From contig VYFT01000061.1 in NCBI GenBank assembly GCA_009842245.1, positions 1 through 33,458 of the forward strand: a stretch of 33,458 bases of DNA, read 5' to 3'. Of this stretch, positions 1 to 33,458 are shown piece after piece (positions within the stretch are counted from its first letter, which is position 1; each line of letters opens with the position of its first letter). Origin of the DNA: Gammaproteobacteria bacterium. GTDB lineage: Bacteria; Pseudomonadota; Gammaproteobacteria; Pseudomonadales; Azotimanducaceae. The position numbers and the translations under genes were made by a program. The notes under the pieces were generated by a model. The model did no database searches and was not told where the DNA came from. It saw nothing but the letters and a program-made list of their open reading frames with translations.

Positions 1-840
1 GTACAAGACGGTAACGAAACGTGTGAGGTCATAGGATCGACGCAGATGTATGTCGACCTTGTTGACCCGAAAGCGAAAGGAATTCATATGTCGCGTTTGT
101 ACGTGTTATTGGACGAAGCTAGTCGTGAATGTACTTTTTCGCCCGTTTCATTGCAACAATTCTTACGCGACATGCTCGATTCTCACTCTGAGTTGTCAAC
201 CCGCGCGTATTTAGAGATTCAGTTCGAACGACCACTAAGGCGCGCTGCGCTCGTGTCCGGCTACACCGGCTGGGGCAGCTACCCGGCGTTGATTCGAGGT
301 ATCAGAAGTAGAACAGAGACGACAGTGGAGATGTGTTTTACCATCAAATACTCAAGCACTTGCCCCGCATCAGCAGCTTTGTCTCGTCAATCTATTCAAG
401 AAGAGTTCGAACAGACTTTCAAACACTCTAACCCCGTTGATTCCGAACACATCCAGAATTGGTTGGGTTCTGCTCAAGGAATTGTTGCTACTCCCCATGG
501 CCAGCGAAGCAAAGCAGACATCACAGTTCGCTTGTCCGAAGACTCTACAGTGTTTCCGCTGACCACTTTGATAAATCATGTGGAAGAAGCAATCGCGACC
601 CCAGTGCAAACCGCGGTAAAGAGAGAAGATGAGAAAGAATTCGCATTACTGAATGGACAAAATCCAATGTTTTGTGAGGATGCTAGTCGTCGGCTCAAGA
701 AAACGCTCGACGAGACGCCCGATCTACTGGACTTCCTAGTTCGAGTCGAACACTTTGAAAGTTTGCACGCACACAACGTCGTTAGCTGGGTAGCGAAGGG
801 AGTTTCAGGTGGATTTCAGGCGAGACCACACGCGTCTTGA
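1..840 (+). CDS. folE2: GTP cyclohydrolase FolE2 (type IB), 5' end cut by the window
   Basis: The frame is open from base 1, so the N-terminus lies outside the window; the ATG at 46 is internal. The visible 279 residues contain the FolE2 family signature DPKAKGIHMSR just after that ATG and the TCPAS segment holding the family's conserved cysteine (usually CPCS; here the second Cys is Ala). Near the C-terminus is SLHAHN, matching the family's conserved His-containing end. FolE2 converts GTP to 7,8-dihydroneopterin triphosphate, the first step of folate and queuosine-type pathways, and is the metal-flexible alternative to the zinc enzyme FolE. Family assignment is confident; whether a FolE paralogue exists elsewhere cannot be seen. 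The next gene, a tRNA, is convergent and begins 7 nt after the stop. Confidence 0.9.
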   Translation, partial: VQDGNETCEVIGSTQMYVDLVDPKAKGIHMSRLYVLLDEASRECTFSPVSLQQFLRDMLDSHSELSTRAYLEIQFERPLRRAALVSGYTGWGSYPALIRGIRSRTETTVEMCFTIKYSSTCPASAALSRQSIQEEFEQTFKHSNPVDSEHIQNWLGSAQGIVATPHGQRSKADITVRLSEDSTVFPLTTLINHVEEAIATPVQTAVKREDEKEFALLNGQNPMFCEDASRRLKKTLDETPDLLDFLVRVEHFESLHAHNVVSWVAKGVSGGFQARPHAS

Positions 841-846
841 GTTCGT

Positions 847-933
847 TGGTGCCGAGGAGAGGACTTGAACCTCCACGGGGTTACCCCCACCAGCACCTGA
901 AGCTGGCGTGTCTACCAATTTCACCACCTCGGC
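847..933 (-). tRNA. tRNA-Leu (anticodon CAG)
   Basis: Read on the minus strand, the 87-nt gene starts GCCGAGGTGG and ends CCTCGGCACCA, so the CCA end is encoded. The 7-bp acceptor stem GCCGAGG/CCTCGGC is perfect. The anticodon arm has stem CCAGC/GCTGG around loop TTCAGGT, giving anticodon CAG (Leu, CUG codons). A long variable arm (GGTGGGGGTAACCCC region) is as expected for a class II tRNA, and the T-arm carries GGTTCAAGTCC. It is convergent with folE2. Confidence 0.96.
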
Positions 934-943
934 AGCGATGATC

Positions 944-972
944 AGAATAAGTCAGTGATTAGGTCTTGCGAA
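944..972 (-). promoter_or_regulatory. Candidate sigma70 promoter for tRNA-Leu
   Basis: On the minus strand, TTCGCA (972-967) is followed after 17 nt by TATTCT (949-944), about 11 nt before the mature tRNA 5' end. Spacing is ideal but the hexamer matches are only moderate, so this is tentative. Confidence 0.3.
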
Positions 973-1114
973 CGTTCTCAGAAGTCTGAGGTCATAATCC
1001 TCATTCGACGTCCCATTGTCAGCGATGCCCGTTACCGAAATCTCGGCAAGTGATCACACACTAGCCACTTATGACTTATATAAAAAAAACATCTCAATTT
1101 CTCGACTAGTTTGT

Positions 1115-1120
1115 TATAAG
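1115..1120 (+). promoter_or_regulatory. Candidate -10 element for rnr
   Basis: TATAAG lies 11 nt before the TTG start codon of rnr. A transcript starting about 7 nt after this box would have a leader of only a few bases, so it could be nearly leaderless. I see no convincing -35 and no Shine-Dalgarno sequence here. Confidence 0.3.
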
Positions 1121-1131
1121 ATACTAACAAT

Positions 1132-3075
1132 TTGAAACGAGCTACGCCTAGCCGCGTACTTAGTTTACTGAAGAAATCGAGTTCACTGAGTTATGCACAA
1201 CTAGCAGAAAATTTTACGGCTCCGCAGAAACTTGCGGAAGTGCTACAGTCCCTTGAAGACTCTGAAACGATCCTGTGTGATCAGCGCGGTCATTACCTGC
1301 TGTCGCGCCGAACTCGGCGACTGGAACAACTACCAGGAATCTTAGATCGTACATACACTGGGATAGCCGAGTACGCTAAAGGCCGTTGGTACCTGCGTTC
1401 TCTGACACCGCAGTCTCCTCCAGACATTCAAATTAGAAGCAGCAAAGGTCTGAATGACGGAGAAATAGTTACCGTAGAGATCGATAAGGTTGATATTGAT
1501 CACTATCACGGTAAGGTAGTATCTAAGATTCCTGCCGAAGATGAAGCAAGCCGCGCTGCGCTTGCACTCCTAACAGCCTTCGAGGTGCCCCACGGGGATC
1601 CTTGGGATCCAAAACGTAAAAAGTTCTCCGAGTTCATCAACGCTAAGACTGTCCAGGATCGGATCGACTTACGGCAGTACCCCTTCGTAACTATAGATGG
1701 GGAATCAGCAAAAGATTTTGACGACGCAGTGTACGTCGAACCTTCGTCCGATGGCGGGTGGCGGATGTTAGTGGCTATTGCAGATGTCGCGCAATATGTG
1801 CGACCCAATGACGAGCTTGATCGTGAAGCAAGACGACGAGGTAATTCCGTCTATCTTCCCGATCGGGTCGTACCCATGTTGCCAGAAGATTTATCCAATG
1901 GAATATGTTCACTGAAACCCAATCTCGATCGACTCGCGATGGTGTGTGAAATGCAGCTATCTAAAGCTGGAAAGACCGAATCGTTTAAGTTTTACGAAGC
2001 GGTGATTCGGAGTGCTGGACGACTTACATACTCAGAGGTTGCTTCAGTGTGTCGTGGTGAAGGTTTGCGTGATCGCTCCTCTGAGGTCAATACGTCATTG
2101 AACGAGTTTTACAACGCCTTTCGAGTTGTTCGCGAAGTGCGCGAGCAGCGCGGAGCTTTAGACTTCACTTCTCGAGAAACGGGAGTTAGGGTACAAGACG
2201 GTGAACCGGTTGAAGTCTACGCGGTGCAACAAAACGAAGCTCACCAGATGATCGAAGAAGCCATGATCCTAGCGAATGTTTGTGCCGCGCAATATTTACA
2301 ACAACACAATCTCAATCCCCTTTATCGAGTGCACACTAGTCCTCGTCCAGATGCACTCGAAGCCCTGCAGAGTACCCTACGACAATGCCACATCTACAAC
2401 TTTGATCTCGAGGACTGTAGTTCGCAGACGATTCAGCATTTGCTCAATGAACTACGTAAATCGACCAAAGATGCATGGATATGGGAACTTCAAGTACTCC
2501 GCGCGATGCATCAAGCGAGGTACTCGTACGTCAAGAATCAACATTTTGGTCTTGCGCTTGTTGAATACGCTCACTTCACCTCGCCCATTCGACGGTACGC
2601 AGATCTCCATCTGCACAGACTGATCAAATCTACCTTTACATCTTCTAGCAGGAAGTGGTTGAAGGAGCCGGAGCTCGCGTACTTAGGGGAGGATTTGTCT
2701 GAGTGCGAGCGTCGCGCAACAAGTGTAACCCGGAAAGTAGATCTTTGGTTGAAGTGTCGACTGCTCAAGAAGTTGAGCGGTAAAACTTTCAACGGTGTTA
2801 TTTCTGGGGTTGAGGAATTTGGCATATTTGTGGAACTTGATCATTACTGCGTTTCTGGATTAATTCATGTCACCGATCTTGGCGATGATTACTATATTTC
2901 TGTCGGGCCGGTAATGCAAGGAACACGCAGTGGGATTGACTATCGCCTAGGTGATCGTCTAAAAGTGGTAGTAGTGTCAGTGGATGTAGAGTTGGGTCGT
3001 ATTGACTTGATCGAAGCGAAGCCACGTCAAAAACAGCATGAATTTCGCCGTGGTAAGCTTAAATTCCATCGTTGA
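1132..3075 (+). CDS. rnr: Exoribonuclease R (RNase II/RNB family)
   Basis: 3'-to-5' hydrolytic exoribonuclease that degrades structured RNA and, in E. coli, takes part in rRNA and tmRNA quality control. At 647 aa it is shorter than E. coli RNase R (about 813). It shows an N-terminal winged helix (about 6-58), a cold-shock-like region (70-135), the RNB domain with the metal-binding signature DGESAKDFDD (189-198, the four catalytic aspartates correctly spaced), and a C-terminal S1 domain (about 550-630). The family's long Lys-rich tail is almost absent, reduced to a short basic end. The start is a TTG; an in-frame TAA at 1117-1119 leaves no upstream alternative and no Shine-Dalgarno is visible. 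rlmB follows after 19 nt, the usual rnr-rlmB operon. Confidence 0.95.
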   Translation: MKRATPSRVLSLLKKSSSLSYAQLAENFTAPQKLAEVLQSLEDSETILCDQRGHYLLSRRTRRLEQLPGILDRTYTGIAEYAKGRWYLRSLTPQSPPDIQIRSSKGLNDGEIVTVEIDKVDIDHYHGKVVSKIPAEDEASRAALALLTAFEVPHGDPWDPKRKKFSEFINAKTVQDRIDLRQYPFVTIDGESAKDFDDAVYVEPSSDGGWRMLVAIADVAQYVRPNDELDREARRRGNSVYLPDRVVPMLPEDLSNGICSLKPNLDRLAMVCEMQLSKAGKTESFKFYEAVIRSAGRLTYSEVASVCRGEGLRDRSSEVNTSLNEFYNAFRVVREVREQRGALDFTSRETGVRVQDGEPVEVYAVQQNEAHQMIEEAMILANVCAAQYLQQHNLNPLYRVHTSPRPDALEALQSTLRQCHIYNFDLEDCSSQTIQHLLNELRKSTKDAWIWELQVLRAMHQARYSYVKNQHFGLALVEYAHFTSPIRRYADLHLHRLIKSTFTSSSRKWLKEPELAYLGEDLSECERRATSVTRKVDLWLKCRLLKKLSGKTFNGVISGVEEFGIFVELDHYCVSGLIHVTDLGDDYYISVGPVMQGTRSGIDYRLGDRLKVVVVSVDVELGRIDLIEAKPRQKQHEFRRGKLKFHR

Positions 3076-3094
3076 TTTGAAGGAATAGACGAAG

Positions 3095-3835
3095 GTGTCC
3101 AACGAATCGAACATTGTTTGCGGCATTCATAGTGCTAAGTCGTTTCTCGCCACGCAACCTGATAAGATTCGCCGTGTGCTCGTTGCCGAAAACTACCACG
3201 GTGCAAAGTTGCACGAAATTGTGTCGTTAGCGAAACAAAATCGAATTCAGACTAAATCGGTTCCACGTTCTCTTCTTGATCGAATGGCAACCAATGTTGC
3301 CCATCAAGGAGTAGTCTTGGAAATACGATCTTTTCGTTCGTACAGCGAGACTGAATTCGATGAAGCGATAGAACAGTGGACCAATCCATTGATCTTGGCT
3401 CTCGATTCGATTCAGGATCCGCGGAATTTAGGAGCATGTTTGCGAACTGCCGAAGCTGCGGGAGTACAGGCTGTGATTGTCGGCAAAAATCGTAGTGCTC
3501 CCCTCAGTGGTGTTGTGCACAAAACCTCAGCCGGCGCGCTTGATTCAATTTTTTTAGTGGAGGTGTCAAATTTAGTACGAACGCTCTCGCGACTGAAACA
3601 GCGAGGTTGCTGGGTTGTAGGTGCGTCCGATCGCGTAGATCAACAATACACGAAAGCCGATTATCGCGAATCGACTGTGTTGGTAGTCGGTGGCGAGGCG
3701 AAAGGCCTACGTCGACTAACAGCAGAGATGTGCGATCAAATTGTTTCCATTCCAATGTACGGGTCAGTTCCTAGTCTAAATGTCGCTGTAGCGACCGGTA
3801 TTTTGCTCTACGAGGCGAAGAGGCAACGAACATAG
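3095..3835 (+). CDS. rlmB: 23S rRNA (guanosine-2'-O-) methyltransferase RlmB
   Basis: SPOUT (TrmH) family enzyme that 2'-O-methylates G2251 of 23S rRNA using SAM. At 246 aa it matches E. coli RlmB (243). An L30e-like N-terminal substrate domain (about 6-75) precedes the catalytic domain. That domain has motif 1 (DSIQDPRNLGACLRTAEAAG), motif 2 (VVGGEAKGL) and motif 3 (IPMYGSVPSLNVAVATGILLYE region), whose loops form the SAM-binding trefoil knot. The GTG start at 3095 is preceded by AAGGA at suitable distance. It lies 19 nt downstream of rnr and is probably co-transcribed with it. Confidence 0.96.
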   Translation: MSNESNIVCGIHSAKSFLATQPDKIRRVLVAENYHGAKLHEIVSLAKQNRIQTKSVPRSLLDRMATNVAHQGVVLEIRSFRSYSETEFDEAIEQWTNPLILALDSIQDPRNLGACLRTAEAAGVQAVIVGKNRSAPLSGVVHKTSAGALDSIFLVEVSNLVRTLSRLKQRGCWVVGASDRVDQQYTKADYRESTVLVVGGEAKGLRRLTAEMCDQIVSIPMYGSVPSLNVAVATGILLYEAKRQRT

Positions 3836-3891
3836 AACATACAATTGAACACTACGAAAATACGCTAGTTAGTGCTGCCGACTAATTCAGA

Positions 3892-4404
3892 ATGAACACA
3901 CACTCATACACCCGTGAAGAATCGAATTCATCTGGTTCGAGCAATTTGGGGGAAGAATCAATACTGGCGTTTGATACCATCTTTGTGTGTTGCCTTTTCG
4001 TTTTAATAACGATCGCGTTAGTAGTGTTTGAACTGTTCGTGTGTTTCTTTCACTACGGATCGACTCGTCCTTTATGGGCATACATCTTAGGCGGCGTGAA
4101 TGTAGTCCTGATCTTTCTGAGTGCTCTCTATGGAATGGCGTACTTAGCACGTTTCGATTGGCGACTCAATAAAAATCAAAATAAGACAAACACTGCCTCA
4201 AAAGTCTTAGTTTTGGGTCTCTTTGGTATTCTTTTTTGCTGTTTCAATATATTTCCGTTCCAAAACCAGAGCTACTTTTCTCCGTTGCTGATCTTCATTG
4301 GGGGATTTGGAATCGGTTTGTTTACCGTTGTGGTTTCTTTAGCTAGCTCCTATCTGTTCTTTGGAAGAGCACTATTTAAAAAATTTGGTGAAGCGTCTAA
4401 GTAA
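3892..4404 (+). CDS. Small four-helix membrane protein of unknown function
   Basis: I do not recognise this 170-aa protein. It has a hydrophilic Ser/Glu-rich N-terminus (1-25) and four predicted transmembrane segments at roughly 28-52, 62-85, 103-122 and 127-153. A basic loop (KNQNKTNTASK) separates helices 2 and 3, and the C-terminus is short and basic. No catalytic motif or signal peptide is visible. The ATG at 3892 has no strong Shine-Dalgarno. It sits 56 nt after rlmB on the same strand and before the rpsF operon, a position with no standard gene in related genomes that I know of. Codon use and hydrophobic periodicity suggest a real gene; function is unknown. Confidence 0.6.
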   Translation: MNTHSYTREESNSSGSSNLGEESILAFDTIFVCCLFVLITIALVVFELFVCFFHYGSTRPLWAYILGGVNVVLIFLSALYGMAYLARFDWRLNKNQNKTNTASKVLVLGLFGILFCCFNIFPFQNQSYFSPLLIFIGGFGIGLFTVVVSLASSYLFFGRALFKKFGEASK

Positions 4405-4733
4405 AGACTCACAATTACTTTGAAAGAACACCCCAACAGGCAGAGTAGCGGTCATAGAACATACTAGCGTAAGAGGTATCGCGACAATATGGTTCCTCTA
4501 AATTTCTGATTGGTGTTGATTGGGCTAGACCGCAGCAAACATCACGAGGAATCAAGGTTGTAATCCTCTCATACAAGCGTTAGAAACGCACTTAATTACT
4601 ACTCGTTCTTATGCGTATCGGTCTCAAAGTAATTTGTAAAATACCTCGCTCTGCAGTTAACTAACTGTATTTTCTAACTCCTTGTTTCACGACTCAACGT
4701 GTGGTCGGAGACTTTTGCCAAAGGGAGCATTCC
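4405..4733 (+). other. Non-coding leader region upstream of rpsF
   Basis: 329 nt with no credible gene. It should hold the promoter and leader of the ribosomal protein operon. Visible elements are TAAAAT at 4637-4642 (possible -10, no clear -35) and a 14-nt inverted repeat at 4654-4667. In other bacteria S6:S18 binds a structured rpsF leader for autoregulation; I cannot show that structure here by eye. Confidence 0.45.
4654..4667. repeat. Short inverted repeat in the rpsF leader
   Basis: CAGTTA-AC-TAACTG, perfect 6-bp arms with a 2-nt centre, about 12 nt after a possible -10 (4637-4642). The position would suit an operator. Its small size makes chance occurrence quite possible. Confidence 0.35.
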
Positions 4734-5393
4734 ATGCGACACTACGAAATTGTGTTCATCGTTCATCCGGACCAGTCTGAACAGGTCCCGGGAATGATAG
4801 AGCGCTACAAAACAATGATCGAACGTGATGGCGGCGTGATTCACCGGTGCGAAGACTGGGGCCGACGCCAGTTAGCTTATCCCATCGCGAAAATCCACAA
4901 AGGGCATTATGTTCTCTTGAACATTGAAGTCCCAGAAAACACACTAGCCGAACTAGAGAGTTCCTTCCGATTCAACGACGCCGTTCTACGCAATTTGATT
5001 CTGTCGAGAAAAGAACCTGTAACGGAGATGTCAAAACTCTATGCAGCCGAATTGCGTGAACAAGAGCGCGAGCGTGAGCGCGAAAGACAGCGTGAAGAAG
5101 ATATGGCGGCTCGTCAACGCGCCCGTGAGGAAGTGGAGTCTAAGGAAGAATTTAAAGAAGAAGATTCCGAAGACACGGATGGAGACGCAGATTCCGAAAC
5201 TGAAGAAGCTCAAGTAGATGACACAGCATCCTCCGACGTCGAAGAAGCAGACGAATCACCCGCGACAGTTGATGCAGAGGAGACTTCCGAAGAGACGGTA
5301 GTCGTAACTGACGAAGAGTCTCAGGAAGACGAAACGGAAAACGAACCTGAAGCTGAGACGAAGGAAGACGAAAAAGAGGAGAAACAGGAATGA
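4734..5393 (+). CDS. rpsF: 30S ribosomal protein S6 with a long acidic C-terminal extension
   Basis: S6 binds 16S rRNA in the 30S platform together with S18. The start is set at ATG 4734, which has AAGGGAG just upstream and begins [14 protein letters not shown], the canonical S6 N-terminus. The open frame reaches up to 4701, but that extension is not S6-like. Residues 1-100 are the S6 fold. Residues about 102-135 are an Arg/Glu-rich helix likely to be coiled coil. Residues about 132-219 are a highly acidic, Glu/Asp-dominated, presumably disordered tail. Total 219 aa against about 131-135 in E. coli, so roughly 85 extra residues. E. coli S6 is polyglutamylated at its C-terminus by RimK; a genetically encoded acidic tail recalls that, by inference. 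priB, which lies between rpsF and rpsR in enterics, is absent. Confidence 0.95.
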
Positions 5394-5614
5394 TTAGAAC
5401 CGTTAGACGTCGACGTACGTGCCGATTCACTGCTGACGGCGTAAAAGAGATCGACTATAAAGATCTTGATACGCTTAAACAATACATTGGCGAAACTGGG
5501 AAAATCACTCCCGCCCGCATGATGGGGACCAGTGCACGTTATCAACGGCAACTAGCACGTGCTATTAAGCGTGCGCGCTATCTCGCATTGTTGCCCTATA
5601 CAGACCAGCACTAA
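5390..5614 (+). CDS. rpsR: 30S ribosomal protein S18
   Basis: 74-aa S18, the usual length (E. coli 75). It has a basic N-terminus ([11 protein letters not shown]), the central [22 protein letters not shown] region typical of the family, and the conserved [19 protein letters not shown]-terminal helix that contacts 16S rRNA. Its ATG overlaps the rpsF stop (ATGA), implying translational coupling of S6 and S18, which form a heterodimer. The Cys of the N-terminal zinc-ribbon-like region is partly retained (one Cys at residue 11). Confidence 0.97.
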
Positions 5615-5627
5615 GAGAGGGATAAAC

Positions 5628-6074
5628 ATGAACGTCTTACTCCTAGATAGAGTGACTAACCTGGGCGACATTGGCGATGAAGTTCGAGTGAAGAATGGAT
5701 ATGCTCGAAATTACTTAATTCCTCAGGGATTAGCACTTAAAGCAACACCAGAGAATCGAAAGATTTTTGCAGATCGCGAGGAAGAACTGCGCGCACAAGC
5801 GATTGAAAAGTTGGAAGGCGCGGAAAAACGAGCAGCACAGTTAGAAGATCTCGAAGTAACGATCCTACAACGTGCTTTAGGCGAGGGCCGGTTATATGGA
5901 TCTGTAGGTCCGGTGGAAATCTCTCGCGCTCTAGCCGATCTCGGCATTGAGGTGAACAAAAGTGAAATCAAGATGCCACTCGGACCGATCCGTGAAGTTG
6001 GAGAGTTTGATGTGGATATTCAGGTTCACGCAGACGTTTCTCGTACCGTCCATGTGATTGTTGCTCCAGCATAG
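5628..6074 (+). CDS. rplI: 50S ribosomal protein L9
   Basis: 148 aa, matching E. coli L9 (149). The start at ATG 5628 is preceded by GAGAGGG and begins MNVLLLDRVTNLGDIGDEV, the family's N-terminal domain. The KNGYARNYLIPQGLA signature that contacts 23S rRNA follows, then a long charged connecting helix (about 45-75) and the C-terminal domain with LYGSVGPVEI. The open frame extends upstream into rpsR, but those residues are not L9. It lies 13 nt after rpsR in the rpsF-rpsR-rplI operon. Confidence 0.97.
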   Translation: MNVLLLDRVTNLGDIGDEVRVKNGYARNYLIPQGLALKATPENRKIFADREEELRAQAIEKLEGAEKRAAQLEDLEVTILQRALGEGRLYGSVGPVEISRALADLGIEVNKSEIKMPLGPIREVGEFDVDIQVHADVSRTVHVIVAPA

Positions 6075-6174
6075 TTGTCCCGCTTTAGCTAAGACTTTTC
6101 CACTCGGTTATCCAACCGACACCACCTCTGTCCGATCGGGCTGACCCAATCGAGGCATAAATTCGTCTCTTGGG

Positions 6175-6203
6175 TTGAAGAAGCGTTCTGTCTAGTGTTT
6201 AAT
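6175..6203 (+). promoter_or_regulatory. Candidate sigma70 promoter for dnaB
   Basis: TTGAAG (6175-6180), 17-nt spacer, TTTAAT (6198-6203), in the 170-nt gap between rplI and dnaB. Transcription would start near 6210, 35 nt before the dnaB ATG, leaving room for its AAGGGGA Shine-Dalgarno. It could give dnaB expression independent of the ribosomal operon. Confidence 0.4.
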
Positions 6204-6244
6204 ACTACTATGAATCCGCGCGCACTGTAAGGGGAGACAAGTAG

Positions 6245-7765
6245 ATGCATTCTGACTCAGACGACGAACTATATGACTCGAGAGCTGGATACGATGATGT
6301 CCGCGACTCGCAAACATTGAATCTCAACGAAGCGCTAACTAATCTAGACGCCGAACGAGCCATCTTGGCTTGTTTAATGAAGGAAGAGAGTGCTTGGGAC
6401 CGTCTTACAGGTCTCATCCATGAATCTGACTTTTCAGATCACAAACATCGCCGCATTTTTTCCACGATGCGTTTACTTGCGGAGCAGAACAAGTCATTGG
6501 ATCCCATCAGTGTCAGCGGTGCTCTGCGGGACTCTGATCTCTTTGGCAAAGTCGGTGGTCAAAGTTACCTCATGGAAATTGAGGAGACGATATTTGATGT
6601 AAAGAAGCTACTTGACTACAAAGAACTTGTGCGCGTAACCGCGATCCGTCGAGAACTCGTACGTGTCTCACAACACATTCAAACGATCGCGACGCACCCT
6701 CAAGATCGAACTGTCGAAGAGCTTCTTACCGAGTCCGAGACAAAAGTTTTGAAGGTGGGTGAGCAGCGTGACGACGAGGAAGTATTCGATCGGCTAAAAG
6801 ATCGAGTTGACGACGCGGTGCGCTACATCGAAAAACTCGCCAAGCAAGGTGGCCAAGTTCCCGGGCTCGAGTCTGGCTTTGAGCGATTGGACGAACTCAC
6901 GTCGGGTTTTCGCGACAACGACTTGATCATCGTAGCTGCCCGACCTAGTATGGGCAAAACAGCGCTCACGTTGAATATCTGTACCAACATCCTATTGAAC
7001 GCAGAAAAACCGCTTCTGTTTTTCTCTTTGGAACAGGATCGAGAACAACTGATTCGGCGGATGCTCTCGGCGGTTGCAGGTGTGTCCCACGGTAAACTTG
7101 ATCGAGGAGAAGGCTTGACAACGCAGGACTGGCAGCAATTAGAGAGTGCTCGGCTAAGCCTGTCCAAAGTTGATTTTTTCATTGTAGATCGCCCCAATAT
7201 AACATTGGAAGACATGAAGTCCCAGATACGACGCATCAATCGTGAGCTTCGTGATCAGAAAGACGCAAATAATAAACTCGCTATGGTGGTGGTGGACTAC
7301 CTACAGTTGGTTAAACCGTCCCGCGATAGGTCAAGTAGAGTTATCGAGCTGGGCGAAGTTTCTCGCGGTCTTAAAGCTCTCGCTAAGGAGTTCAAAATTC
7401 CAGTTGTGAGCGTCGCTCAACTAAACAGAAACGTGGAGAACCGCGAGAACAAGCGACCGCGCATGGCGGATTTGCGCGATAGCGGCGAAATCGAACAAGA
7501 TGCCGATTTAATTCTCTTTATCTACCGCGATGAAGAGTATGACGAACACTCGGCACAGAAAGGAAAAGCAGAGATCATCATCGGTAAACATCGGAACGGT
7601 CCTCGAGGTGATCTCACGCTCGATTTTCAAACTCATCTCATGAAATTCTCGAACGAAGGCGACACGGCATATCGTGCACCGGTAGAGTACAGTCAGGATA
7701 AACTCGCTACTACGTCTGATGTTGACGACGACGAAGATTTAGATGATGGAAAACCACCGTTCTAA
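6245..7765 (+). CDS. dnaB: Replicative DNA helicase DnaB
   Basis: Hexameric 5'-to-3' helicase that drives the replication fork and contacts DnaG primase and DnaC-type loaders. 506 aa, slightly longer than E. coli (471) because of an acidic N-terminal extension of about 25 residues and an acidic C-terminal tail (DVDDDEDLDDGKPPF; the PPF end is common in the family). The N-terminal helical domain (about 28-135) has the LNLDAERAIL-type start. The RecA-like domain carries Walker A ARPSMGKTA (232-240), Walker B VVVDYLQLV (about 348-356) and the downstream SGEIEQDADLILFIYRDE segment. ATG 6245 has AAGGGGA upstream. No intein is present. Confidence 0.97.
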   Translation: MHSDSDDELYDSRAGYDDVRDSQTLNLNEALTNLDAERAILACLMKEESAWDRLTGLIHESDFSDHKHRRIFSTMRLLAEQNKSLDPISVSGALRDSDLFGKVGGQSYLMEIEETIFDVKKLLDYKELVRVTAIRRELVRVSQHIQTIATHPQDRTVEELLTESETKVLKVGEQRDDEEVFDRLKDRVDDAVRYIEKLAKQGGQVPGLESGFERLDELTSGFRDNDLIIVAARPSMGKTALTLNICTNILLNAEKPLLFFSLEQDREQLIRRMLSAVAGVSHGKLDRGEGLTTQDWQQLESARLSLSKVDFFIVDRPNITLEDMKSQIRRINRELRDQKDANNKLAMVVVDYLQLVKPSRDRSSRVIELGEVSRGLKALAKEFKIPVVSVAQLNRNVENRENKRPRMADLRDSGEIEQDADLILFIYRDEEYDEHSAQKGKAEIIIGKHRNGPRGDLTLDFQTHLMKFSNEGDTAYRAPVEYSQDKLATTSDVDDDEDLDDGKPPF

Positions 7766-7882
7766 TTCCTTCAGTTTCAGTTGTGGGTTTGACTACAATG
7801 AAAATATCCATAGAAATCGTGCCATCTTCTGTACGCTTCAGGTAGTGCAGTCGGTGGTTGCTCAGTACGTATGAGGTAAAAA

Positions 7883-10609
7883 ATGACACAGAATCTTGAA
7901 TCCAACATCTCTCAACAGTCGCAAGTTGAATCGTATGCGAACCAAAGACAGAGTTTGCGTTTTCCTCGATCCGACACCGTGTTCGGTGCGCTATCGCAAG
8001 GATGTTCAACAAGAAAGACTGGCATGACCTCGATGAGTGTCGTTCGTGCCGTATTTCTTCTGGTAGGAGTTCTTTTCGGTACCCACACAGCCTTAGCGCA
8101 GGCAGTGAACGAGTGTCCGGTTCCTCCAGACACCGCTCCGGTCGTAGATCCAGAAGTGACTGCGCAGCAAGTCGTTGCCGACGATACTAACTTGGGGGAA
8201 TTCACGCGTCTAGTACGAGATCGATTCAAGAGCTACTCCCAGACGGTTACCAGCGTTACTCAAATCGCTTACTTCGGCTGTGTCCTTAGAGAGGAAGAGG
8301 GACCGTGGCGCACGAGCACCGTCTATCCTATTCTGGTTACTCCTTTTGGGAGAATCGTTTTTCACACCGAAGACATGACTCTTTCAGGCCGGCTGATTGA
8401 CCCTGCCGTACTAGGGACAATCTATTCAGCATTAGGCGTTTCTCGTCAAGATATAGCAGACCTGAGATCTGCTGATGTTAATACTCGTAACCGAGCGCGC
8501 CGCTCAATACTAATGACACTAGCGGAAGAAAAGGATGCTGCGTTCGACGCTACCGCACCCATACCCGGTGTACGACCAGGTATCCCAGGTGCGAAAGGCC
8601 ATGTAGCAGTCTATGTTGGAAGAGCATTTCAGATTCCTTTGTTGGTGCTGGGTGGCTTTGACCTAGGTTCTAGGCACGTTGTTGAAGAAATGATTGATTA
8701 CGGCGATCCTTCTGTTACTGCAGCCGACGTGGTGGACCGAGAAACACTTAAGCAATTTGTCATTGAAGCTGGAAATTACTTCATCGAAGCGCAGAGAGAT
8801 GCAGGAGATGCAATCCTTGGTTCGGTCGCGAAAATTGCAATGCGAGATCGGAACGGCCCATGGCGACACGGTTCAGTGTACATTTATGTGCTGGACCTCA
8901 GAAGTAACATAATTTTCTTTCACGGTGCGGATGCTAATCGGTTTGAGTTTCGACCATTGATTCCGACCGTCAGAGATGCTGTTACCGGCGAGTACATCCT
9001 GGACAATGTCATCGACGCTGCGAAGAGCGGACCTGAAGGAGGATTTGTGCGCTATTACTTCGACGATCCGACGGATGACACAGATAGTGCCGACATTCCG
9101 AAAATAGGATATGCTCGCGAGTTTGCCGGGACCGTCGAAACATTTAGCGGGGCCGTAATCCCTTCGAACTATATCGTTGGATCGGGATTCTACTTGACAT
9201 CTCCCGCGGTCGTCGCGTTACGCCAGAACAAGGTCGTGGAGACCGTTCTCCCGCAGGTCATGCGCACCACTACAGCGAGTACCGTGGACGCTATCGCGGA
9301 GCGAATCCAACAGGCCATGTCAGGCTCCGGCGCATCTGCATCAACGGTTATAAATTTAGGTAGTCCCACTACGTTGTCTGCCGCTTTACGTAACCGCAGC
9401 GAGGGTTCGTTTTTATCCAACTGGCTTGCAGACGGTTCGCACTTCTTGTTACCGTTGAATGCAACGCACGCTGGGGATAAGCTACTCAGTCAATTCACGT
9501 TTTGGGGTAACTTCGACTATCGAAAACTCACTGATGATAACATGGAGGTTATGGGTTATGACGGTACCGTGACCAGTGCTAACTTTGGGATCGATCGCAA
9601 AATAGGTGAAAGTCTGGTGGGCGGCGTTTCTTTGACGTTGTCGCGAGGAACGACAGATTACACAGATCCAGAGCTAGCAAAGGGTGAGTTGTCGACTTCG
9701 TTGACAAGCGTCAATCCATTTGTAGGATGGCGAATCACTGACAATGCTCGGGTGTGGGCAGCCGCCGGGTTTGGCGGTGGTCAGGTTGACTTTAAAGAGT
9801 CCACCAACGAACAGTCTACTGACATATCCCAATCGATGTTCGCGGCCGGTTTGAATTTCTCGTTAATGTCCAGCGATCAACTCATCGGTGGTGGTACGAC
9901 AAGTCTCAAGTTGAACACTGACACAGCTTTCACGAGTGCTGACATCGACGCTGGAGATAGTATCGAAGAGACATCATTGGAGGCTTCCCGATACCGGGTG
10001 TCGCTGGAAGGTTTATACACTCGGAAACTTGCATCGGAAGCAGTGCTCACGCCTTCGATTGAAGCTGGTTGGAGGCACGATGGTGGAGACGGAACAACAG
10101 GCTCTGGTCTCGAGATTGGCGCTGGTATCGGATATACGGTTGGTCGGCTGATGGTAAAACTAGACTCTCAGACCTTGGTCACGCATTCTGATGCCGATGA
10201 CTACACCGATTGGAGTTTCAGTAGTATGGTATCGTACGAACCGAGCAGCAACGGCCAAGGATTGTCTATGTCCCTTGGGTCCGCGTGGGGGCTAATCAAT
10301 AGAGACATTGGTGAGGATACAGTGGGGTGGTTTAAAGATGCGCGAGCTCGAACTCAGCGCGAAGCCCGATTGACACCGGCGCCATGGATTCACGCTACGG
10401 TACGGTACGACTTCAATCGACCGTATGGGCTTGGTTTATGGACATCATACCGTGGTACAGACAGTGATGATCAATTCCGTTTGTTGCAGGTAGGGTTGCA
10501 GTTTCGATCCGGTCAGGGACTCAACGCAGGACTGAAGATTGGGCGTCAAGAAAGGTTCAATCTAGCCCCGGATCACAGCGTTGAACTTCGTGGTACGATA
10601 CGTTGGTAG
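7883..10609 (+). CDS. Autotransporter with two Cache-like passenger domains
   Basis: 908 aa. The start at 7883 has a GAGG Shine-Dalgarno 7 nt upstream and gives a roughly 47-residue pre-sequence before the hydrophobic core at 54-72 (ending TALAQA). Such an extended signal region is common in autotransporters; ATG 8024 is the alternative start. Two segments share the pattern GPWR-(x)-VY...G/N-I-(V/F)-FH (about 140-161 and 325-347), each followed by a helix/strand region, matching the periplasmic Cache (sCache_2-like) sensory fold: domain 1 about 100-205, domain 2 about 285-438. After a helical linker (445-530), residues about 535-908 form an amphipathic beta-barrel ending in RGTIRW with terminal Trp, typical of type Va autotransporters. 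I infer a surface-displayed or periplasm-plugging ligand sensor. Cache assignment is by motif pattern, moderately sure; the barrel is confident. Confidence 0.8.
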   Translation: MTQNLESNISQQSQVESYANQRQSLRFPRSDTVFGALSQGCSTRKTGMTSMSVVRAVFLLVGVLFGTHTALAQAVNECPVPPDTAPVVDPEVTAQQVVADDTNLGEFTRLVRDRFKSYSQTVTSVTQIAYFGCVLREEEGPWRTSTVYPILVTPFGRIVFHTEDMTLSGRLIDPAVLGTIYSALGVSRQDIADLRSADVNTRNRARRSILMTLAEEKDAAFDATAPIPGVRPGIPGAKGHVAVYVGRAFQIPLLVLGGFDLGSRHVVEEMIDYGDPSVTAADVVDRETLKQFVIEAGNYFIEAQRDAGDAILGSVAKIAMRDRNGPWRHGSVYIYVLDLRSNIIFFHGADANRFEFRPLIPTVRDAVTGEYILDNVIDAAKSGPEGGFVRYYFDDPTDDTDSADIPKIGYAREFAGTVETFSGAVIPSNYIVGSGFYLTSPAVVALRQNKVVETVLPQVMRTTTASTVDAIAERIQQAMSGSGASASTVINLGSPTTLSAALRNRSEGSFLSNWLADGSHFLLPLNATHAGDKLLSQFTFWGNFDYRKLTDDNMEVMGYDGTVTSANFGIDRKIGESLVGGVSLTLSRGTTDYTDPELAKGELSTSLTSVNPFVGWRITDNARVWAAAGFGGGQVDFKESTNEQSTDISQSMFAAGLNFSLMSSDQLIGGGTTSLKLNTDTAFTSADIDAGDSIEETSLEASRYRVSLEGLYTRKLASEAVLTPSIEAGWRHDGGDGTTGSGLEIGAGIGYTVGRLMVKLDSQTLVTHSDADDYTDWSFSSMVSYEPSSNGQGLSMSLGSAWGLINRDIGEDTVGWFKDARARTQREARLTPAPWIHATVRYDFNRPYGLGLWTSYRGTDSDDQFRLLQVGLQFRSGQGLNAGLKIGRQERFNLAPDHSVELRGTIRW

Positions 10610-10652
10610 GTGCTACTCATTGTTGATGATGTTTCACCTTTAGATTAAGTTC

Positions 10653-10679
10653 GCGTCTCCAGCGCGATGCTTGGGACGC
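10653..10679 (+). terminator. Weak hairpin after the autotransporter gene
   Basis: GCGTC...GACGC arms with partial extension (about 7 pairs, one mismatch and one wobble) followed by ATTTCT. The T-rich tract is poor, so this is at best a weak intrinsic terminator 43 nt after the stop codon. Confidence 0.25.
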
Positions 10680-10719
10680 ATTTCTAGTGAGCTGGGGTTA
10701 GTTGTTCAGGAGTCCACGA

Positions 10720-10747
10720 ACTCTTTCAATAGGAATTTCGAAAGAGT
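10720..10747. repeat. Perfect 8-bp inverted repeat upstream of radA
   Basis: ACTCTTTC (10720-10727), 12-nt spacer, GAAAGAGT (10740-10747), ending 20 nt before the radA ATG. It could be an operator or an mRNA leader hairpin. No T-run follows, so it is not a standard terminator. Confidence 0.45.
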
Positions 10748-10767
10748 CTTGACGGATAGCTAGACCG

Positions 10768-12147
10768 ATGAAAACGAAGACATTGTTCGCGTGTCGCGAA
10801 TGCGGTGCTTCATATCCTAAATGGCAAGGACAGTGCGCTACTTGCGGGGAGTGGAACTGTTTAGAAGAAGTCAAGGTTTCAAAAAAACAGAAGACTTCCA
10901 GTAGTGCAACGGGCGTCGGCTATGCCGGAAGCTCTACTGAGGTCACTCGATTATCCGAGGTCAAATTAGAGTCAAGCCAACGAATTCCTACCAGCATTCA
11001 GGAATTTGATCGCGTATTAGGCGGCGGCCTAGTACCCGGCTCAGTCGTTCTGATAGGAGGTGAACCTGGTGCCGGAAAATCGACCATTCTCATACAGATG
11101 GCAAGTGAATTAGCGCGTGAGTTAGGATGCGTCTATGTTAGCGGTGAGGAATCCATTCAACAAATCGCTAGTCGCGCGATTCGTTTGGGGATTTCGGATC
11201 GGGACGTCCAACTAGCCACTTTAACAGACGTAGCTCAAGTGATTGAATTAGTTCATAGGACTCAACCTACCGTGGTGGTCATTGACTCGATTCAAGTTAT
11301 GCACTCCGATGAAATCGAGAGTGTTCCTGGGAGCGTCAGCCAAGTACGGGAGTGTGCATCTCAACTCACACAGTTAGCGAAGCAGACTGGCACGATCTTT
11401 GTACTTGTCGGACACGTGACCAAAGAAGGCAATCTTGCTGGACCCAAAGTATTGGAGCACATGATTGACTGCTTTGTGATGTTAGAAGCTCCTATTGGTA
11501 GTCGTTTTCGCACGCTACGTGGTATTAAAAACCGGTTTGGCGCAGTGAATGAGTTGGGTGTGTTCGCGATGACTGACCGAGGACTACGTGAAGTTGCTAA
11601 CCCTTCCGCGATATTCTTAGAACGCACGACCGATCCGACTCCTGGTAGTGTCGTAAGCGTCACGTGGGAGGGTACACGTCCGCTCTTGGTTGAAATTCAA
11701 GCTTTAGTCGACGACGTACAGGGCGGATATCCTCGCCGTGTGTCGGTAGGTTTAGATACTCAACGATTAGCGATGCATTTAGCCATCATGCACCGGCATT
11801 GTGGAATCTCACTAGCGGATCAGGATGTGTTTGCTAACGTCACTGGAGGAATCAAAGTTGCGGAAACCGCCGTGGACTTAGCTACGCTCGTGGCAGTTTA
11901 CTCCAGTTTTAGAAATCGTGCGATACCTCACGATTTGGTTGTGTTTGGTGAGCTCGGACTAACGGGTGAAATACGTCCAGTACCGAATGGACAAGAGCGT
12001 TTACGCGAAGTACAAAAGCACGGTTTTACTCGAGCCATCGTCCCATTAGCGAACAAAGCGAAAAAACCTTTCGCTGGCGTTGAAGTTTCGTATGTGCCGA
12101 CACTGAGTAGCGCACTCGATGTTTTGAGTGAAATTCTGAGCCGTTGA
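10768..12147 (+). CDS. radA: DNA repair protein RadA (Sms)
   Basis: RecA-family ATPase that promotes branch migration of recombination intermediates. 459 aa (E. coli 460). The N-terminal zinc finger has Cys9, Cys12, Cys23 and Cys26. Walker A is GGEPGAGKST (97-106). The RadA-specific KNRFG motif is at 254-258. The C-terminal Lon-protease-like domain (about 285-455) contains VVFGELGLTGEIRPV but acts as a scaffold in this family. ATG 10768 has no strong Shine-Dalgarno. It is convergent with the TonB-repeat genes, with only 52 nt between stop codons. Confidence 0.97.
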   Translation: MKTKTLFACRECGASYPKWQGQCATCGEWNCLEEVKVSKKQKTSSSATGVGYAGSSTEVTRLSEVKLESSQRIPTSIQEFDRVLGGGLVPGSVVLIGGEPGAGKSTILIQMASELARELGCVYVSGEESIQQIASRAIRLGISDRDVQLATLTDVAQVIELVHRTQPTVVVIDSIQVMHSDEIESVPGSVSQVRECASQLTQLAKQTGTIFVLVGHVTKEGNLAGPKVLEHMIDCFVMLEAPIGSRFRTLRGIKNRFGAVNELGVFAMTDRGLREVANPSAIFLERTTDPTPGSVVSVTWEGTRPLLVEIQALVDDVQGGYPRRVSVGLDTQRLAMHLAIMHRHCGISLADQDVFANVTGGIKVAETAVDLATLVAVYSSFRNRAIPHDLVVFGELGLTGEIRPVPNGQERLREVQKHGFTRAIVPLANKAKKPFAGVEVSYVPTLSSALDVLSEILSR

Positions 12148-12199
12148 GTACTGTTAACTGACCCATAAGCATACCCCAACGGCTGCGTGAATTGAGCGT

Positions 12200-13786
12200 T
12201 TAGTCTTCGTGGAAGCGTAGATTGATTTGGTGGCGCACTCCTTCAGTCCTTGCAGGAGTATCATCGATTACTAAGGGTTCGTACCGGTAGTAGCCTACTT
12301 CTTCAACAATTCGTTGGGTGACATCTTGTGAAAGAACCGTCCCTTCAACCTCAACAATATTAGGATGTTCGACGGCTCCTTCTTCGCTTACGTCAAACTC
12401 GACGATGACCATACCGTCTGCTTGTTTCCCCTGAATCGACAACGTATGGGTCGGCTTTCTTATGCGTACTACCGTCCCTTGACTCATTAAATCGTCGATC
12501 ATCTGTTTTCGTTGTGCGGGTGAAACGTCTCGAAGTTGTTCGAAAAATTCTGTTGGATCAATACGAGGCATAATGATGGGTAGCCCTTCATCGACGTCCG
12601 GGGAGTTGTCTCTCAGCTCGCGTCCGGGGTCGTTGTCCTCTTCACCCTCTACACCCTCAATCTCATAAAAGATTCTGTTGATAACACCCTCCACGCGTAC
12701 AGGTTGGCCGTTTACGTACTTGGGGGTGTATTTAAACTGTCTCGCCGCGCTTACAGCTGATTTATCAAAGACATCTGGAGGATCTGATTCTATGACAGAG
12801 ACATTGTCTACCGAACCGGTCGTGTCGACATCGAACTCAACGAGAACGTAGCCCTCGATGTTTTCTTTCAGTGCTTTCTCTGGATATTCTGGCTCAACTT
12901 TGCTTAGCGGTTGCCGTTCTTGGTTGAAGTTGAATTCAAACTTATGCAACACCCCATTCAGAGGATTGTTAGGATCAAATCGAAATTCAGATACTGCAGC
13001 GAGTGCAGATATCTCGAATATGCCAGCGTCAGAATAAATTGCTTCTGGGTTTTCGACTTCGCCGTTTTCATTGATATCAAATTGAACGATTACGTGCCCG
13101 TGGAGCAGTAATTCCCTTGCCTCGGTTGGATATTCAACTCCTACGGCTGTACGAGGTTTACTATCTAGAGAAAACGTGAACTTGTGGAGTATTTTGTCGT
13201 CTGGATTGAACCGTTTTGGTTCAAATTTCATCTTGCTTGCAGCTTCGAGTGCTGCGGCTTCAAAGAACCCGGACGGTTCAGCATCAACGACTACCTGATC
13301 CTGGACCGTACCTGTCTCCGTTACTCCAAACTGAACAATGACAAATCCTTCCGCGCCCTGTTCCAGTGCAATTTGAGGATACTCAATGTTTACGGGAACT
13401 GTTGGGCTTGAATTGAGAGTAAAGGAAAAGCGTTTCTTGACTCCGGACATATACTGGGAAGGTCCACCCAGCTGTTCATAACGATGACCTCTAATTGCTT
13501 GTACCGCATAGAGTTCAAATTTACCAGGGAGGGACGAGCTGACGACGCAGGCGTTTTCGACATTACCTTCTTCGGTTACATCGAACATCAAAGTGACCGT
13601 TCCCTCGGGATTCTCTTCCCATTCATCTTTAGGATACTCTGGAAGCGGGGCATCGATTTCTTTGAGGAGATTTCCCTCGGACGGGACAGTCGTTGCCGCG
13701 TGCGCCAACGCACCACAAAACAAAGCTGTGGTCAGAAAAAATATAAAGACGTGAAGCTGGTTTTGCTTCGACTTATCAGTTCGCAT
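12200..13786 (-). CDS. Exported protein with five TonB-C-terminal-like repeats (copy A)
   Basis: 528 aa. An N-terminal hydrophobic stretch (12-30) ends AHA-A, a plausible signal peptase I site. Five units follow at about 46-124, 132-208, 214-286, 296-376 and 446-526. Each has the TonB_C pattern: YP-x(n)-(E/A)G-x-V-x-V-x-F-x-V-x-(E/N)-G-x-V, then a V-x-S/D segment, F-x-x-(A/S)A-(L/V)-x-A and a F/Y-x-(F/Y)-x-P end. Unit 5 lacks the YP start. An acidic linker (377-445) separates units 4 and 5. Mature residue Cys80 is the only cysteine. Real TonB has one such domain, a cytoplasmic-membrane anchor for ExbBD and a Pro-rich spacer; the spacer and the S/H anchor motif are absent here. The start has a strong GGAGGAG Shine-Dalgarno. 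Its role is unknown; it is paralogous to the next gene. Confidence 0.85.
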   Translation of the reverse strand: MRTDKSKQNQLHVFIFFLTTALFCGALAHAATTVPSEGNLLKEIDAPLPEYPKDEWEENPEGTVTLMFDVTEEGNVENACVVSSSLPGKFELYAVQAIRGHRYEQLGGPSQYMSGVKKRFSFTLNSSPTVPVNIEYPQIALEQGAEGFVIVQFGVTETGTVQDQVVVDAEPSGFFEAAALEAASKMKFEPKRFNPDDKILHKFTFSLDSKPRTAVGVEYPTEARELLLHGHVIVQFDINENGEVENPEAIYSDAGIFEISALAAVSEFRFDPNNPLNGVLHKFEFNFNQERQPLSKVEPEYPEKALKENIEGYVLVEFDVDTTGSVDNVSVIESDPPDVFDKSAVSAARQFKYTPKYVNGQPVRVEGVINRIFYEIEGVEGEEDNDPGRELRDNSPDVDEGLPIIMPRIDPTEFFEQLRDVSPAQRKQMIDDLMSQGTVVRIRKPTHTLSIQGKQADGMVIVEFDVSEEGAVEHPNIVEVEGTVLSQDVTQRIVEEVGYYRYEPLVIDDTPARTEGVRHQINLRFHED

Positions 13787-13815
13787 ATCTCCTCCAAGTG
13801 AGTGCTGCTAAAAGC

Positions 13816-13821
13816 ATTATA
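13816..13821 (-). promoter_or_regulatory. Consensus -10 element of copy A
   Basis: TATAAT on the minus strand, 29 nt before the ATG of the 12200-13786 gene. The -35 is weak (AGTTTA at 17 nt). Together with the gene's own strong Shine-Dalgarno it suggests separate transcription from copy B. Confidence 0.4.
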
Positions 13822-14042
13822 AATCGTTTTCTTCGCTCTAAACTCGACTGTACATCCCTTATTGTTCTTCTGAGTGAAGGACAACGCGGTACCGAACACG
13901 CCGTAGGGTGATCGATCTATTGGCAACCCTCATCGGCCTGTACAACAGTAGATGACGGTCGTAAGAGATTGACCTTAATTTTTGTCGTGAGAGTCCTACA
14001 GTTCTTGCGAAAATTCAAGCAGCCAATAGTGGCGGCCCCTTC

Positions 14043-15614
14043 TTATTCGTAACCGAAGTATAGCTCAATTTTGTGTCGAACACCGGTTACGCGCATCGGA
14101 CGATTATTCTCGATGTATGGCGCGTACCAAAAATAACTTACTTCGTCAAGAATCCGTTCGGTAATTTCCTTCGATAGGCTAGTACCGATCATTTCGATTA
14201 TTTTCGGTCTCTCAACGTAGCCCCTTACATTCACGTCGAATTGAACTATTACACTCCCATCCGCGTAGTTCCCATCGCCCAGATGCAACGCGTATATAGG
14301 TTCTAGTTTTATATCACGCAATGACTCGGGTCGCCGGTCCTCAATTGCTGGTTGCTGACTTTGTTCCTCTGACCGTCCTCTTCGAGTCGATGGTCGCTGA
14401 CCTTGACTCCCCGATCTTTGTCGTTGATTCGCAGGTCGAGCTAGAGGACCACTCTGTCGAACCGCTTCTTGCTGACTTGGGAGTCCGAGTGCGAAGCGAA
14501 GCCGATTGCGCACATTCTCAACTCGAACCGGTTTTCCATCGACGTACTTTGGTAAATATTTGAACTGTGCTGCCGCCTCTAATGCAGATTCATTGAAGAT
14601 GTCGGGAGGTTCTGCTTCAAGCACAGACAGATTGTCGACAGTACCGTATTCATTGACATCAAAATTCACTATTACCTCCCCTTCAACGCGTTGAAACACT
14701 GCTTCTCTGGGGTACTTCGGTATTGCTTTGAAAATAGCTCGGTGGTTCCGATTCAGGATGAATTCCACTTTGTGTAGCACATTGTGTGCAGGTTCATTTT
14801 GATTGAAAGTAAACTCTCTGACAGCATCAATAGCAGCTTGTTCGAACAACCTATCACTAGAGTAGAGCGCGTAGGCACCGTCAACACTACCATCGGAAAT
14901 GATGCTAAATTCCACAACTACATGACCTTCCAGTCCTTGTTCTTTGGCGGCATCAGGAAATTCAGGTATAACGAGATTGTTGGGCTTGCTATCCAACGAA
15001 AATGAAAACTTATGCTGCACGGTTTCATTCCTTGAGAAGCGCTGCGTTGCAAACCTGAACTGTCTTGCAGCGTCTAGCGCCGCTTTCTCAAAAATCTCTA
15101 CCGGTACAGCTCCGGTTGTCTGTAGACGCCGTACTCTTCCGTTTCGTTTTATGCCGAAAGAAACTACTACATAGCCCTCATAACCGAATTCCAAAGCGTC
15201 GCGCGGATATTCAGGTGGGACATAAATTGTCGGATTGGAATCCAAGTTGAAGGGAACCGTCGCGGTGACTCCTTGTATGAGCTCGCGGGGTCTTGTCGTG
15301 TTCTTGTACCGATAGTCTTTAACGGCTTGGAGCGCGTAAAGATCGAAGAGACCTGGGTACGAAGAGTCGACTATGCAGGGGTCTTGTACGTGTCCACGTT
15401 TTGACACGTCGAACACTACCGAGACATATCCCTCGTGCCCCTTTTGATAAACACCCTTGGGGTAGGTTGCTTGTGGAGTTGAAATTTCCTCGAGACGTAT
15501 ATCGTCGGTCGCGGAAATCACAAGCGCATGTGCAAGAACAGCACCAATCACTGCAACAGAAACTGTCACAAGCAAGGTGCGTAGTCGGATGTGCTGTCGC
15601 GAAACAGCTCCCAT
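14043..15614 (-). CDS. Exported protein with five TonB-C-terminal-like repeats (copy B)
   Basis: 523 aa, paralogous to the 12200-13786 product and collinear with it from residue 46 to about 376 without visible register change. A hydrophobic segment (13-34) may be a signal peptide or an uncleaved anchor; no clear AxA site precedes the mature part, although ISA-T is possible. Repeat units lie at about 46-124, 132-208, 214-286, 296-376 and 438-521, with the same YP...EG-x-V-x-V-x-F-x-(V/I) core. The linker between units 4 and 5 (377-432) is Gln/Arg-rich and basic, unlike the acidic linker of copy A. Cys80 is again the only cysteine. ATG is preceded by GGAGGG. No ExbBD-binding or Pro-rich spacer is seen. 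It is probably periplasmic and membrane-associated; its substrate or partner is unknown. Confidence 0.85.
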   Translation of the reverse strand: MGAVSRQHIRLRTLLVTVSVAVIGAVLAHALVISATDDIRLEEISTPQATYPKGVYQKGHEGYVSVVFDVSKRGHVQDPCIVDSSYPGLFDLYALQAVKDYRYKNTTRPRELIQGVTATVPFNLDSNPTIYVPPEYPRDALEFGYEGYVVVSFGIKRNGRVRRLQTTGAVPVEIFEKAALDAARQFRFATQRFSRNETVQHKFSFSLDSKPNNLVIPEFPDAAKEQGLEGHVVVEFSIISDGSVDGAYALYSSDRLFEQAAIDAVREFTFNQNEPAHNVLHKVEFILNRNHRAIFKAIPKYPREAVFQRVEGEVIVNFDVNEYGTVDNLSVLEAEPPDIFNESALEAAAQFKYLPKYVDGKPVRVENVRNRLRFALGLPSQQEAVRQSGPLARPANQRQRSGSQGQRPSTRRGRSEEQSQQPAIEDRRPESLRDIKLEPIYALHLGDGNYADGSVIVQFDVNVRGYVERPKIIEMIGTSLSKEITERILDEVSYFWYAPYIENNRPMRVTGVRHKIELYFGYE

Positions 15615-15641
15615 GTTCCCTCCACAAAATACGGCGACGCA

Positions 15642-15647
15642 ATTATA
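15642..15647 (-). promoter_or_regulatory. Consensus -10 element of copy B
   Basis: TATAAT on the minus strand 27 nt before the ATG of the 14043-15614 gene. No good -35 hexamer is seen at 16-18 nt. The GGAGGG Shine-Dalgarno lies between it and the start. Confidence 0.4.
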
Positions 15648-15790
15648 GAATGATATGTTGGTAGCATTTCGTAGTTGATTGCTGCACTACAGATTTGTCT
15701 GAATTGTTGGAGATTGCCATTCCCAAATCCTCCTTTGGTACAACACTAAAATAGTTCCCTCTCTAAATCACAGCAATTGTTGTCCTACTA

Positions 15791-17044
15791 ATGTTCAATC
15801 AACAAAAACTCTGCGACCTAGATCCTGAGGTATGGGAATCCATAGTTGCCGAAGATCGTCGTCAGGAAGAGCACATAGAACTCATCGCTTCAGAGAACTA
15901 TGTCTCCCCAGCCGTGCTCGAAGCGCAAGGTTGTGGCATGACCAATAAATACGCCGAAGGTTACCCCGGTAAGAGGTACTACGGAGGTTGCGACTATGTA
16001 GATCAAGTAGAGGTCCTTGCTATTGAACGGGCAAAACAGTTGTTTGGTGCTGACTACGTGAATGTGCAACCCCATTCCGGTAGTCAAGCTAATGCATCAG
16101 CCTACTTAGCATTGATGGAACCGCGCGATGTAGTACTCGGCATGAGCCTATCCGAGGGCGGTCACTTGACGCATGGCTCACCGGTTAACTTTTCCGGTCG
16201 AATTTATCAGGCGGTTCAATACGGTGTACGGTCAAATGATGGACTCGTGGATTACGACAGTGTCTTCGCTCTCGCGGAAGAACACCAGCCTAAACTCGTT
16301 GTAGCAGGATTTTCGGCCTATAGTCGCAAGTTGGACTGGGGTAAATTTCGGGAAATCGCAGATTCGGTCGGGGCATATCTGTTGGTGGATATGGCTCACG
16401 TTGCGGGCTTGGTAGCCGCTGGCGTCTATCCGAATCCAATCCCACATGCTGACGTTGTAACTACGACTACGCACAAAACTTTAGCAGGTCCCCGCGGTGG
16501 ATTGATCTTAGCACGAGCAAATCCTGAAGTGGAAAAGAAGCTTAATTCAGCTTTGTTTCCTGGAACGCAAGGTGGACCACTAATGCACATCATCGCGGCA
16601 AAGGCTGTGTGTTTCAAGGAAGCTGCGACCCCAGAATTTCGAGACTATCAAGTTCGGGTAGTGGACAACGCTCGCACAATGGCTAATGGATTTGTGGACC
16701 GCGGCTACAAGGTAGTGTCTGGTGGAACCGATAACCACTTGTTCCTATTGGATCTGATCGACAAAGATATCACGGGCAAGGCAGCTGACGCGGCACTGAA
16801 TCGAGCGAACATCACAGTGAATAAGAACACGGTACCTGGCGATCCACGTTCCCCGTTCGTTACCAGTGGCTTACGCATAGGCTCTGCGGCCGCGACTCGT
16901 CGTGGCTTTGGTACCGAGGAATGTGGTACGTTAGCTCAATGGATGTGCGACATTCTTGACGATATTTCCAACGACAACATGGTTGCTTCCGTTCGAATAA
17001 AAGTGCGAGAACTGTGTAGAAAACATCCGGTTTACTCGCCGTGA
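15791..17044 (+). CDS. glyA: Serine hydroxymethyltransferase
   Basis: PLP enzyme that interconverts serine and glycine while charging tetrahydrofolate with a one-carbon unit. 417 aa, same length as E. coli GlyA. The PLP lysine is Lys229 in [14 protein letters not shown], at the same residue number as in E. coli. Other family blocks are [33 protein letters not shown] and [11 protein letters not shown] near the N-terminus, and [16 protein letters not shown] near the C-terminus. ATG 15791 has no strong Shine-Dalgarno; MFNQQKLC fits the family start. No glycine-riboswitch-like structure was recognised upstream. In many relatives nrdR and ribD follow; here ribD follows directly after 53 nt. Confidence 0.97.
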
Positions 17045-17097
17045 TTGACCCTCTCTAAAACCATCTTCGGTCGAGTTTCGATCCAGGATTTCTGGTA

Positions 17098-18177
17098 ATG
17101 CCCCGACCAACTGTCGACCAGCTCTACACCCGCGCGGCTATACGACTCGCCGCTAACGGTCTCTATAGCGTGACGCGAAACAACCCTCGAGTAGGATGTC
17201 TTTTAGTAAAAAATGGGGTGGTGATCGGTCGTGGTTTTCATCGAAGTGATGGAAGTGCGCACGCCGAAGTAGAAGCGCTTAAAGCAACATCAGAAGACCC
17301 TTCAGGAGCGACTGCGTATGTTAGTATGGAGCCCTGTTGCGTGCACAAACGAACACCACCCTGTACAACCGCGTTAATCGCCGCTGGGATTAAGCGAGTC
17401 GTCATTGGAGAACTTGATCCGAGTGTCGAGGTAAACGGTGCTGGAGTACAAACACTTCAGGAAGCATCGATCCCTGTCACAGTATTAGGACTCCCGGAGG
17501 CACGATCCTTGAATCCTGGCTTTTATAAACGGATTTCACAGGGTCGCCCTTTTGTGCGAGTAAAGTCTGGGATGTCGTTGGACGGTCGCGTCGCCATGGG
17601 GAATGGAGACAGTCAGTGGATTACGAGTGCGGATGCTCGACGAGACGTACAACGATTGCGCGCGCGAAGCGGTGCTATCATTACAGGAATAAATACTGTA
17701 CTCACGGACGATCCTCGTCTCACTGTGCGAGGCGAACAGTTCACGTCATGTAAACCGATGCGCGTCGTTCTTGATACTCAAGGTAGACTTTCTTCAGAAG
17801 CTGAGTTATTAAAACATCCAGGTGAAGTTGTTGTCGTATGCCATACCTCCGCGAAGTTGCCAGCAAGCGTAACGAAGTGGGACCACGAAAATGATCACGC
17901 AGAACTCGACAACGTACACAAGCGATTGGCAGATGTTGGGGTAAACGAAATTTTGGTTGAAGCTGGTCCGACTCTTACATCCAGCTATCTGAAGACGGGC
18001 TTGTGGGATGAATTGATTTTCTACGTGGCACCAAAGTTGCTTGGTTCGCGAGCGCGTCCTGTTTCACAGCTACAGATTGAGAAGCTCTGCGATGCGATTC
18101 AAGGTAGACTAGAGTCACTTCAACTAGTCGGAGATGATCTTCGTCTTGTGATTGTCAAAAGTGCGTCCAATGACTAA
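17098..18177 (+). CDS. ribD: Bifunctional riboflavin biosynthesis deaminase/reductase RibD
   Basis: Catalyses deamination of the pyrimidine intermediate and then NADPH-dependent side-chain reduction. 359 aa (E. coli 367). The N-terminal deaminase domain (1-145) holds the zinc ligands His55 (in AHAE, with catalytic Glu57), Cys80 and Cys89, at the same spacing as in E. coli. The stretch after Cys80 reads CVHKRTPPC rather than the usual xHxGRTPPC, a small oddity that leaves the ligands intact. The C-terminal reductase domain (about 150-355) has the RPFVRVKSGMSLDGRVA start and a VEAGPTL motif. nusB overlaps its end by 8 nt. No riboflavin synthase, ribBA or ribH gene follows, unlike in most gammaproteobacteria. 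Confidence 0.95.
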   Translation: MPRPTVDQLYTRAAIRLAANGLYSVTRNNPRVGCLLVKNGVVIGRGFHRSDGSAHAEVEALKATSEDPSGATAYVSMEPCCVHKRTPPCTTALIAAGIKRVVIGELDPSVEVNGAGVQTLQEASIPVTVLGLPEARSLNPGFYKRISQGRPFVRVKSGMSLDGRVAMGNGDSQWITSADARRDVQRLRARSGAIITGINTVLTDDPRLTVRGEQFTSCKPMRVVLDTQGRLSSEAELLKHPGEVVVVCHTSAKLPASVTKWDHENDHAELDNVHKRLADVGVNEILVEAGPTLTSSYLKTGLWDELIFYVAPKLLGSRARPVSQLQIEKLCDAIQGRLESLQLVGDDLRLVIVKSASND

Positions 18178-18607
18178 AGCGGACAAATTTTCGCCGAAAC
18201 AACGTCGACAGAGTCGTCGAGCATTATTGCAAGCGCTATATCAATGGGATCTAGCCAAGACTGGTGCGGCAGACCTACAACAATTTATGGTTGACGAAGG
18301 ATCTCTCGACCGCGCGGACAAAAAGTATTTCACTCAGTGTTTACAGGGAATAATGCGTGGTGTGCACGACCTTGATCGTACCTATGCTCCGTATTTGGAT
18401 AGATCCTTCGATGACATTACTCCTGTGGAACGGGCCTGCCTACGCGGCGGGAGTTTTGAGTTGCTTGAACGCGAGGATGTTCCAACACTAGTAGTGATAA
18501 ACGAATGGGTCGAACTTGCCAAATTGTTCGGTGCTCAGGATAGCTATCGCTACATCAATGCGGTGCTTGATGCCGTAGCGCGAACCACGAGGCCTCCACA
18601 TGAATGA
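18170..18607 (+). CDS. nusB: Transcription antitermination protein NusB
   Basis: All-helical RNA-binding factor that with S10 (NusE) binds boxA in rRNA antitermination. The start is set at ATG 18170, giving 145 aa (E. coli 139); the TTG at 18152 is a less likely alternative. Family features are the N-terminal basic RRQSRRALLQALYQWDLA helix, the central D-x-R-SFDDITPVERACLRGG segment and the C-terminal VVINEWVELAKLFGAQDSYRYINAVLDAVAR. Its start overlaps the ribD stop and its stop overlaps the thiL start (8 nt each), so the three genes look translationally coupled. Confidence 0.94.
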   Translation: MTKADKFSPKQRRQSRRALLQALYQWDLAKTGAADLQQFMVDEGSLDRADKKYFTQCLQGIMRGVHDLDRTYAPYLDRSFDDITPVERACLRGGSFELLEREDVPTLVVINEWVELAKLFGAQDSYRYINAVLDAVARTTRPPHE

Positions 18608-19550
18608 AGTCCAATTGATAGACCTCATTCTTGATCGGCTCGGTTCAGTAGGGCGCGATGCTCGACTAAAGGTCGGCCCGGGCGATGACGCTGCAGTCGT
18701 TGCGTGGCAATCAGACCGGGAAATGGTTGTCAGTACGGATGTCTGCATAGACGGAGTTCACGTACCGAACAGTTGTCGAGGGGATTTGGTTGGGTATCGA
18801 AGTGTCGCGATGTGCGTATCGGACTTAGTTGCGATGGGTGCACTGCCCCGATACTTGACTATCGCTCTGACAGTGGAACACGCAGATACCGAATGGATTA
18901 CCGATTTCGCCGAGGGCGTGCGAGACGGATGTGAGGCGGCCAGCACGGTCGTGATCGGTGGGAATCTCGCAAAAGGGAATAAACAGGTTACGATCACAGG
19001 GATTGGTATGGTGCCGTGCGCACAATCAATTCAACGAAATACAGCCCGACCAGACGATGACATCTGGATCACTGGCAGATTAGGCGCGTCGGTGCTTGCA
19101 GTGTCTACTATCGCTAGTTGGGTTCCGCAGCCGCTCTCAGAACTAAAACACCTAACCAGTACAGACGTTTTTGCGCGGTATCTGATCCCGCCAATTCGGA
19201 CCAACTTTGTTAGCTGTTTACGTGACTGTGCCAGTGCTTGCACTGATATAAGCGATGGACTAGCTTTCGAGTTGGAGCAGCTGGTTCTTGGTTCTACAAA
19301 CAGTTATCATGTGGATACACGTGAAATTCCACTTTGGCCTGAAGTAGAGATTGAGGAGGTTTTCGTCCGAGACGATAGCTATGAGCTGTTATTCACGGCA
19401 TCAAAACAGCATCGAGAGATCGTGCTGAGTCACGCTCAAGACTCAGGCACGCCAGTCTCCCGCATTGGTCGTATCCAATCAACGTCGAAACGTGTATTTG
19501 TGCCAGAAGGTGTTGTGATTGGTACTGTTTCAGGATATTCTCACTTCTGA
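18600..19550 (+). CDS. thiL: Thiamine-monophosphate kinase
   Basis: Phosphorylates thiamine monophosphate to thiamine diphosphate with ATP, the last step of TPP synthesis. 316 aa (E. coli 325). It has the PurM-like fold signature: GPGDDAAVV near residue 27, STDVCIDGVH (45-54), YRSVAMCVSDLVAMGALP (65-83), GGNLAKGNKQVTITGIG and the C-terminal CTDISDGLAFELEQL. These Asp-rich loops bind Mg-ATP. It overlaps nusB by 8 nt and lies 12 nt before pgpA. No TPP riboswitch was recognised nearby. Confidence 0.96.
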   Translation: MNEVQLIDLILDRLGSVGRDARLKVGPGDDAAVVAWQSDREMVVSTDVCIDGVHVPNSCRGDLVGYRSVAMCVSDLVAMGALPRYLTIALTVEHADTEWITDFAEGVRDGCEAASTVVIGGNLAKGNKQVTITGIGMVPCAQSIQRNTARPDDDIWITGRLGASVLAVSTIASWVPQPLSELKHLTSTDVFARYLIPPIRTNFVSCLRDCASACTDISDGLAFELEQLVLGSTNSYHVDTREIPLWPEVEIEEVFVRDDSYELLFTASKQHREIVLSHAQDSGTPVSRIGRIQSTSKRVFVPEGVVIGTVSGYSHF

Positions 19551-19562
19551 TAGAAATCGACG

Positions 19563-20084
19563 ATGCAAGAGCAAAAGCCAGTAAGCGAATCCAACGTAGA
19601 GCAGTTAAGAGCACAAGCGTTAAAAGATCCAGCCGTGGTCGTCGCTACTGGTTTCGGAATTGGCTGGATTCCCTTTGCGCCTGGAACTATTGCTTCCCTT
19701 GTGATGGCGCTACTCTTTTTTTTCGTGACGCCAGACTCTGTAGAAGCGCGTTTGATATTGCATTACGCGATAGTCTTTCTGTTGTTCATTGGAGCGCGAA
19801 TTTCCATCGGATCCGTGGTTAAAAAATACGGACCACACGATGCACCTTGTGTCGTCGTAGACGAATTTCTTGGGATGGCTATCGCACTATTTCTTGTACC
19901 CACCGAGTGGTGGGCGTACGTAGTGGCGTTTGTCGTATTTAGAATTTTCGACATCGTCAAACCCTGGCCAATTTCTTGGGTAGAGAAAAAAATTTCAGGT
20001 GTGTACGGTGTAATTTTGGATGATGTGATTGCTGCCGCGATAGCATTGGCTATCACTCATCTTCTCTGTTTAACAAATTATTGA
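19563..20084 (+). CDS. pgpA: Phosphatidylglycerophosphatase A
   Basis: Inner-membrane phosphatase that converts phosphatidylglycerol phosphate to phosphatidylglycerol. 173 aa (E. coli 172). Family motifs are GFGIGWIPFAPGTIAS (about 31-46), CVVVDEFLGMAIALFLVP and FRIFDIVKPWPISWVEKK, followed by YGVILDDVIAA with the conserved Asp pair. About four transmembrane segments are evident. The N-terminal 25 residues are hydrophilic and cytoplasmic. The nusB-thiL-pgpA order is standard. Confidence 0.95.
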   Translation: MQEQKPVSESNVEQLRAQALKDPAVVVATGFGIGWIPFAPGTIASLVMALLFFFVTPDSVEARLILHYAIVFLLFIGARISIGSVVKKYGPHDAPCVVVDEFLGMAIALFLVPTEWWAYVVAFVVFRIFDIVKPWPISWVEKKISGVYGVILDDVIAAAIALAITHLLCLTNY

Positions 20085-20097
20085 TCAAGGACGGTTT

Positions 20098-20322
20098 ATG
20101 TCTGAGAAAGAAGAACATACAGCGGTTGACTTCGAGAAAGACATCGCTGAGCTGGAAGCTTTAGTCTCCAAAATGGAAAGCGGTGAACTGACCCTGGAAG
20201 AATCGCTCACTGCGTTCGAAAAAGGCGTCGGTTTGGCGCGCCGCTGTCAGCGGTCGCTCGCGGATGCAGAAGCACGGGTTGCGAAACTCATGAAGGAAAT
20301 GAACTTTGAGTCCGACGACTAG
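20098..20322 (+). CDS. xseB: Exodeoxyribonuclease VII small subunit
   Basis: 74 aa (E. coli 80). Small helical subunit that assembles in several copies on XseA to form the single-strand-specific exonuclease VII. The family pattern is clear: DFEKDIAELEALVSKMESGE, LTLEESLTAFEKGVGLARRCQ and a terminal coiled-coil ADAEARVAKL. The ATG at 20098 lies 13 nt after pgpA. xseA is not in the window. It precedes ispA as in most gammaproteobacteria. Confidence 0.96.
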   Translation: MSEKEEHTAVDFEKDIAELEALVSKMESGELTLEESLTAFEKGVGLARRCQRSLADAEARVAKLMKEMNFESDD

Positions 20323-20349
20323 CAGGTTGACCAACTCTCACGGTTGAAC

Positions 20350-21231
20350 ATGCGCGACTTAGATCAAATTCGGTACCAAATTGAAGCAGACTTAGAAACT
20401 AGGCTTCAACTGACTTCGGTACACTCATCGACATTGGTTGAATCGATGAAATATTCGGTGTGCGGGTCAGCAAAACGGGTGCGCGCAGTACTTGTGTGTG
20501 CGACAGCACTTGGGTTTGGAGCTGAGTTTTCCAGAGCATTGCCACCAGCAGCGGCGATTGAATTCATCCATGCGTATTCGCTGGTACACGATGACTTACC
20601 TGACATGGACGATGCTGACACCCGTCGCGGCAGGCCAAGTTGCCATAAGCAATACAGCGCTACGATCGCCATTCTTACCGGAGATGCGCTACAGACGTTG
20701 GCGTTCTCGACTATTTTGGATGCTACGGAACTGTCCGCGCAACAGCGCGCGGACTGTGCTGCGATACTCGCGAACGCGAGCGGCTGGTGCTACATGGTGG
20801 GTGGGCAAGCCATGGACATGGAGCTAATGGATCAGAGTGCACAGAGCCTAGACCAACTTTTCACCATGCACGAAGGTAAAACGGGCGCGTTGTTCCGTGC
20901 TGCTTTAGAAATGGGTACGATCGTTTCGGGTATTGATAGAAACTCGAAACAATTTCAGGCGATGAGTAGCGTTGGAACCAACATCGGAATCGCTTTTCAA
21001 CTTACGGACGATTACTTAGACGCAACAGCAGCAAATGAACAACTGGGCAAACCTGCTGGTGCGGATTCACTCGCTGGGAAAAAGAATGCGGTCGCGTTCC
21101 TAGGAGTCGACGAGACTAGGAAGCGAGCGATTCAATATTTGAATGAAGCCTTCGGCGTCCTTGAGTCCGTGGAAGGGGATATGACTTTAGTAAGAAATCT
21201 TGCCGAGAAGTGCGTGTATCGACAGCACTGA
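20350..21231 (+). CDS. ispA: Farnesyl diphosphate synthase (polyprenyl synthetase family)
   Basis: Condenses IPP with DMAPP and GPP to make FPP. 293 aa from ATG 20350 (E. coli 299); a TTG two codons upstream is an alternative start. First Asp-rich motif DDLPDMDDADTRRGRPS near residues 81-97; second in QLTDDYLDA, followed by the GKPAGADSLAGKKNA segment. Residues around 35-50 (KYSVCGSAKRVRAVL) form the IPP-binding basic region, with KRVRAVL where KRLRP-type sequences are usual. It is the last gene of the ribD-ispA run. dxs, which often follows ispA, is absent and a convergent ORF follows instead. Confidence 0.95.
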   Translation: MRDLDQIRYQIEADLETRLQLTSVHSSTLVESMKYSVCGSAKRVRAVLVCATALGFGAEFSRALPPAAAIEFIHAYSLVHDDLPDMDDADTRRGRPSCHKQYSATIAILTGDALQTLAFSTILDATELSAQQRADCAAILANASGWCYMVGGQAMDMELMDQSAQSLDQLFTMHEGKTGALFRAALEMGTIVSGIDRNSKQFQAMSSVGTNIGIAFQLTDDYLDATAANEQLGKPAGADSLAGKKNAVAFLGVDETRKRAIQYLNEAFGVLESVEGDMTLVRNLAEKCVYRQH

Positions 21232-21237
21232 ATTTGG

Positions 21238-21522
21238 TCAAACTGCAGTTTGAGACCATGTTGGGTCCCAACTTTTTTCGATCAAGTGCCACGTCGCGGA
21301 TTCTTCGTCAAATTGAATGAGTCCCAATTCGTTTAACGTGTTGAGTTCTCCGACAATTTTCCAGATTCCCATAGGGTCGTTTTGCTCTCGCATGTACTGT
21401 ACGAGGTCACCCGGTAGTATAGCTTTGGCTCCTGCACCACTAACCTTCACGAATGCGTCGAAAATCAGTTTGGTATTTCGGAGTGCTTCGCCCATTGGGT
21501 GAGTTGGCTCGGTAGGGTTCAA
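21238..21522 (-). CDS. Small hypothetical protein, possible winged-helix fold
   Basis: 94 aa if it starts at TTG 21522, or 85 aa from ATG 21495; no clear Shine-Dalgarno decides. I do not recognise the family. The sequence after residue 20 reads as alternating helices and short strands (DAFVKVSGAG, GDLVQYMREQND, IWKIVGELNTLNELGLI) ending in a strand pair around QFDEESATWHLIE. That resembles a winged-helix domain but has no diagnostic motif. Its stop lies 6 nt from the ispA stop (convergent), and it diverges from ssrA with a shared AT-rich promoter region. Confidence 0.6.
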   Translation of the reverse strand: MNPTEPTHPMGEALRNTKLIFDAFVKVSGAGAKAILPGDLVQYMREQNDPMGIWKIVGELNTLNELGLIQFDEESATWHLIEKSWDPTWSQTAV

Positions 21523-21542
21523 ATTAGGCGCTAATCACTAAA

Positions 21543-21548
21543 TATAAT
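21543..21548 (+). promoter_or_regulatory. ssrA: Consensus -10 box of ssrA (also reads TATTAT-like on the other strand)
   Basis: TATAAT, 42 nt before the mature tmRNA 5' end. The predicted start near 21555 leaves a leader of about 35 nt for RNase P removal. The -35 is weak. On the minus strand the same region gives ATTATA/TATTAT options for the divergent 94-aa ORF, so the two promoters may overlap. Confidence 0.5.
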
Positions 21549-21551
21549 AAG

Positions 21552-21590
21552 AGAACGTGTGAAATTATTAAATTTCCACGTACACGTTCT
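21552..21590. repeat. Nested inverted repeat ending at the mature tmRNA 5' end
   Basis: Perfect 9-bp arms AGAACGTGT (21552-21560) and ACACGTTCT (21582-21590), enclosing a second perfect pair GAAAT/ATTTC (21561-21565, 21572-21576). The right arm abuts the first base of tmRNA. It could be a precursor-tmRNA leader hairpin or an operator just downstream of the -10 box. Confidence 0.6.
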
Positions 21591-21948
21591 GGGGGCGATC
21601 TGGATTCGACGACGGATACAAAGTCTCAGGTGCATGTCGAGCGTGTAGGATAGCTCGTAAATAGATCCTTCAATTCAAACATAGTTGCCAACGACGACAA
21701 CTACGCTCTAGCGGCTTAAAGCCACTAGTTCTGTCTATTTGCTTGCTCATGGGCGTTTAGACGGGATCATGTCGCATGAGCTCGTGTTTGTTGCCGGTCC
21801 GAGCAACGGATACTAAATTTTCGGACTCGCTTACCGTGGCCTTGTCCGGTTGGGCTAACGGCGAGTTAAATTTGAGAACTGGACTAAACATGTAGATCCG
21901 AGGATCGAGTTCTGGCGGACGCGGGTTCAACTCCCGCCGCCTCCACCA
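21591..21948 (+). ncRNA. ssrA: Transfer-messenger RNA (tmRNA)
   Basis: 358 nt. The 5' end is GGGGGCGATCTGGATTCGACG, the near-universal tmRNA start. The 3' end has a tRNA-like T-arm GCGGG-TTCAACT-CCCGC, then CGCCTCC, discriminator A and encoded CCA. The 7-bp acceptor stem GGGGGCG/CGCCTCC forms with one G-U pair. The tag reading frame lies at 21687-21719. tmRNA rescues stalled ribosomes with SmpB (not in the window) and marks the truncated protein for proteolysis. It is single-piece, not permuted. The last 22 nt overlap the antisense gene ending at 21927. Confidence 0.97.
21687..21719 (+). other. ssrA: tmRNA proteolysis-tag reading frame (ANDDNYALAA)
   Basis: After the TAGTT upstream element, codons GCC AAC GAC GAC AAC TAC GCT CTA GCG GCT TAA encode ANDDNYALAA; the added tag includes a preceding Ala from the charged tmRNA. 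It differs from the E. coli tag ANDENYALAA only at position 4 (Asp for Glu). The C-terminal LAA recognised by ClpXP is kept. Confidence 0.95.
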
Positions 21949-24900
21949 CCTTCAAAGTTAATGTTCCGGGTTGTACTAACTGGGACCCAACGGATAGCAT
22001 CAGCATACAGCCATGGCGTGTCGTTCGTAGCACTAATTACACGTACGTTTACATCTCCTTTCAACAGTTCAAATTCGTCAACCTCATTCCATCCGTAGAT
22101 CGAGTCTTCAAAGCTCAAATCACGTCGCTCGGTTGCTTCCGCATGCTCGATTTCCAAGTGGTATTCACCTCGCCTACTACTTCTACGAAACCAGTCAGTA
22201 TTAATGAAGTACTCGAGTTTCCACCGCGTGGTATCGGGTATCTCCGTTGAAAATGCTACCGGGTGTATCTCCGGGGCAAATCTTGTAACTGTGGCGGTCC
22301 GCCGAAAGTGTCCATAAGAATTGTCGTCTTGTATCCGCCCCCAAACCCCGCGGCTCGTTCGGTAAGCATAGTTTGCGCGCGCCGGCAAACCATTGTCATT
22401 GTCCGCTTGCAATCGCGGAATGCGCAACCAACCTAACGGCCCGATTGATGAAGCACTGTTAAATGCTGGCGGCTGATCCACTGCAAAACCAGGATCTAAG
22501 TCGTCTACTACAATCCAGGGGTTAGACGGCCTCCAATCTACCACTTCAAATGAAGGACGAGGCTCTGGTGATTCATCGTTTTCCTGCCAAAGTGAAGACT
22601 CATCGAGGCGAGTTCCGAATTCGTTCCGATTTAGCGACAGATTCGGGAATAGGTGAATGTAATCTATTTCGTGTGTTGTAACCACGTTGATTCGCACTGA
22701 CGACTTACCTTCTACAGTCACAGTCGGAGTACGTGGCCAATTTCTTCTCGTTTCCGGAGGATATGCTGCCCAAAACACGCCAGTTGTGTCGCTAGGGTTA
22801 TATACATAGAAAGAAGACTCGTATCTTGCGTTCCCGTCCTCGTCATCGGTTAGTTGCCGGCGCGTAATGTCGGAGACTAGATAGCCTGGTAAATTACTAC
22901 CGGTAAGCCATTCGTCGAGATAGGGATGTACGTTCAGTTCAGCTGCTTCGGCTTGAGCCACCAATTCCTCCGGAGTGAAGGACGTGCCTTGATTGGCATT
23001 CCGTAGGCTACTGAGCCACGCTAAGATGGCATCGTTGTCGTTAGCCTGCACAAAAACTCGTGCAATCATGCGATTTTTCGCTAGCATAAATTCAAGATCA
23101 CTTTGGTGCGATTCTGTGGTGGGGAGATCGAACAACGATTTGGTCTCCATAGCTTCCCAGACCGAGTGGCGATTCAAGTAACGTTGAGACAAACTGCGGA
23201 CCCAATCGGTTAATTCGCCTCCTCCACCCTCATCAATCGACCATTCGACAGCGGGTAGAAATACTTGTGTGAAGTCGGCTACTTGGTACGTCGCGTATGG
23301 AGAAAACCACAGATCCGGAGCTTCCGAGATCTGAGAGATTACATTCTGAACAAGATCGTTTAGTACTGTCGCTTTTGTACCACTAATGGTGGTCGAATGT
23401 GTCCAGAATGTTTTGGAAAAGCTCGCCCAAAGATTGTCTGTTCCCACCGCATCTCCGAAGTAATCCGCGAGTGCCCAATATTTACGGTGTTCCACCCATT
23501 CCTCATCTTCCACCCAACGCTCGATCCGCTTAATCCGCGTATCGAAATGGGCGGTAGGGAATCCTCGTTCTTTCATAAGAATCAGACCGGGGAGTACTTG
23601 AACACTTTCGGTTTTGAACCCGCCGCTTAGTGTTCTCAGTCGATTGGGAACCTCTACAAACGATAACTCGTTGAAAGGGTATCCCAGTCCGGCTTCTTCG
23701 AAGGGTACGAAAATCTCCTCGATCTCTTCTCGCACTTTTTCGTCGTCAAAATTGAATTTGCCGAAATTCTTTTGATGGCTTGCGTGGAGATAAAGATTGA
23801 ATTGAATATCTGCAATGGTCAAGGAATGCTTGACAAAATTTGTTCCGAACACTGCAATCTCTGATATAGGAGTGTCCGGTCGCAACTCGAACGTTGCTTC
23901 TGCGTTCTCCAATGTCTTAATATCGGTGCCGACCAGTAACCAGTTCGGATTAGTCAAAGAAAATTCGATGTCGGTTTGGAAAAAGTCAATTTCTCCAACA
24001 GAGGAGCGTGCCAGACTCTGGGAGTACGGCACGGGATACCAATACATGCCTGGCATTAGCGCAACATATTTTGTTGAGAAGATGGAACCGTCTTTTCCGA
24101 ACAGTTGCGGAGCTCGGCGAGGTACGGTGCGGTCGTTGAAGTAATTGAAAGGACTATCCAAGTACGCAAAGCGAGGATCTGGGATTCCTTCGGCTTGAAT
24201 GACCATTTCTTGCGTCTCTCCTCGTCGTAATGGCGTGCCGGTAGGCACGATCAAGAGTCCATCGGAGAATTGAAAATCCACGACGTCACCGTTCAATTCA
24301 ATCAGGTTGATAGTCAACCCTGAATTTAGAGTGAATGTTAGTTGCGGTATATCCGTTTCCTGGGTCAATCGAAAATCATACGTGAGATCAAGCATCAAGC
24401 GATGCCCCGGATCTATTGTCACGGAACCTTGAATCTCATCAATGTCAAGTTCGACACTTTGGTCGTAGGCAGCATGGATGTTGGACCAATCTTCTGGTTC
24501 GAAATATTGATTGATCAACTGGTGAGACAACATACCAAAGCCGTACACACCTAGCGTTGCCATGGCCAGTCCCAATGGCAAGTTCACAAAGCCGACTCGG
24601 GCATCACGTCGGTCCAGAACGAATGCGGCAAAAACGATCAGACCTAGTGCTCCGACTACCGTGAACGCGCGCATCCCAATCACCTCTGAGGACGCGAAGT
24701 TCGGAACTAATTCGGAGATGTAAGCAGTGAAGTTGGTAGATGGTGTTACCACGTCAAGCCAAGAGAACGGAACTATCAAGCTACCAATATAAAACACCAC
24801 TAGAAGACTCGAAGCGATGATCACGGCAACAAAGCCTGATCGAAGAATACTCGTGAGAGCAAGGGCAACGCAACTCCACAGAAATAGTGATGGGAAAACG

Positions 24901-25391
24901 TCAACAATGAGCAGATTGAAAACCGACACAGGCTCTAAGAATCCCCCCCATGCGGAACCAAGGAAATAGCTGAGAGCCCCAAGCCCTTCGATGATCGCGA
25001 TGTTGCAAAGAACAACTAGATAGAGTAAAAACGTTACGCCCAAGACACTACCCAAGAGATACTCGATATTGGTTAGTTGCCGGCTCTCTAAGACTGTCTG
25101 AACACGATTTCTATTGTGGTATTGACGGACATCGAAGACCAACAGAATTGCGGCGAACTGAAACGCAAGAAACACTAGCGCGTCGACACTACCTAGAAGA
25201 TACTTAGGTTGAGCTAAACTGAAGGAAGGGGAATAGGACGCGTTTAATGTCTGCCACACGCAAGACTGAATGTAGCCAACCAACACAATTACGGTGAGCA
25301 GTGCACTAGTTACCCAGAATCGCACCAAGGATCTGCAGATTCTGATTTGCGCGCGCGCGACGGTTAGTGTTCGAGCTAACGACTTAAACAC
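21927..25391 (-). CDS. ABC-2-type permease fused to a degenerate M1-peptidase-like periplasmic domain
   Basis: 1154 aa. Residues 1-290 contain about seven transmembrane segments (24-48, 67-88, 110-138, 157-184, 186-208, 242-260, 268-290), resembling ABC-2 permease subunits. Residues about 310-900 look like an M1 aminopeptidase-type ectodomain (beta-rich start, PGMYWYP block at 447-453). The zinc site is lost: the segment aligned with HExxHxWFGD reads YWALADYFGD (638-647), and the downstream NE position is also changed. A C-terminal part (about 1035-1140) has the GWNEVDEF...YADAIRWVP pattern of golvesin-type beta domains. The tail ends in EGGGGGGS, encoded antisense to the ssrA 3' end. The TonB-dependent receptor gene lies 78 nt upstream. 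No ABC ATPase is adjacent. Its substrate is unknown. Confidence 0.8.
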   Translation of the reverse strand: MFKSLARTLTVARAQIRICRSLVRFWVTSALLTVIVLVGYIQSCVWQTLNASYSPSFSLAQPKYLLGSVDALVFLAFQFAAILLVFDVRQYHNRNRVQTVLESRQLTNIEYLLGSVLGVTFLLYLVVLCNIAIIEGLGALSYFLGSAWGGFLEPVSVFNLLIVDVFPSLFLWSCVALALTSILRSGFVAVIIASSLLVVFYIGSLIVPFSWLDVVTPSTNFTAYISELVPNFASSEVIGMRAFTVVGALGLIVFAAFVLDRRDARVGFVNLPLGLAMATLGVYGFGMLSHQLINQYFEPEDWSNIHAAYDQSVELDIDEIQGSVTIDPGHRLMLDLTYDFRLTQETDIPQLTFTLNSGLTINLIELNGDVVDFQFSDGLLIVPTGTPLRRGETQEMVIQAEGIPDPRFAYLDSPFNYFNDRTVPRRAPQLFGKDGSIFSTKYVALMPGMYWYPVPYSQSLARSSVGEIDFFQTDIEFSLTNPNWLLVGTDIKTLENAEATFELRPDTPISEIAVFGTNFVKHSLTIADIQFNLYLHASHQKNFGKFNFDDEKVREEIEEIFVPFEEAGLGYPFNELSFVEVPNRLRTLSGGFKTESVQVLPGLILMKERGFPTAHFDTRIKRIERWVEDEEWVEHRKYWALADYFGDAVGTDNLWASFSKTFWTHSTTISGTKATVLNDLVQNVISQISEAPDLWFSPYATYQVADFTQVFLPAVEWSIDEGGGGELTDWVRSLSQRYLNRHSVWEAMETKSLFDLPTTESHQSDLEFMLAKNRMIARVFVQANDNDAILAWLSSLRNANQGTSFTPEELVAQAEAAELNVHPYLDEWLTGSNLPGYLVSDITRRQLTDDEDGNARYESSFYVYNPSDTTGVFWAAYPPETRRNWPRTPTVTVEGKSSVRINVVTTHEIDYIHLFPNLSLNRNEFGTRLDESSLWQENDESPEPRPSFEVVDWRPSNPWIVVDDLDPGFAVDQPPAFNSASSIGPLGWLRIPRLQADNDNGLPARANYAYRTSRGVWGRIQDDNSYGHFRRTATVTRFAPEIHPVAFSTEIPDTTRWKLEYFINTDWFRRSSRRGEYHLEIEHAEATERRDLSFEDSIYGWNEVDEFELLKGDVNVRVISATNDTPWLYADAIRWVPVSTTRNINFEGGGGGGS

Positions 25392-25469
25392 GATTGGGAA
25401 AGCAGAATTTCAACGATGAATGAATGATTGAACTCGGTTCGTTTGCGCACGCAAGACGTGCCAGATGTA

Positions 25470-27527
25470 CTAAAAACGCCGTTTAATTCCTACGAAAAAT
25501 TGCCGTAAATCCGCCGGAAAATAACGGTAGTTTCCAAATGCGAAATCCGCTCGATCCGCATAGTAGTTGTCGAAGACATTGAGTATTCTACCAAAGAGAA
25601 ACCATTGCGTCTGTAGTCGAAATTCTGTGCGAAAATTCACCACATTGTGTCCACCGTAACGCGCGCTATTCGCTGCATCAAGGTAGTGAGAGCCGATGCG
25701 ATTGACTTCTAACTCGACCTTGCCAATTGAACCGAAAGTCATTAGCCATCTTGCATTTGCTAGTACTCGTGGTGCAGTGTCCACCTGATTTCCAGCCATG
25801 ATCATTTCACCGCGCGTAAGACTCCGTGTGAAGTCATACTCGTGGTTAGCAATGGAATTCGCGACGGAAATTTCATGATTCTCGTTGACTCGCCAATGAA
25901 ATTCGATCTCGACACCTTGAGAGTTTGTTGCACCGTCGCTTACGTTCATTCCAGCAGCATCTCGAAAAATTAGACTGGAGCTAGAATTAAAGTATGCCGC
26001 GATAGAGAGGTCAACTCTATGTCCTGAAGTTCGCCAACCGAACTCAAGCGAGCGAGTCTCCTCACTCTCAAGATCGGCGACCATTTGTCCGCTTTGTAGT
26101 CGATACAGTTCAGAAATTTGCGGTGGTCGATAACCAATCGACGAGACTATCCAAAAATTTGACCGGCTGGTGATCCGCGTCTTGTAACCGACGCGAGCAG
26201 CGATGTTCGTGAACGTGTCCGTTCGATCACTAGGACGGGTGTACAGACAACCGCCAAAAGCACAAATAGAACCGTCATCTCGGGTATTACCATCTAGGTG
26301 CCGATTGTCGTACTGATAGTGAGTTCTCTCGACACGGACACTCTGTTCAATTTCGTGTCGATCGCGCCACGTCCCACTTGTGCTCTGAAAAATTGCCAGT
26401 GTCGGTCCAGTTACGACAAAGTCATAGTGTGTGCCGATTGGACGGGTCGCTCTCAAGAAGTTCGATCCCATTGTGGGTTCCCATTGGCGTTGTACCAACG
26501 AGGCATTCATCCATTCAAGGTGCGCGCCTATATTTAATTTGAGCGTGTAAACAGCGAACATTCGAAAAAAAATTGCCCCCGCACTAAATTGTTGGTTGTC
26601 CTCGTGTGGCTGTCCAGGAAGAAAGTGCTGAAGGAAATTCATTCTCGAGACGCGCACGAAAGGGTACATGTAAAGATCTTCACCGTTGCTAAATTGACTG
26701 TAAATTCGAAAGGACACCGCGTCGCGAAAAGCCTCGGGATTTGGGTTCGTACTTCGCAATCTGCTGTCTTGGAACGATCTATACCCGATGACATATCCAC
26801 CAGTTTCTTGCTTCAGAGACGTCATCGATACCGCGTGATTTGCTTCCCAGGTTCCAATGTTTGAAGTCCAGCCCACATTGAGTTTTTGTTGTTCAAACCC
26901 AGTCTCGTCTCGAAATCCATTTGTAGCCGTGGCATGAAATTTGGCTTGCACGCGTTGGTGTTGCCAAGCAACGCGAATTTGTCGATAGTCGTTGACGCCG
27001 GTTTCTAGGCTAACCGCACGATCTGTATCACCACTAACGAAGGGGCGTACGTTGATTACTCCGCGCAAGGCGTTCCCACCATAGATTGCACTTGCGGGGC
27101 CACGCAGAATCGTTACACGGTCAGCTTGTTCGATGTTTAGTTCGAACAAGCCATTGACATTGCACAGTCCAACGGGACGAATCGGAATATTGTCTTCTAG
27201 TAGAAGGTAGGATCCACATGCACCGGATCCAGCGAGCACGGCGGACCGAAGTCCCGTCAGATGCTCTTGACCCGAGTTCTTAACAATCCAGATGCCCGGA
27301 GTGCGTGCAAACACATCGTGAGGATGACGGGGTCGTACAAGATCGAGCGCGTGACTATCTATGGTTGTCAAGCTACCAACTTCAGATCGTGTTGGTACAT
27401 CGCGGGGATCGCCTTCAACAACAATTTCCTCAACTTTTAACTGATCGTCGTCTGGGGCGTCGTTTCCAAAGACGACTGACACAATCAATACAGCAGAAAA
27501 GGAAGCAAGCGATGCTCGCGCACACAT
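25470..27527 (-). CDS. TonB-dependent outer-membrane receptor
   Basis: About 685 aa from ATG 27527, which starts directly at a signal peptide (MCARASLASFSAVLIVSVV...). The frame is open to a TTG at 27569, which would add 14 residues; no Shine-Dalgarno decides. The mature N-terminus contains the TonB-box-like EEIVVEG. The plug domain (about 45-165) has TPGIWIVKNSG and VTILRGPASAIYGGNALRGVINV, the family's most conserved block. The rest is a 22-strand-type barrel ending in GIKRRF with terminal Phe. There is a Cys pair in the plug (ACGSYLLLEDNIPIRPVGLC region) and another in an extracellular loop (ICAFGGCLY). The ligand is not predictable; siderophore, B12, sugar or metal are all possible. It probably forms an operon with the permease fusion downstream. 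Confidence 0.92.
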   Translation of the reverse strand: MCARASLASFSAVLIVSVVFGNDAPDDDQLKVEEIVVEGDPRDVPTRSEVGSLTTIDSHALDLVRPRHPHDVFARTPGIWIVKNSGQEHLTGLRSAVLAGSGACGSYLLLEDNIPIRPVGLCNVNGLFELNIEQADRVTILRGPASAIYGGNALRGVINVRPFVSGDTDRAVSLETGVNDYRQIRVAWQHQRVQAKFHATATNGFRDETGFEQQKLNVGWTSNIGTWEANHAVSMTSLKQETGGYVIGYRSFQDSRLRSTNPNPEAFRDAVSFRIYSQFSNGEDLYMYPFVRVSRMNFLQHFLPGQPHEDNQQFSAGAIFFRMFAVYTLKLNIGAHLEWMNASLVQRQWEPTMGSNFLRATRPIGTHYDFVVTGPTLAIFQSTSGTWRDRHEIEQSVRVERTHYQYDNRHLDGNTRDDGSICAFGGCLYTRPSDRTDTFTNIAARVGYKTRITSRSNFWIVSSIGYRPPQISELYRLQSGQMVADLESEETRSLEFGWRTSGHRVDLSIAAYFNSSSSLIFRDAAGMNVSDGATNSQGVEIEFHWRVNENHEISVANSIANHEYDFTRSLTRGEMIMAGNQVDTAPRVLANARWLMTFGSIGKVELEVNRIGSHYLDAANSARYGGHNVVNFRTEFRLQTQWFLFGRILNVFDNYYADRADFAFGNYRYFPADLRQFFVGIKRRF

Positions 27528-27636
27528 TCGATACGCTATAGTCGAAGTCGACACAGTTACCCGGATCAATACGAAAAAGGACGCGGACGCGTGGTCCTAC
27601 AACTTCAGGACAAACTAGATTCGATCGTGTTTCGAA

Positions 27637-28188
27637 TCAGGTATCTTCGACTTTTTCGACCTCCAACTCTTCGAGGGTTTTTGCCATGTCTTCAGCGGAT
27701 GTGTTTACGGACACTTTACGGTCCACCTTTAAGATCTTTCCATCTTCGCCAATGTAAAAGGTATGTCGTTTTGGGTACCCGCTTTTCGACAATACACCAT
27801 AAGCTTTAGCGACTTCTTTTGTTTCGTCGGACAAAATCGTGAAGTCTGCACCATACTTTTCTGCGAATGCTGCATTGTCGTCTTTGGAATCTACGCTGAT
27901 CATGAAGTAGTTCACTTTGTACTCACGGATCAGTTCGCCATCCTTAGTAATTGACTTGCACTGTGCCGTACATCCTGGGGTATCTGCTTTTGGGAACCAA
28001 GCGAGTACAACGGGTCCTTCTTTCAACAGGTCAGCCAATTTGTAGTCATCGTCGTCGGAACCAGGCAGCGTAAAGTCCGGTGCTTCGTCGCCGGCATTGA
28101 GCTCTACGGGTTCGACCTCTTCAGCCGAGGCTATCAATGCTAGCATTGGTGCTATGATTGCAACAGAAACCGTTCGCCAAAATTTCAT
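27637..28188 (-). CDS. Periplasmic peroxiredoxin of the BCP/PrxQ type
   Basis: 183 aa thiol peroxidase that reduces H2O2 or organic peroxides. A signal peptide (1-22, ending LIASA) means export, while classical E. coli BCP is cytoplasmic. The thioredoxin-fold core starts at GDEAPDFTLPG. The active-site segment is KADTPGCTAQCKSI: the peroxidatic Cys is in the PGCT motif and a second Cys follows four positions later, one fewer than the five-residue offset of E. coli BCP. The ILSDETKEVAKAYGVL block is typical. ATG 28188 has GGAG 7 nt upstream. It lies 40 nt downstream of pdxJ and upstream of the TonB-dependent receptor. Confidence 0.9.
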   Translation of the reverse strand: MKFWRTVSVAIIAPMLALIASAEEVEPVELNAGDEAPDFTLPGSDDDDYKLADLLKEGPVVLAWFPKADTPGCTAQCKSITKDGELIREYKVNYFMISVDSKDDNAAFAEKYGADFTILSDETKEVAKAYGVLSKSGYPKRHTFYIGEDGKILKVDRKVSVNTSAEDMAKTLEELEVEKVEDT

Positions 28189-28228
28189 TTTTTTCTCCAG
28201 ATTTGCTTAGTTGTTCACGCCAACTATT

Positions 28229-29038
28229 TTATTCTCGACCGCTTTGAAGGTCACGTAGTTTACATCCATGTCTGATGACATCGAGGTATCTTTGTACGAC
28301 TGCTTCAAGACCATATTCCAAGGCATCCGCGATCAGTGCATGTCCAATCGACACTTCCGCGACATTGACCGCACGACAGAATTCCGCTAAGTTGTTCAAG
28401 TCTAAGTCGTGTCCAGCGTTGACACCTAGTCCAAGTTCGTGAGCGACTTCGGCGGCTTCGACGTATCTAGCAAGCCACTCTCTAGCTTCGGTACTATCGA
28501 TTCCATGACTTGCTACGGCTGTAGCCCAAGGTCCTGTAAACAGTTCAATCCGATCAGTCCGAGTCTGGTGTGCGAGTCTGACAATTTCCGGGTCCGCGTC
28601 TGCGAAAATACTCACTCGACAACCCAATTCGTGCGCCTCATTGACAAAGTGGGATACGGTTTCCTTTTGTTTTGATTCACGTAATTTCCAACCGTGATCT
28701 GAGGTTAGCTGATTCGTCGTATCGGGTACCAACGTACATTGCGTCGGACAAGTATCACGAACCAACTTCATGAATCCAGGGTAGCCGTTGGTTTGTGGAC
28801 CCGCCGTTGGGTTACCTTCAATGTTGTATTCCACGTTGAAAGTCTTAGTTATTGTGCTAAGCTGATAGACGTCGTCTGGTCGGATGTGCCGTTGATCTGG
28901 TCTTGGATGCACGGTGATTCCAGCCGCACCGTAGTCGATGATTTTTTTGCTTATTGCACCGATATCAGGTCGAATGCCTTCGCGGGCGTTGCGCAACCAC
29001 GCAATCTTGTTGACGTTAACCGATAGAGCTGTATTCAC
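28229..29038 (-). CDS. pdxJ: Pyridoxine 5'-phosphate synthase
   Basis: Final step of the DXP-dependent vitamin B6 pathway: 3-amino-2-oxopropyl phosphate plus DXP gives PNP. 269 aa (E. coli 243). It is a TIM barrel with LSVNVNKIAWLRNAR at strand 1, VHPRPDQRHI with the conserved His pair, EYNIEGNP, and GLGVNAGHDLDLNNL with the active-site His. The strand-1 NKIA and the HPRPD wording match the non-enteric subgroup of PdxJ. It starts with GTG at 29038, directly after the TAA of the upstream yciB gene (no spacer), so translation is probably coupled. It usually neighbours acpS/recO; that context is absent here. Confidence 0.94.
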   Translation of the reverse strand: MNTALSVNVNKIAWLRNAREGIRPDIGAISKKIIDYGAAGITVHPRPDQRHIRPDDVYQLSTITKTFNVEYNIEGNPTAGPQTNGYPGFMKLVRDTCPTQCTLVPDTTNQLTSDHGWKLRESKQKETVSHFVNEAHELGCRVSIFADADPEIVRLAHQTRTDRIELFTGPWATAVASHGIDSTEAREWLARYVEAAEVAHELGLGVNAGHDLDLNNLAEFCRAVNVAEVSIGHALIADALEYGLEAVVQRYLDVIRHGCKLRDLQSGRE

Positions 29039-29629
29039 TTAATCTGTAGAGGGTTGTTCGTCTAAGAATTCAAACGCTTCTCTTTCGATTTTTTCCCGCA
29101 TCAATGGGATCACGATACGAACAACACCATTCACAATCAAACCTGATAACAACCACGCGAAAGCTACGAAAAGCACCCATACCTGCTCGCTGAACGCGTA
29201 GGCAACTACAAGGTTGACTGTTCCGGCAAAGAGATAACCGATCGCGATCACCACACACATAGCCTTCCACATAAATTCAACAATTTCCATCCACTCCCCA
29301 GCAATCCACTTAAAGACATTGAAACGTCCAAGACCAAGACCGAGTAAGCAAACTGAACTTATCGTCCACAATATTGCTGTCGGTCGCCATTTGATAGCGT
29401 CTGGGAATTGAAGCGCGAATGCAATTAAGGCTGTTGTCATCCCGAGAACAAATGCGATCCACATTAGATTGGAAATCTTCACCCTGAAGATCCAATTTAA
29501 GATCATGAACTGAACTGCTAAAACAAATAAAAACAGAATAGCGGCCCAATAGATATTCTGATCAAAGAAGAAGAAGTAAGAGACCACAAAAACGATCGCG
29601 GCGATGAAGTCAGTTAGTAAGTTCAACAT
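29039..29629 (-). CDS. yciB: Septation protein A family (YciB/IspZ) inner-membrane protein, copy 1
   Basis: 196 aa from ATG 29629, chosen because MLNLLTDFIAAIVFVVSYF aligns with the start of the neighbouring paralogue. A TTG 13 codons upstream is unlikely. Five or six transmembrane helices. Family blocks are the NIYWAAILFLF...VQF helix, IKWRPTAI, and GTVNLVVAYAFSEQVWVLF. In enterics YciB is an envelope-associated protein linked to cell division and elongation. The C-terminus is acidic and cytoplasmic. It abuts pdxJ directly, and a second YciB paralogue lies about 215 nt upstream on the same strand. Confidence 0.85.
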   Translation of the reverse strand: MLNLLTDFIAAIVFVVSYFFFFDQNIYWAAILFLFVLAVQFMILNWIFRVKISNLMWIAFVLGMTTALIAFALQFPDAIKWRPTAILWTISSVCLLGLGLGRFNVFKWIAGEWMEIVEFMWKAMCVVIAIGYLFAGTVNLVVAYAFSEQVWVLFVAFAWLLSGLIVNGVVRIVIPLMREKIEREAFEFLDEQPSTD

Positions 29630-29844
29630 TTCAAATCTCTCTGCTTGCGGACAATTCGATTTTAGCAACAGAGCGACAGCACCAATTCGAATTCGGTCTA
29701 CGTCCGATTAACAGCGTGGGACTCAGTTTGACTTAAACGACGGTTTCGAAGCTACGGAAGATCGCTCTGACTTCGAATCGGTTGTATCTTTGCGAGAGTT
29801 CCGTAAATGAGTAATACGATTGATTTTTGACGTTTAGAAGTGAA

Positions 29845-30486
29845 CTAGCTCATCGGTTCGCGTTCACTGGGTTCAAGTTTCTGTGTAATAGCGTCGTTTG
29901 TGCCGCTAGTATCTTGTTCAAAGATCGCGCCCCCGGTTCTTTTGTTCTCGACCCAGAAAACAATTCCCAGCGCGATAGCGGAGAGGACCGGCCAGACAAC
30001 CCATGCGACCATTTTGTAAAAGACCCAAGTTTCCTCTGAGTACGAGTAAGCAACGACTATGTTTGTAGTGCCCGAAAGGAGCAACACAATCCCAAAGACT
30101 AAGGTCTGATAGTTCCAGAGGCGGTCTGAGAGTTGTACGTAGTCTTCGAGAAGCCACTTCAGGATGTTCCGCCGACCGAAAACGTGAGTCAATAGAAATG
30201 CGGCACTCATTGCCCACGAAATCACTGTGGGTCTCCACTTAATAATGATCGGCGCTTGAAACACGATGGTTATGACACCCGCGGTCATACCAACGATTAG
30301 TACGACCCACATTAGCTTAGAGATTTTCAATTTGAAGAGCAAACAGATTACGAATTGGACGGCTAGAGCAATCATGAAGAGCCCAGTAGCCCAATAAATC
30401 GGCTGAGCTTCAGGAAGGAAATGTGGAACTATGAAGTATGAAGCTACAAAAACGATTCCGGGTGCGATTTCTAGAATCTGGTACAA
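29845..30486 (-). CDS. yciB: Septation protein A family (YciB/IspZ) inner-membrane protein, copy 2
   Basis: 213 aa from a TTG at 30486, the first possible start after an in-frame TAG; AAGGAG lies 12 nt before it, rather far. Same helix pattern as copy 1, with IYWATGLFMIALAVQF, IKWRPTVISW and SGTTNIVVAYSYSEETWVFYKMV. It carries a hydrophilic C-terminal tail of about 35 residues absent from E. coli YciB. The two copies share clearly alignable blocks but differ throughout, so the duplication is not recent. It lies 55 nt downstream of ygfZ. Confidence 0.85.
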   Translation of the reverse strand: MYQILEIAPGIVFVASYFIVPHFLPEAQPIYWATGLFMIALAVQFVICLLFKLKISKLMWVVLIVGMTAGVITIVFQAPIIIKWRPTVISWAMSAAFLLTHVFGRRNILKWLLEDYVQLSDRLWNYQTLVFGIVLLLSGTTNIVVAYSYSEETWVFYKMVAWVVWPVLSAIALGIVFWVENKRTGGAIFEQDTSGTNDAITQKLEPSEREPMS

Positions 30487-30541
30487 GGTGTCAGTCTACT
30501 CCTTATATTTGGGTCATGTCATTCTAGTGCTGGGTGTGCGA

Positions 30542-31225
30542 TCACTTATCGGTGGTTGATGTTCGACCGACCAAGAGCATTTGGTCTTGACCGACACCTA
30601 CAACTGTGCAAGTACCGCGATCCGCAAGCTTAATCGTTGAACCAATCGACACGTCTCGATTAGCTAAGCGAGATCGGAATAGTTGTCGCTTCACTTGACC
30701 GAGATGTTCAGTTCGCGCTACGATTTCTTGACCAAGATAACACCCTTTCGTAAAACTAACCGCACCGTGTTGGGTGAGATTGAGCATTTGCGGTAAGAAC
30801 GATCCGCTCGTGCTTTCTTGTATGATTGGAAACTCCCGATCGACCGTAAGGAAACTCAGTTGGTTGTCCGCGTGTTCAGCAGGCACCAAGCCCCACCCGA
30901 AGGGAGCCAATTCAACGTCCCCTAAGCAAGCGGTAGCCGTAAGACCTAGTGCATCTGTCTCACTGGAAAATTCTGATTTAGCAAACGCCATGTACCGTCC
31001 CAAGTGATTCTTAACTGTGTCAACCAACGTGTGATGCAATAGGAGCGTAACCTGAGTGGGTGTTCCATAGCACCAGCCATTCGCGATTACTCGACCCTTA
31101 ATCTCGGTAAGTGCCATGGGTAAACCTTGGTTCGGTTGAATATCGTCCAGATCACAGGTGACGTAGCCCTGAAGAAACGTGGCCGCATCAATACCAATGA
31201 CGGTTAGAGATACGAGATATTGCAT
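30542..31225 (-). CDS. ygfZ: Folate-binding protein YgfZ (Fe-S cluster maintenance)
   Basis: GcvT-like protein that uses folate in maintenance of certain Fe-S enzymes such as MiaB. The hallmark motif KGCYLGQEIVARTEHLGQ contains the redox-important Cys. At 227 aa it is much shorter than E. coli YgfZ (326), lacking much of the N-terminal and C-terminal decoration but keeping the LQGYVTCDLDD start and the GRVIANGWCY block. ATG at 31225. It diverges from sdhE across 62 nt; ygfZ and sdhE (ygfY) are also neighbours in E. coli. Confidence 0.9.
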   Translation of the reverse strand: MQYLVSLTVIGIDAATFLQGYVTCDLDDIQPNQGLPMALTEIKGRVIANGWCYGTPTQVTLLLHHTLVDTVKNHLGRYMAFAKSEFSSETDALGLTATACLGDVELAPFGWGLVPAEHADNQLSFLTVDREFPIIQESTSGSFLPQMLNLTQHGAVSFTKGCYLGQEIVARTEHLGQVKRQLFRSRLANRDVSIGSTIKLADRGTCTVVGVGQDQMLLVGRTSTTDK

Positions 31226-31287
31226 AGTTGATCTAAATTGAGATGCCTATTGGATAATGTAGTCTTGTTTCCTATAGCTTTCAAGTC

Positions 31288-31614
31288 GTGAAGAGTTCTG
31301 ATAAATCTGTACTGCATCAGCGTGCACTCTGGCGTTCTCGGAGAGGAATGCTGGAACTTGATCTGCTATTTCGACCTTTTGTGGAATCTTGTTTTACACA
31401 ACTCTCAACAGAGATGCAAATTGCCTTAGATGAGCTACTGCAACGCGACGACTTCGAACTGTTAGAGCTAACACAGCAACCAGATCAAATCCCTACCTAC
31501 AGTTCGCTCATAAGAACGGTGCTCCAATTTCGAACCTCTGGCACGATTGCAGACATCAATTTGATGCAGACATCGGTCAAAAAACATCAAGTGGGTCCAT
31601 TGACGGACGAATGA
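31288..31614 (+). CDS. sdhE: FAD assembly factor SdhE
   Basis: Small protein that promotes covalent flavinylation of SdhA and FrdA. 108 aa (E. coli 88). The defining RRGMLELDLLF motif is at about 18-28, followed by the conserved helices ending in DDFELLEL. A C-terminal extension of about 25 residues beyond the family core has no clear function. GTG start at 31288, no strong Shine-Dalgarno. Its last 38 nt overlap the end of nadB on the other strand. Confidence 0.9.
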   Translation: MKSSDKSVLHQRALWRSRRGMLELDLLFRPFVESCFTQLSTEMQIALDELLQRDDFELLELTQQPDQIPTYSSLIRTVLQFRTSGTIADINLMQTSVKKHQVGPLTDE

Positions 31615-33175
31615 TACTTGGTATCGCGCGAGGACTAGATTCAGGATAGTCTTTGTTAAAGTGTAGTCCTCGGGACTCTTCTCGCCATTGCGCCGCCTTA
31701 ACTATAAGCTCGGCGACCAGTATTAAATTTCTGAGTTCCAATAGGTCGCTGTTGACCTTAAACTTTGCGTAATATTCGTGTACCTCACGCTTCAACATAT
31801 CAATGCGGCGAGACGCACGTTCTAGCCGTTGGTTGGTTCGCACGATCCCAACGTAGTTCCACATAAATCCTCGTAATTCACCCCAGTCTTGTGAAAGAAC
31901 CACATCTTCATCAGACTCTGTGACCTGACTCTCGTCCCAAGTGGGAATGTCGAGCTTTTGTTGCTTCAGTGTTGTCCAATTCTTCCTAATGTGGGTTGCG
32001 GTCGCGTCGGCAAAAACTAAACATTCAAGAAGCGAATTGCTGGCTAAGCGATTCGCGCCATGCAACCCCGTACAAGCGGTTTCACCCACCGCATAGAGAC
32101 CTTCGATATCGGTGTGCCCGTCGTGATCGACCAATACGCCTCCGCAAGTGTAGTGTGCAGCAGGAACAACGGGGATGGGTTCGCGTGTCATATCGATCCC
32201 GACACTCATTAGTGTCTCGTAAATCGCTGGGAAACGTTGCTGGACGTGAGTAGCTGATAATCCACTAGCGTCCAGGTATACCGATGGCACCCCGAGCCGT
32301 TTCATTTCGAAATCAATTGCTCGTGCAACTACGTCGCGTGTCGCGAGTTCCTCACGTTCATCAAATCGATGCATGAAGGAGTCACCGTTCGGTAGGATCA
32401 ACTTTCCACCTTCCCCCCTTACAGCCTCAGATATCAAAAAAGTAGTAGCACTTGGATGATATAGGCAGGTTGGGTGAAATTGATTGAATTCCATGTTCGA
32501 AATGCGACATCCGGCACGGGCAGCGATCGCGATACCGTCCCCAGTGGCCCCGGCTGGATTGCTCGTGTATTTGTAGACTTTGGAAGCCCCACCAGTAGCA
32601 AGTACTACACAAGGAATCGCTACCGATTCCACGATTTTTTGACCGCGATCGTACACATACATCCCGAGCACGCGGTTGTCTTGTTTACCAAGCTTCTTGC
32701 TGGTTATGAGATCAATTGCCACACGATTAACGCGAACCTCAATATTTGGATGTTCGCAAACATGCCGAATGAGTGTCGCGGCAATAGCATGACCGGTTCC
32801 GTCTGCGACGTGGAGCACACGAGGAAAGCTGTGTGCACCTTCGTTCGCGAGTTTGAAGCCTTTAGTGTCGCGGTCGAACGGCACACCGAGTTCGATGAGA
32901 CGCGCTACAACTGAATTTGCTCGAGAAACAACCATCCGGACTACGTTGGGATCACACAAACCAAGTCCAGCACTTAGTGTATCTTCAACATGTACCTCCA
33001 AGGAGTCCTCTTCGTGGGTCACAGCAGCAACACCACCTTGAGCTTGCGTTGTGGACCCGGCATTTAGATCTTCTTTCGCGATCAATAGAACGCGATGAGA
33101 TTCCGCAAGATGGAGAGCGGTACTTAGGCCGGCTGCACCAGCACCTACGATCAGAACATCTGCGTCAAGACTCAT
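31577..33175 (-). CDS. nadB: L-aspartate oxidase
   Basis: FAD enzyme that oxidises L-aspartate to iminoaspartate, the first step of NAD synthesis. 532 aa (E. coli 540). The N-terminal Rossmann motif VLIVGAGAAGLSTALHLAE (7-25) binds FAD. STTQAQGGVAAV and HEEDSLEVH follow, then the capping-domain EFNQFHPTCLYHP block and GLYAVGETACTGLHGANRLASNSLLECLVF. The C-terminus is helical. ATG 33175. It is divergent from the probable rpoE, as in many gammaproteobacteria, and tail-to-tail with sdhE (38-nt overlap). Confidence 0.96.
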   Translation of the reverse strand: MSLDADVLIVGAGAAGLSTALHLAESHRVLLIAKEDLNAGSTTQAQGGVAAVTHEEDSLEVHVEDTLSAGLGLCDPNVVRMVVSRANSVVARLIELGVPFDRDTKGFKLANEGAHSFPRVLHVADGTGHAIAATLIRHVCEHPNIEVRVNRVAIDLITSKKLGKQDNRVLGMYVYDRGQKIVESVAIPCVVLATGGASKVYKYTSNPAGATGDGIAIAARAGCRISNMEFNQFHPTCLYHPSATTFLISEAVRGEGGKLILPNGDSFMHRFDEREELATRDVVARAIDFEMKRLGVPSVYLDASGLSATHVQQRFPAIYETLMSVGIDMTREPIPVVPAAHYTCGGVLVDHDGHTDIEGLYAVGETACTGLHGANRLASNSLLECLVFADATATHIRKNWTTLKQQKLDIPTWDESQVTESDEDVVLSQDWGELRGFMWNYVGIVRTNQRLERASRRIDMLKREVHEYYAKFKVNSDLLELRNLILVAELIVKAAQWREESRGLHFNKDYPESSPRAIPSIIRPSMDPLDVF

Positions 33176-33244
33176 GGTCGTCCGTAGTCATTAGTCCAAG
33201 TGACTGTCATAACAGGTAAGACGTTTTGGCACTCTTATGCTCAT

Positions 33245-33273
33245 GGAACTTTTTGACCGTCACCGCTAACAAA
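33245..33273 (+). promoter_or_regulatory. Candidate sigma-E-type promoter upstream of rpoE
   Basis: GGAACTT followed by TTT (33245-33254) matches the known sigma-E -35 consensus. A weak ACAAA (33269-33273) lies 17 nt further. In E. coli rpoE is positively autoregulated from such a promoter. The -35 is good, the -10 poor. Confidence 0.4.
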
Positions 33274-33403
33274 CTAAGAATGAGGTAACTGTAGACTCGT
33301 CGCACGTGTCGTAGAGATGCGAATTGCTTTACAATATTTAAAAATTTTTTTGACCAGTGGTCTGCTTAAATCTCGCGGTCGATGATCCAAAGGAACGTTT
33401 CAC

Positions 33404-33458
33404 TTGACAGTAAAGGAAGATACAGATGCCGTATTGCTGAAGCGAGATCAAGCGGGCG
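33404..33458 (+). CDS. rpoE: Probable start of RNA polymerase sigma-E factor, cut by the window end
   Basis: From TTG 33404, preceded by AAAGGAACG, 18 codons run open to the last base: MTVKEDTDAVLLKRDQAG. The AVLLKRDQAG part resembles the (E)LVxRVQxGD helix that begins ECF sigma factors of the RpoE type. Divergence from nadB is the usual location of rpoE in gammaproteobacteria. The identification rests on 18 residues plus context, so it is only moderately sure. Confidence 0.5.
   Translation, partial: MTVKEDTDAVLLKRDQAG

Follow-up and report, generated by a model that had tools for sequence, protein, structure and literature searches.

In the current picture of TonB, a single C-terminal domain is carried on a single motor arm; TonB proteins in which two such domains follow each other were reportedly described by Chu et al. 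in 2007. The TonB2-type system (TonB2-ExbB2-ExbD2-TtpC, with TtpB and TtpD) is also among the nearest to the locus presented here, which lies in a window of 33,458 nucleotides (the whole stretch of DNA that was analysed) from an uncultured gammaproteobacterium and comprises two genes, A and B. More than one TonB_C domain per chain is thus already known, and A and B are a five-unit variant of that kind. They share with the two-domain proteins the presence of several TonB_C domains per chain, but have five units and not exactly two, units 1-4 are nearly linkerless, and the genes form a duplicated pair. They resemble the TonB2-type TonB in the sequence of the C-terminal domain: unit 4 is the best-scoring unit of A against the TonB of the own genome (47/85 residues identical, 55%), and unit 4 of B is identical to its C-terminal domain at 43 of 82 positions (52%). 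In contrast to that TonB, however, A and B carry five domains instead of one, lack the anchor signature and have no Pro-rich periplasmic linker ahead of the domains, and the gene pair is located outside the operon. Of the sequence and gene-context features compared with those of a TonB transducer, the TonB_C domain was found in A and B, while the anchor motif, the long linker with a single domain and the adjacency to exbB/exbD were absent; the last of these is a weak criterion, because some real tonB genes stand alone. No article dealing with poly-TonB_C proteins, including those with five domains, turned up in the open-access literature that was searched.

Results and Discussion

The two open reading frames that had been proposed in a sequence-only reading were recovered at the same positions (Table 1), both with a Shine-Dalgarno-like sequence ahead of the ATG and with radA and glyA as the direct neighbours of the pair. 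The NG86 dN/dS values ranged from 0.11 to 0.28 for the B pairs and from 0.19 to 0.32 for the A pairs; purifying selection acts on both genes. The base composition gave no sign of a foreign origin (GC 0.469 and 0.478 compared to 0.483 for the window), and a viral origin was not indicated by a scan of viral contigs, which was run with B alone, detects close relatives only and returned no match. There were two promoter-like sites compared to a shuffle mean of 4.0, and seven terminator-like sites compared to 3.8 (sd 2.0).

Table 1. Coordinates of the gene pair, its neighbours and the TonB_C units in the window
Feature	Positions	Strand	Description
radA	10768..12147	plus	conserved edge of the A/B insertion site
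gene A	12200..13786	minus	exported, 528 aa; five TonB_C units behind an N-terminal hydrophobic segment
A unit 1	13406..13666	minus	residues 41-127, HMM
A unit 2	13157..13411	minus	residues 126-210, HMM
A unit 3	12917..13162	minus	residues 209-290, HMM
A unit 4	12650..12916	minus	residues 291-379, HMM
A unit 5	12203..12475	minus	residues 438-528, HMM; YP motif lost
gene B	14043..15614	minus	exported, 523 aa; five TonB_C units behind an N-terminal hydrophobic segment
B unit 1	15234..15494	minus	residues 41-127, HMM
B unit 2	14985..15239	minus	residues 126-210, HMM
B unit 3	14745..14990	minus	residues 209-290, HMM
B unit 4	14481..14744	minus	residues 291-378, HMM
B unit 5	14046..14318	minus	residues 433-523, HMM; Pro of YP motif lost
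glyA (SHMT)	15791..17044	plus	other conserved edge of the A/B insertion site

The proposal that each protein consists of five TonB_C (PF03544) units behind an N-terminal hydrophobic segment was borne out by both Pfam and AlphaFold. In Pfam, the repeats scored 220.8 bits (E 2e-66) in A and 207 bits (E 4e-62) in B, which is far over the cut-off of 24.6 bits for the whole proteins, and with the E limit set to 10, five TonB_C stretches were found per protein; both proteins also matched DUF1573, and B matched TonB_2, in each case under the cut-off of the family concerned. When the own genome was searched with PF03544, four units per protein were above the cut-off and unit 5 was not among the matches listed. 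The unit boundaries were taken from an HMM that was built on these same units, and therefore only its positions were used. AlphaFold2 likewise predicted five successive TonB_C-like domains in the full A and B, with a mean pLDDT of 77 and 75, respectively, and a pTM of 0.51 for each. The best PDB matches in Foldseek, in which A only was searched, were the TonB C-terminal domains 1u07, 2gsk and 6i97, and the solved structure closest to A in sequence was that of TonB2 of Vibrio anguillarum (2k9k). TolA was rejected as an alternative assignment: its first match to model A had an E of 0.38 compared to 1e-6 for TonB, and the gene neighbours are not tol-pal.

The comparison of 12 A/B sequences (seven A-type and five B-type, in the E. 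coli TonB numbering) revealed that Y163 (Tyr or Phe), P164, F180, G186, F202 and an aromatic residue at 215 are retained in units 1-4 of all 12 proteins, which makes a TonB_C binding fold plausible in these units. Unit 5 stands apart from the others, as P164 and F202 were lost in 12 of 12 and Y163 was lost in the seven A-type proteins. Because of this loss of YP, and because His or Met occupies the Trp213 position in the first two units of A, binding to Ton boxes need not be a property of all units.

Units at equivalent positions of A and B cluster with one another, which dates the plan of five units to before the duplication, as had been suggested previously. The collinearity of the two proteins had been put at about 330 residues; this proved too short, since the homology spans the whole of their approximately 520 residues. 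The joins among units 1-4 are near-linkerless, and they are followed by a variable linker and the diverged unit 5. The earlier statement that there is no Pro-rich spacer holds for the region ahead of unit 1 but not for the linker ahead of unit 5, which is Arg/Gln/Pro-rich in B (it is acidic in A).

One alternative reading is that A and B are still motor-coupled transducers, in which an uncleaved helix docks to ExbB/ExbD and the five domains reach or pull several receptors. All 12 proteins have a hydrophobic N-terminal segment (Kyte-Doolittle 19-residue maximum 1.8-2.5), and the (-3,-1) signal-peptidase rule, which was satisfied in 6/7 A, 3/5 B and 7/14 TonBs, does not separate A and B from the TonBs. 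An ExbB-ExbD-TonB operon was also seen in four of the six genomes that carry the pair (own genome, G007, G008 and G011), the other two loci not being covered that far. However, the TonB2-type anchor signature, although derived from some of the very TonBs on which it was scored, was present in 14/14 single-domain TonBs and in 0/12 A/B proteins. Moreover, only about 10-20 residues separate the hydrophobic segment from the first unit, with no extended Pro-rich linker, and the genes are away from exbBD, all of which makes motor coupling unlikely. The sequence-only reading had likewise reported no ExbB-interacting anchor motif, and SHLS is indeed absent from all 12 proteins, but this part of the argument is not diagnostic because the 14 single-domain TonBs tested are also without SHLS.

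It is equally doubtful that A and B have been recruited to a structural role in the periplasm, as a spacer or tether that runs, for instance, from the peptidoglycan to the outer membrane, and no longer take part in Ton-dependent uptake. The TonB C-terminal domain binds peptidoglycan, and both the near-linkerless chain of units 1-4 and the location of the genes outside the ton operon would fit such a role. On the other hand, the Pfam scan detected no OmpA-like or LysM domain in A or B, and none of the 12 proteins has a lipobox within its first 55 residues; the TonB-typical residues retained in units 1-4 and the arrays located inside the TonB2 operon of congeners (see below) also argue against it.

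Genes of the A/B type were found between radA and glyA in six genomes of one clade; of the 11 remaining congeners in which glyA was matched, 10 had an empty site. Elsewhere in the class, two-unit proteins are sparse: a survey for multi-TonB_C proteins using a two-unit model found two-unit alignments in four genomes (G368, G479, G587 and G933); in the three of these that were read, approximately 20-27 residues lie between the units. The own genome has a TonB2-type operon on another contig (C33), apart from A and B; the components of this type of system are TtpB/DUF3450, TtpC, ExbB, ExbD, TonB and TtpD. In three congeners (G002, G006 and G014), proteins with two, three and four TonB_C units are encoded inside the TonB2 operon, after exbD and the first tonB and ahead of TtpD-like genes; the identity between the units of these proteins and a TonB from the respective genome is 54-71%. 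Like A and B, these arrays come from the same genus, consist of tandem TonB_C units and lack an intact TonB2-type anchor signature in all three, out of four, that were tested; unlike A and B, they have only two, three or four units with linkers of approximately 11-26 residues, and most of their units group with the TonBs of those genomes and not with the A/B units, some of the supports being low. Additionally, one carrier (G004) encodes a TtpD-like protein fused to TonB_C beside TtpD. The operon arrays and this fusion tie poly-TonB_C proteins to the Ton system. For A and B themselves the link is circumstantial, as it would follow from the gene context in congeners.

The receptor at 25470, which A and B had been suggested to buffer or bridge, does have the motif EEIVVEG at residues 47-53 but lies 10 kb from the pair. 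The presence of the pair was not linked to the number of receptors: there were 17 plug-domain matches in the own genome and 19, 20, 20, 19 and 18 in the other carriers compared to 9-35 in 12 other congeners. Nine of these 12 exceed the carriers in TonB-dependent receptors, and all nine genomes are 2.9-3.8 Mb in size.

A role of the units in binding an imported substrate or a host protein in the periplasm, instead of receptors, is highly improbable: a TonB_C domain is able to bind a substrate protein, since the FusB C-terminal domain binds ferredoxin (PMC13253070) and the title of PDB 9hi3 points the same way, and A and B evolve faster than the neighbour genes, but the FusB motif RRxxYP was found in 0/12 A/B proteins.

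We tentatively favour, on sequence and model evidence, the reading in which A and B are TonB_C arrays that are exported and not coupled to a motor, have evolved from a TonB belonging to a TonB2-type system and may hold several partners at once. The proteins would reside in the periplasm, soluble or retained by an uncleaved signal anchor, with units 1-4 forming a four-bead rod and the fifth, specialised bead following on a flexible linker. Their simultaneous partners, of the kind recognised by TonB C-terminal domains, would most likely be TonB-dependent receptors, through their Ton-box strands, or the TPR protein TtpD; the arrays may gather these receptors or partners for a motor-driven TonB or buffer the access of TonB to them. 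The location of A and B outside the TonB2 operon and the lack of a receptor surplus in the carriers speak against this reading, as does the compatibility of the TonB_C fold with other partners.

Conclusions

Our analysis suggests that A and B assist nutrient uptake across the outer membrane as multivalent helpers and do not act as a TonB motor arm. A bolder version, which we consider unlikely as a whole, is that of a new class of passive Ton-system component: an unpowered TonB_C rod would cross much of the periplasm and dock several receptors or TtpD partners, and the genus would have split receptor gathering from energising and invented such arrays at least twice, once as the radA-glyA pair and once as the operon arrays of the three congeners. 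In five-domain proteins that apparently have no motor anchor and are kept by purifying selection, the binding of receptors could be separated from the transfer of energy. Amplification has occurred repeatedly in this one genus and provides a natural series of one to five units, linkered or linkerless and with or without TPR fusion, in which the effects of multivalency in Ton-dependent uptake could be tested.

Domain architecture and fold

Genes A and B, a minus-strand pair flanked by radA and glyA on the plus strand, each encode five TonB_C stretches as determined by the Pfam search (E 2e-66 for A and 4e-62 for B). The AlphaFold2 models, for which a 12-sequence alignment served as the input, consisted of five TonB_C-like domains and an N-terminal helix some 30 residues long, with a mean pLDDT of 77 (A) and 75 (B). 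At their low pTM of 0.51, the placement of the beads relative to one another is unreliable. The top Foldseek matches of model A were TonB C-terminal domains (1u07 at E 1e-6, 2gsk, 6i97, 8rd6 and 7zc8), TolA matches appeared only from E 0.38 upward, and among the solved structures unit 4 of A (units are numbered from the N-terminus) was nearest in sequence to the Vibrio anguillarum TonB2 (2k9k, E 3e-17). The five-unit composition that had been proposed for both proteins from the sequence alone was thus confirmed. Units 1-4 are joined nearly without a linker, so that the YP motif of the next unit lies only about 10-15 residues past the last strand of the previous one, and about 60 variable residues, modelled as a low-confidence linker, precede unit 5. 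Across this stretch, A and B are 8% identical with zero invariant columns. In E. coli TonB numbering, Y163 (Tyr or Phe), P164, F180, G186, F202 and an aromatic residue at 215 are retained by units 1-4 in all 12 sequences, seven of them A-type and five B-type. In unit 5, P164 and F202 are gone in all 12 sequences and Y163 is gone in the seven A-type ones; this unit has the most invariant columns (26 of 88, compared with 19-23 in the others). Judged by the alignment, unit 5 is conserved yet different.

Features of the window and related loci in other genomes
Feature	Position	Strand	Remarks
908-aa protein	7883-10609	plus	dCache_2 match at residues 327-415 (just below cut-off); autotransporter beta-barrel match at residues 540-739; orthologues in G011, G013 and G008 (L049, L052, L053) split over two or three ORFs, either genuinely or through sequencing error
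Gene A	12200-13786	minus	528 aa
Gene B	14043-15614	minus	523 aa
tmRNA gene	21591-21948	plus	3' end overlaps that of the 1154-aa protein gene by 22 bases
1154-aa protein	21927-25391	minus	Conserved in congeners; no match in Pfam or NCBIfam
TonB-dependent receptor (plug + barrel)	25470-27569	minus	EEIVVEG Ton-box-like stretch at residues 47-53, numbered from the TTG start
Third, A-type copy, G013	L052:9885-11469	minus	Broken up into three ORFs
Divergent poly-TonB_C protein, G007	L059:8030-9733	minus	567 aa; adjoined by a single-unit ORF
Operon-borne poly-TonB_C, G006	L054 8411-10722		2 + 4 units
Operon-borne poly-TonB_C, G002	L055 3938-4960		3 units
Operon-borne poly-TonB_C, G014	L056 7887-9710		4 units
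TtpD-TonB_C fusion, G004	L063:7764-8810	minus	
TtpD-like + TonB_C, G008	L057 6523-7658		Two ORFs
TtpD-like + TonB_C, G013	L061 3931-5069		Two ORFs

Distribution, origin and constraint

The search covered 58 genomes, among them that of the window and 17 further members of its genus. Full-length homologues were confined to six of these, the window's genome plus five congeners (the carriers), and form a pair or trio at the radA-glyA site. The carrier G011 lacks a B-type gene and has the A-type one twice, and the broken copy of G013 lies between its A-type and B-type genes. A family-level search of 200 genomes gave nine with any match at E 1e-30, full-length matches being confined to the six carriers. 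A glyA match was found in 11 of the 12 non-carrier congeners, in ten of which radA adjoins glyA without space for an A/B-like gene; in the exception, G010, the two genes are not neighbours. Judging from glyA, the carriers seem to form a clade: their proteins share 92-97% identity with one another, and no other congener exceeds 80% identity to the glyA protein of the window.

In a FastTree phylogeny of 115 units, the units of A and B clustered by position before gene, with a support of 0.995 for unit 1, 0.988 for unit 2, 0.872 for unit 4 and 0.993 for unit 5; the grouping of unit 3 was weaker (0.67, or 0.90 when the divergent G007 copy was included). The five-unit plan is therefore older than the A/B split, which agrees with the sequence-only reading that it was fixed before duplication. 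The units of the G007 protein, whose locus is distinct from radA-glyA, joined the A/B units 1, 3 and 5 in the tree. When the units were compared with the TonB of the window's genome, unit 4 scored best (55% identity in A and 52% in B over 82-85 residues), and the remaining units gave 31-53% over 54-78 residues. The NG86 dN/dS ratios were 0.11-0.28 for ten B pairs and 0.19-0.32 for 21 A pairs, although many dS values exceeded 1 and were saturated; A and B pairs at dS 0.36-0.54 gave 0.21-0.32. The comparison values were 0.02-0.05 for radA and glyA, 0.08-0.14 for ribD and 0.08-0.24 for tonB. By these ratios, A and B are constrained, but more weakly than the neighbouring genes.

The wider survey was based on a two-unit model built from this genus and on class, order and phylum samples that overlap. 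Outside the genus, both units aligned in three of the 368 other genomes of the class sample (G368, G479 and G587; limit E 1e-22), in one genome (G933) of the order sample of 390 (limit 1e-34) and in none of the 397 other genomes of the phylum sample (limit 1e-28). In the three of these four loci that were inspected, the ORFs are 285-296 residues long and a gap of about 20-27 residues separates the two units. No ORF with at least four units was seen outside the genus in these samples with this genus-derived model and its strict limits, which long-linker arrays may escape. Among the papers listed by the literature search, none dealt with five-domain or poly-TonB_C arrays; TonB proteins having two C-terminal domains in series were reportedly described by Chu et al. 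in 2007.

Relationship to the Ton system

In the window's genome, contig C33 carries a TonB2-type operon that encodes DUF3450 (TtpB-like), a long ExbB-like protein (TtpC-like), ExbB, ExbD, a 202-aa TonB and two TPR-type proteins, the second of which resembles TtpD and is truncated where the contig ends. The Ttp names were assigned by analogy with Vibrio vulnificus, in which, according to PMC6957404, all six TonB2-system components were reported to be essential for siderophore uptake. The TonB2 operons of G006, G002 and G014, in which DUF3450, TtpC, ExbB and ExbD are all present, also carry TonB_C arrays downstream of the first tonB and ahead of the TtpD-like genes, that of G014 being flanked by two tonB copies. 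Their units are 54-71% identical to a TonB from the same genome. Most of them also cluster with these TonBs in the tree, a pattern that suggests a separate amplification; in both G006 arrays, the first unit was placed elsewhere with low support. The G002 array looks recent because two of its units are nearly identical. Extra tonB-like copies were found in G008 and G011. In the carrier G004, a TPR protein resembling TtpD has a TonB_C fused to its C-terminus; it adjoins TtpD, to which it is 65% identical across the 261 residues that precede the TonB_C, and counterparts are present in the carriers G008 and G013. On these comparisons, the Ton system of this genus has undergone repeated copying and grafting of TonB_C. 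This is the main reason for tying A and B to the Ton system, and the tie is circumstantial because both genes are located elsewhere on the chromosome. The suggested buffering or bridging of the receptor at 25470 gained no support.

Putative function

A and B are predicted, tentatively and in preference to the other explanations, to be periplasmic multivalent binders uncoupled from the motor, whose targets would be the partners of the TonB C-terminal domain. According to PMC12204202, this domain binds its target via beta-strand addition, and SHLS is the motif with which TonB and TolA engage their motors. Units 1-4 of A and B retain the fold residues for beta-strand addition. A motor-coupled five-headed transducer is an unlikely alternative in view of the TonB2-type anchor signature, which was present in all 14 single-domain TonBs and in none of the 12 A/B sequences, the first count being partly circular because the pattern was derived from some of the same TonBs. 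The earlier claim that an ExbB-anchor motif is missing held insofar as neither A nor B has SHLS; this proves nothing, as none of the 14 TonBs has it either. AxA-like sites, at which the N-terminal segment may be cleaved, occurred in six of seven A-type proteins, three of five B-type proteins and seven of 14 TonBs, and so do not set A and B apart from the TonBs. A structural tether seems improbable to a similar degree. A FusB-like substrate binder is more doubtful still.

Compared with these alternatives, multivalent binding remains the favoured prediction, and the sequence-only reading, which had offered receptor TonB boxes or peptidoglycan as targets or a periplasm-spanning scaffold, is reasonable but unproved. 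What this analysis newly contributes is its comparative context: the empty site, the operon-borne arrays, the TtpD fusion and the constraint on both genes.
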